NCBI RefSeq assembly: GCF_013033355.1
Contig: NZ_WQDY01000009.1
Location: 62,001-126,000, forward strand
Direction of reading: 5' to 3'
From: Ruegeria lacuscaerulensis
Lineage (GTDB): Bacteria > Pseudomonadota > Alphaproteobacteria > Rhodobacterales > Rhodobacteraceae
DNA: 64,000 bases
In this document: positions 1-64,000 of the stretch, one piece after another
How the letters are laid out: each line of letters opens with the position of its first letter
Position numbering within the stretch: position 1 is the stretch's first letter
Position numbers and translations under genes: made by a program
Notes under the pieces: generated by a model
Seen by the model: the letters and a program-made list of their open reading frames with translations, nothing else
Databases searched by the model: none
What the model was told of the DNA's origin: nothing

Positions 1-1646
1 TCCCAGCAGATGACTGTGCGGTCCTCCATCGTGGCGTTTTCGATGGGGACGAGTTCGTCCAACCGCCCCTCGGTGATGATGAATCCGCCGACGTGTTGCG
101 AGAGGTGGCGGGGGAAGCCGTCGATCTCATAAACCAATGTTAGAGTCTGTTTTAAGCGGCGATCTTCGGGATCAAGGCCGATTTCGCGCATCCGTTCCGC
201 CTCGAGCCCCTTGGCCGAGAAGAACCCCCATAGCTGTGAGGACAGAGCCGAGATCGTGTCTTCGGTCAGGCCCATCGCCCGCCCGACCTCGCGGATGGCG
301 CGCTTGCCGCGATAGTGGATCACGGTGGCGCAGAGGCCCGCGCGGTGGCGGCCATAGCGGTCATAGATGTGCTGAATCACCTCTTCGCGGCGTTCATGTT
401 CGAAATCGACGTCTATGTCGGGGGGTTCGTCCCGCGCCTCGGAGACGAAGCGTTCGAACACCATCGTGCCCAGCTCGGGGCTGACCTCGGTGATGCCGAG
501 GCAGTAGCAGACGACGGAGTTGGCTGCCGAGCCGCGCCCCTGACACAGGATATCGCGGGATCGGGCGAAGGTGACGATGTCACGGACGGTCAGGAAATAG
601 GGTTCATATTTCAGCTTGCCGATCAGGGTCAGTTCATGCGCCAGCATCTTTTTGGCTTTTTCCGAGGCTCCTGCCGGATACCGCCATTTCAGCCCCTCAT
701 GCGCCAAACGGTGCAGGCGTTGGGTCGGGGTTTCCTGGTCACTGCCCTCGCTGGGGTATTCGTAACGCAGCTCATCCAGCGAGAATTGCAACTGTTCGCT
801 GAGCATATGGGCGCGGGTGACAGCGCCTTCATGGCCTTTGAAAATGCGCAGCATCTCGGATTCCGAACGCAGGCGCTGCTCTCCATTGGCCAGAGCGTCG
901 CGGCCCAGATCGTCGACCTTGCGGCGCAGTCGGATGGCGGTCAGCACATCGGCCAGTTTGCGACGGGTACCATGGTGCATCATCGGCGCAGCGCTGGCGA
1001 GGGTGGGAAGGTTGAGTTGCTTTGATTCAGTCTCTAATAAAATGAAATATTCACTGTCTGCGCCATCATACCGAGGATGCATCAACAGATGCATCCGCCC
1101 GGCAAAGCGGCGCGTCAGCTGTTGCGCCTGTGTCCGCCAAGCACTCGCGCCGCCCTGCGACCGGGTCGCTTGTGGCCAGAGCAGCAGGTGCAGACCGTCA
1201 GAGAATTCCAACAGGTCGGACAGGTGCAGGATGCAGTCGCCTTTTTCCGCACGCAGGCGGCCTTTCGACAGGATACGGCACAGGTTGCCCCAGCCCTGCC
1301 GGTTCAGGGGCAGGGCGGTGACGGTGGGCGCGTCGGTGAAGATCAATCGCGCAGCAGGGATCAGGCGTGGCACGGCGTGGATCGGGTAGGAGGGCGGTTT
1401 GGGAATGTGATCGGGGCAGGGCGGGCCGATGGGCGTGTTCTGCCCTTCCCATTCGATACGTTCGCGCACCTTTCGGGCAATCTCGCGCGCCTGGGTATGG
1501 GCACGCACGATCCCGGCGACCGAGTTGTCATCGACAATCGCGATGGCGGGCAGACCAAGTGTGACGGCACGCTGCATATACTCCTCGGGGTGCGAGGCCC
1601 CGGTGAGAAAGGTGAAATTCGACGTGATCGACAATTCGGCATACAT
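1..1646 (-). CDS. dnaE2: Error-prone DNA polymerase DnaE2 (C-terminally truncated by window edge)
   Basis: Translesion C-family DNA polymerase acting in SOS mutagenesis with ImuA/ImuB. About 548 codons are visible. The reading begins MYAELSITSNFTFLTGASHP, the usual DnaE2 start and beginning of the PHP domain, and continues without a stop to the window edge. The palm motif PPDIDVDFEHERREEV lies near residue 410 and carries catalytic aspartates, so the polymerase core visible here looks intact. ATG at 1646-1644 is chosen from the family N-terminus; the Shine-Dalgarno is weak (AGGTGA lies 18 nt away). No imuA/imuB lies upstream, where a divergent DUF1203 gene begins, so they would have to be downstream outside the window or elsewhere. 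A LexA-like site sits just upstream. Confidence 0.93.
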   Translation of the reverse strand, partial: MYAELSITSNFTFLTGASHPEEYMQRAVTLGLPAIAIVDDNSVAGIVRAHTQAREIARKVRERIEWEGQNTPIGPPCPDHIPKPPSYPIHAVPRLIPAARLIFTDAPTVTALPLNRQGWGNLCRILSKGRLRAEKGDCILHLSDLLEFSDGLHLLLWPQATRSQGGASAWRTQAQQLTRRFAGRMHLLMHPRYDGADSEYFILLETESKQLNLPTLASAAPMMHHGTRRKLADVLTAIRLRRKVDDLGRDALANGEQRLRSESEMLRIFKGHEGAVTRAHMLSEQLQFSLDELRYEYPSEGSDQETPTQRLHRLAHEGLKWRYPAGASEKAKKMLAHELTLIGKLKYEPYFLTVRDIVTFARSRDILCQGRGSAANSVVCYCLGITEVSPELGTMVFERFVSEARDEPPDIDVDFEHERREEVIQHIYDRYGRHRAGLCATVIHYRGKRAIREVGRAMGLTEDTISALSSQLWGFFSAKGLEAERMREIGLDPEDRRLKQTLTLVYEIDGFPRHLSQHVGGFIITEGRLDELVPIENATMEDRTVICW

Positions 1647-1662
1647 GGCGATTCCACATTAT

Positions 1663-1677
1663 ATTCACCTTTTGTTC
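1663..1677 (-). promoter_or_regulatory. Candidate LexA (SOS) box upstream of dnaE2
   Basis: On the reverse strand the sequence reads GAAC-N7-GAAT. This is one mismatch from GAAC-N7-GAAC, the reverse complement of the alphaproteobacterial LexA site GTTC-N7-GTTC. It ends 17 bp upstream of the dnaE2 start. A third degenerate repeat (GACT) lies a further N7 upstream. dnaE2 is a classical SOS gene, which supports the reading, but the match is imperfect. Confidence 0.45.
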
Positions 1678-1756
1678 TTTTTCGAGTCCTTTGCGCAGGA
1701 AACGGGTCGCTTGCAGTGTCCCCTCTGGGCAGGGTGGCAGAAAAAGGAGACCCGAG

Positions 1757-2221
1757 ATGTTCAAGATCACAGCATTGCCCACCCGCCAAGTCCGCGCGCT
1801 TCAGGCCGGAGGGCCGGACGCATATGGCGCCTCTCCCGAGCGCGCCGTTTCCGAAGGTGCGGGCAATCCATGCCGCCATTGCCTGCAGAACATTCCGGAA
1901 GGAAAAGAGATGCTGATATTGGCGCATCGCCCTTTTTCAGAGACACAACCCTACGCGGAAACGGGTCCGATCTTTCTGTGTGCCGCCCCGTGTGAACAGT
2001 ATGAAGGGGATGAGATGCCCGAGATTCTGACCACCTCTCCCGACTATCTGATCAAAGGGTATGGGTTGGATGATCGGATCGTCTATGGCACCGGAGAGAT
2101 TACGCCCACAGATCGGATCGGCGCAAAGATCAGTGATATCTTTGCTCGTCCCGATGTGGCCTATATCCACATCCGGTCCGCGCGGAACAACTGTTATCAG
2201 GCGCGGATAGATCGAGTCTAA
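1757..2221 (+). CDS. DUF1203 domain-containing protein
   Basis: A 154-residue cytosolic protein recognisable as DUF1203, a small family common in alphaproteobacteria and of unknown function. It begins MFKITALPTRQVRALQ and contains NPCRHCLQNIPEG with two cysteines, then a YGTGEITP segment and a C-terminal AYIHIRSARNNCYQARI block typical of the family. ATG at 1757 is chosen because AAGGAG lies 8-13 bp upstream; longer in-frame extensions lack a ribosome site. It is divergent from dnaE2 and convergent with the ABC ATPase gene. Confidence 0.82.
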   Translation: MFKITALPTRQVRALQAGGPDAYGASPERAVSEGAGNPCRHCLQNIPEGKEMLILAHRPFSETQPYAETGPIFLCAAPCEQYEGDEMPEILTTSPDYLIKGYGLDDRIVYGTGEITPTDRIGAKISDIFARPDVAYIHIRSARNNCYQARIDRV

Positions 2222-2232
2222 CGGTCAAATTC

Positions 2233-3198
2233 TTATCCGCGTGCAGATGTCAGGGCGAGGAACACATCCTCGAGGTCTGCCTCTTCGGTGCGGACGTCGC
2301 GAATACGGATGCCTGCGGTGCGGACCGATTCCAGAACTTGTTCGGCGCTGGTCGCAGTGCTGCGATATTGCAGCACCAGGCTGCCATCGTCACGCAGAGT
2401 GGCCTCGACCCCTTGCGTTGTTGGCAGTTCGGTCACCGGGCTGTCCGGAGCAATGACCATTGTCCGGCTGTCCATGCGACTCAGCAGGTTGGAGGTGCTG
2501 TCCTGCGCGATCTTTTCTCCGTGGTTGATGATCGCGATCTCGTCACACATTTCTTGCGCTTCTTCCAGGTAATGCGTGGTCAGGATGATCGTCATGCCCT
2601 GTTCGTTCAGCTTGCGCACATTGGTCCAGAGCATCTGACGCAGTTCTATGTCCACGCCCGCCGTGGGTTCATCCAGGACCAGAATGCGGGGATGATGCAC
2701 AAGAGCCTTCGCCAACAGCAGCCGCCTACGCATACCCCCAGACAGAGTGCGCGCATAGGCTTCGGCCTTGTCGCCAAGGCCGACCAGTTCCAGAATCTCG
2801 TCGCTGCGGCGCTGGGCCTTGGGGACGCCATAAAGACCGGCCTGAACCTCTAAAGCGCCACGCGGGGTGAAGAACGGATCGAGGTTCAGCTCTTGCGGCA
2901 TTACGCCAATTGCTGCGCGGGACTGGCGCGGATTTTTATCTTGATCAAACCCGCCGATAGAGACCGCTCCGGCCGATTTAACCACTAGCCCGGCAAGAAT
3001 GTTGATCAATGTCGATTTCCCGGCCCCGTTTGGCCCCAGCAATCCAAAGACCGACCCGCGCGGGACCGTCAGGTCAACGCCTTTTAGCGCGTGCTTCTCG
3101 GGCTGTGCCTTGCTGCCGCGATAGGTCTTGTGCAGACCTTCGATCCTGATTGCCGCATCGCTCATGTGGCTCTTGCCCCCGGTTTGCTCATCGCTCAT
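2233..3198 (-). CDS. ABC transporter ATP-binding protein (ABC-2 type, no adjacent permease)
   Basis: A 321-residue ATPase subunit of an export-type (drug/polysaccharide/ABC-2) transporter. Walker A GPNGAGKST lies near residues 55-63, followed by the signature LSGGMRRRL, Walker B ILVLDEPTAGVD and an H-loop in TTHYLEEA. A C-terminal ~90-residue extension carries the VRTEEADLEDVFL ending typical of such subunits. The start at 3198 has AGGTG 6 nt upstream; an internal ATG at 3165 has no good site, and a 400-codon extension overlaps the divergent zinc-finger gene. These ATPases are normally paired with a permease gene, but none is adjacent on either side. Confidence 0.85.
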   Translation of the reverse strand: MSDEQTGGKSHMSDAAIRIEGLHKTYRGSKAQPEKHALKGVDLTVPRGSVFGLLGPNGAGKSTLINILAGLVVKSAGAVSIGGFDQDKNPRQSRAAIGVMPQELNLDPFFTPRGALEVQAGLYGVPKAQRRSDEILELVGLGDKAEAYARTLSGGMRRRLLLAKALVHHPRILVLDEPTAGVDIELRQMLWTNVRKLNEQGMTIILTTHYLEEAQEMCDEIAIINHGEKIAQDSTSNLLSRMDSRTMVIAPDSPVTELPTTQGVEATLRDDGSLVLQYRSTATSAEQVLESVRTAGIRIRDVRTEEADLEDVFLALTSARG

Positions 3199-3252
3199 AA
3201 ACGCACCTAATACATGCCCGCGAGGCCGACAACCGAAGAAGGATCGCCAGCC

Positions 3253-3444
3253 GTGACCATCGAAGCGCCGGAAACCAAGATCGTGGAAACCACCCGTGTC
3301 GCCTGTGACGGTGGCGAAGGGGCACTGGGCCATCCACGTGTCTGGCTGCAAATCCCTGAAGACACTGGTTGGGTCGAATGCCCCTATTGCGATTGCAAAT
3401 ACATTCTCAAAGGGTCCGCGGCCGAAGAGGCGCAATCAATCTGA
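3253..3444 (+). CDS. Zinc-finger (zf-CHCC) domain protein
   Basis: A small zinc-binding protein of 63 residues when started at the GTG at 3253, which has GAAGGA about 10 nt upstream. An upstream ATG at 3214 is in frame but has no ribosome site. The Cys-x-His...CxxC pattern is visible: Cys in RVACDGGEG, His in GALGHPRVWL, then ECPYCDCKYIL. The domain is shared with the NDUFS6/13-kDa complex I accessory subunit family, and free-standing copies are common in Rhodobacterales. A role in complex I assembly or iron-sulfur chemistry is inferred, not shown. Confidence 0.8.
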   Translation: MTIEAPETKIVETTRVACDGGEGALGHPRVWLQIPEDTGWVECPYCDCKYILKGSAAEEAQSI

Positions 3445-3533
3445 CATAAAACTGTTACAAGGGCTGACGCCGGGCAGGATATGCTGTAGCGTGCTGCGTC
3501 AGAATTCTTGTGTCATTTCCACGCGGATCCGGA

Positions 3534-4196
3534 ATGATCTTTCCAGTGCAACTGGTTCACCTGTCCGACAAAGATCTTGTTGCCACAGGTGGCCACAGAA
3601 ACGTCTACGCCTACCCTGACCAATCCGATCTTCTGATCAAGGTGACGCGCCCGCGCACGCGGCCCAACCGATCTTTTGCCAAGCGCGTTGTGCGGTATTT
3701 GCTGCCGGACTCGGTCTATCGCAATGCATTGAAAGAGCTGGAGTGCGAGATGAAGGCGGCGTTGAAAAGCGGCCCGGATATCGCGAAAATGCCATTGGCG
3801 CGGTCTTTTGGCGTTGTGCAAACGGATGCCGGGCCGGGCATTGTGGTCGAGCGTATGGAATCTGAGGACGGCTCGCTGGCGCAGGATTTGATGTCGTTGT
3901 CCCAGCAGCGCCGGCTGCCCCCCGAGGTTCTGAACAAGCTGAATGATTTTGTTCACAAGCTGTTCGACTTTCAGATCGTGGGTCGCGATATTCATGCGCA
4001 AAATATCGTTTACGGCAAGCGCGACTCAGTGCCGATGTTCGTGCTGATCGACGGGTACGGGGAACGCAATCTGGTCCCGTTGCGCAGCCTAAGCCGTCGA
4101 CTGAATGACAGGTCGTTGAACAAGCAGATGCACGAGATCGCTGTAAAAACCGGATTGCGATGGGATGCGGCAACCAGAGCGTTCAGCGCCCCATAG
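3534..4196 (+). CDS. YrbL-like kinase-fold protein
   Basis: A 220-residue protein resembling enterobacterial YrbL, a protein-kinase-like fold member of the PhoP/Q regulatory network. The N-terminal ATGGHRNVYAYPDQ resembles the GTGRHRKCYAHPED loop of YrbL and is followed by the lysine-containing DLLIKVTRP strand. VGRDIHAQNIVYG occupies the catalytic-loop position, and LIDGYGERNLVPL corresponds to the DNIGESTLIPL segment. Kinase activity is unproven. The start could be this ATG or a GTG at 3510; neither has a strong Shine-Dalgarno. Confidence 0.7.
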   Translation: MIFPVQLVHLSDKDLVATGGHRNVYAYPDQSDLLIKVTRPRTRPNRSFAKRVVRYLLPDSVYRNALKELECEMKAALKSGPDIAKMPLARSFGVVQTDAGPGIVVERMESEDGSLAQDLMSLSQQRRLPPEVLNKLNDFVHKLFDFQIVGRDIHAQNIVYGKRDSVPMFVLIDGYGERNLVPLRSLSRRLNDRSLNKQMHEIAVKTGLRWDAATRAFSAP

Positions 4197-4343
4197 CTTT
4201 GGTTTGCTGCTTGCCTGATGGCGGATCGCTGAATCGAAGAGATATGGTCATACAGGCACAGTTACGGTGCGTTTTCTGCAAGCAATAGTGTTCTCCCAAA
4301 TACTGCCGTGGTTTTATGCTATGGCCGATTTGCAGATATTGGG

Positions 4344-4823
4344 ATGAGTTCGATGACGGATGTTGCATCTACTGACACAGCCAGTCCGGTTTTCGGCTGG
4401 ATTGGGTTTGGTATTGGTGCCCTTGCGCTGTTTGCCGCGTTGTTCGTGTTTTGGGCAGGGCCGTTTGCGCCGCAGCAATCGACGGGCGTTTCACTGGGCG
4501 AATTGGCCGCCGAGATCGGCAAGTCCACCCTGCGCTCGGCCGCGGGGCTGGAACAGCCCGAGCCCGTCGCGCGCAGCCGTGATCTGGATGACTTTCTACA
4601 GATCGGCGTGGCCATGCTTGGGGCCTTGGCAATCGTTGTATCTGTGATTGGGCTGCTGCGTCACGAAAGACGGCGCCCTGCAATTGCCGGTACCGTGATT
4701 GGCGTAGGTGCGATTCTGTTTCAGTTTTTTGCCATGGCCTTCTTCGCCTTTTTGGGCGTGCTGGTTATCATGGCGCTGCTCAACAGTTTTTCTGACATGT
4801 TCAGCGGCTTGTTCGGTGGCTGA
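4344..4823 (+). CDS. Hypothetical inner-membrane protein
   Basis: I do not recognise the family. The ~159-residue product has a first membrane segment (VFGWIGFGIGALALFAALF), a periplasmic or cytosolic stretch rich in acidic and polar residues, then two closely spaced hydrophobic segments (VAMLGALAIVVSVIGLL and a long FFAMAFFAFLGVLVIMALL), suggesting three helices. It ends in the glycine-rich MFSGLFGG. The start may be ATG 4344 or 4353. It directly precedes polA in the same direction with a 70-bp gap, without an obvious functional link. Confidence 0.6.
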   Translation: MSSMTDVASTDTASPVFGWIGFGIGALALFAALFVFWAGPFAPQQSTGVSLGELAAEIGKSTLRSAAGLEQPEPVARSRDLDDFLQIGVAMLGALAIVVSVIGLLRHERRRPAIAGTVIGVGAILFQFFAMAFFAFLGVLVIMALLNSFSDMFSGLFGG

Positions 4824-4893
4824 CGCGCGTTCTTGACTGGCCACCTGATCGGCCCTGTGGCACAACGTCCCCTGACCGACAGGGAGAGCGCGC

Positions 4894-7689
4894 ATGAGAA
4901 ATTTCGGAAAAGGATGTCACCTGCATCTGATCGACGGATCGGCCTTTATTTTCAGGGCCTACCACGCGCTGCCTCCGCTGACACGTAAGTCGGATGGCTT
5001 GCCAATTGGCGCGGTGTCAGGTTTCTGCAACATGCTGCAGAAATATGTCGAAGGGAACGCGGGGCCGGATGCGCCGACCCATGTGGCGGTGATCTTCGAC
5101 AAAGGGTCACACACGTTCCGCAATGATCTCTATGACCTGTACAAGGCCAACCGCGAGGCCATGCCCGAAGATCTACGCCCGCAGATGCCCCTGACCCGCG
5201 AGGCGACCCGCGCCTTCAACATCGCCTGCAAAGAGTTGGAAGGCTATGAGGCCGATGACATCATCGCCACGCTGGCCGTGCAGGCGCGCGAGGCTGGGGG
5301 GCGGGTGACTATTGTCAGCTCGGACAAAGACCTGATGCAGCTTGTGGGCGGCGGCGTTGAGATGCTGGACGCGATGAAGAACAAACGTATCGACAAGGAT
5401 GGCGTGTTCGAGAAGTTCGGTGTGGGTCCCGAACGCGTGGTTGATGTGCAGGCGCTGGCAGGCGACAGCGTAGATAACGTGCCCGGCGCGCCGGGGATCG
5501 GGGTCAAGACCGCCGCCTTGCTGATCAATGAATATGGCGATCTGGAGACCCTGCTGGATCGCGCTGAAGAGATCAAGCAGCCCAAACGCCGCCAGACCCT
5601 GATCGAAAAGCGCGACCAGATCGAGCTGTCGAAGAAACTGGTGCAGTTGGACGAAAACACGCCGCTGGATTTCACGCTGGACGATTTGGAGGTGCAGGAC
5701 CCCGACCCCGAAACCCTGCTGGGGTTCCTGGCGGATATGGAGTTCCGCACCCTCACCAAACGCATTGCCGACAAGCTGGGGGCCGAGGCTCCGGTGATCG
5801 CTGATGCGCCTGCGCCCGAAGTGGTGACCGAGGCTGAGGATATCCCCTTTGACGCCTCGAAATACGAATGTGTGCGCGATGCGGCGGCGCTGCAGGCGTG
5901 GATCGACCGGGCCTATGAAACCGGCTGGGTGGCTGTCGATACTGAGACCACCGGATTGAACGAAATGATCGCCGATCTGGTGGGCATTTCTCTGTGTGTC
6001 ACGGCGGGCGAGGCTTGTTACATTCCGCTGACCCACCGCGATGGGGCCGCTGATGATCTTTTCGGGTCGGATGCACTGGCCGAGGGGCAGATGCCGTTGG
6101 ATGAGGCTCTAACTTTGCTCAAACCGATGCTTCAGGACGCCTCGATCCTGAAGATCGGGCAGAACATGAAATACGACGCCAAGATTTTCGCGCGTTATGG
6201 CGTAGAAGTGGCGCCGATCGACGACACGATGCTGATGTCTTATGCGATGCATGGCGGTGAGCACGGGCATGGGATGGATACGCTGTCCGAGCGTTACCTG
6301 AATCACACGCCGATTCCGATCAAACCGCTGCTGGGGTCCGGCAAATCGGCCATCACTTTCGACAAGGTGCCGATTGACGAGGCGACGGCTTACGCCGCCG
6401 AGGATGCGGATATCACCCTGCGCCTGTGGAAGCTGTTCAAACCGCAACTGCATCAGGTGCAGGTGACGACGGTTTATGAGACGCTCGAACGCCCGCTGGT
6501 GCCGGTTCTCAAAGAGATGGAGATGCATGGCATCAAGGTGGACCGCGATGTCCTGAGCCGCATGTCCAACGCTTTTGCGCAGAAAATGGCCGGGCTAGAG
6601 GCTGAAATTCATGAACTGGCTGGTGAGAACTTCAATGTCGGCTCGCCAGCGCAACTGGGTGAGATCCTGTTCGACAAGATGGGACTTGAGGGCGGTAAGA
6701 AGGGCAAGACCGGGAAGTTTTCGACCGGGGCGGACATTCTGGAAGACCTTGCCACCGAACACGAGTTGCCCCGCCGGGTGTTGGATTGGCGGCAGCTTTC
6801 CAAGCTGAAATCGACCTATACCGACGCGCTGCAGACCCATATCAACCCGGATACAGGCCGGGTGCATACATCTTATTCGATCACGGGGGCGAATACGGGG
6901 CGTCTGGCCTCGACCGATCCGAACCTGCAGAACATCCCGGTGCGCACCGAAGAAGGTCGCCGCATCCGCGAGGCCTTTATCGCCGAGCCAGGTAATGTGA
7001 TGGTCAGCCTCGACTACAGCCAGATCGAGCTGCGCATTCTGGCTCATATCGCTGAGATACCCGCGTTGAAACAGGCCTTTGCCGATGGTCTGGACATTCA
7101 CGCCATGACCGCCTCCGAGATGTTTGACGTGCCGCTTGATGAGATGACGCCTGATATCCGCCGCCAGGCTAAGGCGATAAACTTTGGCGTGATTTACGGG
7201 ATTTCAGGCTTTGGTTTGGCGCGCAACCTGCGCATTCCACGCGCCGAGGCGCAGGGTTTCATCGATCGGTATTTCGAGCGGTTCCCGGGTATCAGAGCCT
7301 ATATGGACGACATCGTCGCGTTCGCCAAAGAACATGGGTATGTGCAGACGCTGTTTGGCCGCAAAATCCACACGCCCGAGATCAATGCCAAGGGGCCGCA
7401 TGCCGGGTTCTCGCGTCGAGCGGCGATCAACGCACCGATTCAGGGGACAGCGGCAGATGTGATCCGGCGGGCGATGGTGCGGATGCCGGAGGCGATCAAC
7501 GGGCTGCCTGCCAAGATGCTGCTACAGGTGCATGACGAATTGCTGTTCGAAGTGGCCGAGGATGCGGTGGACCAGGTGATCACTGTGGCGCGCGACGTAA
7601 TGGAGGGGGCATCGGACCCCGCTGTTAAACTGGATGTCAAGTTGAGCGTCGATGCCGGACAGGGCGCCAACTGGGCCGAAGCGCATTAA
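4894..7689 (+). CDS. polA: DNA polymerase I
   Basis: A full-length 931-residue repair and Okazaki-processing polymerase. An N-terminal 5'-3' exonuclease (about residues 5-285) contains LIDGSAFIFRAYHALPP. A 3'-5' proofreading domain has an intact Exo I motif VDTETTGL with D349 and E351, so proofreading is probably retained, unlike in many Gram-positive PolI enzymes. The polymerase domain has motif A DYSQIELRILAHI (D707), motif B RRQAKAINFGVIYG and motif C QVHDELLFE (H880-E882). The ATG at 4894 has AGGGAGA upstream. It is monocistronic or follows the small membrane gene; DUF2798 is convergent downstream. Confidence 0.98.
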   Translation: MRNFGKGCHLHLIDGSAFIFRAYHALPPLTRKSDGLPIGAVSGFCNMLQKYVEGNAGPDAPTHVAVIFDKGSHTFRNDLYDLYKANREAMPEDLRPQMPLTREATRAFNIACKELEGYEADDIIATLAVQAREAGGRVTIVSSDKDLMQLVGGGVEMLDAMKNKRIDKDGVFEKFGVGPERVVDVQALAGDSVDNVPGAPGIGVKTAALLINEYGDLETLLDRAEEIKQPKRRQTLIEKRDQIELSKKLVQLDENTPLDFTLDDLEVQDPDPETLLGFLADMEFRTLTKRIADKLGAEAPVIADAPAPEVVTEAEDIPFDASKYECVRDAAALQAWIDRAYETGWVAVDTETTGLNEMIADLVGISLCVTAGEACYIPLTHRDGAADDLFGSDALAEGQMPLDEALTLLKPMLQDASILKIGQNMKYDAKIFARYGVEVAPIDDTMLMSYAMHGGEHGHGMDTLSERYLNHTPIPIKPLLGSGKSAITFDKVPIDEATAYAAEDADITLRLWKLFKPQLHQVQVTTVYETLERPLVPVLKEMEMHGIKVDRDVLSRMSNAFAQKMAGLEAEIHELAGENFNVGSPAQLGEILFDKMGLEGGKKGKTGKFSTGADILEDLATEHELPRRVLDWRQLSKLKSTYTDALQTHINPDTGRVHTSYSITGANTGRLASTDPNLQNIPVRTEEGRRIREAFIAEPGNVMVSLDYSQIELRILAHIAEIPALKQAFADGLDIHAMTASEMFDVPLDEMTPDIRRQAKAINFGVIYGISGFGLARNLRIPRAEAQGFIDRYFERFPGIRAYMDDIVAFAKEHGYVQTLFGRKIHTPEINAKGPHAGFSRRAAINAPIQGTAADVIRRAMVRMPEAINGLPAKMLLQVHDELLFEVAEDAVDQVITVARDVMEGASDPAVKLDVKLSVDAGQGANWAEAH

Positions 7690-7706
7690 GGGCGCGCTGC
7701 TCATCA

Positions 7707-7720
7707 GGCCCGGCGGGCCC
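7707..7720. terminator. Weak hairpin between convergent polA and DUF2798 genes
   Basis: GGCCC-GGC-GGGCC forms a 5-bp GC stem with a 3-nt loop, followed on the plus strand by CTCTTTG rather than a clean U-tract. Its position between two converging stop codons is right for a shared terminator, but the structure is short. Confidence 0.3.
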
Positions 7721-7733
7721 TCTTTGCAGCGGG

Positions 7734-7997
7734 TCAATCCTGCGTCTTGACCCAACCTTCGACCATACGTTTGACGAAAGGTCCAAGGCTTAGAATAACA
7801 AGAAATGCGATGGGCCAACAAAAGGCCCAGGACCCGAACCAGTCACCCAGGGTGGTGGGACCAAAACCAACTGCCTTGACGGTTGCGATACCTGTAACGA
7901 TACAGGACATCAGTCCTGACATGATCAGACCGAAAAGGGCGTGGGCGAAACGGGCTGGTATCATTGAGGGCGCTTTCGAAGTCGAGACGTTCTTCAT
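7734..7997 (-). CDS. DUF2798 domain-containing small membrane protein
   Basis: An 87-residue protein with two predicted transmembrane helices: FAHALFGLIMSGLMSCIVTG and WAFCWPIAFLVILSLGP. The spacing is typical of DUF2798, a family of short inner-membrane proteins of unknown function. The second helix ends in PFVKRMVEGWV, matching the family's conserved proline and basic tail. The start may be ATG 7997 or the in-frame ATG at 7964 (MIPARF), which is the more usual family N-terminus. Confidence 0.72.
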   Translation of the reverse strand: MKNVSTSKAPSMIPARFAHALFGLIMSGLMSCIVTGIATVKAVGFGPTTLGDWFGSWAFCWPIAFLVILSLGPFVKRMVEGWVKTQD

Positions 7998-8026
7998 TTG
8001 CTGGATTTTTTGTCAAGAATCCAGAG

Positions 8027-8782
8027 TTATGGGGTCATCCAACCAAGACTGTCTGCGGAATTTTGCGTGGACGGGGTGTATTCGGCACTGACCCAACCTG
8101 TGTACCCATGTTGGTCCATTGCCGCGAACAGGGCCGCGAAGTCCGTTGGGCCTTTGCCCGGTTCAGCCCGGTTCGGTGCGGCGCCGATCTGAGCATGAAC
8201 AACATGTGGGCGATAGCGGTTCCAGATTTCCAGCGCGTCGCCATGGATCATATGCGCGTGAAAGCTGTCGTATTGCAGGCCGATATTGGGGCGGTCTACC
8301 TGGGTCAGAACCTCGGCGGCAAGCGCGTAGTCGTTCAGGAAGTAATCCGGTTGCGAGACAGGGTTCAGCGGCTCGATCGTGAACTGCTGCTGTGGCGCTG
8401 CATCGGCGGCCCATTGCAGGTTACGCACAAACGTCTCAAGCGCATCAGGGCCCGAAGAATAGCCCGACATGATGTGGATCAGCCCCGGTTTCAGCACTTC
8501 CGCATAGCGTATCACCCGGCGGATATCGGACTGAAATCGCCCTTCGCCGCCTGGTACGGCCGCATAGCCCGGCTGCCCGCCGGTATAGTTGGGCGGCGGG
8601 GCGTTGATCAGCACAAGTTCAAGCCCATTGGCCAGCAGGGCGCGGCGGGTTTCCTTGGCGGCCAAATCATAGGGAAACAGGATTTCGACGGCTTTGAACC
8701 CGGCCTCAGCCGCCGCTTGGAACCGGTCGAGATAGGGCAGTTCGGCGAACAGCAATGAGATATTGGCGGCAAATTTCGGCAT
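8027..8782 (-). CDS. hyi: Hydroxypyruvate isomerase family TIM-barrel protein
   Basis: A 251-residue sugar-phosphate-isomerase-like TIM barrel. It begins MPKFAANISLLFAELPYLDRF and contains GFKAVEILFPYD, INAPPPNYTGG, FTIEPLNP (metal-binding Glu), NIGLQYDSFHAHMIHGD and VSAEYTPS, matching hydroxypyruvate isomerase, which interconverts hydroxypyruvate and tartronate semialdehyde. The second metal-ligand Glu lies in the C-terminal SAEY. No glyoxylate carboligase or tartronate semialdehyde reductase gene is adjacent, so the pathway context is missing and a different 2-carbon or sugar substrate is possible. It is divergent from the EamA transporter. Confidence 0.85.
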   Translation of the reverse strand: MPKFAANISLLFAELPYLDRFQAAAEAGFKAVEILFPYDLAAKETRRALLANGLELVLINAPPPNYTGGQPGYAAVPGGEGRFQSDIRRVIRYAEVLKPGLIHIMSGYSSGPDALETFVRNLQWAADAAPQQQFTIEPLNPVSQPDYFLNDYALAAEVLTQVDRPNIGLQYDSFHAHMIHGDALEIWNRYRPHVVHAQIGAAPNRAEPGKGPTDFAALFAAMDQHGYTGWVSAEYTPSTQNSADSLGWMTP

Positions 8783-8955
8783 GATCAGACCCGGTTTGAT
8801 GGTGGCTGGACCTTAGCGGGCCGGGTTTGGCGGTGAAAGGGCCTGAAAACGACAGATTGTCGAAAATCGGCCAGAACGCCCGGCGCAGATCAGAGACATT
8901 CGGGACAATGCGGCGAATCATTTCCGGTCGCCGATCCAACAGAAGGTCTGACACC

Positions 8956-9894
8956 ATGGCGATGAGCCCTGACCCCGTGCGCGGGAACGCTCTCTCTGTG
9001 TCTGCCGGGCGCAGTTCTGCCTTATCGGGCAATGGCTTGGCGGTCGCCAGTATGCTGACGTGGGCGGCAGGGTTTCCGGCGGCTGAGGTGCTGCTGCAAA
9101 GCTGGCCTCCGGTCGCGTTGCTGGTGGCGCGGCTGGCGTTGGCGGTGCTGGTTATGGTGCCGATCTGGGTGCTGTTTGACGGCCCGACCCGTGTGCTGCG
9201 AGCACGTTGGGGTCATGCGATGCGGGTCGGCGGCACGCTGGGCGTGGCAATGTTCCTGATCATCCTCGCGCAGAAGCTAACCGATCCCGTGACCGTGGCG
9301 ATCATCGCATCCTGCGCGCCCTTGTTCGCAACGGTATTAGAAGTGGCGACGGGCGCACGGCGGCTGCGGTGGAATTTTGCGTTGGGCGTGATCGTGTCGA
9401 TTGTCGGTGGTTTAATTGCCACCAGCGCGGTGGCCCCGGCGCAGCTGGGCTTGGGTGCGGTTTGCGCCATTGCGTCCACGGGCCTGTTCTGTTGGGCCAG
9501 CATGGCGATTGCGCGGGATTTCCCCGATCTCAGCCAGACAGGGCGCAGCACCATCACCTTTGTCGGGGGGCTGGGAACCGCTGCCGTGTTGTTCGCCGGT
9601 GCCGCGCAGATGGGGATGGAGGTGATGCCTACAACCGCACTCGACATGCAGCAGGCGGGGATGCTGGTGATTTATGCGCTGATCTCCATGGGGTTGAGCC
9701 AGGTGTTTTTCATCGCATCCGTGGGCAAGATCGGCGTTGCGTTGGCCTCATTCCACATCAATATCGCGCCATTTTACGTGATGCTGATCATGCTGGTGCT
9801 GGGCGAGGAGTGGAACTGGACCCGTGCGCTGGGCGCGGGGATCGTGGCAGTGGCCGTGATACTGGCGCAAGAGCGTCGAGCGCAGGTGGTTTAA
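8956..9894 (+). CDS. EamA/DMT-family transporter
   Basis: A ~312-residue inner-membrane transporter of the drug/metabolite superfamily with ten hydrophobic segments arranged as two EamA repeats (roughly residues 25-155 and 165-305). The start ATG 8956 has AAGG 11 nt upstream, and the N-terminus precedes GLAVASMLTWAAGFPAAEVLL, a typical first EamA helix. The substrate cannot be told from sequence; exporters of amino acids or metabolites are usual. Its stop codon shares the palindrome TTAA (9891-9894) with the stop of the convergent DUF1285 gene. Confidence 0.85.
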   Translation: MAMSPDPVRGNALSVSAGRSSALSGNGLAVASMLTWAAGFPAAEVLLQSWPPVALLVARLALAVLVMVPIWVLFDGPTRVLRARWGHAMRVGGTLGVAMFLIILAQKLTDPVTVAIIASCAPLFATVLEVATGARRLRWNFALGVIVSIVGGLIATSAVAPAQLGLGAVCAIASTGLFCWASMAIARDFPDLSQTGRSTITFVGGLGTAAVLFAGAAQMGMEVMPTTALDMQQAGMLVIYALISMGLSQVFFIASVGKIGVALASFHINIAPFYVMLIMLVLGEEWNWTRALGAGIVAVAVILAQERRAQVV

Positions 9895-10481
9895 TCCGGT
9901 AGATCATCCGAGCGGATCAGATGGAAAAACTGCCCGCCGGACCAGACGCCGAACCACTCACCACTATGCTCGGCGATGTCGACCAGCCGGTAAAAACTTT
10001 TGCGGTCGATCCGCGCCTCTAGGTTTGCGCGTACCAATATATAGGGGGCAGGCTCCTCTGTTTCGGTATCAATGACAATCCGGAGCGGATGGTCCGCACC
10101 TGCGACTGCCGTGTCGCCCACATGTGTGGTGAATGTCAGCTTTTGCGTCTCGCCGCTGCCTTCGACCTCGAAATCGACGGCTACGAAAGGCACGTCCTCG
10201 ACAGTGATTCCCACCTTCTCGACCGGGGTGACGAGGTAATATTTTCCGTCTTCTTTCTTAAGAATTGACGAAAACAGCTTCACAAGCTCGAACCTGTTGA
10301 TCGGCGACCCTAGATAAGACCACGAGCCATCTTTGGCGACATTAATGTCCAGATCGCCACAAAACGGAGGATTCCAAAGGTGAACCGGCGGCGAACCCCG
10401 CGTTTTGGCAGCTTTGACTGATGCTTCAATGCCATCTGGTGACGGGGTCACAGGTTTTTGTCCGCTCATTGCTTTTGCCAT
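9891..10481 (-). CDS. DUF1285 domain-containing protein
   Basis: A 196-residue soluble protein recognisable as DUF1285, a family of structurally characterised but functionally unassigned proteins. PPVHLWNPPFCGDLDINVAKDG near residue 32 and SWSYLGSPINRFELVKLFSSIL are typical of the family, as is the C-terminal ARIDRKSFYRLVDIAEHSGEWFG block. The start may be ATG 10481 or 10469. It is divergent, across only 52 bp, from the MoxR operon, so the promoters of the two must overlap. Confidence 0.83.
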   Translation of the reverse strand: MAKAMSGQKPVTPSPDGIEASVKAAKTRGSPPVHLWNPPFCGDLDINVAKDGSWSYLGSPINRFELVKLFSSILKKEDGKYYLVTPVEKVGITVEDVPFVAVDFEVEGSGETQKLTFTTHVGDTAVAGADHPLRIVIDTETEEPAPYILVRANLEARIDRKSFYRLVDIAEHSGEWFGVWSGGQFFHLIRSDDLPD

Positions 10482-10533
10482 TTCCTCTCAGCGCGATACA
10501 CTCTGCTTATAATAGTCCACGGAAGGGAAAGTC

Positions 10534-11537
<1,004 letters not shown>

Positions 11538-11541
<4 letters not shown>

Positions 11542-12413
11542 ATGCTGCACTAACCCTTCGTGAAAGATCCGAGGCCGAGGCGTCTCGGCTGCCGCCGCTG
11601 TTGGCGCGGGCTGAGCATCTGGCCGGAACCGTTCTGCTGGGCGATCACGGGCGCAGGCGGTCGGGTCTGGGTGATGATTTCTGGCAGTACCGCCCGGCTC
11701 AGATCGGGGACAGCCGTCGGATGATCGACCATCGCCGCTCGGCGCGCGGGGATCAGCAATTTGTGCGCGAACGCGAATGGCAGATTGCGCAATCGGTGAT
11801 GCTGTGGGTCGATCAGGGTGCCTCGATGCGATTTGCGTCTGACAAGAACCACCCGACCAAGGCCGACCGTGCGCGTCTGCTGGGGCTGGCCACGGCCATC
11901 CTGCTGGTGCGAGGCGGAGAACGCGTGGGCCTGACCGGCACCACCCTACCGCCACGGCGCGGCAACGCACAAATCGTGCGGCTGGCGCAGGCCTGGTCCG
12001 AAGATGCCGAGGCCGATTATGCGCCGCCCGAACACCGCGCCATGATACCACATGCGCGGGCTGTGTTCATTTCCGATTTTCTCGGACCGATGGATGAGGT
12101 CGAACTGGCCCTGACCAAGGCTGCCGACCGGGGCGTGCGCGGTGTTCTGTTGCAGGTTCTGGACCCAAACGAGGAAAGTTTTCCCTATCGCGGTCGGACA
12201 ATATTCGAAAGCGTCGGCGGCACGACCCGCCACGAGACATTGAAAGCCGGAGAGCTGCGCGATCGCTATCTGGATCGGCTTGCCAAACGCAAGGATGCGC
12301 TGACGCAGTTGTGCCGCGCGACCGGTTGGCAGCTTGGGTTGCACCACACGGGTGACAGCGCGCAGGCGGCTCTACTGTGGCTCTATCGTGCGTTGGATCG
12401 GGGGTCTGTATGA
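11538..12413 (+). CDS. DUF58 domain-containing protein
   Basis: A 291-residue DUF58 protein starting at GTG 11538, overlapping the MoxR stop by 4 bp. The family core YRPAQIGDSRRMIDHRRSAR is at residues 51-70, followed by FVREREW. DUF58 proteins have a vWA-like fold; the metal-site position reads VDQGAS (D92, G94, S96), a degenerate form of DxSxS, so MIDAS metal binding is doubtful. DUF58 proteins commonly pair with MoxR ATPases. No signal peptide or membrane segment is seen, so it is probably cytosolic. Confidence 0.9.
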
Positions 12414-15172
12414 CGGTTTTGGCGGGTATTGGCTTTACTGCGCCTTGGGTGCTGCTGGGTTTGCTGACCTTGCCGATCCTGTGGCTGATCCTGCGTGCTG
12501 TGCCACCTGCGCCGATCCGTCGGTTGTTCCCGGCGGTGACGTTGTTGCTGGGCTTGAAAGATGAAGAAAGCGTCTCGGATCGGACACCCTGGTGGCTATT
12601 GCTGTTGCGAATGCTGGCAGCTGCGGCGATCATCATCGGGCTTGCAGGTCCGGTTCTGAACCCCTCGCGTGATCAAGCCGGGTCAGGACCGTTGATGTTG
12701 GTGCTGGATGCCAGTTGGGCCGGGGCCACGCAGTGGCCGTCGACGCTGGACCAGATCGATGCGCAACTGGCTGAGGCTGGGCGCGCTGGGCGGACCGTTG
12801 CAATCCTGAGCCTGACCCAACCTGAGATGCCGGTGTTCCAGTCTGCCGAAGACTGGCGCGGCAGGTTGCCCGGTCTGGCGCCCGCCCCGTGGCAGCCAAC
12901 CGAGATCCAGATAGAACAAAGCGCTGCTGCGTTGAACCAGCTAGATGGCGGGTTCGATACGCATTGGTTCAGCGACCGATTGGACTATGACGGGTATGAC
13001 GCGATCCTTGCAGAGTTGCAGCGGCGGGGCGAAGTGACGGTGTATCAGTCTGCCTCGCCTGTATTTGCGATCCTGCCGGCGTCTTATCAGGACGGGCTTA
13101 TACAACTGACCGCGCAACGGTCTGAGGCCGGACCGGCTGAGGAAATCTCTGTTCTAGCACAGGGCCGCGATCCAGCCGGTGCGATGCGTGTTCTGCAGTC
13201 GGTGGATATGACGTTCGACAGCGGTGAAACACAGGCCCAGGTCGATCTTTCCTTACCGTCCGAGTTGCGCGCCCGCATCACGCGGTTCGAAATCCAGGGC
13301 CAACGCTCGGCCGGCGCTTTGACACTGACCGATGACAGCCTGCGGCGACGCGAAGTTGCCCTGATCGCCGGCACCTTGAACCGCGAAGGGCTCGAGCTGT
13401 TGTCACCGCTGCACTACCTGACGCAGGTGCTGATCCCAACGGCAGATTTCGTCGAGGGTGGTTTGCTGGACGTTTTGCCCGCCAACCCGGACGTGATCGT
13501 TCTGGCTGATGTGGCGAAACTGTCCGCGGGTGAGCAAGAGGCCGTGGTCGAATGGGTTGAACAGGGCGGGTTGCTGTTGCGCTTTGCCGGGCCACGTATG
13601 GCCGCCAGCGATCTGGGTCGCGACGCCGAGGATGCTTTGCTGCCGGTGCGCCTGCGCAGCGGGGGCCGCTCGGTCGGAGGTGCGATGAGCTGGGGCGAGG
13701 CCAAGGGGCTGGCTCCGTTCCCGGAAGAATCGCCCTTTTACGGGCTCGAGGTGCCGTCGGACGTTTCGGTGACCACGCAAGTAATGGCCCAACCCGACCC
13801 TAATCTGGCGGATCGGGTGATTGCCTCGCTTTCGGATGGCACACCGCTGGTGACGCGCAAGGCTTTGGGTCTGGGTCAGGTGGTGCTGTTTCATGTGACT
13901 GCAGATGCGGAATGGTCCAGTCTGCCGCTGTCGGGTCTGTTCGTCGAAATGCTGGACCGTCTGGCGGTCGCGTCGGCGGCCAAGTCACGGCAAGAGTCAC
14001 AGTTGCAGGGCACCACGTGGGAGCCGATTCAGGTAATGGATGGCTTTGGTGCCCTAACGGATGCGGGCAACCTGTCCGGTGTGGACGGTGTCGATCTTGT
14101 CTCGGGCCAGATCGGCCCGGATCTGCGTCCGGGGCTGTATGAAAGTGGTAAACAAAAGCTGGCGCTGAACGTTCTGACCGAGGATGCGGCTCTGACCCCT
14201 ATTTCCTGGCCAGCAGATGTGCCGATCAAGGGGCAAGAGATCAGTACCGAGACCCCGATCGGCGGTATCCTCCTGAGCCTCGCGCTTTTGCTGCTGACGT
14301 TGGATGTTATAGCGTCACTTGCGCTGTCAGGACGTCTGGGATTGGCCCGCGCTGCGGCTGTGGCGCTGGGCGCTGTACTGATTGCGCCGGACGCGCAGGC
14401 GCAGACGCCCGAAGATACCGAGTTTGCCTTGAATGCCACGACCGAGCTGGTGCTGGCGCATGTGTTGACGGGCAACGCAGAGGTTGACGATATCGCAGGC
14501 GCGGGCATGCGCGGGCTGGCGCAGACGCTGTTCTACCGTACATCGGTCGAACCGGCCGACCCAATCGGAGTGGATCTGGAACGTGATGAGCTAGCCTTTT
14601 TCCCGTTGCTATACTGGCCGATCACTCCGGATCAACCGCAACCCTCGGCCGAGGCATATTCCAAGCTGAACGCCTATTTGCGGTCGGGCGGGATGATCCT
14701 GTTTGACACGCGCGATTCAGATGTGGCGCGGTTCGGCGCCGCCAGTCCCAATGGCCGCAAGTTGCAGCAACTGGCAGGACCGCTGAACATCCCATCGCTC
14801 GAACCTATTCCCCGTGACCATGTGCTCACGCGGACCTTCTATCTGCTGCAGGATTTTCCCGGTCGGTATGCAAGCACGGATGTTTGGGTCGAGTCTGCAC
14901 CGCTGGATGCCGAGCAGATCGACGGGATGCCGTTCAGGAACCTCAACGACAACGTGACGCCTGTGGTGATCGGCGGCAATGACTGGGCCGGGGCATGGGC
15001 CGTGGATCGAAATGGTCAGGCGCTTTTGCCCGTTGGGCGCGGCTATGCCGGGGAACGTCAGCGTGAGCTGGCCAACCGCTTCGGGGTCAATCTGGTGATG
15101 CATGTGCTGACCGGAAACTACAAATCGGATCAGGTACATGTACCTGCGCTGCTAGACAGGTTGGGACAATGA
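12410..15172 (+). CDS. BatA-N-terminal / DUF4159 membrane protein
   Basis: A 920-residue inner-membrane protein overlapping the DUF58 gene by ATGA. Two N-terminal hydrophobic helices (residues 10-30 and 61-80) form the aerotolerance-regulator (BatA) N-terminal domain. A vWA-like region follows whose metal site is degenerate (DASWA at 100-104). A third membrane segment lies near residue 620 (ILLSLALLLLTLDVIASLAL). The C-terminal ~210 residues match DUF4159, with LFYRTSVEPADPIGVDLE and LRSGGMILFDTRD, a glutamine-amidotransferase-like fold. The role is inferred from the MoxR operon context only. Confidence 0.88.
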   Translation: MTVLAGIGFTAPWVLLGLLTLPILWLILRAVPPAPIRRLFPAVTLLLGLKDEESVSDRTPWWLLLLRMLAAAAIIIGLAGPVLNPSRDQAGSGPLMLVLDASWAGATQWPSTLDQIDAQLAEAGRAGRTVAILSLTQPEMPVFQSAEDWRGRLPGLAPAPWQPTEIQIEQSAAALNQLDGGFDTHWFSDRLDYDGYDAILAELQRRGEVTVYQSASPVFAILPASYQDGLIQLTAQRSEAGPAEEISVLAQGRDPAGAMRVLQSVDMTFDSGETQAQVDLSLPSELRARITRFEIQGQRSAGALTLTDDSLRRREVALIAGTLNREGLELLSPLHYLTQVLIPTADFVEGGLLDVLPANPDVIVLADVAKLSAGEQEAVVEWVEQGGLLLRFAGPRMAASDLGRDAEDALLPVRLRSGGRSVGGAMSWGEAKGLAPFPEESPFYGLEVPSDVSVTTQVMAQPDPNLADRVIASLSDGTPLVTRKALGLGQVVLFHVTADAEWSSLPLSGLFVEMLDRLAVASAAKSRQESQLQGTTWEPIQVMDGFGALTDAGNLSGVDGVDLVSGQIGPDLRPGLYESGKQKLALNVLTEDAALTPISWPADVPIKGQEISTETPIGGILLSLALLLLTLDVIASLALSGRLGLARAAAVALGAVLIAPDAQAQTPEDTEFALNATTELVLAHVLTGNAEVDDIAGAGMRGLAQTLFYRTSVEPADPIGVDLERDELAFFPLLYWPITPDQPQPSAEAYSKLNAYLRSGGMILFDTRDSDVARFGAASPNGRKLQQLAGPLNIPSLEPIPRDHVLTRTFYLLQDFPGRYASTDVWVESAPLDAEQIDGMPFRNLNDNVTPVVIGGNDWAGAWAVDRNGQALLPVGRGYAGERQRELANRFGVNLVMHVLTGNYKSDQVHVPALLDRLGQ

Positions 15173-17211
15173 CCGGAACCGTACTTTTTGATCCGTTGAT
15201 CCCGTGGACGGTTTTGGCGGTTGTGGCTGCCATTGCCGTGGCGGGTGTGGCGTTGGCCCTGTGGCGTGGGCTGTCGGGCTGGGCGTTGCGTGGTTTGGCG
15301 GCGCTAGTGGTGGTCGCGGCATTGACTGGGCCCGTTTATCAGGTCGAAGATCGCGCTCCGCTGACCGACATCGTATTGATGATCGAAGACGAAAGCGCCA
15401 GCCAGACTTTGTCGGATCGGGCTGAACAAACGGTCCAAACTGTCGATAATCTGGCCGCCGAGATCGAGTCTCGCGACAATACCGAACTGCGTCGTATCAA
15501 AGTTGGCGACGGCGAGGGCGACGAGGGTACTCAGGTCATGGCTGCGCTGAACGAAGCGCTCGCCGAAGAGCCCCGCGCCAGAATTGCGGGCATTCTGGTC
15601 GTCTCGGACGGTATCATCCACGACGCAGAGCAGGCGCCGGACCTTCCTGCGCCGATGCACCTTTTGCAGACGGGACGTGCCGATGATTGGGATCGTCGTC
15701 TGATCGTTCGTAACGCTCCGGCCTTTGCCATTATCGGCGAGCCCGTCACCCTGACATTGCGGGTCGAAGACAGCGGTGCCGCTCCGGCGGGTGCGGCAAC
15801 CGCCCCGCTAGAAATCTCGGTCGATGGCGCCGAGGCAGAGCAATTTACCATTCCCATCGGTGTCGATGTCGAGTTGCCCATCACTCTGCCCCATGGCGGG
15901 CGCAATGTTCTGCAGTTCACGGTACCACAGGCCGAGGGCGAGCTGACCGACCGCAACAATACAGCGCTGATCCAAATGAACGGTGTGCGCGACCGGTTGC
16001 GGGTGCTGCTGGTCTCGGGCGAGCCGCACCCCGGCGGGCGGACTTGGCGGAACCTGCTGAAATCCGACAGCTCGGTTGATCTGGTGCATTTCACCATTCT
16101 GCGCCCACCCGAGAAACAGGACGGTGTACCGGTTGACGAACTTTCGCTGATCGCTTTTCCAACGCGCGAGCTGTTTCTCGAGAAGATCAACGATTTCGAC
16201 CTGATCATCTTTGACCGCTACAAGCGTCGCGGCATTCTTCCGGCGATCTATCTGGACAATGTCAGCAACTATATCAACGAAGGTGGCGCTGTGCTGATCG
16301 CCGCGGGGCCGGATTTTGCCAGCGCCGACAGTATCTTTCGATCTCCGCTTGCGCCCATACTTCCCGCACAGCCGACCGCGCGTGTGATCGAGGAGCGGTT
16401 TGTTCCGATGGTAAGTGATCTGGGTCGCAGGCATCCGGTGACGACCGATTTGGGCGACTCGGATCAATGGGGGGCGTGGTTACGCCAGATCGACGTCAAG
16501 CAACGCAAGGGTGACGTGCTGATGACCGGAGTGGAAGACCGGCCATTGTTGGTGCTGGACCGGGTGGGCGAGGGTCGCGTGGCCATGCTGGCCTCGGATC
16601 ACGCCTGGCTGTGGAGTCGCGGCTTCGAAGGCGGCGGGCCGCAGTTAGAACTGTTGCGCCGTCTGGCGCATTGGATGATGAAAGAGCCCGAGCTGGAAGA
16701 AGAGGCCCTGTGGGCCGAAGCCAACGGCCAAGTCATGCGCATTATTCGCCAAACTTTGGAAGATGAAGTTGGCCCGGTCACTGTCACGCAACCCAATGGC
16801 GAAACGCTTGAGGTGACATTGGACGAGGTCTCACCCGGTCGGTTCGAAGCGCAATATTACGGGCCTGAGATTGGCCTTTACCGTTTGCAGGAGGGTGAGC
16901 ACTCGGCGGTGATCGGCCTTGGCCCGGCCGCGCCAAAAGAGTTCGAGCGCACGATTGCCACCTCGGAGGTGCTGGACCCTATTCTGGCGGAGTTGCGCGG
17001 AGGCACCATCCGGATCGAGGATGGTATGCCGTCAATCCGCAATGTGCGGGCCGGTCGACCGGCCTCGGGTCGCGGTTGGATCGGCCTGACGCCGCGCAAC
17101 GCTTATGAAACGCGGGATGTGACTCAGGCCGGATTGTTGCCGCCATGGTTGGTTTTGCTGTTGGCTGGCGGTTTCCTGATTGGTGGATGGATGCGCGAAG
17201 GGCGGCGTTGA
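15169..17211 (+). CDS. Membrane-anchored vWA-domain protein of the MoxR operon
   Basis: A 680-residue protein with two N-terminal helices (about 11-31 and 38-53) and a C-terminal helix (LLPPWLVLLLAGGFLIGGW). Between them is a vWA-like domain with a complete MIDAS set: DESAS (74-78), T121 in EGTQVMAALNEA and D147 in VVSDG. A second, amidotransferase-like domain follows (YKRRGILPAIYLDNVSNYIN region). It overlaps the previous gene by ATGA and closes the operon. Of the three vWA-type proteins here it alone keeps all metal-site residues, so it is the best candidate for the metal-dependent MoxR client or adaptor. Confidence 0.8.
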   Translation: MTGTVLFDPLIPWTVLAVVAAIAVAGVALALWRGLSGWALRGLAALVVVAALTGPVYQVEDRAPLTDIVLMIEDESASQTLSDRAEQTVQTVDNLAAEIESRDNTELRRIKVGDGEGDEGTQVMAALNEALAEEPRARIAGILVVSDGIIHDAEQAPDLPAPMHLLQTGRADDWDRRLIVRNAPAFAIIGEPVTLTLRVEDSGAAPAGAATAPLEISVDGAEAEQFTIPIGVDVELPITLPHGGRNVLQFTVPQAEGELTDRNNTALIQMNGVRDRLRVLLVSGEPHPGGRTWRNLLKSDSSVDLVHFTILRPPEKQDGVPVDELSLIAFPTRELFLEKINDFDLIIFDRYKRRGILPAIYLDNVSNYINEGGAVLIAAGPDFASADSIFRSPLAPILPAQPTARVIEERFVPMVSDLGRRHPVTTDLGDSDQWGAWLRQIDVKQRKGDVLMTGVEDRPLLVLDRVGEGRVAMLASDHAWLWSRGFEGGGPQLELLRRLAHWMMKEPELEEEALWAEANGQVMRIIRQTLEDEVGPVTVTQPNGETLEVTLDEVSPGRFEAQYYGPEIGLYRLQEGEHSAVIGLGPAAPKEFERTIATSEVLDPILAELRGGTIRIEDGMPSIRNVRAGRPASGRGWIGLTPRNAYETRDVTQAGLLPPWLVLLLAGGFLIGGWMREGRR

Positions 17212-17513
17212 TCCCGAAGTCTCTGACGACAAGGCCCCGTTTGGTCAGAGCACCGAGCGTCGTTCCGCCCGCTGGCAACAGGGTGGTCAGAGTATTTGGC
17301 ATGCAAGCTTGGGCAAACCGATCTGGCCGTCTGTTACGCATTCTGACAGCGTCGAGCGACAGGGCCGATGGCTGACAATTTTCTGTGCGCGGCATGAAGC
17401 TCCTTAGGTTTCATCCAATCCCTGATCCACGATCAGCTGCTCAGGTGACGGCTTAAACACTTCTTCACGCTCTGCCGCGATGCTGGGTTGGAAATGCTTT
17501 GGGATCGTCACGG
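17212..17513. other. 302-bp gap without a supported gene
   Basis: Several short open frames exist on both strands, but none has a Shine-Dalgarno sequence, a recognisable family or codon use like its neighbours. No strong terminator hairpin or palindromic operator stands out. It must contain the end of the MoxR operon transcript and the promoter of the histidine kinase. Confidence 0.5.
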
Positions 17514-19721
17514 ATGAGTCTTGCAACAAAACTGGCACAGGAAAGACGCGCGCGGCTGGCTGCCGAACGGTTGCTTGAGATGAAACAGGCCGAGCTGTCG
17601 GCGGCCAATCGCAAACTTGGCTTGCACGCGATGGCCCTGACCAAACGTATTGGCGAAACGCAGGCCGAGGTTGAGACCGTTCGCGATGAGAACGAAAAGG
17701 TCAAATCTGATCTGACGCTGGCCAATGCCAAGATCGAAGTGGCCGAGCGTCGGCTGTGGCATTCGATACAGACATTCCATGACGGGTTTGCGTTTTTCGA
17801 TGGCGACAATCGCCTGATCGGAGCGAACACGGCCTACCTGAGTGTGTTCGAAGGTATTGACGAGGTTGCGCCCGGTATCGCCTATCCCCGTATTCTGGAA
17901 ATTCTCACGACCGAGGGATTGATTGATCTTGGCGATGAGGCTGCGTGCGATTGGATACGGCGAATGCAGGCCAGGTGGGCGAAAACGAACCCCGAGCCTG
18001 AAATTATTCGCCTTTGGAACGGCCACTACTTCAAACTGATTGACCAGCGCGGCAACGGGGGGGACGTGGTCAGCCTGGCGCTGAACATTTCTGCGTCGGT
18101 CCAACACGAGGCCGAGCTGAAAGCCGCACGTGAAAGGGCTGAAGCCGCAAACCGCGCAAAGTCTGCGTTTTTGGCAAATATGAGCCACGAGATCAGAACC
18201 CCGATGAATGGTATCGTGGGCATGACTGAACTGATGTCGGAAACGCCACTGGATGAAGAACAAAGGCTCTATCTCAATACTATCCGCAATTCCGGCGAGG
18301 CGTTGTTGGTCATCATCAATGATGTTTTGGACTATTCGAAGATCGAAGCTGACAAGCTGATCCTGCATCCCGAACAATTCGATTTTGAGCGATGCATACT
18401 GGAAGTATCTATGCTGCTGCAGCCCAGTGTTCGGGACAAGGGGCTGACATTGCTGGTCGACTACGACCTGTTCCTGCCTACTCTTTTCGTGGGGGATCCG
18501 GGGCGCGTGCGTCAGGTTTTGACCAATCTGGTTGGCAACGCAGTTAAGTTCACGTCACACGGTCATGTGCTCATTCGGGTAACAGGAGTACCCAATACGG
18601 ATCTGCGCACCTGCGATATCCATTTGGCAATCGAGGACACCGGGATAGGTGTCGATGCCGAGAAAATTGACCATATTTTTGGTGAATTCAACCAGGTCGA
18701 GGATGAACGCAACCGGCAGTTTGAAGGAACAGGGTTGGGTCTGGCCATCACTAAACGGTTGATCGCTTTGATGGGTGGCACGATCTGGGTTGAAAGTGAA
18801 CCACGCGAGGGCTCGTGCTTCGGGTTCCGAATTTCTCTGCCGACAATTGAAGGCCCCCAGCCCGAACCGCCTGATCTGGCGGAGGGGCCGAGGCACGTCA
18901 TCGTGGTCGAAGATATGGCTGTAAACCGTGCCATCCTGGCCAAACAGTTCAGTCGTCTGGGCGCTCGGGTAACGGTTTGTAGCTCTGGCAGCGAAGCGTT
19001 GTCGAAGATTGACGACAGCGTGGGACTAATTCTGTGCGATCACGATCTGCCTGACATGGATGGAATAGAGCTTGCCACCACACTCAAAGATCGGGGATGG
19101 GACGACCTGCCCATTGTCCTGATGTCGGCCAACCCAGCTATGATCCACGCCAATCCAGCCCGCCATCTTATTGAAGGTGTTCTGCAGAAACCCATACCCA
19201 GAGCCGAACTCTATTCGCGACTGACCGCTTTGGGTCGCGCAGCGCAAACGGATGACGTGCCGCCTGTTACAATCATAGCGGCTTCCTTGTCCAACGGGTC
19301 GCAAAAACGGCTCATGCGGGTTCTGGCCGCCGAAGACAACAGGACCAACCAGTTGATCCTGCAAAAAATGGTCAAAGATCTGAACATCGATCTGCGCTTT
19401 GCAGAAAACGGGACTGAGGCTGTTGAGGCTTATCAGGACTTCGACCCCGATCTTGTTTTCATGGACATATCTATGCCAGGCATGGACGGCAAACAGGCGA
19501 CGGCAGAAATCCGACGACGAGAGATTGAGACGGGCCGCCACGTTCCCATCATCGCCCTGACTGCGCATGCAATGGCAGGAGATGATCAGGGTATCCTGTC
19601 GGCAGGGTTGGACCATTATCTGACCAAGCCGCTGCAAAAGCGGAAAATTCATCAGATGATCCAAAACCACCAACCTGATGGGACACACCCGTTGATTGCC
19701 GAGGCGTATGTGCCGGGCTAG
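17514..19721 (+). CDS. Hybrid sensor histidine kinase with two receiver domains
   Basis: A 735-residue cytosolic hybrid kinase without transmembrane segments. The N-terminal [22 protein letters not shown] begins a coiled coil (to about residue 80), then a PAS-like domain (80-200). The HisKA H-box [15 protein letters not shown] has H225, and the ATPase domain includes NAVKFTS and GTGLGLAI. Receiver 1 has phospho-acceptor D509 ([10 protein letters not shown]) and receiver 2 has D651 ([10 protein letters not shown]). There is no HPt domain. The coiled-coil/PAS arrangement recalls a roseobacter-typical soluble kinase. ATG 17514 is preferred to an in-frame TTG at 17499. The signal sensed is unknown. 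Confidence 0.93.
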
Positions 19722-19730
19722 GCTTTCACA

Positions 19731-20195
19731 ATGACTGAACTCCGCGGCTTTCACCCTCGCGCCTTGGGCGAGATCGCCATCCGCTGCGCTGATATGGCGG
19801 CGATGGTGGCATTTTACGAAGACGTCATCGGCCTGCAGCGCCTGAGCGGCGACCACAACAGCGCCATCACCTTTTTCCGCATTGCCGAAGGCTTTGCAGG
19901 TCATACGCAGGTGCTGGCCCTGTTCCATTATGCTGCCGCCCCACGACCGGGGCTGCACCCCAGCGCTGCCGACCGACCTGCCACAGGGGCCGGATCATCG
20001 CTGCACCACATCGCGCTGTCGCTACCGTTCGAGGAGCAAGAGGCCGTGATGCGCTGGTATGACAAAATGGGCCAACCCTACCGGGTTGAGCAGTTCGGCT
20101 GGATCGGGTGGCGAGGGATTTTCACCGAAGACCCCGAGGGCAACACTGTGGAGTTGGTAGCCTATGATCCTTCAATGCTGAATCAGGACGAATAG
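19731..20195 (+). CDS. VOC family (glyoxalase-like) protein
   Basis: A 154-residue vicinal-oxygen-chelate protein with two beta-alpha-beta-beta-beta modules. It shows IAIRCADMAAMVAFYEDVIGLQ at the start of the first module and LHHIALSLPFEEQEAVMRWYDK in the second, ending with FTEDPEGNTVELVAYDP, where the glutamate is the usual metal ligand. The family covers glyoxalases, dioxygenases and resistance proteins, and the substrate cannot be assigned. It starts 9 bp after the kinase stop and overlaps convergently with yaaA by 13 bp. Confidence 0.85.
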   Translation: MTELRGFHPRALGEIAIRCADMAAMVAFYEDVIGLQRLSGDHNSAITFFRIAEGFAGHTQVLALFHYAAAPRPGLHPSAADRPATGAGSSLHHIALSLPFEEQEAVMRWYDKMGQPYRVEQFGWIGWRGIFTEDPEGNTVELVAYDPSMLNQDE

Positions 20196-20953
20196 GGGCG
20201 CACAAAGACCGGTTTATCGTCAGACGAAAGGTCGGGACGATAGGCATATCCGCCAGTGTTGAAATCCAACAGACCAGCCGGATCGGTTAGGCGGTACTGA
20301 ATGATATAGCGGGCCATGGCCCCGCGCGCTTTCTTGGCGAAAAAGCTGACGATCTTGGGGGTGCCCGCCTTGTCCTCCATGAACACAGGAGTGATCACCC
20401 GCAGTTTAAGCGCTTTGGGATCAACCGCGCCGAAATATTCCTGACTGGCGCAGTTCACCAGCACGTCCGACCCAATCTGCGCGCCCTGCGCGTTCAAAGC
20501 CTTGCTCAGCTGATCGCGCCAGTATTCATACAGGTTCTTGCCGCGCCGGGTTTTCAGCTTGCTGCCCATCTCAAGCCGATAGGCCTGAATGGCGTCCAGC
20601 GGACGCAGCACGCCGTAAAGCCCCGACAGAATGCGCAGGTGATCCTGTGCCCGTGCCATTTCATCTGCATCCAAAGATGCGGCTTCAAGCCCCTGATAGG
20701 TGTCACCGGCAAAGGCCAGCGCTGCGGGGCGGGTCAGATCGGCCTCGGGCGCATCAGAAAAGGTGCGATAGCGGTCGCGGTTCAGGCGTGCCAGATCATC
20801 ACTGAGGTCCATCAGCTTTTTCAGATCGCCCAGCGTCAGGTTGCGGGCGGTTTTCGACAGCCGGATCGCGTCGTCCTGAAAATCGGGTTGGGTGACCGTC
20901 ACATCGCGCTCGGCCCAGTCCAGCCGCTTGGCCGGGGAAATCACTACCAGCAT
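20183..20953 (-). CDS. yaaA: Peroxide stress protein YaaA
   Basis: A 256-residue YaaA/DUF328 protein, in E. coli an OxyR-controlled factor that lowers free intracellular iron during H2O2 stress. The N-terminal MLVVISPAKRLD, the central LSGLYGVLRPLDAIQAYRLEMGSKL and the C-terminal PVFMEDKAGTPKIVSFFAKKARGAMARY are family hallmarks. AAGGAGTAAGG precedes the ATG. The length agrees with the family. It lies immediately downstream of recQ in the same direction with a 33-bp gap, so co-transcription is likely. Confidence 0.95.
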   Translation of the reverse strand: MLVVISPAKRLDWAERDVTVTQPDFQDDAIRLSKTARNLTLGDLKKLMDLSDDLARLNRDRYRTFSDAPEADLTRPAALAFAGDTYQGLEAASLDADEMARAQDHLRILSGLYGVLRPLDAIQAYRLEMGSKLKTRRGKNLYEYWRDQLSKALNAQGAQIGSDVLVNCASQEYFGAVDPKALKLRVITPVFMEDKAGTPKIVSFFAKKARGAMARYIIQYRLTDPAGLLDFNTGGYAYRPDLSSDDKPVFVRPYSS

Positions 20954-20986
20954 ATCCGCCCTTACTCCTTGCCTGATAGGGCGTAT

Positions 20987-23026
20987 TTAGCCCGCCTGTT
21001 CCAGCACGTCCAGAAAGGCAGCGCCAAACCTTTCGTGACGACGGCCGCCCAGCACCTGTTCCAGCCCGCGCTGATCGCCGGGCCGCAGTTGGGCCACCTT
21101 GGCCAGTTGCGAGGCCGAACATGTCAACGGTTTGTCGATCCCGTCCGGCCCGCGGGTCAGGTCATTCTGTGCGGCCAGAAGCTGGTCGTAAATCTCGCCC
21201 TGATCGCGCCCGGCCAGTTTGCGGCGGGCCGGGTGCAGGGCGGCGGCCTCACCCGCGATCACTTCAAGGAAAGTATCGCCATAGCGTTCCAGCTTTTTCG
21301 CGCCAATACCCCCGATCCGGGCCATATCGTCCAGCGTCATCGGGCGGGTTTCCGCCATTTCGATGAGGGTGCGGTCGGGAAAGATGACATAGGCCGGAAC
21401 CCGTTGGGATTCTGCCAGCGCGCGGCGTTTGGCCTTGAGCGCCGACAGCAGCGGCGCGTCTTCTTCGGCCACCATAGCCTTGACGGCGGGGCGCCGGGTG
21501 GCTTTGCGGATAGTGTCCTTGCGCAGGTTGATCTGCGCCTCGCCCTTCAGGATCGGCTTGGCGGCCTTGGTCATGCGCAGCGCGCCGTGGCGGTCGGGAT
21601 CGGGACGGACCAGATCATGTCCCATCATCTGCCGGAAAATCGCCTGCCATTGCGGGCGGGACCAGTCCTTGCCAATGCCCCATGTGGACAGGGCGTCATG
21701 CCGCCGCGCGCGGACCTTGTCGGTTTCATTGGCCAGCAGGATGTCGATCAGATGGCTCGATCCAAACCATTCCTCGGTGCGCAAGATGGCAGACAAGGCC
21801 ATGCGGACGGGGGTGGTGCCGTCGAACACTTCGGGCGGGGTGTCGCAGAGATCGCATTTGCCGCAGGGCTCGGCCTTTTCGCCGAAATAGCCCAGCAGGG
21901 TTTGACGGCGACAGACCAGCGCCTCGGCCAACCCAAGCAGAGCATTCAGACGGGCATGGTCGGCCATACGCCGTTCAGCCGGGGCCAGCCCTTCGTCGAT
22001 TTGCGAGCGGCGCAGGCGGAAGTCATCGGGTCCAAACAGGGTCAGAGTCTCGGCCGGGCCGCCGTCGCGGCCCGCGCGGCCGATCTCCTGATAATAGGCC
22101 TCGATGGACTTGGGCAGGTCCGCATGGGCGACCCAGCGGATGTCGGGTTTGTCGATGCCCATACCAAAGGCGACGGTCGCGACCACGATCAGCCCATCTT
22201 CGCGCGCAAAGCGGGTTTCGACAATGCGGCGATCTTCGGGCTCCATACCGCCGTGATAGTGACAGGCTGAGTGCCCCTCGGCGCGCAGGGCCTGCGCCAG
22301 CACCTCGGTCTTGTTGCGGGTGCCGCAATATACGATGCCGGATTGCCCTTTGCGCGCGGCGGCGAACTCCAGCACCTGTTTGCGCGGGCCATCTTTGGCG
22401 GCAAAGGCAAGATGGATGTTGGGCCGGTCAAACCCGCGCAGGAACTTGCGCGGCGCAGTGCCATCGAACAGTTTCTCGACAATCTCATCCTGCGTTTCCG
22501 CATCCGCTGTGGCGGTGAAGGCTGCCAAGGGGACGTTCAGCGCGCGCCGCAGCTCTCCGATCCGCAGGTAATCGGGGCGGAAATCATGGCCCCATTGGCT
22601 GACGCAATGCGCCTCGTCCACCGCAATAAGGCTGACATTGATCCGGCGCAGCATCCCCAATGCCGACCCGGCGGCCAGACGTTCGGGGGCCATGTATAGA
22701 AGTTTCAGCCGCCCGGCCTCCAACGCCTGCCAAACCGCATCGGTTTCTTCGGGAGTGTTGCCCGAGGTCAGCGCGCCAGCCTCAACCCCGGCCTCTTGCA
22801 ACCCGCGCACCTGATCGCGCATCAGGGCGATCAGGGGGGAAATCACCACCGTCACGCCGTCGCGCAGCAGGGCAGGTAGTTGGAAACACAGGGATTTGCC
22901 GCCACCCGTGGGCATGATGGCCAGAACGTTCTCGCCTGCCGTCACGGCGTCGACGATCTCTTCCTGACCGGGTCGGAAATCGTCGAATCCAAAGACATCT
23001 CGCAGCAAAGGCGCGGAGTCGAACAT
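20987..23026 (-). CDS. recQ: ATP-dependent DNA helicase RecQ
   Basis: A 679-residue 3'-5' helicase for recombination and stalled-fork processing. Helicase motif I MPTGGGKS (K44), DEAH box VDEAHCVSQWGHDF (137-140) and motif VI QEIGRAGRDG are present. A zinc-binding RQC region includes CGKCDLCD, and an HRDC domain occupies about residues 520-600 (VFPDRTLIEMAETRPMTLDD). An additional helix-rich C-terminus repeats an HRDC-like pattern. The start ATG 23026 has only a weak AGGG upstream. Confidence 0.97.
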   Translation of the reverse strand: MFDSAPLLRDVFGFDDFRPGQEEIVDAVTAGENVLAIMPTGGGKSLCFQLPALLRDGVTVVISPLIALMRDQVRGLQEAGVEAGALTSGNTPEETDAVWQALEAGRLKLLYMAPERLAAGSALGMLRRINVSLIAVDEAHCVSQWGHDFRPDYLRIGELRRALNVPLAAFTATADAETQDEIVEKLFDGTAPRKFLRGFDRPNIHLAFAAKDGPRKQVLEFAAARKGQSGIVYCGTRNKTEVLAQALRAEGHSACHYHGGMEPEDRRIVETRFAREDGLIVVATVAFGMGIDKPDIRWVAHADLPKSIEAYYQEIGRAGRDGGPAETLTLFGPDDFRLRRSQIDEGLAPAERRMADHARLNALLGLAEALVCRRQTLLGYFGEKAEPCGKCDLCDTPPEVFDGTTPVRMALSAILRTEEWFGSSHLIDILLANETDKVRARRHDALSTWGIGKDWSRPQWQAIFRQMMGHDLVRPDPDRHGALRMTKAAKPILKGEAQINLRKDTIRKATRRPAVKAMVAEEDAPLLSALKAKRRALAESQRVPAYVIFPDRTLIEMAETRPMTLDDMARIGGIGAKKLERYGDTFLEVIAGEAAALHPARRKLAGRDQGEIYDQLLAAQNDLTRGPDGIDKPLTCSASQLAKVAQLRPGDQRGLEQVLGGRRHERFGAAFLDVLEQAG

Positions 23027-23104
23027 CTGCGGGGTTGCCCTGTTTTAAGGTTTATCTGCTCTTAAGACAGGACAATCACATACTAAGATTCGGTGAACAA
23101 GAGG

Positions 23105-23392
23105 TCAGACGAAATAGACCATATTGTTGATCAGAATGATCCGCGCCGCATAGACGCCGACCAGCACGACCAGAGGCGTCAGGTCCAGCCCGCCCATATT
23201 GGGTAGGATACGGCGGATCGGGCCGTATATCGGCTCGAGTATGCGGTTCAGGCCGTACCAGATTTGCGCCACCAGCTGTTGATGCAGGTTTAGCACCTGA
23301 AAATTGATCAGCCAGCTCATGATCACATGGGCCAGAATGATGAACCAGACAATGTCCAGGATCAGCAGAAGGATTTGGATCAGCGACAGCAT
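23105..23392 (-). CDS. YggT family membrane protein
   Basis: A 95-residue protein with two hydrophobic segments separated by a cytosolic loop carrying the family pattern LNRILEPIYGPIRRILPNMGGLDLTPLVVLV. YggT proteins (PF02325) are associated with osmotic-shock tolerance, membrane-protein or cell-division functions, and chloroplast homologues assemble cytochrome b6f. GGAGG lies 4 nt before the ATG. It is divergent from the MFS gene. Confidence 0.93.
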   Translation of the reverse strand: MLSLIQILLLILDIVWFIILAHVIMSWLINFQVLNLHQQLVAQIWYGLNRILEPIYGPIRRILPNMGGLDLTPLVVLVGVYAARIILINNMVYFV

Positions 23393-23521
23393 GGGGCCTC
23401 CGGGGTATTGCTTTGTCGAGACGTAAGCGCCCCGGCGTCAAAGAGCAAGCCCGCGCCAACACAACCCTTGCGAATTGGGGTAAAGCCCCGTCTTATAAAG
23501 ACAACGATAACAGGGGCAGTC

Positions 23522-24889
23522 ATGGCAGAGATTTCCAAGCGCAAGCGCATCTGGGGCTGGTGGTTTTTTGACTGGGCCAGTCAACCCTATCACACATTGC
23601 TGGTCACTTTTGTATTTGGCCCCTATTTTGCAGGCGTTGCGGCGGGGTACTTCAGCGGCACCGGGCTGGATGCACAGGCCGCCGCCGCGCGGGCGCAAAC
23701 GGTTTGGGCCAATTGCCTGACGATCACCGGGCTGATCATCGCTTTTGGTGCCCCCTTGTTGGGCGCTATGGCGGATGTATCTGGGCGGCGCATCCCATGG
23801 ATATTTGCGTTCTCGGTGATGTATGCGGTGGGCTCGGCTGCGCTGTGGTACACGCTGCCTGATGGGTCGAACATGTGGCTGATGCTATCGGCCTTTGGTC
23901 TGGGCTTTGTGGGGGCGGAATACGCGCTGATCTTCATCAATTCGCAATTGCCTGATCTGGGCGATGACAGCGAAGTGGGTGAGATTTCGGGATCGGGCTT
24001 TGCCTTCGGTTATTTCGGCGGGCTGATCTCGCTGGCGATTATGTTGCTGCTGTTTGTGGAACAGCCCAATGGCAAAACACTGATCGGTCTGGACCCGGCC
24101 TTTGGATTAGACGCCGCCGCGCAGGAGGGGACGCGCTTTGTCGGCCCCTTCACCGCGTTGTGGTTCGTGCTGTTTATGGCGCCTTATTTCTTGTGGGTTC
24201 GCGACGATCCGCAGACCGAGAAAACAGGTAGCCTGGCTGAGGCGCTGCGGTTGCTGGGCAAATCCATCTCGGATCTGCGGCACCGGGTCAGTCTGGCGAC
24301 CTATCTGGGGTCATCCATGTTCTACCGCGATGCGCTGAACGGGCTTTACAGCTTTGGTGGCGTTTACGCGCGGTTGGTGCTGGAATGGGATCTGATCAAG
24401 ATCGGCGTTTTTGGGATTGTCAGCGTTCTGGCCTCGGCCATCTTTGCGTGGATCGGGGGCAAGGCGGACAAGAAATACGGCCCTAAACCAGTGATTTTGA
24501 TCGCGATCTGGGTGCTGATCTTTGTCTGTATCACAGTGGTGTCGATGGACCGGACACAGATTTACGGCATTGCTTTGCCCGAAGGGTCGGGCCTGCCGGA
24601 TATGGTGTTCTTTGGTTGTGGCGTCCTGATCGGCGGTATGGGGGGCATCCTGCAATCGGCCAGCCGGTCGTTAATGGTGCGCCACACGGACCCAAAAGCC
24701 CCGGTCGAGAGCTTTGGCCTGTATGGCCTGTCGGGCCGGGCCACCGCATTTGCCGCGCCTTTGTTGGTGGGGATTGTCACGGCGGCCACAGGAAGTGCGC
24801 GTCTGGGGGTGTCACCGATCATTGCTTTGTTTATTCTGGGCTTGTTCCTAATGCGCTGGGTTAAACCGGAAGGGGATCAGAGCAGATGA
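23522..24889 (+). CDS. MFS transporter (UMF1/Atg22-like)
   Basis: A 455-residue major facilitator with about twelve hydrophobic segments, beginning MAEISKRKRIWGWWFFDWASQPYHTLLV. The WWFFDWASQPY start is the signature of the UMF1 family related to yeast Atg22, a vacuolar amino-acid effluxer. GAPLLGAMADVSGRRIPW is the conserved loop 2-3 motif. ATG 23522 follows AGGGGCAG. It overlaps mepA by 4 bp (ATGA), which suggests joint translation with a murein endopeptidase; export or recycling of peptidoglycan-derived material is conceivable but is inference. Confidence 0.88.
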   Translation: MAEISKRKRIWGWWFFDWASQPYHTLLVTFVFGPYFAGVAAGYFSGTGLDAQAAAARAQTVWANCLTITGLIIAFGAPLLGAMADVSGRRIPWIFAFSVMYAVGSAALWYTLPDGSNMWLMLSAFGLGFVGAEYALIFINSQLPDLGDDSEVGEISGSGFAFGYFGGLISLAIMLLLFVEQPNGKTLIGLDPAFGLDAAAQEGTRFVGPFTALWFVLFMAPYFLWVRDDPQTEKTGSLAEALRLLGKSISDLRHRVSLATYLGSSMFYRDALNGLYSFGGVYARLVLEWDLIKIGVFGIVSVLASAIFAWIGGKADKKYGPKPVILIAIWVLIFVCITVVSMDRTQIYGIALPEGSGLPDMVFFGCGVLIGGMGGILQSASRSLMVRHTDPKAPVESFGLYGLSGRATAFAAPLLVGIVTAATGSARLGVSPIIALFILGLFLMRWVKPEGDQSR

Positions 24890-25749
24890 TTTTATTACGT
24901 TTTTTGACCGTATTGGCGGCCATAGCATGGGCAGGCGCAGTGGGCGCACAGCCGCTGGCCAAACAGCTTTTCGGGGCGCAAAAGCAAAGTTCGCAGCAAA
25001 AACCAGCCGCGTTCGGCAGTTATTCGCGCGGATGTGCCGCCGGTTCGGTGCAGCTGCCCGAAACTGGACCCACGTGGCAGGCCATGCGCCTGTCGCGCAA
25101 CCGCAACTGGGGGCACCCAGTGGCGATCGACTATGTGCAGGATCTCAGCCGGTTTGCTGCGAAACAGCCAGGCTGGAATGGGCTTTATATCGGGGATATC
25201 AGCCAGCCGAGGGGCGGGCCGATGACATCCGGTCACCGCTCGCACCAGTTGGGCCTCGATATCGACATCTGGATGCTGCCCGGCGACAACATGCGACTGG
25301 GGCGCAAAGCGCGCGAGAACATCTCGTCAATTTCCCTGCGCCGGTCCGCAGGGGCCTTTGTGAATGACAACTGGACCCGACAACACCACGAGATCCTGAA
25401 AGCCGCCGCCAAGGACAAGCGCGTGGCGCGGATTTTTGTCTTTCCTGGCGCCAAGGTGCAAATGTGCAAGGATGAAAAGGGCAACCGCGCCTATTTGCGA
25501 AAAATTCGGCCATGGTGGGGGCATCACTATCATTTCCATGTTCGACTGGCCTGTCCGCGTGGTTCGAAAGGATGCGTCAATCAGGACCCGCCACCCAAGG
25601 GCGATGGCTGTGATCAAGCGCAGCAATGGGTGAACAACATTCTCAACCCGCCTCCGCCCGATCCCAATGCGCCTGCACCGAAGCCCCGGCGTGAATATCG
25701 TTTGGCCGATCTGCCTCAGCAATGCGCCGCCGTTCTGCAATCCAACTGA
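24886..25749 (+). CDS. mepA: Penicillin-insensitive murein endopeptidase MepA
   Basis: A 287-residue periplasmic LAS-type metallopeptidase that cleaves D-Ala-mDAP cross-links in peptidoglycan. The signal peptide is residues 1-21 (FLTVLAAIAWAGAVGA). The zinc motif GHRSHQLGLDIDIW supplies H120 and D127, and WWGHHYHFHVRL (H216/H218) supplies the third ligand. CKDEKG and a C-terminal CPRGSKGC provide cysteines consistent with periplasmic disulfides. It is translationally coupled to the MFS gene upstream, and its 3' end overlaps the next gene by 28 bp. Confidence 0.95.
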   Translation: MILLRFLTVLAAIAWAGAVGAQPLAKQLFGAQKQSSQQKPAAFGSYSRGCAAGSVQLPETGPTWQAMRLSRNRNWGHPVAIDYVQDLSRFAAKQPGWNGLYIGDISQPRGGPMTSGHRSHQLGLDIDIWMLPGDNMRLGRKARENISSISLRRSAGAFVNDNWTRQHHEILKAAAKDKRVARIFVFPGAKVQMCKDEKGNRAYLRKIRPWWGHHYHFHVRLACPRGSKGCVNQDPPPKGDGCDQAQQWVNNILNPPPPDPNAPAPKPRREYRLADLPQQCAAVLQSN

Positions 25750-26606
25750 TCTGCGCGCTGCCCTTTGCGGGGGCAGCAACAGCGGTCGAGGTCAAGTCCG
25801 CGATCCATCTGCAAAGCCATGTGTGGCGTCACACCGCTGATTGGTTCGGCGGGTTTTCGGCCCTGCAGATGTCAGAGGGTGGCCGCAAGATGGTCGTGCT
25901 TAGCGATCGGGCGACGTTGGTGAGCGCGACCATTGCGCGGGATAAGAACGGTATCCGAGATATCCAAATCACAGGCCACTGGCCGGTTCTGTCCAGCAAG
26001 GGGCGACCTTTGACAGGAAGGGTTGGCGATTCCGAGGGTATCGCCTTTGCGTCCGATGGCAGCTTTTACATCTCATTCGAGGCCCTGCACCGCGTGGCGC
26101 ATTATCGCGCCCCAAGTGCCAAAGCCAGTGTGCTACCCCGGTCGCAAGCATTCCAAACCCATGACCTGAACGGGTCTTTCGAAGCTTTGGCAATTGACGC
26201 TGCAGGTCAGCTTTACACCATGCCCGAGAAAAGCCGGACTCCGCATGGCGACATCCCCGTCTATCGCTGGGATGGGCAAGCGTGGTCGACACCGTTTGTG
26301 CTGCCGCAGAGCGGAAAATTCCTGCCTGTATCGGCCGATTTCGACCCCGACGGCAGGCTTTACGTGTTGGAACGGGCGCTGGGGTGGACGGGGTTTAAAT
26401 CCCGGTTGCGGCGCTGGCAGATTGACGCAGACGGGCCTCAGACCGAAGAAACCCTGTTCCAGACCGGCACCGGCGCGCATGACAACCTGGAAGGTCTGTC
26501 CATCTGGCGCGACGATCAGGGGCGGCTGCGGGCAACGATGATCTCGGATGACAACTTCCTGGCCTTACAACGCACCGAGCTGGTGGAATACCTGCTGCCC
26601 GATTGA
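25722..26606 (+). CDS. Esterase-like activity of phytase family protein
   Basis: A 294-residue exported protein with signal sequence MRRRSAIQLICALPFAGAATA. The body shows beta-propeller-like repeats with GGFSALQMSEGGRKMVVLSDR, VGDSEGIAFASDGSFYISFE, SFEALAIDAAGQLYTMPEK and DNLEGLSIWRDDQGRLRATMISDDNF. These match the phytase-like esterase domain (PF13449). The real substrate is unknown. The start lies 28 bp inside mepA, so expression from the same transcript is likely. A later start is unlikely because it would remove the signal peptide. Confidence 0.82.
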   Translation: MRRRSAIQLICALPFAGAATAVEVKSAIHLQSHVWRHTADWFGGFSALQMSEGGRKMVVLSDRATLVSATIARDKNGIRDIQITGHWPVLSSKGRPLTGRVGDSEGIAFASDGSFYISFEALHRVAHYRAPSAKASVLPRSQAFQTHDLNGSFEALAIDAAGQLYTMPEKSRTPHGDIPVYRWDGQAWSTPFVLPQSGKFLPVSADFDPDGRLYVLERALGWTGFKSRLRRWQIDADGPQTEETLFQTGTGAHDNLEGLSIWRDDQGRLRATMISDDNFLALQRTELVEYLLPD

Positions 26607-26696
26607 CTTAGGTCCCCCAAACGTCTAAACGCACGGCTTGCCTTGGGATACCCCCTGGCCAAGTCGCCGCTACCTTGACAAAACGGGCATCAAAAT

Positions 26697-27341
26697 ATGC
26701 AACGCGCTTATATTCCCGGCATTCTTGCCATGGCCGCCATCGTCGTGGCCTCGAACATTCTGGTCCAGTTCCTGATCTTTGACGGGCTGTTGACCTGGGG
26801 TGCTTTCACCTATCCGCTGGCCTTTCTGGTCACAGACATCATGAACCGCGTCTACGGCGTGGCCACGGCCCGCAAGGTTGTGTTCGCAGGTTTCATCACC
26901 GGTATCATCTGCTCGCTGATCGGCAGCCAGATCATGCTGCAGGGCGACGGGTTCACCTATGCCGCCGTGCCGCTGCGCATCGCCGTGGCCTCGGGCACCG
27001 CGTTCCTGATCGCGCAGCTGACCGACGTCACCGTGTTCAATGCAATGCGCGGAGGCCGCTGGTGGCGCGCGCCGCTGGTCTCGACCCTGGTCGGATCGGC
27101 GCTGGATACGGCGCTGTTCTTCACCATCGCGTTCTCGGCCTCGATCACCGTGTTTGGCGCCAATGCCGACGCCGCGATCAACTGGGCGTGGGAGCCGGTA
27201 CCCTTCATGCTGACCGGTCCAATGGCCCCCCTGTGGGTGACGTTGGCTTTCGCGGATTGGCTGGTGAAACTGTCGCTGGCCATGATCGCGCTAATCCCGT
27301 TCAAAGTGATCGTCTCGCGCCTGACCGCACAGCCTGCGTAA
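26697..27341 (+). CDS. yhhQ: Queuosine precursor transporter YhhQ
   Basis: A 214-residue inner-membrane protein with about six helices of the vitamin uptake / YhhQ family (formerly DUF165) that imports 7-cyano-7-deazaguanine or 7-aminomethyl-7-deazaguanine for queuosine synthesis. ASNILVQFLIFDGLLTWGAFTYPLAFLVTDI contains the conserved FTYP..FL.TD pattern, and NRVYGVATARKVV follows. I looked for a preQ1 riboswitch in the 90 bp upstream and did not see one. The structured leader of arfB begins 30 bp after its stop. Confidence 0.92.
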   Translation: MQRAYIPGILAMAAIVVASNILVQFLIFDGLLTWGAFTYPLAFLVTDIMNRVYGVATARKVVFAGFITGIICSLIGSQIMLQGDGFTYAAVPLRIAVASGTAFLIAQLTDVTVFNAMRGGRWWRAPLVSTLVGSALDTALFFTIAFSASITVFGANADAAINWAWEPVPFMLTGPMAPLWVTLAFADWLVKLSLAMIALIPFKVIVSRLTAQPA

Positions 27342-27416
27342 AAAAACGTTTGGAGATTGGCGCATCTTGTGTCACCATCCTTATCAACCGCAACAGATAG
27401 ATAAGGAGGTGATCCA

Positions 27417-27473
27417 GTGTCGAGAAAGAGATTGGAGAGAGGTGTCGGAACAACCGGGGGGATCGCCTGTTAG
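27417..27473 (+). CDS. 18-codon leader ORF upstream of arfB
   Basis: GTG start to TAG, encoding MSRKRLERGVGTTGGIAC. The Shine-Dalgarno AGGAGG ends 7 nt before the start and is part of a 15-nt match to the 16S rRNA 3' end, the strongest ribosome site in the window. The peptide is basic at its N-terminus and ends GGIAC. The stop codon directly abuts the antiterminator arm, so a ribosome pausing at termination would mask that arm. I do not recognise the peptide; the translation signal is the main evidence that it is real. Confidence 0.5.
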   Translation: MSRKRLERGVGTTGGIAC

Positions 27474-27543
27474 GGCAGCCCTTGGCGGAGCGCTCGCTCC
27501 GGCTGGTCGATTGATCTAACCGACCCAACCTCCTGAACTTTCG

Positions 27544-27577
27544 AAGGGCTGTCCCGCCGGGGCGGCCCTTTTTGTTT
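27544..27577 (+). terminator. Rho-independent terminator between leader ORF and arfB
   Basis: An uninterrupted 12-bp stem pairs 27544-27555 with 27559-27570 (two G-U pairs), with a 3-nt GCC loop, followed by TTTTGTTTT. It is the best terminator in the window. It lies about 30 nt upstream of the arfB start codon, leaving almost no room for a separate promoter. Confidence 0.85.
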
Positions 27578-27604
27578 TGTGCTCGGGCAGTTAAGGTCGC
27601 GCCT

Positions 27605-28024
27605 ATGTTGCGCATCACCGACGATATCATTCTGCAAGACTGGGAAATGACCGAAAGCTTTGTGCGGTCCTCCGGTCCCGGCGGGCAGAACGTGAACAAG
27701 GTCTCAACTGCCGTTGAGCTGCGGTTCGAAGCTGCGCGGTCTCCGTCGCTGCCTGATCCGGTGAAAAACCGGCTGAAAAAGCTGGCCGGGCGACGCTGGA
27801 CTAAAGAGGGCGCGATCATCATCCAGTGCGAGGAAACCCGCAGCCAAGCCCGCAACCGCGAGTTGGCCCGTGCCCGTCTGGCCGAGCTGATCGCCCGCGC
27901 ACTGGTCAAGCCTAAACGACGGGTTGCGACCAAGCCCACCTATGGCTCGGTCAAACGGCGGCTGGCGGCGAAAAAAGCGCGCGGAGACGTCAAGGCGCTG
28001 CGTGGGCGGGTCAGCGAAGATTGA
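27605..28024 (+). CDS. arfB: Alternative ribosome-rescue factor B (peptidyl-tRNA hydrolase)
   Basis: A 139-residue ArfB/YaeJ protein that releases the nascent chain from ribosomes stalled on truncated mRNA. The catalytic GGQ motif is in VRSSGPGGQNVNKVST, typical of class I release-factor-like proteins. The lysine/arginine-rich C-terminal tail (LVKPKRRVATKP..., KRRLAAKKARG) is the part that inserts in the empty mRNA channel. ATG 27605 has AAGG 8 nt upstream; a 5' extension would run into the terminator. smpB lies 3.2 kb downstream, so the two rescue routes are close together on the chromosome. Confidence 0.95.
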   Translation: MLRITDDIILQDWEMTESFVRSSGPGGQNVNKVSTAVELRFEAARSPSLPDPVKNRLKKLAGRRWTKEGAIIIQCEETRSQARNRELARARLAELIARALVKPKRRVATKPTYGSVKRRLAAKKARGDVKALRGRVSED

Positions 28025-28079
28025 ACTGGCAGTTTCCCCGCGCCTTGCTAGTCTGACCTCCAAACGGGAGGGCAAGACC

Positions 28080-28823
28080 ATGAGGCTTCAGGGCAAGACC
28101 GCAATCGTCACCGGCGGCGCGTCGGGTTTTGGTGCCGGTATCGTCGAGCGGTTCCTTGAAGAAGGCGCACGGGTCATGATCGCCGATATCAATGGCGATG
28201 CGGCGCAGGCATTGGCGCAACAGCACGAAAACGCCACCGCCCAAACGGTCGATGTGGCCAACGCGGCCTCAGTTCAGGCCATGGCCGATGCGGCCGGCGA
28301 TGCGTTCGGCCCCGTCGATATTCTTGTCAATAATGCGGGCGTCACCCATCTGCCAACCCCGCTCGAGGACGTGTCCGAAGATGATTTCGACCGTGTCTTC
28401 AACGTGAATATGAAATCCGTCTACCTGACAGCGCGCGCTTTTGTTCCGCATATGAAGGCGCGCGGCGCGGGTGCAATCCTGAACGTGGCCTCGACGGCGG
28501 GCCTGTCACCGCGCCCGAACCTGAACTGGTACAACGCTTCGAAAGGTTGGATGATCACCGCCACCAAAACCATGGCCGTCGAACTTGCCCCATCAGGCGT
28601 TCGCGTTAACGCCATCTGTCCCGTAGCGGGCGAGACTCCGTTGCTGAAATCCTTCATGGGCGAGGACACCCCCGAAATCCGTGCCAAATTTCTGTCCACC
28701 ATCCCGCTGGGCCGCTTCTCAACCCCGCAGGATATGGCGAACGCCGCCCTGTTCCTGTGCTCGGACGAGGCCAGCATGATCACCGGCACAGCTTTGGAGG
28801 TCGACGGTGGCCGCTGTATCTGA
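28080..28823 (+). CDS. SDR family oxidoreductase
   Basis: A 247-residue short-chain dehydrogenase/reductase. The cofactor motif TGGASGFGAGI is near residue 12, NNAG follows in ILVNNAGVTHLP, the catalytic serine lies in LNVASTAGLS, and the active-site YNASK is in NWYNASKGWM. The Asp in MIADINGDA at the end of beta-2 suggests NAD preference. Overall it resembles 3-oxoacyl-ACP reductase/glucose dehydrogenase-type SDRs, and the substrate cannot be assigned. GGGAGGGCAAGACC lies before the ATG. It sits 55 bp after arfB in the same direction. Confidence 0.9.
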   Translation: MRLQGKTAIVTGGASGFGAGIVERFLEEGARVMIADINGDAAQALAQQHENATAQTVDVANAASVQAMADAAGDAFGPVDILVNNAGVTHLPTPLEDVSEDDFDRVFNVNMKSVYLTARAFVPHMKARGAGAILNVASTAGLSPRPNLNWYNASKGWMITATKTMAVELAPSGVRVNAICPVAGETPLLKSFMGEDTPEIRAKFLSTIPLGRFSTPQDMANAALFLCSDEASMITGTALEVDGGRCI

Positions 28824-28904
28824 TCCGCTCTTCATCTGGCCAAAAATATCTCCGCCGGAGGCAGCGCGCCTGCGCGCTTCCCCTCCCCACACGATTACCT
28901 AGAA

Positions 28905-29921
28905 ATGACGCCCGGACCGAAAAACCTGATCACCGATATCCCCGGCCTGCGCGTCGGCAACGCGCAAGACGGCGCGTTGAAATCCGGCACAACAGTGCTG
29001 ACGGCGGACGCGCCCTTTACCGCCTCGGTACATGTGATGGGCGGTGCGCCTGGGACACGGGAAACCGACCTGCTGGCCCCGGACAAATCGGTGCAGCGGG
29101 TGGATGCGATCACCCTCTCTGGCGGTTCGGCTTTTGGGTTGGACGCGTGCTCGGGTGTCTCAGACGCCTTGCGCGCGGAAGGCAGGGGCTTTGTCGTCGG
29201 CCCCGCCATCGTCCCCATCGTTCCCGGAGCCATCTTGTTCGATCTGCTGAACGGGGGTGATAAGACATGGACCGAGAACCCTTATCGCGCGCTGGGACGC
29301 ACCGCGTTCGAAAACGCAGCCTCTGATTTCGCGCTGGGCACAGCGGGCGCAGGCACAGGAGCTTTGGCCGCCCGACATAAAGGCGGGCTGGGTTCTGCCT
29401 CGGTGGTGCTGGAAAACGGTGTCACTGTCGGCGCATTGGTTGCCGCCAACCCGCTGGGCAGTGTCACCACGGCCAGCGACCGTCATTTCTGGGCCGCCCC
29501 GTTCGAACAGGGCGGCGAATTCGGCGATTTAGGGCCTGATCCGACCTCGGGGCTTGGACAGCCCGCGCCCAGCCTCAAGGCGCAGGTCATGCACCCGGCA
29601 GCACCTGACAAGGGCAATACAACCATCGCCATTGTCGCCACGGATGCAACCCTATCGAAACCGCAATGTCAGCGGTTGGCGGTTGCGGCTCATGACGGCA
29701 TCGCCCGTGCGATCCTGCCCGCCCACACCCCCGGAGATGGCGATCTGGTCTTTGGAGTCAGCACCGGCGCGCGACCCCTGACGTCGGATGCGGATCTGGC
29801 GCTGATCGGCCACACGGCCTCGATCTGCCTTGCACGGGCCATTGCCCGCGCCGTCTATCTGGCCACACCCGAGTTGGGCGATCTGCTGCCATGTTGGTCA
29901 CAGACGCACGACTTTGGTTAA
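28905..29921 (+). CDS. P1 family peptidase (DmpA-type)
   Basis: A 338-residue protein of the DmpA/BapA L-aminopeptidase/D-esterase family, self-processing Ntn-like hydrolases. It begins with LITDIPGLRVGNAQD and TLSGGSAFGLDACSGVSDAL, both family markers. The probable processing and nucleophile site is the serine in KGGLGSASVVLENG, after which comes VGALVAANPLGSV. No signal peptide is seen. Physiological substrates are unknown; beta- or D-amino-acid peptides are typical. Confidence 0.9.
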   Translation: MTPGPKNLITDIPGLRVGNAQDGALKSGTTVLTADAPFTASVHVMGGAPGTRETDLLAPDKSVQRVDAITLSGGSAFGLDACSGVSDALRAEGRGFVVGPAIVPIVPGAILFDLLNGGDKTWTENPYRALGRTAFENAASDFALGTAGAGTGALAARHKGGLGSASVVLENGVTVGALVAANPLGSVTTASDRHFWAAPFEQGGEFGDLGPDPTSGLGQPAPSLKAQVMHPAAPDKGNTTIAIVATDATLSKPQCQRLAVAAHDGIARAILPAHTPGDGDLVFGVSTGARPLTSDADLALIGHTASICLARAIARAVYLATPELGDLLPCWSQTHDFG

Positions 29922-30034
29922 GGACGACTAAAGTCGGGTTGTGACACTGTGTCGTTGCGCGGCAATCTGCGCGTTGACTCTTTTCTGTGCCGGCGTTCCA
30001 TTCGGTGCAGCCAATATGTATCGGAGCAAAAGCC

Positions 30035-30448
30035 ATGAATCGCATTCTCGCGACTGCAATTGTCGGCCTTCTGGCCCTTCCTGCCTATGCTGAAGGTGAC
30101 GCAGAAGCTGGCAAGAAAGCCTTCAACAAGTGCAAATCCTGCCACATGATCGCTGATCCGGATGGCGAAGTGATCGTTAAAGGTGGCAAGACCGGCCCGA
30201 ACCTGTACGGTATCGCGGGCCGCACTGCTGGCACGGTTGAAGACTTCAAATACGGTGACAGCATCGTGGCCGCAGGTGAAAACGGTCTGGTCTGGGATGA
30301 GACAACCTTTGTCGAGTACTCTCAGGACCCCAAAGCCTTCCTGAAAACCTATCTGGATGACACAGCGGCCAAGTCGAAAATGACCTTCCGGCTGAAATCT
30401 GGCGGTGAAGACGTCTATGCCTATATCGTCAGCGTTTCGGGCGAATAA
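30035..30448 (+). CDS. Cytochrome c2-type c-type cytochrome
   Basis: A 137-residue periplasmic class I cytochrome c. The signal peptide MNRILATAIVGLLALPAYA is cleaved before E20. The heme motif CKSCH is at residues 33-37, the conserved GPNLYGIAGRTAG follows, and the axial methionine lies in AKSKMTFRL. It resembles cytochrome c2/c550 of Rhodobacter, which shuttles electrons from the bc1 complex to terminal oxidases or reaction centres. Upstream at 29943-29953 is a short GACAC-T-GTGTC palindrome of unknown meaning. A strong hairpin follows the gene. Confidence 0.92.
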   Translation: MNRILATAIVGLLALPAYAEGDAEAGKKAFNKCKSCHMIADPDGEVIVKGGKTGPNLYGIAGRTAGTVEDFKYGDSIVAAGENGLVWDETTFVEYSQDPKAFLKTYLDDTAAKSKMTFRLKSGGEDVYAYIVSVSGE

Positions 30449-30476
30449 TATCTGACACCGATCTACTGAGATTCAT

Positions 30477-30507
30477 CGAAAGGCCGCAGTCCCCCTGCGG
30501 CCTTTCG
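30477..30507 (+). terminator. Hairpin terminator after cytochrome c2 gene
   Basis: A perfect 13-bp inverted repeat (30477-30489 with 30495-30507) has a 5-nt TCCCC loop and lies 28 bp after the cytochrome stop. The 3' arm ends CCTTTCG, and no long U-tract follows. It may act as a terminator or protect the mRNA 3' end. Confidence 0.6.
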
Positions 30508-30600
30508 TGCGATTGATAAGAGTGCTCAACATCGCCACCTTGGAAGTACGCAGCCGAACGAGTCCGACCTGTCCGTCGGGCAGGCAGCAGGAGTTGAAAG

Positions 30601-31143
30601 ATGGGAATCATGATCCCGGCCTGGGTCGATGGCGAGTTGACCCCCGTGGACAAGCTTGAAGCGCATGAAAAGGGTTTGCGGCACAAGGCGGTGTCGGTCT
30701 TTGTCGTGCGCGGGACCGAGATTTTGCTGCAACGTCGGGCGATGGGCAAATACCACACGCCGGGCCTGTGGGCGAATACCTGCTGCACCCATCCTGACTG
30801 GGGTGAGACGCCCTCGGAATGCGCGGTGCGCCGCCTGCGCGAAGAGTTGGGGATTACCGGGCTTTATCCAGAATATCGCCACCGGCTGGAATACCACGCT
30901 GATGTGGGCAATTCGATGATCGAGCATGAGGTGGTGGACGTGTTCCTCGCCCATGTACGTGGGCCATTGCAGATCGAACCGAACCCAGATGAGGTGATGG
31001 ATATCCGCTGGATCGACTATCACGACCTTCTGGCCGAGGTGCAGCGCCACCCCGCGCGATTCACGCCCTGGCTCAAGATTTATCTGCACAACCACGCCGA
31101 CACGATTTTCGGCCCCGACCTGATCATCTCGGCCAAGACCTGA
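30601..31143 (+). CDS. idi: Isopentenyl-diphosphate delta-isomerase, type I
   Basis: A 180-residue Nudix-fold enzyme interconverting IPP and DMAPP for isoprenoid, quinone and carotenoid synthesis. [19 protein letters not shown] contains the catalytic cysteine (NTCCTHP), RRLREELGI is the Nudix-like helix, and the glutamate pair in [18 protein letters not shown] supplies the second catalytic residue and metal ligands. The length is typical of bacterial type I enzymes. CAGGAG lies 9-14 nt upstream of the ATG. Confidence 0.96.
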
Positions 31144-31184
31144 GGGCTTGCAAGGCCGCCCCAAGCCGCCTAAATCAACGCGTC

Positions 31185-31667
31185 ATGGCCAAGCAAAAGC
31201 AGAAGACCGACCCGAATTACAAAGTCATCGCCGAAAACCGGCGGGCCCGCTTCGATTACGCGATCGAAGAGGATATAGAGTGCGGCATCATGCTGGAAGG
31301 CTCCGAGGTCAAATCCCTGCGCGCAGGTGGCTCGAACATTGCCGAAAGCTATGCCTCGGTCGACGACGGTGAGCTGTGGCTGATCAACAGCTATATCGCC
31401 CCGTATGAGCAGGCGAAAGTCTTCAAACACGAAGAACGCCGCCGTCGCAAGCTGTTGGTTTCGCGGAAAGAATTGTCGAGTCTGTGGAACGCTACTCAAC
31501 GCAAGGGCATGACGCTGGTGCCGCTGGTTTTGTATTTCAACCACAAGGGCCGGGCCAAGCTGAAGATTGGAATCGCCAAGGGTAAGAAACTGCACGACAA
31601 GCGTGAGACGCAAGCCAAACGCGACTGGTCACGTCAGAAACAGCGGCTGATGAAGGATCACAGCTGA
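31185..31667 (+). CDS. smpB: SsrA-binding protein SmpB
   Basis: A 160-residue tmRNA-binding protein required for trans-translation. It begins [25 protein letters not shown]. It contains the family blocks [41 protein letters not shown] and [29 protein letters not shown], and the basic tail [20 protein letters not shown] that monitors the decoding centre. The stop codon lies inside a 10-bp hairpin shared with the convergent glpK gene. Confidence 0.97.
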
Positions 31668-31674
31668 TCCTTCA
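31651..31674. terminator. Bidirectional hairpin between smpB and glpK
   Basis: A perfect 10-bp inverted repeat (31651-31660 with 31665-31674), loop CAGC, overlaps the smpB stop and lies 7 bp from the glpK stop. It has no U-tract on either strand, so termination efficiency is uncertain. Confidence 0.45.
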
Positions 31675-31680
31675 CCGGAT

Positions 31681-33159
31681 TCAGAACGCCATCGCGGCCG
31701 ACACGGCCCGTTTCCAACGGTCATAGGCGGCGTCGCGGTCCTCTTGCGACATCTCTGGTTTAAACCGGCGATCCAGCGCCCATGTTTCCGAAAACCCTTG
31801 CTGATCGGGATAGACCCCCGCGCGCATTCCGGCCAGCCACGCCGCACCCAGAGCAGTTGTTTCCTGCATCACCGGACGGTCAACTTCGGCCCCCAGATAG
31901 TCCGACAAACCCTGCATCGCCCAATCCGAGGCGCTGGCGCCACCGTCGACGCGCAGCGTCACATCGGTATCCGCGCCCCAGTCGCCCTGCATGGCGTGCC
32001 ACAGATCGCGGGTCTGGTAGGCGATGCTTTCCAAGGTGGCTTTGGCGAACTCGGCCCGACCTGAGTTGCGGGTCAGACCAAACACTGCGCCCCGGCAGTC
32101 AGGTTTCCAGTAAGGCGCGCCCAGCCCGGTAAAAGCGGGCACCAGCACGACATGCTGATTAGGGTCTGCTTGTTGCGCCAATTCTCCGCTTTCGGGGGCC
32201 GTTTCGATGATCTGCAACGCATCACGCAGCCATTGCACCGCGGCCCCGGCGACAAAGATCGAGCCCTCCAACGCATAGGTCCGTTTGCCGTCCAGCTGGT
32301 AGGCGATGGTAGTCAGCAGGCGGTTTTTCGACTCAACCGGTTTGTCGCCCGTGTTCAGCAGCGCGAAACAGCCCGTGCCGTAGGTGGATTTCATCATCCC
32401 CGGCTGAAAACACGCCTGCCCAATGGTGGCAGCCTGTTGGTCGCCCGCCACGCCCAAAATGGGGATATTCCCCCCTAATAGAGTCGTTTCCCCGAAGTCC
32501 GAGGCACAATCATGGACCTGCGGCAGCATATTCATCGGCACGTCCAGCAGATCACAGATCTCCGTGCTCCATTCGCCTTTGTGGATGTCGAACAACAGGG
32601 TGCGGGCGGCGTTTGTGGCGTCTGTGGCGTGGCTGCGGCCTTCGGTTAGACGCCAGATCAGGAAGCTGTCGATGGTGCCGAACAGCAGCTCTCCGGCTTC
32701 GGCCTTTTCGCGCGCGCCGGGGACAGTATCCAGCAGCCATTTCACCTTGGTGCCCGAGAAATATGGGTCCAGTAGCAGGCCGGTCTGGGCGGTCACATCA
32801 TCCTCGCACCCGGCTTGTTTGTAGCGCGCGCAAATCTCGGCGGTGCGGCGGTCCTGCCAGACGATGGCGTTGTGGATCGGTTTCCCGGTGGCGCGATCCC
32901 AGACCACCGTGGTTTCGCGCTGGTTGGTGATGCCGATGCCGGCGATCTGGTCGGAGGTGACGCCGTTGGTGTCCATCACTTCGCGGCAGACGCGCAAAAC
33001 GCTGTCCCAGATTTCCTCGGGGTCGTGTTCGACCCAGCCTTCCTGCGGGAAATGCTGGGTGAATTCGTGCTGTGCGGTGCCCGCGCGCTGCATTTCAGCG
33101 TCAAACAGAATGGCCCGCGATGATGTGGTGCCCTGATCAATAGCGAGAATATAGGTCAT
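31681..33159 (-). CDS. glpK: Glycerol kinase
   Basis: A 492-residue FGGY-family kinase that phosphorylates glycerol to sn-glycerol 3-phosphate. The N-terminal [17 protein letters not shown] is the phosphate-binding loop, [13 protein letters not shown] is a family signature, and the GlpK-specific [14 protein letters not shown] and [13 protein letters not shown] follow, with [13 protein letters not shown] in the C-terminal domain. GGAGGG lies upstream of ATG 33159. No glpD, glpF or glycerol ABC genes are adjacent. Confidence 0.97.
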
Positions 33160-33229
33160 GCCCCGCGCCCCCCTCCGGTATTGGTTTTGCAGGAGTTTAG
33201 CGCAAACAATAGCGCGGGTGCCAGAGCGT

Positions 33230-34072
33230 TCAGACCGGAATATTGTCGATCAGTCGCACGCCATCTGCCCAAGCGGCCACAAACAGCCGGGCGGGGCGGT
33301 CGGCGTGGGTCAGCGGTTCCAGCGTCTCGGCGCAGCGCAGTTGGATATATTCGACCTGCGTAAACCCTGCGGCCAGCAGATCGGTCTGCGCCTGCGCGGC
33401 CAGAGCGTCAAACTCTGCCCCGTCTCGTAGTGCGTTGGCCAGATCACTCATGATCCGATGCTTGTTGGCAGCAACCTCCAACCCCTCGGGTGACAGGCGC
33501 AGGTTGCGCGAAGACATCGCCAGCCCCGAGGGTTCGCGAACGGTAGGGCAGCCAACGACCTCAATCGGGATGTCCAGATCGCGGGCCATACGGCGCACGA
33601 CCATCAGCTGTTGATAGTCTTTTTCTCCGAAATAGGCTCTGTCTGCCTGAGTTTGTAGGAACAGTTTTGCGACGACAGTGGCGACGCCGTCGAAATGTCC
33701 GGGGCGGAATTCACCCTCCATCACATTGGTCAGGCCAGTGACGGACACAGTGGTGGCAAAGCCCTGCGGATAGATCTCATCAGGATCGGGCACGTATATC
33801 GCATCCACGTCAAATGGGCCCAGTTTCTGCGCGTCCTCATGTTCCGTGCGCGGATAATTGGCCAAGTCTTCGGGGTTGTTGAACTGCTTGGGGTTCACAA
33901 AAATCGTGACAATGACGCGGTCGGCCCCGGCCTTGGCGGCCTCAACCAGCGACAGATGCCCCTGATGCAGCGCGCCCATGGTGGGGACCACGCCGATGAC
34001 CTCGCCGTTGCGGTGCCATTGGGATGTCAGCGCGCGCAGATCGGCAAGGCGGCGCAGGATGGGGGCTGTCAT
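33230..34072 (-). CDS. panC: Pantothenate synthetase (pantoate-beta-alanine ligase)
   Basis: A 280-residue enzyme joining pantoate and beta-alanine with ATP. The HIGH-like [16 protein letters not shown], the KMSKS-region equivalent [14 protein letters not shown], and [13 protein letters not shown] and [15 protein letters not shown] are all present. Its ATG overlaps the panB stop (ATGA), so the two pantothenate enzymes are translated from one mRNA. Confidence 0.97.
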
Positions 34073-34908
34073 GTCTTTGGTCCTTTGGACGGGGCCTGAT
34101 CCGCAAAAACATGTTCGTCCGCCGGAAAGCTGCGGGCGCGCACTTCGGCGGCGTATTCGGCGATGGCGGCCTCGGCCAGCGGGCCAAGTTCGGCATAACG
34201 TTTGACGAATTTCGGTTTGAAGGCGGTGAAAAAGCCCACCATGTCGTCGACCACAAGGATTTGCCCGTCACAGCCAGCCGAGGCGCCGATGCCAATGGTG
34301 GGGATCGCAACGTCGGCCGTGATGCGGTCGGCCAGACCTTGCGGAACTTTCTCTAACACGACCGAAAACGCGCCTGCGCCTGCGACGGCGTGGGCGTCGG
34401 CCAGAACCGCCTCGGCCTGATCATCGCGGCCCTGTACCTTGTAGCCGCCCAGCGTGTTGATCGATTGCGGGGTCAGGCCGATATGGGCCATCACCGGAAT
34501 GCCGCGTTGAACCAGAAAGCGGATGGTCTCGGCCATCTCGACCCCACCCTCCAGTTTGACGGCCCCCGCGCCGGTTTCAGCCATCAGTCGCGCTGCGTTG
34601 CGGAACGCGTCGGCAGGCGAGTGTTCATAGCTGCCAAAGGGCATGTCGATGACCATCATCGCATTGCTCAGTCCGCGGGCGACGGCTTGACCGTGCATCA
34701 CCATCATCTCCATCGTCACGCCCAACGTCGATTCCAGTCCGTGCAGGACCATGCCGACGCTGTCGCCGACAAGAACGAAGTCGCAATGGTCGTCCATCAA
34801 TCGGGCCATCGGCGTCGTGTAGGCGGTCAGCGAGACCAGAGGCTCGCCCCCTTTGCGCGCCCGAATATCTTCGGCGTTGGGGGCTTTTTTGCGGGCGGTG
34901 GCGCTCAT
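34069..34908 (-). CDS. panB: 3-methyl-2-oxobutanoate hydroxymethyltransferase
   Basis: A 279-residue enzyme of the first committed step of pantothenate synthesis (ketopantoate formation from 2-oxoisovalerate and methylene-THF). [24 protein letters not shown] and [18 protein letters not shown] match the family, as do [15 protein letters not shown] and [21 protein letters not shown] 34908 has an excellent GGAGGAG 6 nt upstream; a 17-codon 5' extension is not supported. It is the first gene of the panBC operon. Confidence 0.97.
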
Positions 34909-35078
34909 GATCGCTCCTCCGGGGTTTATGTTGCAGCGCGGCATAGCAGATTGCGGCACCGCATAGAAACCCCGGTTGCGCGAACATTTCCTTGATTGAC
35001 TGTAGGTTTATGGGAAGATTGGTCTGACAATAGCCCGAAAAAACACGCGGCTGCATATTTCAGTGGGGAGTGATTTTC

Positions 35079-36566
35079 ATGACAAAGCAGAGATTTCGGT
35101 CCTTTGCGTCCGCTTTGGCCGTCGGTGCCAGCTTGTTCGCAGGCGAGGCATTGGCCAAATCAGATATTACCATTGCGATGCAGCTTGAGCCGCCGCATCT
35201 GGACCCGACAAGCGCCGCCGCGCAAGCCATCGATTCGGTGGTCTATACCAATATCTTCGAAGGGCTGACCCGTTTTATGGGGGACGGCTCGGTCGTGCCC
35301 GGTCTTGCGGAAAGTTGGGAGATCTCGGAAGACGGGACGATGTATACGTTCAAGCTGCGCGAAAGTGTGACGTTCCACGATGGATCGACCATGGATGCCG
35401 AGGACGTCAAGTTCAGCCTTGACCGCGCTCGCGCCGAAGACAGCGCGAATGCGCAGAAAGCTCTGTTCGCCGGGATCGACAGCGTCGAGGTGGTCGATCC
35501 GCTGACCGTCAAGGTCACTTTGTCCGCGCCGAATGGGAATTTCCTGTTCAATATGGCTTGGGGCGACGCAGTGATTGTCGCGCCCGAGAGTATCGACGAC
35601 ATCAAGACCAATCCCGTGGGAACAGGGGCCTATACCTTTGGCAACTGGGTGCAGGGCGACAGCATCACGGTGAATCGCAACCCGAACTATTGGGGCGATC
35701 AGCCCAGCCTTGAGACAGCAACGTTCAAGTTCATCTCGGACCCCACCGCAGCCTTTGCCGCAATGATGGCCGAGGATGTGGACGTGTTTGACAACTTCCC
35801 GGCGCCCGAGAACCTGCCGCAATTCGAGGCCGACCCCCGTTTTCAAGTGCTGGTCGGTTCGACCGAGGGCGAAACGATCCTGTCCACCAACAATAAGAAA
35901 GCACCATTCGACGACATAAGGGTGCGGCAGGCTATGGCCCATGCGATCGACCGTCAGGCAATTATCGACGGCGCGATGTTTGGCTATGGAACCCCCATCG
36001 GCACCCATTTTGCGCCGCACAATCCAGCCTATGTCGATCTGACCGGCAATTCGGCCTATGACCCCAAGAAAGCTGCGCAGCTTCTGGCTGATGTTGGCTA
36101 TGCCGACGGGTTCGAGACCACGCTGCATCTACCGCCCCCCTCTTATGCCCGTCGCGGCGGTGAGATCATCGCCGCGCAGTTGGCCGAGGTTGGGATTAAA
36201 GCCGAGATCATCAATGTTGAATGGGCGCAATGGTTGGAATCGGTGTTCAAGGGCAAGGATTTCGGCCTGACTATCGTCAGCCACACCGAGCCGATGGACA
36301 TCGGCATCTATGCGCGGCCCGACTATTACTTCCAATATGACAGCAGCGATTTTCAAGCGTTGATGGAACTTCTGAACGAGACCACCGACCCTGATGAGCG
36401 CAAGAACCTGTTGGGCGATGCGCAACGCCTGATAGCCACCGATTTCGTCAATGGCTACCTGTTCCAGCTGGCCAAGCTGGGTGTTGCCAAAGCCGGTGTG
36501 CAGGGCCTGTGGGAGAACGCGCCCACAGCTGCCATCGATCTGACGCAGATCAGTTGGTCTGAATGA
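35079..36566 (+). CDS. ABC transporter substrate-binding protein (peptide/nickel family)
   Basis: A 495-residue periplasmic SBP_bac_5 family binding protein with signal peptide FRSFASALAVGASLFAGEALA. Family features are EPPHLDPTSAAAQAIDSVVYTNIFEGL, VPGLAESWEISEDGTMYTFKLR, FHDGSTMDAEDVKFSLDR and DIRVRQAMAHAIDRQAIIDG. ATG 35079 is chosen for GGGGAG 8 nt upstream over an in-frame GTG at 35070. It heads an operon with a channel gene, two permeases, a fused ATPase and an aldehyde dehydrogenase. The ligand may be a di/oligopeptide or another amino compound. Confidence 0.93.
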   Translation: MTKQRFRSFASALAVGASLFAGEALAKSDITIAMQLEPPHLDPTSAAAQAIDSVVYTNIFEGLTRFMGDGSVVPGLAESWEISEDGTMYTFKLRESVTFHDGSTMDAEDVKFSLDRARAEDSANAQKALFAGIDSVEVVDPLTVKVTLSAPNGNFLFNMAWGDAVIVAPESIDDIKTNPVGTGAYTFGNWVQGDSITVNRNPNYWGDQPSLETATFKFISDPTAAFAAMMAEDVDVFDNFPAPENLPQFEADPRFQVLVGSTEGETILSTNNKKAPFDDIRVRQAMAHAIDRQAIIDGAMFGYGTPIGTHFAPHNPAYVDLTGNSAYDPKKAAQLLADVGYADGFETTLHLPPPSYARRGGEIIAAQLAEVGIKAEIINVEWAQWLESVFKGKDFGLTIVSHTEPMDIGIYARPDYYFQYDSSDFQALMELLNETTDPDERKNLLGDAQRLIATDFVNGYLFQLAKLGVAKAGVQGLWENAPTAAIDLTQISWSE

Positions 36567-36570
36567 CCGG

Positions 36571-36603
36571 AACTGGGGTCGCATTGTGCGGCCGCAGTTT
36601 TTC
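36571..36603 (+). terminator. Terminator between the binding protein and the channel gene
   Basis: Arms 36571-36583 and 36587-36599 form a 12-pair stem with one G-G mismatch and a TTG loop, followed by a U-tract (TTTTT at 36598-36602). It lies 4 bp after the binding-protein stop and 23 bp before the next start. Partial termination here would make binding protein in excess over the membrane components, a common ABC-operon arrangement. Confidence 0.75.
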
Positions 36604-36625
36604 AAGGGTCGGGGTGAACGGTATC

Positions 36626-37687
36626 ATGACGTCTTTTCGTGTTCTTTTGCTATGCGTGTTAACGCTGTGCGGGCTGGCCTCGATGGCCAGTGCGCAAAAT
36701 GCGCTGAGCACCCGGTTGGACGCACTGGCTGGCACCCCTGAAAATCCGCTGAATGTGGGCGTCGGGATCAGGATCGACCAGATCACCGGCGTTGATCAAA
36801 AAGCGGAAAACTATGGGGCGGTGGCGGTTTTGCGGTTCGAATGGACGGACCCTCTGCTGGCGTTTGACGCAGAGCAGACGGGGCGGGACATTCGGGTCTT
36901 CAACCCGTCTGACCTGGCGGACCACGCGGCCGAAATTGGCGCCGTCATGCCCGCTTTCGTGATCCACAATCAGCAATCCAACAAATGGATACACGAGGCC
37001 GCCGCCTCGGTGCGCAGTGACGGGCGAGTGGTTTATGTCGAGAAATCCTCGCTCACCTTGCAGGCACCTCACTTCGATTTCCGTAAGTACCCGTTCGACA
37101 CGCAGGATTTCTATTTCGAGGTCGTTTCAGTCTTTCCCGCGGATTACGTGACGTATTACCCGCTGGAAGACTACTCGGGTCTGGGCGATCTGCTGGGCGA
37201 GGAAGAATGGGTTCTGGGCAATGCGCGAATGGTGAAAACCCAGGTTCAGGGTCTGTCGGGGAAAGATAGCGATCAGTTGGCGCTGGCCTTTCAGGGCAGC
37301 AGGCATCAAACCTACTACATGATCCGGGTGTTCATGCCCATGCTGGTACTCGTTGCTGTTGGCTGGGCGCTGTTCTTTCTGGACGAATACCGCAAACGGA
37401 TCGAGATTGCGGGCGGCAACCTGCTGGTCTTCGTTGCTTTCAACTGGGCGATTTCTGCTGATCTGCCCAAGCTGGGCTATCTGACCTTTCTGGATTTCGT
37501 TCTGCAATGGATGTTCCTGATGACCGGGGCGCTGATCGTGTTCAATGTCGCCTTGCGCAGACTCAAGGTCGCCGGGCGCGAAGACACGGCGCGAAAGCTG
37601 GACAATTACGCGGTTAAGTGGATCTATCCTCTGGGCTATGCCGCGATCGTCGGCTACGCGGTTTCTGCTTATTTGCTGATACCTTAG
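36626..37687 (+). CDS. Pentameric ligand-gated ion channel homologue (Cys-loop/pro-loop family)
   Basis: A 353-residue channel subunit. The signal peptide is residues 1-23 (to ASA). The extracellular beta-sandwich includes MPAFVIHN (108-115) and the pro-loop KYPFDTQDFYF (154-164), without cysteines as in prokaryotic members. M1 is 230-252 with conserved P238. M2 is about 259-279 with VAFNWAIS, ending in the hallmark LPKLGYLTFLD (280-290). M3 is 291-310 and M4 is 333-352. An ungapped alignment to GLIC from memory (AFN and LP blocks) places R256 at the -2' position, where cation channels carry glutamate; selectivity is therefore uncertain. It lies between the binding protein and permeases of an ABC operon. 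Confidence 0.88.
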   Translation: MTSFRVLLLCVLTLCGLASMASAQNALSTRLDALAGTPENPLNVGVGIRIDQITGVDQKAENYGAVAVLRFEWTDPLLAFDAEQTGRDIRVFNPSDLADHAAEIGAVMPAFVIHNQQSNKWIHEAAASVRSDGRVVYVEKSSLTLQAPHFDFRKYPFDTQDFYFEVVSVFPADYVTYYPLEDYSGLGDLLGEEEWVLGNARMVKTQVQGLSGKDSDQLALAFQGSRHQTYYMIRVFMPMLVLVAVGWALFFLDEYRKRIEIAGGNLLVFVAFNWAISADLPKLGYLTFLDFVLQWMFLMTGALIVFNVALRRLKVAGREDTARKLDNYAVKWIYPLGYAAIVGYAVSAYLLIP

Positions 37688-37727
37688 ACGCTGGACCAAC
37701 GGCTCCTGTGACCCTAACGTGCGATCT

Positions 37728-38675
37728 ATGCTGCGCTACGCTCTCAAACGCCTGATATCGCTGATGATCAGTTTGGCCGTTGCCTCGGTCGTGATCTTCG
37801 CGGTGATCGAGGTCGCGCCGGGCGATCCGGCGTCCTTCATGCTGGGCGTAAACGCGCAAGAGGACACGCTGGCTGCGCTACGGGCCGAGCTGGGCTTGGA
37901 TGGCTCAAAGCTTGAACGCTACTTCAACTGGGTCAGCGGAATGCTGGTGGGTGATTTCGGCACGTCTTATACCTATCGCACGCCGGTCTCCCAAATGATC
38001 GCCGACCGTATGTGGGTGTCCCTGCCGCTGGCGCTATACGCGCTGACCCTGTCGACGCTGATCGCGTTTCCCGCCGGGATTTATGCTGCTGCGCGTCGGG
38101 GCAAGCCTGGCGATCTGACCGTAATGGGTGCGACGCAGCTGGGCATCGCGGTACCTAATTTCTGGTTTGCCATGATGCTGGTGCTGATCTTTGCCATCAA
38201 CCTGCGCTGGTTCAACGCCGGAGGGTTCGCTGGCTGGGATCAGGGGCTTTGGACCGGGCTGCATTCGTTGACTCTGCCCGCCATCGCGCTGGCCTTACCG
38301 CAGGCGGCGATTCTGGCACGGGTCATGCGCTCATCCCTACTGGATATTCTGGGCGAGGATTTCATGCGCACCGCCCGCGCCAAGGGTCTGTCGCGCCGTC
38401 AGGCCCTGTGGCGGCACGGCGTTCGCAACGCGCTGATCCCGGTGCTGACCATCATTGGGCTGCAGTTTTCATTCCTCTTGGCTGGGTCGATCATCATCGA
38501 ACAGGTCTTTTACCTGCCCGGCCTTGGGCGTTTGGTGTTTCAGGCGATCTCGGCCCGTGATCTGATTGTGGTGGAATCGGTTGTCATGTTGCTGGTCTTT
38601 GCCGTCATCACCGTGAATTTCCTGGTCGATCTGGCCTATGCCGCCGTCGATCCCCGCCTCAGGAGTCGGACATGA
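37728..38675 (+). CDS. ABC transporter permease (DppB-like)
   Basis: A 315-residue inner-membrane subunit with six helices. [24 protein letters not shown] is the typical DppB/OppB first helix. [11 protein letters not shown] follows, and the ATPase-coupling EAA-like loop [29 protein letters not shown] lies near residues 205-233. ATG 37728 is preferred to an in-frame GTG at 37719; neither has a strong Shine-Dalgarno. It starts 40 bp after the channel gene and overlaps the next permease by ATGA. Confidence 0.93.
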
Positions 38676-39487
38676 GCCGCAACCTGATCCTTGGCGCCTT
38701 GCTGGCCTCGCTGGTTCTGCTGGCGGCTTTGGTGTCCTTTGTCTGGACACCTTACGACCACGCCGCGTTGGATATTCCCGGCAAGCTAAAGACGCCAAGC
38801 GCACAGAACTGGTTCGGGACGGATCATTTCGGCCGCGACATGTTTTCGATGATTATGGTCGGTGCGCGCACGTCGATTGCGGTTGCTCTGGTTGCCGTGG
38901 GGATCGGTATGGCGCTGGGCGTGCCGCTTGGCCTGACAGCGGCGGCGCGCAAAGGATCTTGGCTGGATGAGGTGATCATGCGCGGCAATGATCTGGTCTT
39001 TGCCTTCCCATCGCTGGTCATTGCGATCCTGATCACAGCCGTATTCGGCGCAGGGGCGATCAACGCGATTATCGCCATCGGTATCTTTAACATCCCCGTC
39101 TTCGCCCGTATCACCCGCGGCGCGGCGCTGTCCCTGTGGGAGCGTGAGTTCATCCTCGCCGCCCGTGTCTCGGGCAAGGGTGCTGCGCGCATATCGGCGG
39201 AACATATCCTGCCCAATGTCGCCAATCTGCTGATCGTACAGGGCACCATCCAGTTCTCGCTAGGGATACTGGCCGAAGCCGGGCTGTCTTACGTCGGACT
39301 TGGTGCGCAACCGCCCACACCTAGCTGGGGCCGCATGCTGGCCGATGCGCAGACAATGGTCAGTTTTGCCCCGCATTTGGCTCTGATACCAGGGCTGGCG
39401 ATCATTGTCACGGTGCTGGGTCTGAACCTGCTGGGCGACGGGCTGCGCGATTGGCTGGACCCTCGGATCAGGGTGGCGCGCGCATGA
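38672..39487 (+). CDS. ABC transporter permease (DppC-like)
   Basis: A 271-residue second permease subunit. The start [22 protein letters not shown] is followed by the periplasmic NWFGTDHFGRDMFSMIMVGARTS, diagnostic of DppC/OppC. The coupling loop EREFILAARVSGKGAARISAEHILPNV is present. The end, GLNLLGDGLRDWLDPRI, is the standard C-terminus of this family. It overlaps both neighbours by 4 bp. Confidence 0.94.
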   Translation: MSRNLILGALLASLVLLAALVSFVWTPYDHAALDIPGKLKTPSAQNWFGTDHFGRDMFSMIMVGARTSIAVALVAVGIGMALGVPLGLTAAARKGSWLDEVIMRGNDLVFAFPSLVIAILITAVFGAGAINAIIAIGIFNIPVFARITRGAALSLWEREFILAARVSGKGAARISAEHILPNVANLLIVQGTIQFSLGILAEAGLSYVGLGAQPPTPSWGRMLADAQTMVSFAPHLALIPGLAIIVTVLGLNLLGDGLRDWLDPRIRVARA

Positions 39488-41082
39488 GTTTGCTTGAGGT
39501 CGAAAACCTGTCGCTGTCCATCCACGGGGCGCCGATCCTGAAGAAGATTAACCTGTCCATTGATCCCGGCCAGATCGTCGCTGTGACAGGTGAAAGCGGC
39601 TCGGGCAAGTCGATGACCGCTTTGGCCGTGATGCAACTGTTGCCCAACGGGGCGCAGACGCAGGGCGAGATCCGGCTGGAAGGGCGCGACGTGCTGACCA
39701 CTCCCGAAGCTGAGATGTGTGCCCTGCGCGGGGCCGCAATCGGGATGGTGTTTCAGGAGCCGATGACAGCCCTGAACCCGGTGAAGACCATCGGCGATCA
39801 GGTCATGGAAACGATCCTGATCCATAAGGCCATGCCTGCCACGCAGGCTCTGGACCGGACGAAGGAAGTGTTGCGCCGCGTGGGCCTTCCCCCGGAGCGC
39901 TTTCCCCTGTCTCGCTATCCGCATGAGTTGTCGGGCGGGCAACGCCAGCGCGTTGTCATCGCCATGGCCATTGCCTTGCGGCCCACGTTGCTGATCGCGG
40001 ATGAGCCGACAACCGCGCTGGATGTAACAACGCAGGCGCAAATCCTCGATCTGCTGAAGGGGTTGGTGCGCGAATACGGCATGGGTCTGCTGATGATCAC
40101 CCATGATCTGGCCGTGGTCGCTGACATGGCAGACCAGATCGTCGTGATGCGGCACGGCGAGGTCGTGGAAGCTGGCCCCACCGACGATCTGCTGCGAAAC
40201 ATGCAGCACCCTTATACCCGTATGCTGTTTGAGGCCTCGGGTCATCAGGTGGCCTTGCCCGACACAGCGGGGGATCGCCCGTTGTTAGAGGTCACTCAGG
40301 TCGTCCGCGACTATCACTTGCCGCGCAAGGGTCTGTTCGACAAGCCGGGCCACCACCGCGCGGTGGATCAGGTCAGCTTTACGCTCAATCGTGGTGAACG
40401 ACTGGGTTTGGTAGGTGAGTCTGGATGTGGAAAATCGACCCTAACGCGTGCGATTCTGGGCTTGGAAGAGGTGCAAGCGGGGGAAATCCGTCTGGATGGC
40501 GCACCCGTTTTCACGGGCCACAAACCAAACCCTGCGGTGCGTCGTAAAATGCAGGTGGTGTTTCAGGACCCCTATGGCAGCTTCAACCCCCGCCACAAAG
40601 TCGCGCGTTTGATCACCGAACCGTTTCATTTGCTGGACACGCCGCCTACTGGGACCGAGCGGCAGGACCGGATCGCAGAAATGCTGACCGCCGTCGGCCT
40701 CAGCCCTAATGACGCTGGGAAATACATCCACGAGTTCTCGGGCGGGCAGCGTCAGCGTATCGCCATTGCCCGTGCCTTGATCATCCGCCCCGAATTGATC
40801 CTGTTTGATGAAGCGGTCTCGGCCCTTGATGTTTCAGTTCGTGCGCAAATCCTGGATCTGCTGGCCGAGCTGTGCGCGACCTATGACCTGACCTATCTGT
40901 TCATCAGCCACGACCTGAGCGTGGTGCGCACGATCACTGATCGGGTGATGGTCATGCAGGCGGGCAAGATCGTGGAACAAGGCGAGACCGAGCAGGTCTT
41001 TACCCATCCGCAGCACAGCTATACCCGTACCCTGATCGACGCCGCGCCGGTGCTGCCTGATATCGGGGCGCTTGCTGGCTGA
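39484..41082 (+). CDS. ABC transporter ATP-binding protein, fused DppD-DppF type
   Basis: A 532-residue protein with two complete ATPase domains, so one gene supplies both nucleotide-binding subunits. Domain 1 has Walker [10 protein letters not shown] (about 36-44), signature LSGGQRQRV and Walker [13 protein letters not shown]. Domain 2 has [18 protein letters not shown] and [12 protein letters not shown], in which the usual EP after DE is changed to A. Each domain ends with the peptide-family C-terminal HPYTR / HSYTR segment. ATG 39484 overlaps the permease stop. Confidence 0.94.
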
Positions 41083-41114
41083 TATGTATGATTAGAGCCT
41101 GAATGGAGAGAAAC

Positions 41115-42566
41115 ATGCCCAATCCTCTTTGGTTCAACCCCGCACTTTGTTTGATCGGTGGAGAGTGGATCGCGCCCTCTGCTGGCGTCGACCTGCCTTT
41201 GATCAACCCCTCGGACGGTACTGAAATCTGTCACATCGCTCGGGGGGATGCGTCCGATATCGATGCGGCGGTCGCTTCTGCGCAGGCGGCACTGGATGGG
41301 GATTGGGGTCGAAAAACCGCACTGGAGCGCGGGCGCATCCTGACTCGTTTAGGTCAGTTGGTACTTGAACGCATGGACGATCTGGCCGCGTTGGAGGCGA
41401 TGGATGTGGGCAAACCGCTGACTCAGGCGCGCGCGGATGCGGTGGCCTTGGCGCGGTATTGCGAATTCTACGGCGGCGCGGCGGATAAGGTTATGGGCGA
41501 GACGATTCCCTATCTGGACGGCTACACCGTTTATACCCTGCGCGAACCCCATGGGGTGACGGGCCATATTGTGCCGTGGAACTACCCGATGCAGATCATC
41601 GGGCGTTCGGTCGGGGCGGCACTGGCGATGGGCAATGCCTGCGTCCTGAAACCTGCGGAAGAGGCTTGCCTGACCGCGCTGGCCTTAGCTCATCTGGCCC
41701 AACAAGCGGGTTTGCCAGCTGGTGCGTTAAACGTGGTGCCAGGTTTAGGGGCCGAAGCCGGAGCGGCACTGTCGGCGCATCCGGGCGTCCACCATATCTC
41801 GTTTACAGGGTCGGTCGCGACAGGGGCCTTGGTGCAGCAGGCGGCGGGGCGCAATGTTGTACCAGTAACATTGGAATTGGGCGGAAAATCCCCGCAACTG
41901 GTGTTTGATGATGCCGATCTGGACGCGGCCCTTCCGTTTCTGGTGAATGCGGGTATTCAGAACGCGGGGCAAACCTGTTCGGCCTCGTCCCGTATTCTAG
42001 TGCAGCGTGGGGTTTACGAGCAGGTCAAGGCGCGCATGGTTGCGGCCTATGCTGATCTGACCGTTGGACCTGCGGCGCAGGATTTGCGGGTGGGGCCGTT
42101 GATCTCGGCCCGTCAAAAAGAGATTGTCGAAGGGTTTCTGGCCAAAGGCAAAGATCTGACCATCGCCGGCCAAGGACAGATCGTTGAGGATGCTCCGGCT
42201 CAAGGTGCTTATGTGCGGCCAACCCTGTTCGCCGATGTGCCGCCTGATCACATGTTGGCGCGGGAAGAGATTTTCGGCCCGGTGCAGGTGCTGATCCCTT
42301 TCGACACCGAGGACGAAGCCGCAGAGATCGCCAACAGCACCGACTATGGGCTTGTCGCCAGCATCTGGACCCGCGACGGCGCACGGCAGATGCGGCTGGC
42401 GAAACGGCTGAATGCGGGGCAAGTCTTCGTCAATAACTACGGGGCAGGCGGCGGGGTCGAGCTGCCCTTTGGCGGCGTCGGCAAATCCGGTCATGGCCGA
42501 GAAAAGGGTTTCGAGGCGCTATACGGCTTTTCACAACTTAAAACCGTGGCAAATTACCATGGTTAG
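41115..42566 (+). CDS. Aldehyde dehydrogenase family protein
   Basis: A 483-residue NAD(P)-dependent aldehyde dehydrogenase. The cofactor region WNYPMQIIGRSVGAALAMGN, FTGSVATGALVQQ, the general-base glutamate in TLELGGKSPQLVF and the nucleophilic cysteine in NAGQTCSASSRILV are present. The end, GGVELPFGGVGKSGHGREKG, is typical of the betaine/aminobutyraldehyde dehydrogenase branch. Its position 32 bp after the ABC ATPase suggests it oxidises an aldehyde derived from the imported compound, perhaps an amine-derived aldehyde; this is inference. Confidence 0.93.
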   Translation: MPNPLWFNPALCLIGGEWIAPSAGVDLPLINPSDGTEICHIARGDASDIDAAVASAQAALDGDWGRKTALERGRILTRLGQLVLERMDDLAALEAMDVGKPLTQARADAVALARYCEFYGGAADKVMGETIPYLDGYTVYTLREPHGVTGHIVPWNYPMQIIGRSVGAALAMGNACVLKPAEEACLTALALAHLAQQAGLPAGALNVVPGLGAEAGAALSAHPGVHHISFTGSVATGALVQQAAGRNVVPVTLELGGKSPQLVFDDADLDAALPFLVNAGIQNAGQTCSASSRILVQRGVYEQVKARMVAAYADLTVGPAAQDLRVGPLISARQKEIVEGFLAKGKDLTIAGQGQIVEDAPAQGAYVRPTLFADVPPDHMLAREEIFGPVQVLIPFDTEDEAAEIANSTDYGLVASIWTRDGARQMRLAKRLNAGQVFVNNYGAGGGVELPFGGVGKSGHGREKGFEALYGFSQLKTVANYHG

Positions 42567-42569
42567 GGT

Positions 42570-43862
42570 CTAGACGATCACCTCAATCGCTTTTTGCGCG
42601 CCAACGCCGAAGACGCGTTTGTAACGTTCGATCTCGTCTGCCGGTCCCATCGCCTTTTCAGGGTTGTCCGACAATTTCACCGTCGGACGGCCATTGGCCG
42701 AGACCGCTTTGCACACCAGCGAAAACGGTGCCAGTGCGTCATGCGAGACCAGCCCGCGGAAATCGTTGGTCAGCAATGTACCCCAGCCAAAGGACACTTT
42801 TGTCCGTCCGGCGAATTGGCCATGCAGCTCTCGGATCTTGTCGACATCCAGCCCATCCGAGAAGATGACGCGTTTTTCACGCGGGTCCTCGCCGCGTGAC
42901 TTCCACCAGTTGATCGCGGTTTCCGCCCCCGTTGCTGGGTCGCCACTATCGACACGGATGCCAGTCCAGCCTGCAAGCCAGTCGGGCGCACTGTCCAGAA
43001 AGCCCTGTGTTCCATAGGTGTCCGGCAAGATGATGCGCAAGTTGCCGTCATGTTCTTCATGCCAGTCGCTGAGAACATCATACGGAGCTTGCGCCAGTTC
43101 CGCGTCCGTATCGGCCAGCGCGGAATAGACCATGGGCAGTTCATGCGCGTTGGTGCCGATGGCTTCAACCTCGCGCCGCATGGCGATCAGGCAGTTCGAG
43201 GTGCCGGAAAATGCAGACCCTAATCCTTCGATCATGGCTTGTACGCACCAGTCCTGCCACAGGAACGAATGACGCCGCCGGGTGCCGAAATCCGCAATGC
43301 CCAGTCCATCAATGTCGCGCAATTGTTCAATCTTTTCCCAAACGCGGGTCATTGCGCGGGCATAGAGCACCTGCAGCTCGAACCGGCGCATGTCGTTCAG
43401 CACGGCGCGCGAGCGTAGCTCCATCAGTACGGCAAGCGCGGGAATTTCCCACAGCATGACCTCGTGCCATTTGCCCTCGAACGTCAGCTCGTACTGATCG
43501 CCCTTGCGTTCCAGATGATAGGGGGGCAGGCGCAGATTCTCGAACCACTCCATGAAATCGGACCGGAACATCTGTCGTTTGCCGTAGAACATATTGCCCC
43601 GCAGCCACGTGCTTTCGCCACGGCTGAGGCTGAGTGAGCGGATATGATCCAGCTGTTCGCGCAGTTCACCCTCGTCGATGAGCTTGGCCAAAGGGATGTG
43701 ATTCGACCGATTAATCAGCGAAAACACAACATCCGTTTGGGGCCGATTTCGAAACACTGACTGGCACATCAGCAGTTTGTAGAAATCTGTGTCGATTAAA
43801 GACCGTACAATCGGGTCAATCTGCCATTTATGATTGTACACACGTGCCGCAATATCGACCAT
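42570..43862 (-). CDS. pncB: Nicotinate phosphoribosyltransferase
   Basis: A 430-residue enzyme of the Preiss-Handler NAD salvage route, converting nicotinate and PRPP to nicotinate mononucleotide. The N-terminal IVRSLIDTDFYKLLMCQSVF, RRHSFLWQDWCVQAMIEGLG, the GTSNCLIAMR substrate loop, IRVDSGDPATGAETAI and FGWGTLLTNDF are diagnostic. pncA, which makes its substrate, lies 700 bp away on the same strand. A nested palindrome 67 bp upstream of the start could be its operator. Confidence 0.96.
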   Translation of the reverse strand: MVDIAARVYNHKWQIDPIVRSLIDTDFYKLLMCQSVFRNRPQTDVVFSLINRSNHIPLAKLIDEGELREQLDHIRSLSLSRGESTWLRGNMFYGKRQMFRSDFMEWFENLRLPPYHLERKGDQYELTFEGKWHEVMLWEIPALAVLMELRSRAVLNDMRRFELQVLYARAMTRVWEKIEQLRDIDGLGIADFGTRRRHSFLWQDWCVQAMIEGLGSAFSGTSNCLIAMRREVEAIGTNAHELPMVYSALADTDAELAQAPYDVLSDWHEEHDGNLRIILPDTYGTQGFLDSAPDWLAGWTGIRVDSGDPATGAETAINWWKSRGEDPREKRVIFSDGLDVDKIRELHGQFAGRTKVSFGWGTLLTNDFRGLVSHDALAPFSLVCKAVSANGRPTVKLSDNPEKAMGPADEIERYKRVFGVGAQKAIEVIV

Positions 43863-43928
43863 GAGGAACTCCTGCGATTTCCGTTGTTAGATCAATCGGT
43901 GCGTGGAATGGCAAGAGTCGCTGGTTTG

Positions 43929-43952
43929 GTGACAATGACAATGTCAGGTCAC
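43929..43952. promoter_or_regulatory. Nested palindrome upstream of pncB
   Basis: An inner perfect inverted repeat TGACA-A-TGTCA (43936-43946) is flanked by GTGAC (43929-43933) and GTCAC (43948-43952). It lies in the 163-bp region between pncB and the divergent hypothetical gene. Size and symmetry suit a dimeric repressor, and NAD salvage genes are often repressed by NrtR/NadQ-type regulators, but I cannot match this to a known consensus. Confidence 0.35.
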
Positions 43953-44025
43953 AAAGCGAGCATATTGTGTGTTCTTTTCACCGGTTAGTGAGAAGAGAGG
44001 TCGAAGGACGAGGTTAAGTTGGTGA

Positions 44026-44559
44026 ATGGTTCTCGAGTACGATTTTGACATTGTTGTCGTCGATCCGGGGGAAGGGGATTCAGATTCGGGCCCGGATGGT
44101 TTTTCGAAGAAACCAGTGCTGCGTGCGATGTTTCGCAGTGTGAAGACTGCGGATGCTCTGAGGGCGGCCTCTCCAAAAATTCGCAAGATTTTTCAGGATG
44201 CGGGCTTTGGTCTGGACGCAACCGGCAGCGATCTTGTGCACGGCCTATACCGGCCAAGGGATGAGGCTGAACGGGAGCGGATCCTGCGCGCTCTGTTTGC
44301 CAATATTCGCAAGATGGGCGTTCAGGGCGAATATTGCGGCGAGTTCGATTTCCGAAAGTTCCTTCGGGACATAAAAAACGCCCGTCCGCGCAATGGTCAG
44401 CGCCGTACAGTTGCGGACTGGACGCCAAACCCTCGGTACAAATCCCCAGCATCGCCCGAACGCCGTACCTTGCCGGGACGGATCGGCGTGGCACTTGGGC
44501 TGGCCGTAATTCTGTTTGTTATTGTCAAATACCTGGCCGAGCGTGGCGCGACCCCTTAG
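44026..44559 (+). CDS. Hypothetical tail-anchored protein
   Basis: A 177-residue protein I do not recognise. The N-terminal ~150 residues are hydrophilic and charged, with a KTADALRAASPKIRKIFQDAG helix and an RDEAERERILRALFANIRKMG helix. A single C-terminal hydrophobic segment (IGVALGLAVILFVIVKYLAE, ending 5 residues before the C-terminus) suggests tail anchoring with the bulk of the protein in the cytosol. It is convergent with and overlaps pncA by 4 bp and is divergent from pncB. Confidence 0.6.
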   Translation: MVLEYDFDIVVVDPGEGDSDSGPDGFSKKPVLRAMFRSVKTADALRAASPKIRKIFQDAGFGLDATGSDLVHGLYRPRDEAERERILRALFANIRKMGVQGEYCGEFDFRKFLRDIKNARPRNGQRRTVADWTPNPRYKSPASPERRTLPGRIGVALGLAVILFVIVKYLAERGATP

Positions 44560-45149
44560 GACAGCGTTACACCGGCGTCACGCATCGCGGCTTCAGCCGT
44601 CGCCAGTGAACCATCCAGATCAATAGCGCGGCAAACGTCCAACCGAACTGTGACCTCGAATCCCAGCCGGGCTGCGTCCACGGCCGAGAAGTGTACACAG
44701 AAGTCTGTTGCCAACCCTACAATCGTCAGTTTTCGTATGCCGCGCGTGTTCAGGTATCCTTCCAACCCTGTTGGGGTGGTCTTGTCGTTTTCGAAAAAGG
44801 CAGAATAGCTATCGATGGTTGGGCGGAACCCCTTGCGGATGATCAGGTCCGCATCTGTGCGCAGATTGGGGTGAAACATGGCACCGTGCGTATCTTGCAC
44901 GCAATGATCCGGCCAGAGCACTTGCGGGCCATAGGGCATTTCTGTCGCGTCAAAAGGGTTCTTTCCTGCATGAGAGCTGGCGAATGAGGAATGCCCTGCC
45001 GGATGCCAGTCCTGCGTCAGGATCACCGCGTCGAACTCATCCATAATCGCGTTGATCGGGGCGACGATCTCATCGCCGCCGGGAACGGCCAACGCACCGC
45101 CGGGGCAGAAATCGTTCTGGACGTCGATTACGATCAGGGCATGGGTCAT
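44556..45149 (-). CDS. pncA: Nicotinamidase
   Basis: A 197-residue cysteine hydrolase converting nicotinamide to nicotinate. The catalytic aspartate is in ALIVIDVQNDFCPGGALAV, the metal site is HPAGHSSFASSH, the lysine lies in IIRKGFRP and the nucleophilic cysteine in VGLATDFCVHFSAVDA. Together with pncB it completes nicotinamide-to-NaMN salvage. Confidence 0.95.
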   Translation of the reverse strand: MTHALIVIDVQNDFCPGGALAVPGGDEIVAPINAIMDEFDAVILTQDWHPAGHSSFASSHAGKNPFDATEMPYGPQVLWPDHCVQDTHGAMFHPNLRTDADLIIRKGFRPTIDSYSAFFENDKTTPTGLEGYLNTRGIRKLTIVGLATDFCVHFSAVDAARLGFEVTVRLDVCRAIDLDGSLATAEAAMRDAGVTLS

Positions 45150-45242
45150 TGTGCTCTCCTTTTCGGTTATCGGTAAGGGCGCGCGCGGGGGGCGTCAATC
45201 CGGTCCCTTGCGACTCTGCGCGCGTGGGGCTAGACCGCGCGC

Positions 45243-46148
45243 ATGTATACCATCGCTGCCCTCTATCACTTCACCCGTTTCGCTGATCACGCCGCCCTGC
45301 GCGAACCCCTGTTGGACCTTTGCCTCGCGCAATCCGTCAAAGGTACGCTGCTGCTTGCGCAAGAGGGGATCAACGGCACCATCGCGGGCCCCCGCGCCGG
45401 GATTGACGCGGTGCTGGCCCATATCAAGGCGCTGCCGGGTTGTGCCGATTTGGAGTGGAAAGAGGCCACCGCCGACCACCCGCCCTTTGGCAAGATGAAG
45501 GTGCGCCTGAAGAAAGAGATCGTGACCATGGGCCAACCGGATGTCGATCCGCTTGCCCGCGTCGGCAATTATGTCGAGCCTGAGGAGTGGAACGACCTGA
45601 TCCGCTCGGACGATGTGGTGGTGATCGACACGCGCAACGATTACGAGGTGGCGATTGGTACGTTTGAGGGCGCTATAGACCCTGAAACAGCCAGTTTCCG
45701 CGAATTCCCGGCGTGGTGGGAAGAAAACAAGGAGCGCTTCCACAACAAGCGCGTGGCCATGTTCTGCACCGGCGGTATCCGCTGTGAGAAATCAACCAAC
45801 TTCCTGCTGGGGCAGGGGGTCGAGGATGTCTATCACCTCAAGGGTGGTATCCTGCGTTACCTTGAGGAAATGCCCGCCGAGGACAGCACCTGGCAAGGTG
45901 AGTGCTTTGTGTTCGACAACCGCGTTTCTGTGGGGCATGGGCTGGTCGAGGGGCCTCATAACCTGTGCCACGGCTGCCGCCGCCCGATCCGGCCCGAGGA
46001 TATGAAACGGCCCGAATATGAGCACGGCGTTGCGTGCCACCAATGCGTAGATGAGACCTCGGAAGCGGACAAAATGCGCTTCCGCGAGCGGCAAAAGCAG
46101 ATCGGTCTAGCACGTTCGCGCGGGCAGGAACATCTGGGAGCAGATTAA
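45243..46148 (+). CDS. trhO: tRNA uridine(34) hydroxylase, rhodanese-like (TrhO/YceA)
   Basis: A 301-residue rhodanese-fold enzyme that hydroxylates U34 of certain tRNAs with O2. An N-terminal acylphosphatase-like domain contains KGTLLLAQEGINGTIAGPRAG. The rhodanese domain holds VVVIDTRNDYEVAIGTFEGA and the active-site FCTGGIRCEKST with C175. The C-terminal CHGCRRPI and CHQC cysteine pairs match family members that bind zinc. ATG 45243 gives the usual MYTIAALYHFT start. Confidence 0.93.
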   Translation: MYTIAALYHFTRFADHAALREPLLDLCLAQSVKGTLLLAQEGINGTIAGPRAGIDAVLAHIKALPGCADLEWKEATADHPPFGKMKVRLKKEIVTMGQPDVDPLARVGNYVEPEEWNDLIRSDDVVVIDTRNDYEVAIGTFEGAIDPETASFREFPAWWEENKERFHNKRVAMFCTGGIRCEKSTNFLLGQGVEDVYHLKGGILRYLEEMPAEDSTWQGECFVFDNRVSVGHGLVEGPHNLCHGCRRPIRPEDMKRPEYEHGVACHQCVDETSEADKMRFRERQKQIGLARSRGQEHLGAD

Positions 46149-46217
46149 GCCAATTCCGGTTGCAGGCCCCGGTGCAAACCGGGATGATCACACGCAGACC
46201 CTGTGACCGGAGGCCCA

Positions 46218-46718
46218 ATGTCGCGCAAACCCACCACTCTGGAGGAATGGAAATCGACCCTGCTGGCGGCGGGTGGCATGGTTGTGGCCAGTTTCGTGGC
46301 GTGGTTCGGCCTATCACGCCTGAGCGAGGCCACCGCAGGCGATACGATCGGTACCCTCGCCTCGGTCGGTTTGCTGTTGTGGATCGTGTCGCAGTCCTGG
46401 TTCTACATGACCCAAGTGAAATCGCCGCGTCGTGTGCTGTTCTTGATGGGCGTTTCCTTTATTCAGGTCGTCCCCTTCCTGTTCGCCGCCGTCTACGGTG
46501 CGTTCGGCTATAAAGACAACTGCGTGGTCGGTGCCAGCGGACCGGGGGACATCCTGTATTTCTCATACGTCACCTTCACCACCGTTGGATATGGTGACAT
46601 GGCCCCGACCGGCCTGTGCCGCGCGTTGGCCGTGTCCGAAGCGGTGACAGGCTACATCTTGCTGGGCCTCTTCGTCGCCGCTGCAGTGGCACTTTATGCC
46701 CGAAACCACTCGGATTAG
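46218..46718 (+). CDS. Two-helix potassium channel family protein
   Basis: A ~166-residue membrane protein with an N-terminal pair of hydrophobic segments (MVVASFVAWFGL; TIGTLASVGLLLWIVSQSW), a further helix, and a pore module ending with VTFTTVGYGDMAPTG, the TVGYGD potassium selectivity filter. An inner helix (AVTGYILLGLFVAAAVALY) follows. No cytosolic RCK domain is present. ATG 46218 has CGGAGG 4 nt upstream. The gating signal is unknown. Confidence 0.88.
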   Translation: MSRKPTTLEEWKSTLLAAGGMVVASFVAWFGLSRLSEATAGDTIGTLASVGLLLWIVSQSWFYMTQVKSPRRVLFLMGVSFIQVVPFLFAAVYGAFGYKDNCVVGASGPGDILYFSYVTFTTVGYGDMAPTGLCRALAVSEAVTGYILLGLFVAAAVALYARNHSD

Positions 46719-46721
46719 AGC

Positions 46722-47051
46722 CTATTTGTTGGTGTCAATCCACCGGGACATCATGTGCTTGTCGCGGAAACACTCAGACGGTATCGGTCTGCGTTTGGAA
46801 CGCGAGATCCGTTCAGCAAAAGCGACCTGTTTGCCAGTGGGGTAATTGGCAAATGGCGACGGGTCATCTTGTTTATGCGCCGAAATCCACTGGGACATGG
46901 CCCTGCGGTCGCGTTGTGCCTCGACCGGGATTTCAAGCGCCGATTGCTGGGCAATCGCGCGCGCATAGCGCATCTGCCGGTCCGTGACGGGCAGCATGTG
47001 ATAGTCGTTGCTGGGTGCGTCGTACCAGCTTTGACGGGCAGCGTTGGCCAT
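46722..47051 (-). CDS. Hypothetical SOS-controlled protein with a duplicated ~39-residue motif
   Basis: A 109-residue cytosolic protein. Residues 21-60 and 71-109 are two copies of the same unit: Q-x2-[YF]-A-x2-I, then IP-x-E-x3-RD, then M-S-x-W-I-x3-K. A similar pattern occurs, as I recall it, at the C-termini of some type IA topoisomerases and other DNA-acting proteins, which would suit a DNA-repair role, but this is inference. ATG 47051 follows GGAGG; a longer start would place the LexA boxes inside the coding region. The promoter is described separately. It ends 4 bp from the convergent channel gene. Confidence 0.75.
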   Translation of the reverse strand: MANAARQSWYDAPSNDYHMLPVTDRQMRYARAIAQQSALEIPVEAQRDRRAMSQWISAHKQDDPSPFANYPTGKQVAFAERISRSKRRPIPSECFRDKHMMSRWIDTNK

Positions 47052-47089
47052 AGCTCGAATACCTCCGTTCCACCTCAGACATTCATGTG

Positions 47090-47122
47090 GAACAAATATA
47101 GAACATTTTAGGAACTTTTCAA
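47090..47122 (-). promoter_or_regulatory. SOS promoter with two overlapping LexA boxes
   Basis: Reverse strand: -35 TTGAAA (47122-47117), 16-bp spacer, -10 TATATT (47100-47095). Three GTTC repeats at exact 7-bp spacing (47115-47112, 47104-47101, 47093-47090) make two perfect GTTC-N7-GTTC alphaproteobacterial LexA sites covering the spacer and the -10 box. The last repeat is 39 bp from the start codon of the 109-residue protein gene. Confidence 0.82.
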
Positions 47123-47421
47123 GATTTCTGCTGATCCACGCGGTCTTCACCGTGTTTCAAACCAGCCTGTCCCGTCGCGTTTCGACCAATTCGGCACGTA
47201 TTTTCGTGCTTCCTAATTTAATCAAAGAATCAGTGCGTCTCATTTCAAGACACAAACGCTCACGACATCGCGCGTTTGGTGCCACCGGGCGATGATCCGC
47301 CGACGCGGCCTTTGCTTCCGGCGTTTTGATCGTCATTACCGACATTTTGCGTCGGGAACAGAGCATCAGTAGCCCCTGACCTGTGGCTGACTTTCCTGCA
47401 AGCTCTGTAGGAGGTGCGCCA
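47123..47421. other. Intergenic stretch between the SOS promoter and the FAD/GcvT gene
   Basis: I see no supported gene here. A reverse 69-codon frame (47157-47366) uses many rare codons and has no ribosome site. A small hairpin GCACG-TATTTT-CGTGC lies near 47195-47210. The promoter of the downstream FAD/GcvT gene must be here. Confidence 0.5.
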
Positions 47422-49866
47422 ATGAAAACCCATGCTCAGGCCGTTGTCATCGGAGGGGGGCTGGTCGGCTGCTCGATCCTGTATCACCTGGCCAAGCTGG
47501 GCTGGACTGATGTTGTCCTGCTGGAACGCGATGAGCTGACCAGCGGATCCACGTGGCACGCGGCGGCCAATATCCACGGGCTGCACGACAACAACAACAT
47601 CACCCGTATCCAGCACTATACGATGAACCTGTATAAGCAGCTGGAGGCTGAAACCGGGCAGGGCTGTGGCGTGTTTCAATCCGGCTCGCTCTATTTGGCG
47701 CAGACTGAGGATCGCGAACACCAACTGCGCCTGCAAGAAGCCAAGGCGCGTTTCTACGGTCTTAACTTCCACGAGATCAGCCGCGAACAGGCCATGGAAC
47801 TGCACCCTCTGGCGCAATTCGATGATATCCGCTGTATCATGTTCGAACCCGATGGCGGCAATGTTGACCCCTCGGGCGTGACCCATGCCTATGCGGCCGG
47901 AGCACGCGCGATGGGTGCCAGCATTGAGCGATTTTGCCCTGTGTTAGGCACTGAACAGCAACCAGATGGATCGTGGATCGTACGCACCGCAAAGGGCGAT
48001 ATCCACACGCAATGGGTGGTGAATGCCGGCGGCCTGTGGGGGCGTGAGGTGGCCGCATTGGCGGGTATTGAACTGCCCCTGCAACCGACTGAACATCAGT
48101 ATTTCGTCACCGAAGCGATTGATGAAGTCGCCGCGTTGGGCCGCCGCTTGCCGTCCATCGCCGACCGGGATGGCGAGTACTACTTCCGGCAAGAAGGCAA
48201 CGGTTTGCTGATCGGTGCCTATGAAAAAGACATGCAGTTTTGGGCTGAGAACGGCACGCCGCTTGATTTCGCCCATGATCTGTTCCCCGACGATTTGGAT
48301 CGCATCATGGAGAACGTCATCCGCGCAACCGACCGTGTACCAGTGGCCGCGACCGCCGGTGTGAAGCGGGTGATCAATGGCCCGATGATCTGGTCGCCGG
48401 ATTCGAACGCGATCTGGGGGCCTGTGCCCGAGCTGCAGAACTATTTCTGTTGCACCGGCATCATCCCCGGATTTTCGCAATCGGGCGGGCTTGGCCTGTT
48501 GTCGGCGCAATGGATGATCGAGGGCGAGCCGCAATACGACATGTTTGCCTGGGATCTGGCGCGGTTTGGCGACTGGGCCGACAAGGCCTTCACAAAAGCG
48601 CGGGTGCAGGACGTTTACACGCACCGCTTCGCCATTCACTTCCCGAACGAAGAACGCAGCGCGGGCCGCCCCGCCCGTGTGCGCCCTGCCTATCAGATGC
48701 AAAAGAACATGGGCTGCGTCTTTGGCCTGAACTGCGGGTGGGAGCACCCCCTCTGGTTCGCCGATCAGCCTGGTGTGATCGAGACTGCCGGCTTCACCCG
48801 CCAGAATTGGTGGGAACCGGTTGGCCGTGAAGTCCAGATGCTGCGGGACAATGTGGGTGTGATCGACATCTCGAACTTCGCCAACTACGTGATCAAGGGA
48901 TTGGGGGCGCACGATTGGCTGGATCGTCTTGTTGCTAACCGGGTACCGACCGAGGTTGGACGCTCCTGCCTGACGCCTTTGATCTCGGTACGTGGTGGCG
49001 TGGCGGGCGACTTTACCATCACCAAAGTCGCAGATGACGAATACATGATGATCGGTTCAGGCATGGCCGAGCGGTACCACCAGCGGTTCTTCAACATGGT
49101 TGATCTGCCAGAAGGCACCAGTTTCGAGGTTGCCACAAACCGCATCGCTGGCTTCAACGTTGCCGGCCCCAGATCGCGCGATCTGTTGCAACGGCTGACG
49201 AATGCAGACCTGTCTAACGAGGGGTTCCGTTTCATGCGGTCTCGTCAAATCGAGGTGGCGGGCGTTCAGTGTTTAGCCATCCGTGTCAGCTTTACCGGGG
49301 ATTTGGGGTGGGAGTTGCACTGTGCCGAAGAGGATCAAGTTAGGCTCTATACTGCGCTTTTAGACTCTGCAAACGATCTTGGCGGAGGCCCTGTTGGTGG
49401 TCGCGCGCTGGGGTCTTTGCGCATCGAAAAGGGGTATGGGTCGTGGGGTCGCGAATATTCACAGGAATATTGGCCGCACGAGGTCGGCCTGTCAGGATTG
49501 ATCAAACTGGATAAGGACTTCCTGAACAAAAACGCCTATCTGGCAATCAAGGACACTCCGCCCCGAGAAGTACTGTCGATCTTTGAGATTGATGCCAAGA
49601 TAGCCGATGCGTCGGGGGGAGAGCCCATTTTCACGCCTGACGGACGCCCGGTCGGGCGCGTCACATCGGGTGCTTATGGGTATTCCGTCGGCAAGTCGCT
49701 CGCCATTGGATATGTGAACCCCGACGCTGCGCAACCCGGCGACAAGGTCGAGGTATTCATTCTGGGCACTCCACACAGCGCAACTGTCTTGGCAGAGCCT
49801 CCGTTCGATCCGTCCGGGCTTCGCTTGCGCGGCCTCCATCAACCCGCAGCAGAGCCCGCCGAATGA
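47422..49866 (+). CDS. FAD-dependent oxidoreductase / GcvT fusion (dimethylglycine/sarcosine dehydrogenase-like)
   Basis: An 814-residue two-domain enzyme. The N-terminal DAO-type FAD domain has IGGGLVGCSILYHL (G11-G16) and ELTSGSTWHAA, whose H46 corresponds to the histidine that covalently binds FAD in dimethylglycine dehydrogenase. The C-terminal half is an aminomethyltransferase (GcvT) domain, with GVIDISNFANYVIKG, GDLGWELHC and the barrel LGTPHSATVL, which passes the one-carbon unit to tetrahydrofolate. AGGAGG precedes ATG 47422. The exact methylated amine is unknown. It is translationally coupled to the MmgE/PrpD gene. Confidence 0.9.
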   Translation: MKTHAQAVVIGGGLVGCSILYHLAKLGWTDVVLLERDELTSGSTWHAAANIHGLHDNNNITRIQHYTMNLYKQLEAETGQGCGVFQSGSLYLAQTEDREHQLRLQEAKARFYGLNFHEISREQAMELHPLAQFDDIRCIMFEPDGGNVDPSGVTHAYAAGARAMGASIERFCPVLGTEQQPDGSWIVRTAKGDIHTQWVVNAGGLWGREVAALAGIELPLQPTEHQYFVTEAIDEVAALGRRLPSIADRDGEYYFRQEGNGLLIGAYEKDMQFWAENGTPLDFAHDLFPDDLDRIMENVIRATDRVPVAATAGVKRVINGPMIWSPDSNAIWGPVPELQNYFCCTGIIPGFSQSGGLGLLSAQWMIEGEPQYDMFAWDLARFGDWADKAFTKARVQDVYTHRFAIHFPNEERSAGRPARVRPAYQMQKNMGCVFGLNCGWEHPLWFADQPGVIETAGFTRQNWWEPVGREVQMLRDNVGVIDISNFANYVIKGLGAHDWLDRLVANRVPTEVGRSCLTPLISVRGGVAGDFTITKVADDEYMMIGSGMAERYHQRFFNMVDLPEGTSFEVATNRIAGFNVAGPRSRDLLQRLTNADLSNEGFRFMRSRQIEVAGVQCLAIRVSFTGDLGWELHCAEEDQVRLYTALLDSANDLGGGPVGGRALGSLRIEKGYGSWGREYSQEYWPHEVGLSGLIKLDKDFLNKNAYLAIKDTPPREVLSIFEIDAKIADASGGEPIFTPDGRPVGRVTSGAYGYSVGKSLAIGYVNPDAAQPGDKVEVFILGTPHSATVLAEPPFDPSGLRLRGLHQPAAEPAE

Positions 49867-51224
49867 CCAATGCTTTCACCCGTGTTGCTGAGTTTACCTT
49901 GGACCGGCCAGCGGCGGATATGCCAGAGTCCGCCAAGGAAGCGGCTGCGCTGATGATGCTGGATACGATGGGTATCCTGATCGCGTCCGCCCAGATGGAG
50001 GCTGGTGTGATCGCGCGGGATACCGCAGCGCTGCTCTATGCCAGTTCCGATCCTGGTTTCAGCGCGCACATGATGTTTGACGGGCGGACCGTAAGCCTGG
50101 CCGGCGCGGCCTATGCTGCGGCAACGCAGATTGACAATCTGGACGGCCATGACGGCTACAACCCTACCAAAGGGCATATCGGCGTGGTGGTTTTACCGGC
50201 TCTGGTCGCTCTGGCTGAACATTGCCCGGACCTGACCGGCCCCGAAGCACTGGCAGCCGTCGTCACCGGGTACGAGGTTGCCGGGCGTGCCGGTATGTCA
50301 CTGCACGCATCTGCCAGTGATTATCACACATCGGGCGCCTGGAATGCGTTGGGCGTTGTCGCCATGGCATCCCGGATGCGCCGCCTTTCTAGCGAACAGA
50401 TGCGACATGCCATGGGCATTGCCGAATATCACGGCCCGCGCAGTCAAATGATGCGCGAGATTGCGAACCCTACCATGTTGCATGATGGCTCGGGCTGGGG
50501 GGCATTGGTCGGGCTCTCTGCCGCCGTTCTGGCCGAACGCGGGTTTACGGGCGCTCCAGCGATCACGGTCGAGGCCGAGTCGGCCGCGCAGTACTGGGCT
50601 GACCTGGGCCAGTTCTGGCAAGTCGAGCATCAATACGTGAAGCCTTACCCTATCTGCAGATGGGCCCACGCTGCCATTGACGGGGTGCGAATGCTGATGC
50701 TGAACAATGCACTATCGGCGGATCAGATCAAAACGGTGCAAATCAACAGCTTTCATGAAGCCGCCCGTTTATTCGCAGGAATGCCCGATACGACGTCTCA
50801 AGCACAATACTCGCTGCCTTTTGCGGTTGCCGTTCAGGCGATTTACGGGCGGATCGGGGTCGAACATATTTCTGGCGCGGGTCTGTGCGATCCAAAAGTC
50901 GCCGCCTTCATCACCCGTATTCAGGTATCCGAGGATCAACGTCATTCCCTACGGTTTCCCGAAGGACGTTGGGCTGATGTGCGTATTACTACAACTGACG
51001 GCCGTGTCTTTGCGTCGGGCGACGTTCACGCGCGAGGCGGGCCAGAAGATCCGTTCAGCCGCGCAGATGTGATCGCAAAGTTCAAGGACTTTGCCATGCC
51101 TGCGATCGGTGTCGAGCGCACAGACGCCATCGCCGCGGCTATTTTGGGCTGGACAGGTGAGTCTTCACGATTTTCCGATCTAAGCCCGCAGCTTTTTGCA
51201 CCTGCTTATAGAAAAGCACAGTAA
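49863..51224 (+). CDS. MmgE/PrpD family protein
   Basis: A 453-residue protein of the 2-methylcitrate dehydratase fold. AAALMMLDTMGILIASA, AATQIDNLDGHDGYNPTKGHIGVVV (the conserved H/D-containing active-site stretch) and KPYPICRWAHAAIDG are typical. The substrate cannot be inferred with confidence: no prpB or prpC is nearby, and the start overlaps the FAD/GcvT gene by ATGA, pointing to a role in the same catabolic route, probably dehydration or epimerisation of a carboxylic acid. Confidence 0.88.
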   Translation: MTNAFTRVAEFTLDRPAADMPESAKEAAALMMLDTMGILIASAQMEAGVIARDTAALLYASSDPGFSAHMMFDGRTVSLAGAAYAAATQIDNLDGHDGYNPTKGHIGVVVLPALVALAEHCPDLTGPEALAAVVTGYEVAGRAGMSLHASASDYHTSGAWNALGVVAMASRMRRLSSEQMRHAMGIAEYHGPRSQMMREIANPTMLHDGSGWGALVGLSAAVLAERGFTGAPAITVEAESAAQYWADLGQFWQVEHQYVKPYPICRWAHAAIDGVRMLMLNNALSADQIKTVQINSFHEAARLFAGMPDTTSQAQYSLPFAVAVQAIYGRIGVEHISGAGLCDPKVAAFITRIQVSEDQRHSLRFPEGRWADVRITTTDGRVFASGDVHARGGPEDPFSRADVIAKFKDFAMPAIGVERTDAIAAAILGWTGESSRFSDLSPQLFAPAYRKAQ

Positions 51225-51243
51225 ATTTCAGAGACTCAAAAAG

Positions 51244-53385
51244 TTAGTCTTTCAACGTTTCAAGAAGCGTCGAGATATTTTCCCGTGTATCCGCACTGTC
51301 CTGCAAAAGGCCCTCTGCATCTGCCAAGGGTTCTCCGGGGTGTCGTTCAGGCGAACTGGTGAGAGTCTGCGTCAAGTCGTTGATCGTTCCATATTTGGCT
51401 TCAAGCTCTTTGGTGATTGCGTCGGATTGACCAGCTAGCCAGAATAACCTGTTGGCTTCATCATGGTCGTTAGCATCGCCCAAAAGTTGTCCCGCTTGTA
51501 CAAAATCCCCGATGTCCTGCAAGGCCCGCGTCTTAAGAGCCAGCGCGTCTTGGGATACGTCTCCTTCCAACTCCAGCAAAGCTTGATGTGGACGTCCCTG
51601 CAGTATCGATGAATGCGCCCTGACCCTTGCTCTTTTGGACCTAAAAGACGTGTCCTGAGGCCGGTTCGCTAGCGCAAATGCCCGGCTGGCGAACCCAAGT
51701 TCTACCAACCGCTCTGCGACAGAGACAGCGGTTTCAGTGGTCAAAACCTTCGAGATATTGCTGGATAAGCCGATTGTATGGCGCAGAAATGTTATGTCAT
51801 CGGACCGCTCAACCAGAATTTGCACAACGCGGTTAACGGCTCCCTCGTGGTCTTGCCCATCGGGTATTTGCAGTGCGGTATCCATCGCCTGATCAAAATC
51901 ATTGCTTAGGCTTAGTGCAACCGCATGCGCACGCTGTAACGTTGGATGCATCTTGGACTCGCGATATTCTATCTCAAAGGCCGCAGCCAAACCCAATTCC
52001 TTGGGTGAAACCGCACCGCGTTCAGACCAACGTTTTTCAATAAGGCGCGCCAACGAAAGGGGCGCTTCGGAACCCGCATCTTCCGCTTCGATTGCTTCTT
52101 TCAGACGGAGCTCTGTTTCTTGACCGTCGCCTTCCGCCTCAGCTATCGCGGCTTTAGCTATGGACGTATCGGCGCTGCTGGCGTTCTCAACCCGATCAAC
52201 GGATCGAAGCACCCGTCTTGCGGCTTCCAATTGGCCGCCTTCCACCATAATTTCCGACAGTCTGGGACCAAGTTGCTTGCGCAAATGATCAGGGAGACGA
52301 GAAAATGCACGTTCGATTGACCTCAGTTGCGCATCTTTTGCTAGTACGCCTTCCGACAATACAGACCAAAAGGCTGCGTCACTGTCGCATCGCTGTTGCC
52401 CCTGAAACGGGTTCGGCTCATCTACCGAGCGTTCGTCAAGAATCTGGGCGATTGTTGCAATCATATGCCGCTCGCTTTCGTCAGGCGTCGCAAGGTCCAA
52501 CATGGCGAGCGCCTCAACGCCAAACCCGTGATAGGCATAGAGCCTTGCAAGCCCTAACGCGCGTGCGCGATCGACGCGGTCAAATTCATGAAACAGAGCG
52601 GCGCGGGCGCTTGCCACTTGTTTCGAGAACGGTCGCAGGTCAGACCAGGTGTCAAACCCAATCTCGGCGTTGGTAATGCAGGACGGCTGACGTTCAAGTT
52701 CAATGAGATCTGGGCCAAGCAGATCGTTCAATTCGTCAAGAATTGAGGTGACATTGATATTCGCCCCCAGATTTGAAGGCAGAAGAGGCGCGTTTTGGAA
52801 TCCGGTTGATCTTGGGCCAGCAGGAGTAATGTTCAGATCGACGATAGAACGATCTGCACCTTGCAGCAGTTTTGTGGATAGCTGATTTTCAAATTGCCGC
52901 GCGTTCAAATTAAGCAAGGGAAGCGCCACCACCTCGGTTTTCTGGACTGTCTCAAGCGGGTTTTCCTGCACAGCCGATTTGGGGAGCAAAGGCCGTGGGA
53001 TATCTTCGCTGAGCGGTGGAAGGGAGGCAGCGGGCGCAATATCCACCACGATCATCGTGTCTTTGTAAAGAAATGAGGACGCCACACAGTCGCAACCAAA
53101 TTGCAACTCTAGCGCATCCCCCGGTTTCTTTTGTGATAATGCCGACAGGCGATTTTGCGTTAAACGGCGGAACACAGACCCAGTTTCGAAAGTCACGTCA
53201 TCAAGTGCCACGTTGAGGCGGGCACCATTTTTCGTTTGAGCCAGAATCCAGCCGGTATCAGGCGGGATCTGTACAACCAATCGGGTATAACCGTCATGTT
53301 CACCCGTCCGGACGGTCAATTCCTCGGCGGAAACGGCTTGAGCCGCCCCAAGCAAGATGGCCGCTATGCCCCAGGACTTTTTCAT
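51244..53385 (-). CDS. Secreted helical-repeat protein of the motA operon
   Basis: A 713-residue protein with signal peptide MKKSWGIAAILLGAAQAVSA. Residues 22-115 resemble an AMIN-like beta domain (LTVRTGEHDGYTRLVVQIP). From about 240 on it is mostly alpha-helical with TPR-like repeats (ARALGLARLYAYHGFGVEALAML, QLEAARRVLRSVDRVENAS, RALQDIGDFVQAGQLLGDAND). I do not recognise a named family. It is translationally coupled to motA (4-bp overlap), so a periplasmic role at the stator, comparable in position to rhizobial MotC, is possible. Confidence 0.68.
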   Translation of the reverse strand: MKKSWGIAAILLGAAQAVSAEELTVRTGEHDGYTRLVVQIPPDTGWILAQTKNGARLNVALDDVTFETGSVFRRLTQNRLSALSQKKPGDALELQFGCDCVASSFLYKDTMIVVDIAPAASLPPLSEDIPRPLLPKSAVQENPLETVQKTEVVALPLLNLNARQFENQLSTKLLQGADRSIVDLNITPAGPRSTGFQNAPLLPSNLGANINVTSILDELNDLLGPDLIELERQPSCITNAEIGFDTWSDLRPFSKQVASARAALFHEFDRVDRARALGLARLYAYHGFGVEALAMLDLATPDESERHMIATIAQILDERSVDEPNPFQGQQRCDSDAAFWSVLSEGVLAKDAQLRSIERAFSRLPDHLRKQLGPRLSEIMVEGGQLEAARRVLRSVDRVENASSADTSIAKAAIAEAEGDGQETELRLKEAIEAEDAGSEAPLSLARLIEKRWSERGAVSPKELGLAAAFEIEYRESKMHPTLQRAHAVALSLSNDFDQAMDTALQIPDGQDHEGAVNRVVQILVERSDDITFLRHTIGLSSNISKVLTTETAVSVAERLVELGFASRAFALANRPQDTSFRSKRARVRAHSSILQGRPHQALLELEGDVSQDALALKTRALQDIGDFVQAGQLLGDANDHDEANRLFWLAGQSDAITKELEAKYGTINDLTQTLTSSPERHPGEPLADAEGLLQDSADTRENISTLLETLKD

Positions 53386-54251
53386 GCGGCTGCTTGCTTA
53401 AGCTCTTTCAGCGCCTCTTCAAGTTCCGAGAAGCCGGGGCGGTTATGCGTCGGAGTATTCTGTCGGCCAACCTCGATACACATCGCGGCATTATGGTTGT
53501 GTAAATTGGCGACCAGTACTTCTTTGATCAACTGGTAGAAATGGTTGTCCTCTTCAACCACGGCCTTCAGCTTGCCAGCGAAGGGTCCGACCAGACCATA
53601 AGCCAGAAAAACCCCTAGAAACGTACCGACCAGAGCACCACCGATCAACTTACCCAATACCTCGGGTGGTTGGTCAATCGAGCCCATTGTCTTGATAACC
53701 CCCAGAACGGCAGCAACGATACCCAACGCGGGCAGGCCATCGGCCACCGTTTGCAAAGCATGGCTGGAATGCATGGCGTGATGGAAATTCGCCTCCATCC
53801 GCTTTTCCAGAACTTCCTCGACCTGATGCGGATCGTCGTAATTCATCGACGCGGATCGCATTGTGTCACAAATCAGGTCAACGGCTTCCTTATCCGATTG
53901 GATCTTGGGATAGGCGGAAAAAAGAGACGAGTTTTGAGGGTCTTCAATGTGCTGTTCGACCTCGACCGGGTTCGCCTTGGCAATACGGATCATCGAAAAC
54001 AGAAGACAAAGCAGATCGCGATAGTCTTGGGGTTTCCACTTGGGACCTTTGAAAACCTTGCCCATATCCTTGATGGTGTGTTTTACGGCGCTCATGTCGT
54101 TACTGATCAAGAAGGCGCCCACGGCCGCGCCTCCGATCATCATCATCTCGAATGGCAATGACTTAAGGATGATCGTCATTTTGCCACCCGCAGCCAAATA
54201 GCCGCCGAACACCATGGCGAAAATGACGACGATTCCGATTATTCCGATCAT
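53382..54251 (-). CDS. motA: Flagellar motor stator protein MotA
   Basis: A 289-residue four-helix stator subunit forming the proton channel with MotB. It begins MIGIIGIVVIFAMVFGGYLAAGGKM. The cytosolic loop (residues 60-165) carries charged residues for rotor contact. The conserved VADGLPALGIVAAVLGVIKTMGSIDQPPEVLGKLIGGALVGTFLGVFLAYG contains the helix 3-4 prolines. No motB lies beside it in the window, so its partner must be elsewhere. Confidence 0.96.
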   Translation of the reverse strand: MIGIIGIVVIFAMVFGGYLAAGGKMTIILKSLPFEMMMIGGAAVGAFLISNDMSAVKHTIKDMGKVFKGPKWKPQDYRDLLCLLFSMIRIAKANPVEVEQHIEDPQNSSLFSAYPKIQSDKEAVDLICDTMRSASMNYDDPHQVEEVLEKRMEANFHHAMHSSHALQTVADGLPALGIVAAVLGVIKTMGSIDQPPEVLGKLIGGALVGTFLGVFLAYGLVGPFAGKLKAVVEEDNHFYQLIKEVLVANLHNHNAAMCIEVGRQNTPTHNRPGFSELEEALKELKQAAA

Positions 54252-54297
54252 GTGTGCTCTCCGACGAAGTCAAATGCGGGATTAAAGGACATAGAGT

Positions 54298-54870
54298 TTA
54301 TTCCTGAGGGGCGGCAGCATTTCGCCCCGCCATGATGACGCTGATCGTATAGGCCGCCTCGGGGCTGAGCCCGGCAAGGACGCCGGCAGCTGCGTCCGGC
54401 GGCATGCGCGACAAAAAACCTGCTGCGAAACCCGGATCCATTGTCTCAAACAAGGCTGCGGCGTCTTTCGGTTTCATGCTTTGGTACACATCGGTCAGCC
54501 GCGTCAGATCGGTCTCTGCTGCTTTTTGGGCATAGGACAACGTTTCCCGAAGGCTCGTTTCGGCGTCCCGCAATGCAACAAGGCGCGCCTCGATCGCCTG
54601 ATCAGCGATATCGAGGGCTCTTTCCTTTTCCAAAATCGCCGCCTCACGCTCTTTCAATGCTTGTTCGCGGCGCAACAAAGCAGTCAGCAATTCTCGGGTT
54701 TTGGGATGGTCGTCCATTATCGGTTTCGCGGCAGTGACCGACGGCTCAGCGGCCTTAGCCAAAGCAGGTCCGGCTTCAAGCCCAACGCGTATTGCTGCAG
54801 ACCCGACCATCAACAACGAGATCACTGTAAGAACGCCGCCTTTGGGCCGGTTAGAAGCCTTGCGAGTCAT
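54298..54870 (-). CDS. motE: MotE-like periplasmic chaperone (MgtE N-domain fold)
   Basis: A 190-residue protein with an N-terminal membrane anchor or signal (GVLTVISLLMVGSAAIRVGL), a long coiled coil (about 60-125, REQALKEREAAILEKERALD) and a C-terminal MgtE-N-like helical domain with YQSMKPKDAAALFETMDPGFAAGFLSRM. MotE proteins fold and stabilise MotC and flagellar parts in rhizobia. It lies between the 155-codon gene (ATGA overlap) and motA (46-bp gap). Confidence 0.82.
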   Translation of the reverse strand: MTRKASNRPKGGVLTVISLLMVGSAAIRVGLEAGPALAKAAEPSVTAAKPIMDDHPKTRELLTALLRREQALKEREAAILEKERALDIADQAIEARLVALRDAETSLRETLSYAQKAAETDLTRLTDVYQSMKPKDAAALFETMDPGFAAGFLSRMPPDAAAGVLAGLSPEAAYTISVIMAGRNAAAPQE

Positions 54871-55334
54871 GCCGTTCCCTCACCGACTTTGCGCGTATGT
54901 CGCATAAACATGAGACCCATCGCGCGTTTGGGCTCGGGCTTTACTGTCAGCTCGGTCGTGGATTCGGGTTCTGTCGAAACCTCGTCCTTCGGTAAATAAG
55001 CGGTTTCAGTCGCCCCTGCTGTGTCTGTTTCTTCAACCGCGTCTTTTTCTGGAATGACGTCGTGCATCGACGCCATCATCAACTCTAGCTGCTGGGCCAC
55101 AGATTCCGCCCTGAGAGTTAGCGACTTGAGTTCATCACTGGCCTGATCTGACGTCGCACGAGCCGAATCCAGTGATTTCTTAAGTTCGTCCGCCTGCGAA
55201 GACAAAACGGCCACCGCTCCGCCAACGCCTTTTTCAAGATCCGTGAAACGCCTGAGGCGGCGCGATAGAACAAAACAATACAGGCCTGCACCAAGAGCGC
55301 TGGCAACCAGAAAAATATCTGCGATCAATTCCAA
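54867..55334 (-). CDS. Hypothetical membrane-anchored flagellar-operon protein
   Basis: A 155-residue product starting at TTG 55334, supported by AGGAGG 5 nt upstream that overlaps the fliL stop. One N-terminal helix (LIADIFLVASALGAGLYCFVL) is followed by RRLRRFTDLEKGVGGAVAVLS and a coiled coil (LKKSLDSARATSDQASDELKSL), then a low-complexity acidic/threonine-rich tail. It resembles in layout the DUF6468 proteins found in alphaproteobacterial flagellar clusters. Function unknown. Confidence 0.7.
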   Translation of the reverse strand: MELIADIFLVASALGAGLYCFVLSRRLRRFTDLEKGVGGAVAVLSSQADELKKSLDSARATSDQASDELKSLTLRAESVAQQLELMMASMHDVIPEKDAVEETDTAGATETAYLPKDEVSTEPESTTELTVKPEPKRAMGLMFMRHTRKVGEGTA

Positions 55335-55343
55335 TTTCGCCTC

Positions 55344-55841
55344 CTAGTTCAGTACGAATTCCATCACGAGAACATCGCGCACGCGGTCTTCTCCGACGAC
55401 GATCCCGATTCGACGCAGCAGATGGCCGCGTATGCGCATCAGCGCCAGGGAATCTTCCAGATCCCCAACTTGAACGGCACGCAAATATCCATTCAGGACG
55501 TCCATGATTCGCGGCTTCATTTTTTCAACGTCGCTCAGGTGTTCTGGATTCACCTCAAGCTGCGCATGAAACTTCAGGTGCCGCGAATCGCCCGACTTGA
55601 TCGAAACGATGACCGGCGGCAGATCGACAAAAACCACGTCGGGCAGGGCCTTGAGAGGTTTTTCCGTACCTTCTTTCACAGGTGCGTCAGCGGTTGGTTT
55701 CGGGCCAAAGGGCAACATTCCCGACGTGGTCAGGTAGTATCCGCCAGCTGCCCCGGCCACGGCTAGAATCGCACCGATAATCAACCCACTTTTCCCTGAT
55801 TTTTCAGCCTCTTCTGCCTGTTTTGCAGTCGCGTCGGTCAT
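55344..55841 (-). CDS. fliL: Flagellar basal body-associated protein FliL
   Basis: A ~165-residue single-pass inner-membrane protein that supports stator function at the basal body. A short cytosolic N-terminus precedes the helix GLIIGAILAVAGAAGGYYL, and the periplasmic domain holds VVFVDLPPVIVSIKSGDSRHLKFHAQLEVNPE and the C-terminal RIGIVVGEDRVRDVLVMEFVLN typical of FliL. ATG 55841 is preferred (GAGGA upstream) over in-frame ATGs at 55856 and 55874. It is first gene of the reverse flagellar operon. Confidence 0.92.
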   Translation of the reverse strand: MTDATAKQAEEAEKSGKSGLIIGAILAVAGAAGGYYLTTSGMLPFGPKPTADAPVKEGTEKPLKALPDVVFVDLPPVIVSIKSGDSRHLKFHAQLEVNPEHLSDVEKMKPRIMDVLNGYLRAVQVGDLEDSLALMRIRGHLLRRIGIVVGEDRVRDVLVMEFVLN

Positions 55842-55887
55842 GACGTCCTCATTCATCCGTTCCGCAACTGTCATAACCCGGCAGGGA

Positions 55888-55911
55888 CTAACCGATTGTT
55901 AAGGGCAATCG
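55888..55911. promoter_or_regulatory. Candidate CtrA site between divergent fliL and fliF operons
   Basis: On the plus strand CTAA-N7-TTAA (55888-55902), i.e. TTAA-N7-TTAG on the reverse strand, is one mismatch from the CtrA consensus TTAA-N7-TTAA. It overlaps an inverted repeat CGATTG-N7-CAATCG (55893-55898, 55906-55911). CtrA is known to control flagellar genes in roseobacters, and this is the only intergenic region between the two operons. Confidence 0.45.
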
Positions 55912-55960
55912 TTCAAACAAGGGATGTGCCGGGCAGAATGCCGGCGAGTCGGAGGTGAGC

Positions 55961-57550
55961 GTGCAGCAGATCGGGACTGTCTGGGCAAGTTTGGACAGGC
56001 GTAAACAAATCATCGTTGCCGGTGCAGTCGTGCTGGTGTTTCTTGGGGTTCTAACGATGTCGCGACTGGTAAGCGCGCCGTCGATGACCTTGCTTTATGC
56101 GGGGCTGGAAAGTGGCGCAGCTGGCGATATCGTGCGGTCGCTGGACCAGCGTGGTGTGCCGTATGAGATTCGCGGCGGCTCGATCTATGTACCGGGTTCG
56201 CAGCGTGATGAACTGCGCATGACCCTGGCCAGTGATGGACTGCCTGCGAACGGAAATAGGGGATATGAGCTGCTAGATTCGCTGAGCGGCTTTGGCACGA
56301 CGTCCCAGATGTTCGACGCTGCGTACTGGCGCGCGAAAGAGGGGGAACTGGCACGTACCATTGTCGGTGGTCCGCACATCAGTCAGGCACGGGTTCATAT
56401 CGCGAACGGATCCTCGAATCCGTTCCAACGCAGCGTTGCTCCGACGGCATCGGTCTATCTGGTATCCTCAGGGGCCGACATTACTTCGGATCAGGCCAAG
56501 GCAATCCGCTTTCTTGTGTCGTCCGCTGTCAGTGGCTTGGCGCCGGAAAACGTCGCTGTGATCGACTCGAATGGTGCGGTCATTGGTGCGCAAGACAATC
56601 CTGTGGCGGGCGATACGGCCGACGACAAAGCCCAACAGCTGCGCGAGCGTGTTCTGCGCCTGGTTGAAGCCCGCGTGGGGACCGGCAACGCCGTGGTCGA
56701 AGTCAGCGTTGACACCGTTACCAAAACCGAGTCGATCCGTGAGCGTCGATTTGACCCTAGTGGCCGTGTCGCAATCAGTACCGATGTCGAAGAACGATCG
56801 GATAGTGCCCGGAACCAATCTGCAGATGTGACCGTTGCATCGAACTTGCCTGATGGGGACGGGGCCGGTGGCGATGAATCGAATTCGAATGCAACCCAAA
56901 CGCGCGAGCGGGTGAATTATGAGGTTTCGGAAACCGAGCTGGAGGTCCACAACGCGCCAGGAGCCATCAAACGTTTGACGGTTGCCGTTCTGGTAAACGG
57001 TACGACATCGTCAGACGCAAGTGGCGTCGAGAGCTTTGTGCCGATGCCGAAAGTCGAGATGGAAGCACTGAAAGAGCTTGTCGCTTCGGCTGTTGGCTTC
57101 GATGCCGAGCGTGGTGATGTTATTACACTGAAGTCCATGAATTTGCCCGTGGTTGAACCGCAGGGAACCGTGGCTTCTTCCTCGATTTGGGGGAGTATCC
57201 ATCTTGATGCGATGTCGTTGATCCAGATGACCATTCTGGCAGCGGTTTCGCTAATCCTTGCCCTGTTTGTCATTCGACCCATTCTGATGAAACCGGCCGC
57301 CGTGCCTGCCTTGTTGCCGGCAGGTTCCGCGACAGAACCCGAAGCGTACCTGACCGGAGAGATCGCGACCGATGAAGTTGGCCAATACCAGCCGGTGCCT
57401 CGACAAGCTCCGGCAGGTGATGTTCCGACCCTCACCAACGCGCCCGGCGCCGATCCTGTGGACCGGTTGCGAACGATGATCGGCGACAAGCAGGAAGAGA
57501 CCGTGGAAATCCTGCGCAGCTGGCTTGAAGAAGGTGAGGAGCGTGCTTGA
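55961..57550 (+). CDS. fliF: Flagellar M-ring protein FliF
   Basis: A ~529-residue MS-ring subunit. The first helix is near residue 20 (IIVAGAVVLVFLGVLTM). The ring-building motifs follow, including LLYAGLESGAAGDIVRSLDQRGVPYEIRGGSIYVP, RVHIANGSSNPFQRSVAPTASVYLV and the beta-collar region RERVNYEVSETELEVHNAPGAIKRLTVAVLV. The second helix is near 425 (MSLIQMTILAAVSLILALFVI). The C-terminal FliG-binding end is VDRLRTMIGDKQEETVEILRSWL. GTG 55961 is favoured because GGAGG lies 5 nt before it; GTG 55955 is also in frame. Confidence 0.94.
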   Translation: MQQIGTVWASLDRRKQIIVAGAVVLVFLGVLTMSRLVSAPSMTLLYAGLESGAAGDIVRSLDQRGVPYEIRGGSIYVPGSQRDELRMTLASDGLPANGNRGYELLDSLSGFGTTSQMFDAAYWRAKEGELARTIVGGPHISQARVHIANGSSNPFQRSVAPTASVYLVSSGADITSDQAKAIRFLVSSAVSGLAPENVAVIDSNGAVIGAQDNPVAGDTADDKAQQLRERVLRLVEARVGTGNAVVEVSVDTVTKTESIRERRFDPSGRVAISTDVEERSDSARNQSADVTVASNLPDGDGAGGDESNSNATQTRERVNYEVSETELEVHNAPGAIKRLTVAVLVNGTTSSDASGVESFVPMPKVEMEALKELVASAVGFDAERGDVITLKSMNLPVVEPQGTVASSSIWGSIHLDAMSLIQMTILAAVSLILALFVIRPILMKPAAVPALLPAGSATEPEAYLTGEIATDEVGQYQPVPRQAPAGDVPTLTNAPGADPVDRLRTMIGDKQEETVEILRSWLEEGEERA

Positions 57551-58146
57551 TGTCGATAGCCCATCTTCTTGAGGATTTCACTCTGCAAGCCGGTGGAGGA
57601 AAGCTCCACCTGTTGGATGAAGACGCGCTTGAAGAACAGCGGTTGGCCTCATTCGAACAAGGCTACAGCGCAGGTTGGGAAGACGCTCTGCAAGCGCAAG
57701 AGCAAAGCCGTAAGCAAGCCTCAGCCGAGCTGGCCAAGTCGTTGGAGGACATGTCCTTCACCTACCATGAAGCCGTGACGCGTATGACTTTGTCGCTGGA
57801 GCCCATGTTCAACAGCCTTGTGAACGCGGTTCTGCCCGACACGCTAGATCGCGGGTTCGCCGCGCGGTTGGTTGAACAGCTCAGCGAGATGGCACAGGAA
57901 CAGATCGGACAACCGATGCAAGTGTTTGCTCCCAAGGGGCGCGCGGTTGAGGTTCAGAAGTTGATCCCACCCAGCCTGTCAACGGCGGTGAAGGTGATCG
58001 AAGATCCCTCGCTCGAAGCCGGACAGGCAAGGCTGCAGGTCGGCGTGGCTCAGCGTGAAGTTGATACTGATGGGCTGCTGGCATCGGTCGCCGGGGCGTT
58101 CGACGCGTATGTATTTGAGGCAAAAGAGGCAATGAGCAATGAGTGA
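57550..58146 (+). CDS. fliH: Flagellar assembly protein FliH-like
   Basis: A 198-residue protein in the fliH position after fliF (TGATG overlap). It has an N-terminal GYSAGWEDALQAQEQSRKQASAEL segment like the FliH/YscL GYxxG helical region, a coiled coil, and a C-terminal domain with a VFAPKGRAVEVQKLIPP segment. FliH regulates the FliI export ATPase and links it to the C-ring through FliN, which is encoded next. Sequence similarity is weak, so the name rests partly on position. Confidence 0.72.
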   Translation: MSIAHLLEDFTLQAGGGKLHLLDEDALEEQRLASFEQGYSAGWEDALQAQEQSRKQASAELAKSLEDMSFTYHEAVTRMTLSLEPMFNSLVNAVLPDTLDRGFAARLVEQLSEMAQEQIGQPMQVFAPKGRAVEVQKLIPPSLSTAVKVIEDPSLEAGQARLQVGVAQREVDTDGLLASVAGAFDAYVFEAKEAMSNE

Positions 58147-58426
58147 TCCCCAAACCCCAAAACCAGAGAAAGCCAATCCGTTCGAGTCTGTTCCGATCGA
58201 AGTCACCGTATCCGTGGGGCGCGCCCGACCTTTGATCCGCGACCTGTTGAACATGGGTGAGAATGCGGTGCTCACGTTGGATAAACGTATCGAGGACCCG
58301 GTCGACCTCTATGTCGGCGACCAGCTTGTTGCACGGGGTCTTCTGGAAGAGTTGGAAGGGGATCAGCCGGGCCAACTGGCCGTACGCCTGACCGAGATTG
58401 CTGACCTGCAGAACGGGATCGGCTGA
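58139..58426 (+). CDS. fliN: Flagellar motor switch protein FliN
   Basis: A 95-residue C-ring protein with a SpoA domain: SVPIEVTVSVGRARPLIRDLLNMGENAVLTLDKRIEDPVDLYVGDQLVARG. FliN normally adds a C-terminal VRLTEI segment, present here as LAVRLTEIAD. It overlaps the fliH-like gene by 8 bp and fliP by 1 bp, so translation is coupled across the operon. Confidence 0.93.
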   Translation: MSDPQTPKPEKANPFESVPIEVTVSVGRARPLIRDLLNMGENAVLTLDKRIEDPVDLYVGDQLVARGLLEELEGDQPGQLAVRLTEIADLQNGIG

Positions 58427-59157
58427 TGCGCGTATTGCCGTGGCTTATCGTTGCGCTGATAGGGATGACTCCGTCCTTTGCCATGGCGCAGGAGCTATCT
58501 TTGTCGCTGGAGGACGGGGGCTCGATCTCGGCTCGGACGGTCCAGTTGATCCTGTTGATCACCGTTCTCAGCCTGGCACCCGGATTGGCGATCATGATCA
58601 CCTGCTTCCCGTTTCTGATCACGGTACTAGCAATTCTGCGGCAAGGGATCGGGTTGCAACAATCGCCCCCCAACATGCTGATCGTCAGCCTGGCTTTGTT
58701 TCTGACCTATTTCATAATGGAGCCCGTCTTTACCGAAGCCTGGACCACTGGCATCCGCCCCATGGTCAATGAAACGATGGAGGTTGAGCCCGCTTTGGAA
58801 CGGGCGTTGCAGCCATTTCGCGCCTTCATGGCCGCAAGGCTGGACCCCGATACATTTCACGCAATGGCTGCGCTTCGACCAGAAGGCATTACAGTCGATG
58901 TGTCACCGGATGCTCCGCTGTCGATCCTGATGCCATCTTTCATGCTGTCCGAGATCGCGCGCGCTTTTCAGATCGGCTTCCTCATCTTTCTGCCGTTCCT
59001 GATCATCGACCTTGTCGTTGGGGCGGTGCTGATGTCGATGGGTATGATGATGGTACCGCCGGCCACGGTATCACTTCCGTTCAAGCTGGCGTTTTTTGTA
59101 ATTGCGGACGGATGGTCGTTGATCGCAAGCGCCTTGGTCCGAAGTTATATGGCCTGA
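58426..59157 (+). CDS. fliP: Flagellar type III export gate protein FliP
   Basis: A 243-residue export-gate subunit with signal peptide MRVLPWLIVALIGMTPSFAMAQ and four helices. The first, LILLITVLSLAPGLAIMITCFPFLITVLAILRQGIGLQQSPPN, and the C-terminal SEIARAFQIGFLIFLPFLIIDLVVGAVLMSMGMMMVPP are diagnostic. Acidic residues (EPVFTEAW) lie at the pore entrance. It is the last forward flagellar gene and is convergent with the histidine kinase. Confidence 0.96.
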   Translation: MRVLPWLIVALIGMTPSFAMAQELSLSLEDGGSISARTVQLILLITVLSLAPGLAIMITCFPFLITVLAILRQGIGLQQSPPNMLIVSLALFLTYFIMEPVFTEAWTTGIRPMVNETMEVEPALERALQPFRAFMAARLDPDTFHAMAALRPEGITVDVSPDAPLSILMPSFMLSEIARAFQIGFLIFLPFLIIDLVVGAVLMSMGMMMVPPATVSLPFKLAFFVIADGWSLIASALVRSYMA

Positions 59158-59161
59158 CAGA

Positions 59162-60604
59162 TCAGTGCCGTGTAATCGTCAATCGGGCGCGCAATCCCTG
59201 ATCTCCGGCCTCAAACCGCAGCGCGCCGCCATGCTGTTCCGCGACCGTCGCGGCAATGGTCAGACCCAGGCCGAACCCGTCTGACGACCCTGTATTGGTT
59301 CCGCGCTGGAAAGGGGCCATCAGAGCTTCGATATCCTGAACCGACAGATCGGTACCCTTGTCCTCGACCGTGATCGTGGCAGAATGCGCGTCGGTTTCAA
59401 GCTGGACCTCGGCATGGCGGCCGTATTTCAGCGCGTTGTCGATTAGGTTGGTCAAGGCCCGTTTCAGCGAAATCGGTCTAGCGGTGACCAGCATGCGCCG
59501 CGCTTCCTGCAAGGTGCCGTGCCCGCGCCGGGACATGAAAACGGATGGCGCACCTTCAACCGCAACAGGATCAATGTTCTGCAAGGTCACGGGGCGATCC
59601 ATATCCTGGTAGTCGTCGACAACCGACTCGACCAGGGATGTCAGTGAAATCTGACGAGGCTCTTCGACACTCAGTTCGGAGCGTGTGTATGTCAGGACAC
59701 TTTCAATCATGCCTGTCATCTGATCCACATCCGCTTCGAGCTTTTCACGCAGTTCGTCATCCGCGATGAGCGCAGCGCGCAATCGGACTCGGGTTGCAGG
59801 GGTTCCCAGATCATGGCTGACGCCCGAAAGGACAGTGGCACGTTGTTCCAACTGAGCGCGCTCTGCATCGAGATGGGCGTTTACGGCAGACACGATGTCC
59901 CGCAGCTCGGTCGGGCCATCCGCGTCGTAACTGTCGGGTCCCCCGCGCCTCCGACGGTCGCGCAGGGCGTGGGCAAATCGCGTGAACGTATCAGACACAT
60001 TACCGACCGAGGTCAGGATCACCGCCAGCGCTACGATTCCCAGCAATATCGCGGGCAGGCGCAGATCGGCCGGGGCCGCGCCGCACCCCCAGATACCGGT
60101 TCCGTCCACGCGGTACCATGGTCCACGTCCAAACTGCGCGATCAGGATCGGCTCGCTGCAATAGGTGGCCAGCAATCGTGTCAGGTTACCCATCTTCTCG
60201 GACCCTGTCTGATCGCTACGCGAGACGATATCTGACACCGGATAGACTAGACGATCGGACAGGATTGCCAGCGTCAATTCACGCCCGTTGAGCGGCGCGG
60301 AACTGTCTGTCAGGATCGAAAGGTTGGTTAGGAACCGACGGCCCGAAGACCCAGGAAATTGTTGGAACTCTCCCTTATCGGCCAGGACGGCATCCGCCGG
60401 TGACAAGGGCGTAATGGACAGCGGGGCTGCTGGGGCCATTCCGGTGCGCAGGTCTTCGTAAACCGTAAACCCCGCGACGAAGGATTGCGTCAGGAACTGA
60501 TTCCAGGCGCGGGCCGAAGCAAACCACAGGCTGGCCGATACCAGCCCTGTTGCGAAGGCTGAGATCACCCAAAACCAGCCTAAATTGCGTAGGCGCAGTG
60601 TCAT
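59162..60604 (-). CDS. Membrane sensor histidine kinase (EnvZ-like)
   Basis: A 480-residue kinase with two helices (about 10-28 and 185-205) around a periplasmic sensor of ~155 residues. A HAMP segment follows, then HisKA with VSGVSHDLGTPATRVRLRAALI, where the H-box carries DLGTP instead of the commoner DLRTP, and a HATPase domain with NLIDNALKYG and SDGFGLGLTIAATVAEQHGG. Its ATG overlaps the stop of the response-regulator gene (ATGA). Confidence 0.93.
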   Translation of the reverse strand: MTLRLRNLGWFWVISAFATGLVSASLWFASARAWNQFLTQSFVAGFTVYEDLRTGMAPAAPLSITPLSPADAVLADKGEFQQFPGSSGRRFLTNLSILTDSSAPLNGRELTLAILSDRLVYPVSDIVSRSDQTGSEKMGNLTRLLATYCSEPILIAQFGRGPWYRVDGTGIWGCGAAPADLRLPAILLGIVALAVILTSVGNVSDTFTRFAHALRDRRRRGGPDSYDADGPTELRDIVSAVNAHLDAERAQLEQRATVLSGVSHDLGTPATRVRLRAALIADDELREKLEADVDQMTGMIESVLTYTRSELSVEEPRQISLTSLVESVVDDYQDMDRPVTLQNIDPVAVEGAPSVFMSRRGHGTLQEARRMLVTARPISLKRALTNLIDNALKYGRHAEVQLETDAHSATITVEDKGTDLSVQDIEALMAPFQRGTNTGSSDGFGLGLTIAATVAEQHGGALRFEAGDQGLRARLTITRH

Positions 60605-61335
60605 TCCTCTTGCACCGACACGTCGGCGGCAAAAACATAGCCGACGCCGCGTTCGGTGCGCAGCATCTGCGGGTCCTTCGGGTTGACTTCGATCTTTGAC
60701 CGCAGCCGCCCCACCAGCATGTCGATGGCGCGGCCCTGCGCCTCGGGCTTGTCGGTGCCGCCGGTGACATCCAGCGCGGCGACGATCTCATCCCGTGTCA
60801 GGGGGATATGCGGATTGGCCAGCAAAACCTTGAGCAACGCCGTCTCACGTTGTGACAGCGCCACCAAATAGCCCTCGGGCGAATGCACCTCATCGCGTTT
60901 GCCATCATAGAGCCAGCCGTCAAAGCGGAAGCTGTGGATGCGGCGGCGGTAGGCCAGTGACGATGACCGCCGCGCACGTTGCATCACTGCCCGTACGCGA
61001 GCGAGCAGAAGCTGCGGGTTGAAAGGCTTGGCGATATAGTCATCGGCCCCGACCTCATACCCCGCCATGCGCTGATGGTCGGCTGACAGGGCCGAGACCA
61101 GAATGATCGGCACATCCTGTTCGGCGCGCAGGCGGGCGCAGATCTCGACGCCGTTTTCATCGCCCAGCATCACGTCCAGCAGGATCAGGTCGATGCGGCC
61201 GGTGTTCAGGTGGCTGCGGATTTCATTTTCAGAACTGGCGGGTAGGGCGATGAACCCGTTCTGCTGCAGGAACTGGGTCATCATCGCCCGCATCTCGGGG
61301 TCGTCATCCACCACCAAAAGTCGCGGGATACTCAC
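60601..61335 (-). CDS. OmpR-family response regulator
   Basis: A 244-residue two-component regulator. The receiver has the acidic pair in LLVVDDDPEMRAMM, phospho-acceptor Asp in LILLDVMLGDENG and lysine in GADDYIAKPF. The C-terminal winged helix includes LSQRETALLKVLLANPHIPLTRDEI and the RAIDMLVGRLRSKIE recognition helix. The start is GTG 61335 with GGAGG 9 nt upstream; longer frames lack a ribosome site. It is divergent from a sugar ABC operon with repeat elements between. Confidence 0.94.
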   Translation of the reverse strand: MSIPRLLVVDDDPEMRAMMTQFLQQNGFIALPASSENEIRSHLNTGRIDLILLDVMLGDENGVEICARLRAEQDVPIILVSALSADHQRMAGYEVGADDYIAKPFNPQLLLARVRAVMQRARRSSSLAYRRRIHSFRFDGWLYDGKRDEVHSPEGYLVALSQRETALLKVLLANPHIPLTRDEIVAALDVTGGTDKPEAQGRAIDMLVGRLRSKIEVNPKDPQMLRTERGVGYVFAADVSVQEE

Positions 61336-61378
61336 GCGGTTTGTCCTCCCAGTCACTGTTCCTCCGATATCGTCAATT

Positions 61379-61426
61379 GTAACGAACGGAAACAGATTCA
61401 ATGTCAACGTAACACGCGGTAACAGA
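61379..61426. promoter_or_regulatory. Paired direct repeats, candidate response-regulator sites
   Basis: GTAAC-N5-GAAAC at 61379-61393 and GTAAC-N5-GTAAC at 61409-61423, each followed by AGA. The two 18-bp units agree at 14 positions and start 30 bp apart. Tandem ~5-bp repeats with a 10-bp period are how OmpR-family dimers usually bind DNA. They lie between the OmpR-type regulator and the sugar ABC operon. Confidence 0.5.
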
Positions 61427-61554
61427 AGCGGTGAAAAATTGGGCTGATGCACGGGTTTGGCGCGGATTCCAAGTTGCCAGACGGCCCGTGCGCCCCAGTA
61501 TGGCCGACATCGCTGCTGCGGCAGTCACTTCGTTCTCTAGGGAGGAGACAAGAA

Positions 61555-62799
61555 ATGAAACGTTTTGCATTTGCCACCGTATCGACGCTGGCTGTTGTGG
61601 CCGGATCGTCGGTGTTGGCGGGTCCCCAGGCAGAAGTTCTGCATTGGTGGACATCGGGGGGCGAGGCCAAGTCGGTTGCCGTCCTGCAAGAGGAATTCGC
61701 AGCCAATGGTGGCAGCTGGACCGATATGCCCGTTGCTGGCGGTGGCGGTGATGCCGCGATGACTGCGCTGCGCGCCCGCGTTCTGTCGGGCAACGCGCCG
61801 ACCGCCGTTCAGTTGAAAGGCCCCGCCATTCAGGAATGGTATGAAGAGGGCGTGCTGGCCGATATCTCGTCCGTGGCCGAGGCCGAAGGCTGGGCCGACG
61901 TTCTGCCCGCCTCGATCGCGGGTCATATGAAATGCGAGGGCACGTGGTGCGCCGCGCCGGTGAACGTACACCGCGTTGATTGGATCTGGGCCAATGCCGA
62001 CGTTCTGGCCGCAAATGGCATCGAGATGCCGACCACGTGGGACGAATTCAACGCTGCCGCGGATAAGCTGCAAGCCGCAGGTGTGATCCCGCTGGCCCAT
62101 GGTGGTCAGGCATGGCAGGACGCGACCGTTTTTGAAACCGTGGTACTGGGCATTGGCGGTCCCGAGTTCTTCCAGAAAGCGCTGGTTGATCTGGACCCTG
62201 AGGCGCTGACCTCGGACACGATGGTGCAGGTGTTCGACCAGATGCGCACAATGCGCGGCTACGTGGACGAGAACTTTTCGGGCCGCGACTGGAACCTGGC
62301 CACCGCGATGGTCATGAACGGTGAGGCGGCGTTCCAGATCATGGGTGATTGGGCCAAGGGCGAGTTCCTGGCGGCGGGCAAAAAACCCGGCGAGGATTTC
62401 CTGTGCGCCTCGACCCCCGGTGACGGCTATCTGTACAATGTCGACAGCTTTGCAATGTTCGATGTGGACGGAGATGACAAGAAAGCCGGTCAGGACCTGC
62501 TGGCCAAGCTGATCGTCGCACCGAACTTCCAGAAAGTGTTCAACCTGAACAAAGGCTCGATCCCGGCACGGACCGACGTGGCACTGGATGACTTTGACAT
62601 CTGCGCCAACTTGTCGGCCGAAGATATGGGTTCGACCTCGGACGCAGGCTCGCTGCTGCCGTCTTATGCCCACGGCATGGCGCTGCGCGGGTCGCAGTCT
62701 GGTGCGATCACGGATGTTGTGACCGCGCATTTCAACTCGGATATGTCGTCGGCTGACGCGGTTCAGCAATTGGCGGCAGCAGTGGCTAACAGCTACTGA
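61555..62799 (+). CDS. Sugar ABC transporter substrate-binding protein
   Basis: A 414-residue periplasmic binding protein of the carbohydrate (SBP_bac_1) class with signal peptide MKRFAFATVSTLAVVAGSSVLA. LHWWTSGGEAKSVAVLQEEFAANGGSW is the typical start, and AAMTALRARVLSGNAPTAVQLKGP and two cysteines in MKCEGTWCAAP follow, probably a disulfide. It resembles glucose/mannose-type (GtsA-like) proteins. GGAGGAG precedes the ATG. A perfect hairpin follows the stop. Confidence 0.92.
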   Translation: MKRFAFATVSTLAVVAGSSVLAGPQAEVLHWWTSGGEAKSVAVLQEEFAANGGSWTDMPVAGGGGDAAMTALRARVLSGNAPTAVQLKGPAIQEWYEEGVLADISSVAEAEGWADVLPASIAGHMKCEGTWCAAPVNVHRVDWIWANADVLAANGIEMPTTWDEFNAAADKLQAAGVIPLAHGGQAWQDATVFETVVLGIGGPEFFQKALVDLDPEALTSDTMVQVFDQMRTMRGYVDENFSGRDWNLATAMVMNGEAAFQIMGDWAKGEFLAAGKKPGEDFLCASTPGDGYLYNVDSFAMFDVDGDDKKAGQDLLAKLIVAPNFQKVFNLNKGSIPARTDVALDDFDICANLSAEDMGSTSDAGSLLPSYAHGMALRGSQSGAITDVVTAHFNSDMSSADAVQQLAAAVANSY

Positions 62800-62807
62800 T
62801 CCATATC

Positions 62808-62837
62808 GCTCTGCCCCCTATACTGACGGGGCAGAGC
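62808..62837 (+). terminator. Intercistronic hairpin in the sugar ABC operon
   Basis: A perfect 10-bp inverted repeat (62808-62817 with 62828-62837) with a 10-nt loop lies 8 bp after the binding-protein stop and 20 bp before the permease. Followed only by ATCTTTCC. It probably stabilises the upstream mRNA or attenuates transcription so that binding protein exceeds permease. Confidence 0.6.
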
Positions 62838-62857
62838 ATCTTTCCCCGGAGGAAATC

Positions 62858-63730
62858 ATGTCCGAATGGCTGGAAAACCACCTGCCCAAGGTGGTGCTGG
62901 CACCGTCGTTCATTGCCGTATTGATCTTTGTCTACGGCTTTATCGGATGGACGGCCTGGGTGTCACTGACTCGATCGAAACTGTTGCCGAAATACGAGAT
63001 CAAGGGATTCATCCAGTATGAACGCCTGTTTGACTCGCCCCGTTGGGATACGGCGATTAACAACTTGTATATCTTTGGCGCGCTTTTCATCATCATTGCG
63101 ATGGTGTTGGGTCTGCTTCTAGCCATTCTGCTGGATCAGAAGATCCGCGTCGAAGGGGCCATCCGCACGATCTATCTGTACCCGATGGCGCTGTCGATGA
63201 TCGTGACAGGCACCGCGTGGAAGTGGATCTTGAACCCCGGTCTGGGGATCGAGTCCATGGTCCAGGGCTGGGGCTTTACCAATTTCGAGTTCGACTGGCT
63301 GGTGAACCCCGACTACGCCATCTACACCATCGTGATGGCCGCGATCTGGCAAAGCTCAGGCTTCGTCATGGCGCTGTTCCTCGCTGGTCTACGCTCGGTG
63401 GATGGTGAGATCATCAAGGCAGCCCAGGTCGATGGTATCCCCACATGGCGCATCTACACGGCGATCATCATACCGTCGATGGCCCCGATCTTTCTTTCGG
63501 CCTTCATCGTGCTGGCCCACCTTGCGATCAAGAGCTTTGACCTTGTCATCGCCCTCACGGGTGGCGGTCCCGGATACGCAACCGATCTGCCAGCGACCTA
63601 CATGTACGCCATGGCGTTTTCGCGCGGCGATATTGGTCAGGCGGCATCGTCCGCGATGATCATGATGCTGGTCGTCTTTGCCATCGTGGTTCCTTATCTT
63701 TACTCAGAGCTGAGGGCGAAAAATGACTGA
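62858..63730 (+). CDS. Sugar ABC transporter permease (UgpA/MalF-like)
   Basis: A 290-residue inner-membrane subunit with six helices. VVLAPSFIAVLIFVYGFIGWTAWVSLT is the first helix region, and the coupling loop EIIKAAQVDGIPTWRIYTAIIIPSMAPIF carries the EAA motif near residues 190-218. LTGGGPGYATDLPATYMY is the conserved loop of this permease class. GGAGGAAATC precedes ATG 62858. It overlaps the second permease by 8 bp. Confidence 0.94.
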   Translation: MSEWLENHLPKVVLAPSFIAVLIFVYGFIGWTAWVSLTRSKLLPKYEIKGFIQYERLFDSPRWDTAINNLYIFGALFIIIAMVLGLLLAILLDQKIRVEGAIRTIYLYPMALSMIVTGTAWKWILNPGLGIESMVQGWGFTNFEFDWLVNPDYAIYTIVMAAIWQSSGFVMALFLAGLRSVDGEIIKAAQVDGIPTWRIYTAIIIPSMAPIFLSAFIVLAHLAIKSFDLVIALTGGGPGYATDLPATYMYAMAFSRGDIGQAASSAMIMMLVVFAIVVPYLYSELRAKND

Positions 63731-64000
63731 TCTGTCGATGCCCCAATCCCAAACCCAAACCCGTAGCCAAAGTGCCGTTGGCAAGATTGCCCTGCGTTGG
63801 TTGCTCTACGTCCTGCTGGGTCTCTTTGCGCTGTATTACCTGATGCCGCTGTTCGTGATGTTGACCACATCGTTGAAAAGCCTTGAGGAAATCCGCACCG
63901 GCAGCCTGATTTCCTTACCGCGCGAAGTCAGCTTTGATGCCTGGAAAACCGCATGGTCCGGTGCCTGTACCGGCATTCAGTGCGAGGGCCTGCGCCCCTA
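63723..64000 (+). CDS. Carbohydrate ABC transporter permease, second subunit (cut by window edge)
   Basis: The first 92 codons of a MalG/UgpE-type permease. A polar Q/T/S-rich N-terminus precedes the first helix (WLLYVLLGLFALYYLMPLFVML), then TTSLKSLEEIRTG, the conserved post-helix motif of the family. Start ATG 63723 lies within the 3' end of the first permease. The reading frame is open to the window edge. An ATPase gene is expected beyond it. Confidence 0.9.
   Translation, partial: MTDLSMPQSQTQTRSQSAVGKIALRWLLYVLLGLFALYYLMPLFVMLTTSLKSLEEIRTGSLISLPREVSFDAWKTAWSGACTGIQCEGLRP

Follow-up and report, generated by a model that had tools for sequence, protein, structure and literature searches.

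A probable stand-alone small RNA gene beside an arfB-like gene of Ruegeria lacuscaerulensis, with a near-complete complement of the 16S rRNA tail in front of a micro-ORF

The region between yhhQ and an arfB-like gene of Ruegeria lacuscaerulensis is, judged from its sequence, probably a stand-alone small RNA gene; acting as a switch on the adjacent rescue gene is probably not its main role. The window, by which we mean the whole 64,000-nucleotide stretch of DNA that was analyzed, contains a predicted transcript at 27385-27577 (forward strand, as are all features below), whose start was placed from the -10 box and whose end was placed from the terminator. This RNA carries an extended Shine-Dalgarno (SD) sequence, AAGGAGGTGATCCAG (27403-27417), that is complementary to the 3' end of 16S rRNA over 15 nt, and a micro-ORF (27417-27473) with a GTG start, 18 codons (27417-27470) and a TAG stop (27471-27473). 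Both features had been recognized in the initial annotation of this DNA, and both proved to be conserved. Segment 27372-27577 folds more stably than all 200 shuffled versions of it (z -4.85). We give a probability of about 45% to the reading that this independently transcribed RNA of ~190 nt would act as a strand-exchange sensor and as a dual-function RNA, gated by free 30S subunits.

Upstream of the RNA, yhhQ ends at 27341 and is followed by a predicted -35 box TTGGAG (27350-27355) and, after a 17-nt spacer, a predicted -10 box CACCAT (27373-27378). Downstream, an intrinsic terminator (27543-27573) is formed by a hairpin (27543-27571, -23.1 kcal/mol) and a T run. The arfB-like gene (27605-28024, ATG at 27605) begins about 30 nt behind this strong terminator, as annotated initially; it is an open reading frame with homologues by sequence, and we keep the name that it was given there. 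For a comparison with relatives, loci were sorted by regular expressions on their first codons into five groups: Rhodobacterales (49 loci, the window row excluded), CC2171-like (45), Mesorhizobium-like (26), Sphingomonadales (26) and other (47, still including a few ordinary genes, e.g., L071 and L144). Copies from the window itself were dropped, as were most of those from the same genus, duplicates over 120 nt and rows too near a contig end. The best -35/-10 pair had its -10 box 27-30 nt 5' of the SD core in 46/49 Rhodobacterales (shuffled mean 4.1), 35/45 CC2171-like, 23/26 Mesorhizobium-like and 30/47 other loci, and in just 5/26 Sphingomonadales, with shuffled means of 1.8-4.4 across the groups. 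Among the 12 Rhodobacterales rows listed, the -35 box reads TTGACA in five and TTGAGA in four. Terminator-like sites were found in 43/49 Rhodobacterales (5 in control windows, for which some rows lacked space), 25/45 CC2171-like (2), 25/26 Mesorhizobium-like (3), 32/47 other (1) and 19/26 Sphingomonadales loci (0), and the hairpin ends at group medians of 168-186 nt from the start of the core.

At Rfam gathering scores no family matches anywhere in the window. Below that threshold, family RF01867 (CC2171, a Caulobacter sRNA) aligned with 27392-27569 over all 159 model positions (E 4.9e-5), with a score of 31.2 bits against the curated gathering score of 75 bits. Within the 5' core of the model, AAAGGAGGUGAUCCAGUGUC, the stretch AAGGAGGUGAUCCAGUGUC is identical in the cmscan alignment and the preceding A is a U in the window; the 3' intrinsic terminator of RF01867 is present at the same place. 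Because of this shared core, architecture and position, the window RNA is likely a divergent relative of RF01867. A match to an sRNA family that is expressed independently of arfB, which the initial annotation had named as evidence against its own proposal, was thus obtained in part, at full length and below the gathering score. Other Rfam families (sbrA, suhB and others) were rejected at E 0.11 or worse.

The RNA is widespread in the genus, where 33 of the 36 other genomes match over most of its length, one has a 30-nt match and two have none. RF01867 itself was matched in 45/190 genomes of the class, seven of them above the cut-off. Two of the 14 control genomes also gave a match, Caulobacter vibrioides and the unrelated Deinobacterium chartae, and one of these matches passed the cut-off. 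A pattern of core plus start codon occurred in 88/198 family genomes and in 80/385 class genomes; the 305 class genomes lacking the exact pattern include many small ones. In one phylum sample it was found in 45/86 genomes within the class compared with 6/213 outside; of the latter, four (L271-L274) belong to longer genes of an ordinary kind. The reversed pattern gave no match in the family, class and phylum samples. Among the at least 116 pattern stretches listed, 108 are titled alphaproteobacterial or plainly "Proteobacteria" and eight otherwise. The same core, start codon and micro-ORF were also seen in two genomes from a single family that does not belong to the class and in four contigs with Gemmatimonadetes or Gemmatimonadaceae in their titles. 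By eye, a hairpin lies behind the micro-ORF in these copies.

The most constant part of the RNA is its complement to the 16S tail. Conservation of core and start was counted on the 30 RF01867 loci only, since the searches that found loci L062-L246 required both. In all 30, a start codon comes at a constant position after AAAGGAGGUG (ATG 15, GTG 14, TTG 1), a figure that is not wholly independent because the RF01867 consensus carries the core and GUG; the full AAAGGAGGUGAUCC is present in 24/30. Expressed as 16S-complementary core, AAAGGAGGTG is found in 30/30 and AAAGGAGGTGATCC in 24/30; 10 nt of complement are constant and 14-15 are usual. Several Rhodobacterales (L262, L264, L265, L266, L267) keep AAAGGAGGUG and change the AUCC that follows; complementarity to the full tail is therefore not obligatory. 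The predicted duplex of the window RNA with the 16S tail reaches -25.2 kcal/mol, compared with -10.1 kcal/mol for AAGGAGG alone. The tail sequence was taken from the Sinorhizobium YbeY paper (PMC6943124), in the available part of which the alphaproteobacterial tail GGCUGGAUCACCUCCUUUCU forms part of an oligonucleotide, and from common knowledge. A search for the 16S 3' end in four genomes gave nothing in three, and the match in the fourth was the small RNA itself, on the other strand. In the open-licence literature searched, AGGAGGUGAUCC appears in a single paper, on YbeY. The decamer AAGGAGGTGA has four copies in the window's own genome; by eye, the flanks of the other three sites resemble coding sequence.

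Such a long complement could also mean that the RNA is a decoy, which would occupy the 16S tail and lower SD-led relative to SD-less or leaderless initiation, while the ORF would merely let bound subunits clear or set the lifetime of the RNA. The match to almost the whole tail in 24/30 RF01867 loci goes beyond the needs of a normal SD, and a fully paired duplex would stop ~1 nt short of the start codon or overrun it. A decoy could moreover be selective, as the share of Caulobacter genes with an SD is 24.6% according to the accessible part of a ribosome profiling study (PMC4117421). However, conserved start and stop codons are needless for a pure decoy, and a decoy would require a high copy number. 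In Staphylococcus aureus, extended SDs serve productive initiation, as reported in the part of PMC13009471 available to us, and an extended SD therefore does not by itself forbid translation. Altogether we consider a decoy unlikely, although of the alternatives to a 30S-gated sensor it survives best.

The stop codon is kept as well as the start. A stop at codon 19 was found in 47/49 Rhodobacterales (TAG 24, TAA 10, TGA 13, TGG 0), in 25/26 Sphingomonadales (TAA 13, TGA 12) and in five of six family RNAs whose core or second codon has diverged. The RNA thus has a short ORF with both ends conserved, as would be expected of a coding, dual-function sRNA. In Rhodobacterales, the end of the ORF is part of a predicted structure. 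A long hairpin, H3 (27454-27502), takes up the final codons together with the stop and has a CAGC loop, and its outer stem has 52 changes on both sides among 45 Rhodobacterales, compared with a permuted mean of 25.4 and a maximum of 39 in 1000 permutations; this count comes from a hand-anchored ungapped alignment of 45 of the 49 rows, and the permutation control ignores relatedness. Around the start codon, predicted hairpin H1 (27413-27436; UCCAGU/AUUGGA) has six pairs that are kept in 43-45 of the 45 aligned Rhodobacterales with little variation. RNAalifold recovered few helices from MAFFT alignments.

Conserved start and stop codons might also point to a micro-protein gene, with a short peptide (mostly 14 to 36 aa) as the functional product. 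A length of 18 aa is kept in nearly all Rhodobacterales and Sphingomonadales loci counted above, and the ORF runs on to 59 aa in L149 (Azospirillum) and to 56 aa in L213. Nevertheless, the peptides of different orders have little in common beyond the initial MS: they begin with MSRxxLERGVGT... in one order and with MSHGSA..., MSHCH... or MSS[DE]... in others. In Rhodobacterales, furthermore, the late codons vary and follow the pairing of H3, and the constant codons are constant at the third position too. A functional peptide as the main product is weakened by these data, and we regard it as somewhat less probable still than a decoy.

In the predicted fold of the window RNA, the SD is closed by a downstream element. 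AGGAGGT (27404-27410) pairs with the anti-SD ACCTCCT (27528-27534), a mimic of the 16S tail whose presence had been correctly noted before. Over 43 Rhodobacterales RNAs, the mean probability that GGAGG is unpaired was 0.01, compared with 0.32 when the RNA bodies were shuffled. In the other four groups the real and shuffled values were 0.32/0.21, 0.26/0.27, 0.33/0.29 and 0.26/0.26, i.e., not lower or nearly equal, and masking beyond that of shuffled bodies was thus seen in Rhodobacterales only. Pairing runs of at least 8 with the SD core were found in 34/49 Rhodobacterales (18.8% of shuffles), 30/45 CC2171-like (31.1%), 28/47 other (27.4%) and 13/26 Mesorhizobium-like loci (26.9%); in Sphingomonadales they were not enriched (2/26 vs. 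28.8% of shuffles). CCUCC occurs in the RNA body of 30/49 Rhodobacterales (12.8 expected), 13/45 CC2171-like (10.3) and 13/47 other loci (8.0), and in 3/26 (3.3) and 2/26 (3.0) loci of the two 26-locus groups. Since there is no excess masking outside Rhodobacterales and no enrichment of SD complements in Sphingomonadales, a switch is not shown for the family as a whole.

The initial annotation had hidden the SD in a different hairpin, of 13 bp. The corresponding match exists in the DNA (-19.5 kcal/mol), but the 5' arm of this hairpin (27373-27385) overlaps the predicted -10 box and would precede the RNA, which is expected to start at ~27385. Pairing energies of -3.5 to -16.9 kcal/mol were obtained for the match in the 29 other loci of the genus that were examined. 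We rejected this hairpin because of the overlap and as not conserved. A second option mentioned there, an independent sRNA with an anti-SD loop, comes close to our best reading; in the window fold the anti-SD is paired with the SD.

A helix that would close the whole RNA was also considered. CTTTCGA (27538-27544) might pair with TCGAGAAAG (27420-27428) to form such a helix, P1, which is weak in Rhodobacterales. A helix from after the start codon (CAUUGUC) to before the terminator (GACAAUG) with at least 7 Watson-Crick pairs was present in 21/45 CC2171-like loci, compared with ~2% of controls, and in 1/49 Rhodobacterales, with a bulged version in Ruegeria rows. In an ungapped 10-nt test of P1, a clear excess was seen in Sphingomonadales only. 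Duplex energies of P1 arms were better for own than for other-group arms in all five groups by 1.3-6.4 kcal/mol, in test windows that were partly misplaced, and within Rhodobacterales swapped arms were as good as own arms (-7.88 vs. -7.69). P1 as a universal closing helix was an impression gained by eye; runs of Watson-Crick pairs strongly supported it only in the CC2171-like group.

The reading that we prefer, an RNA gated by free 30S subunits, starts from the SD. In Rhodobacterales the SD is predicted to be masked by a downstream mimic of the 16S tail, with which the 30S subunit should compete, and initiation is therefore plausibly dependent on free 30S in these folding models. An ample supply of free 30S subunits would let the 16S tail displace the internal anti-SD, and the micro-ORF would be translated. 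The translating ribosome would then unfold H1 and H3, which may free the CCUCC stretch or alter the stability of the RNA. When free 30S subunits are scarce, the RNA would stay closed. Displacement by the tail, translation and opening of the interior would hence make the state of the RNA a function of free 30S. Candidate outputs are release of CCUCC for pairing in trans, titration of 30S subunits and control of the RNA's own lifetime. The output would more likely be exerted in trans, on ribosome use or on mRNAs with SDs, than on arfB. In this form the idea of the initial annotation that ribosome availability is sensed is retained for Rhodobacterales, where the SD is predicted to be masked by the anti-SD, whereas the control of arfB that was attached to it is unsupported.

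In that annotation, the stretch is a candidate attenuator that would sense how many ribosomes are available and control transcription of arfB accordingly. Within Rhodobacterales the positions fit. The distance from the core to arfB is no more than about 350 nt in 38/49 loci, yhhQ is upstream of the RNA in 46/49, and the gap from terminator to arfB measures 7-61 nt in 30 of the 35 loci with a nearby arfB and both ends located, a distance that leaves little room for another promoter and would permit read-through into arfB in this order. The proposed antiterminator is strong in the window strain, where it rivals the terminator (-23.3 vs. -23.1 kcal/mol); in six other Ruegeria rows it reaches -17.4 kcal/mol in five and -14.1 in one. 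However, a terminator was located in 43 Rhodobacterales, these six rows included, and only one of them has an antiterminator below -18 kcal/mol. The mean over the 43 was -12.12 kcal/mol with the own arm, -12.16 with the arm of another species and -8.58 with a shuffled arm, i.e., own and swapped pairings are equal, though both beat shuffled arms, and we rejected a conserved antiterminator.

In 3/49 Rhodobacterales loci the RNA lies about 0.9 kb before arfB, and 8/49 have no arfB there (one at a contig end). Outside the loci that count as Rhodobacterales by title or peptide, neither an upstream yhhQ nor a downstream arfB was found in the 1-8 kb examined per locus; an arfB-like gene occurs at a single such locus, L119 (Hyphomonadaceae), upstream and on the other strand. 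Neighbouring ORFs in other orders fall into different clusters, which are crude longest-ORF calls with some antisense ones among them. Conversely, arfB is present in 11/12 family genomes without the exact pattern. In four of these genomes (L258, L259 and L260 of the same genus, and L268), yhhQ is followed by arfB and the 330 nt in front of arfB contain no core; in L263 both yhhQ and the core are missing nearby, and L261, L262 and L264-L267 do have a relative of the RNA, five of the six with a changed core. Hence, each of the two, arfB and the RNA, is found in places where the other is missing. The RNA is not conserved together with a gene that it precedes, as an attenuator would be, and we rejected arfB as a constant target, given that it was not found downstream in the 1-8 kb examined at loci of other orders and that four genomes have yhhQ-arfB with no RNA between them. 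An attenuator of arfB, perhaps as a secondary role confined to Rhodobacterales, thus seems improbable to us. An antisense RNA acting on maturation or quality control of the 16S 3' end is the least probable reading: complementarity does stop near the mature 16S 3' end by inspection (tail from the available part of PMC6943124), but no constant complement to the precursor past that end is apparent by eye in the cores inspected, and start and stop codons are left unexplained.

A broader form of the 30S-gated reading is a dedicated class of RNAs that reads free small subunits by strand exchange, maybe also beyond Alphaproteobacteria. Here, the leader would pair with almost the whole 16S tail, an internal tail mimic would compete in part of the family, and initiation and termination on a micro-ORF of fixed length would set the state of the RNA. 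We regard this generalization as doubtful. If the RNA does respond to or capture free 30S subunits, it would link ribosome supply directly to gene regulation, and a function would be suggested for an Rfam family that bears only a gene-tag name. In any case, a near-full complement of the 16S tail that is kept in many orders, where at least in Caulobacter most genes lack an SD, needs explaining. Landt and others reportedly surveyed Caulobacter sRNAs in 2008. The open-licence literature searched contained no paper that names CC2171 alongside Caulobacter and, to judge by titles and the first lines of abstracts, none that describes the window RNA or its function, and the parts of PMC5521070, PMC4809877, PMC5107571, PMC5082802 and PMC4287350 that were at hand do not mention it.

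Several known systems resemble the window RNA in part. CC2171 shares with it the identical AAGGAGGUGAUCCAGUGUC at the same place, the alignment over the full model and the position of the terminator, and differs in interior and ORF, as far as the Rfam model and its one-line description allow a comparison. In Caulobacter, ribosome profiling revealed translation of two RNAs that had once been predicted to be non-coding (PMC4117421, in the part available). Pos19 of Rhodobacter sphaeroides is likewise an alphaproteobacterial sRNA of ~200 nt with SD, short ORF and terminator; in contrast, it is driven by RpoE, has an ORF of 135-150 nt and was found in R. sphaeroides strains only (PMC5036791, as far as accessible). 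SmelA075/SmelA099, RS0680a (PMC3927594) and BbsR14 (PMC7717549) contain CCUCCU-like anti-SD stretches which, in the available portions of these papers, lie in hairpin loops. A conserved unpaired CCUCC in hairpin loops was not found in the family studied here, where the anti-SD is predicted to pair with the RNA's own SD, and this in some of the members only. In S. meliloti, the trp attenuator rnTrpL/peTrpL also has a short ORF followed by a terminator and is released as an RNA on its own, but trpL is leaderless and precedes trpE (PMC10117765, accessible part), while the SD of the window RNA is exceptionally long and the gene that follows it is not constant. Finally, the extended SD-anti-SD pairing of S. 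aureus runs, like the one described here, past GGAGG toward the start codon. There it adds a few pairs in many mRNAs, to judge from the part of PMC13009471 at our disposal, whereas here almost the whole tail is matched by one RNA gene. Set beside these systems, the window RNA appears to be a variant of an RNA kind that is already filed and seemingly uncharacterized, and its near-complete 16S-tail complement together with a start codon would be its unusual trait.

The core of the predicted small RNA between yhhQ and arfB, an extended Shine-Dalgarno sequence complementary to the 3' tail of 16S rRNA, was also found in contigs titled Gemmatimonadetes or Gemmatimonadaceae. Four such loci (L070, L103, L122 and L137) carry an identical core, which is followed by TTG TC(T/C)AGT and a micro-ORF of 20-22 codons. 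A GC-rich hairpin was seen by eye in each of them, and the motif GGGCAA(A/G)CG is common to all four. L070 and L137 furthermore share an upstream neighbour cluster. Judged from the sequences of these four loci, the Alphaproteobacteria may not be the sole home of the RNA.

Two genomes of a single family outside the class (L269 and L270) both contain AAGGAGGTGATCATATGTCGAG, followed by 18-codon ORFs (MSRVKVFGQAAMSEGRSS and MSSVLKIRKSAMSEGRVY) and, as judged by eye, a hairpin with a T run behind the ORF. A search of 59 genomes of their order recovered the exact pattern in one, the genome already known, and in no further genome. An identical core ahead of TTG or GTG was also observed in a Prochlorococcus-titled (L108) and a SAR92-titled contig (L163). 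Each has a short ORF, and visual inspection showed a hairpin with a T run close by. These loci are otherwise dissimilar, and the resemblance is possibly a chance match.

In Bradyrhizobium, the RNA contains a 14-aa ORF, MS[YFC]xKRCHLAGIAR (L113, L124, L129, L133 and L156). Closely similar versions, with ORFs of 14-16 aa, occur in three contigs filed as viral (L252, L253 and L255), which perhaps represent host DNA adjoining prophages. The ORF from the same start site extends to 59 codons in Azospirillum (L149) and to 56 codons in another alphaproteobacterial genome (L213), and both extended ORFs include a signal-peptide-like stretch. In two Ruegeria genomes without the RNA (L258 and L260), a terminator-like hairpin was seen by eye in the yhhQ-arfB gap. 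One alphaproteobacterial genome harbors the core twice (G048:C1:805114 and G048:C1:2922049), and matches to RF01867, the Rfam model of the Caulobacter sRNA CC2171, likewise number two in this genome.
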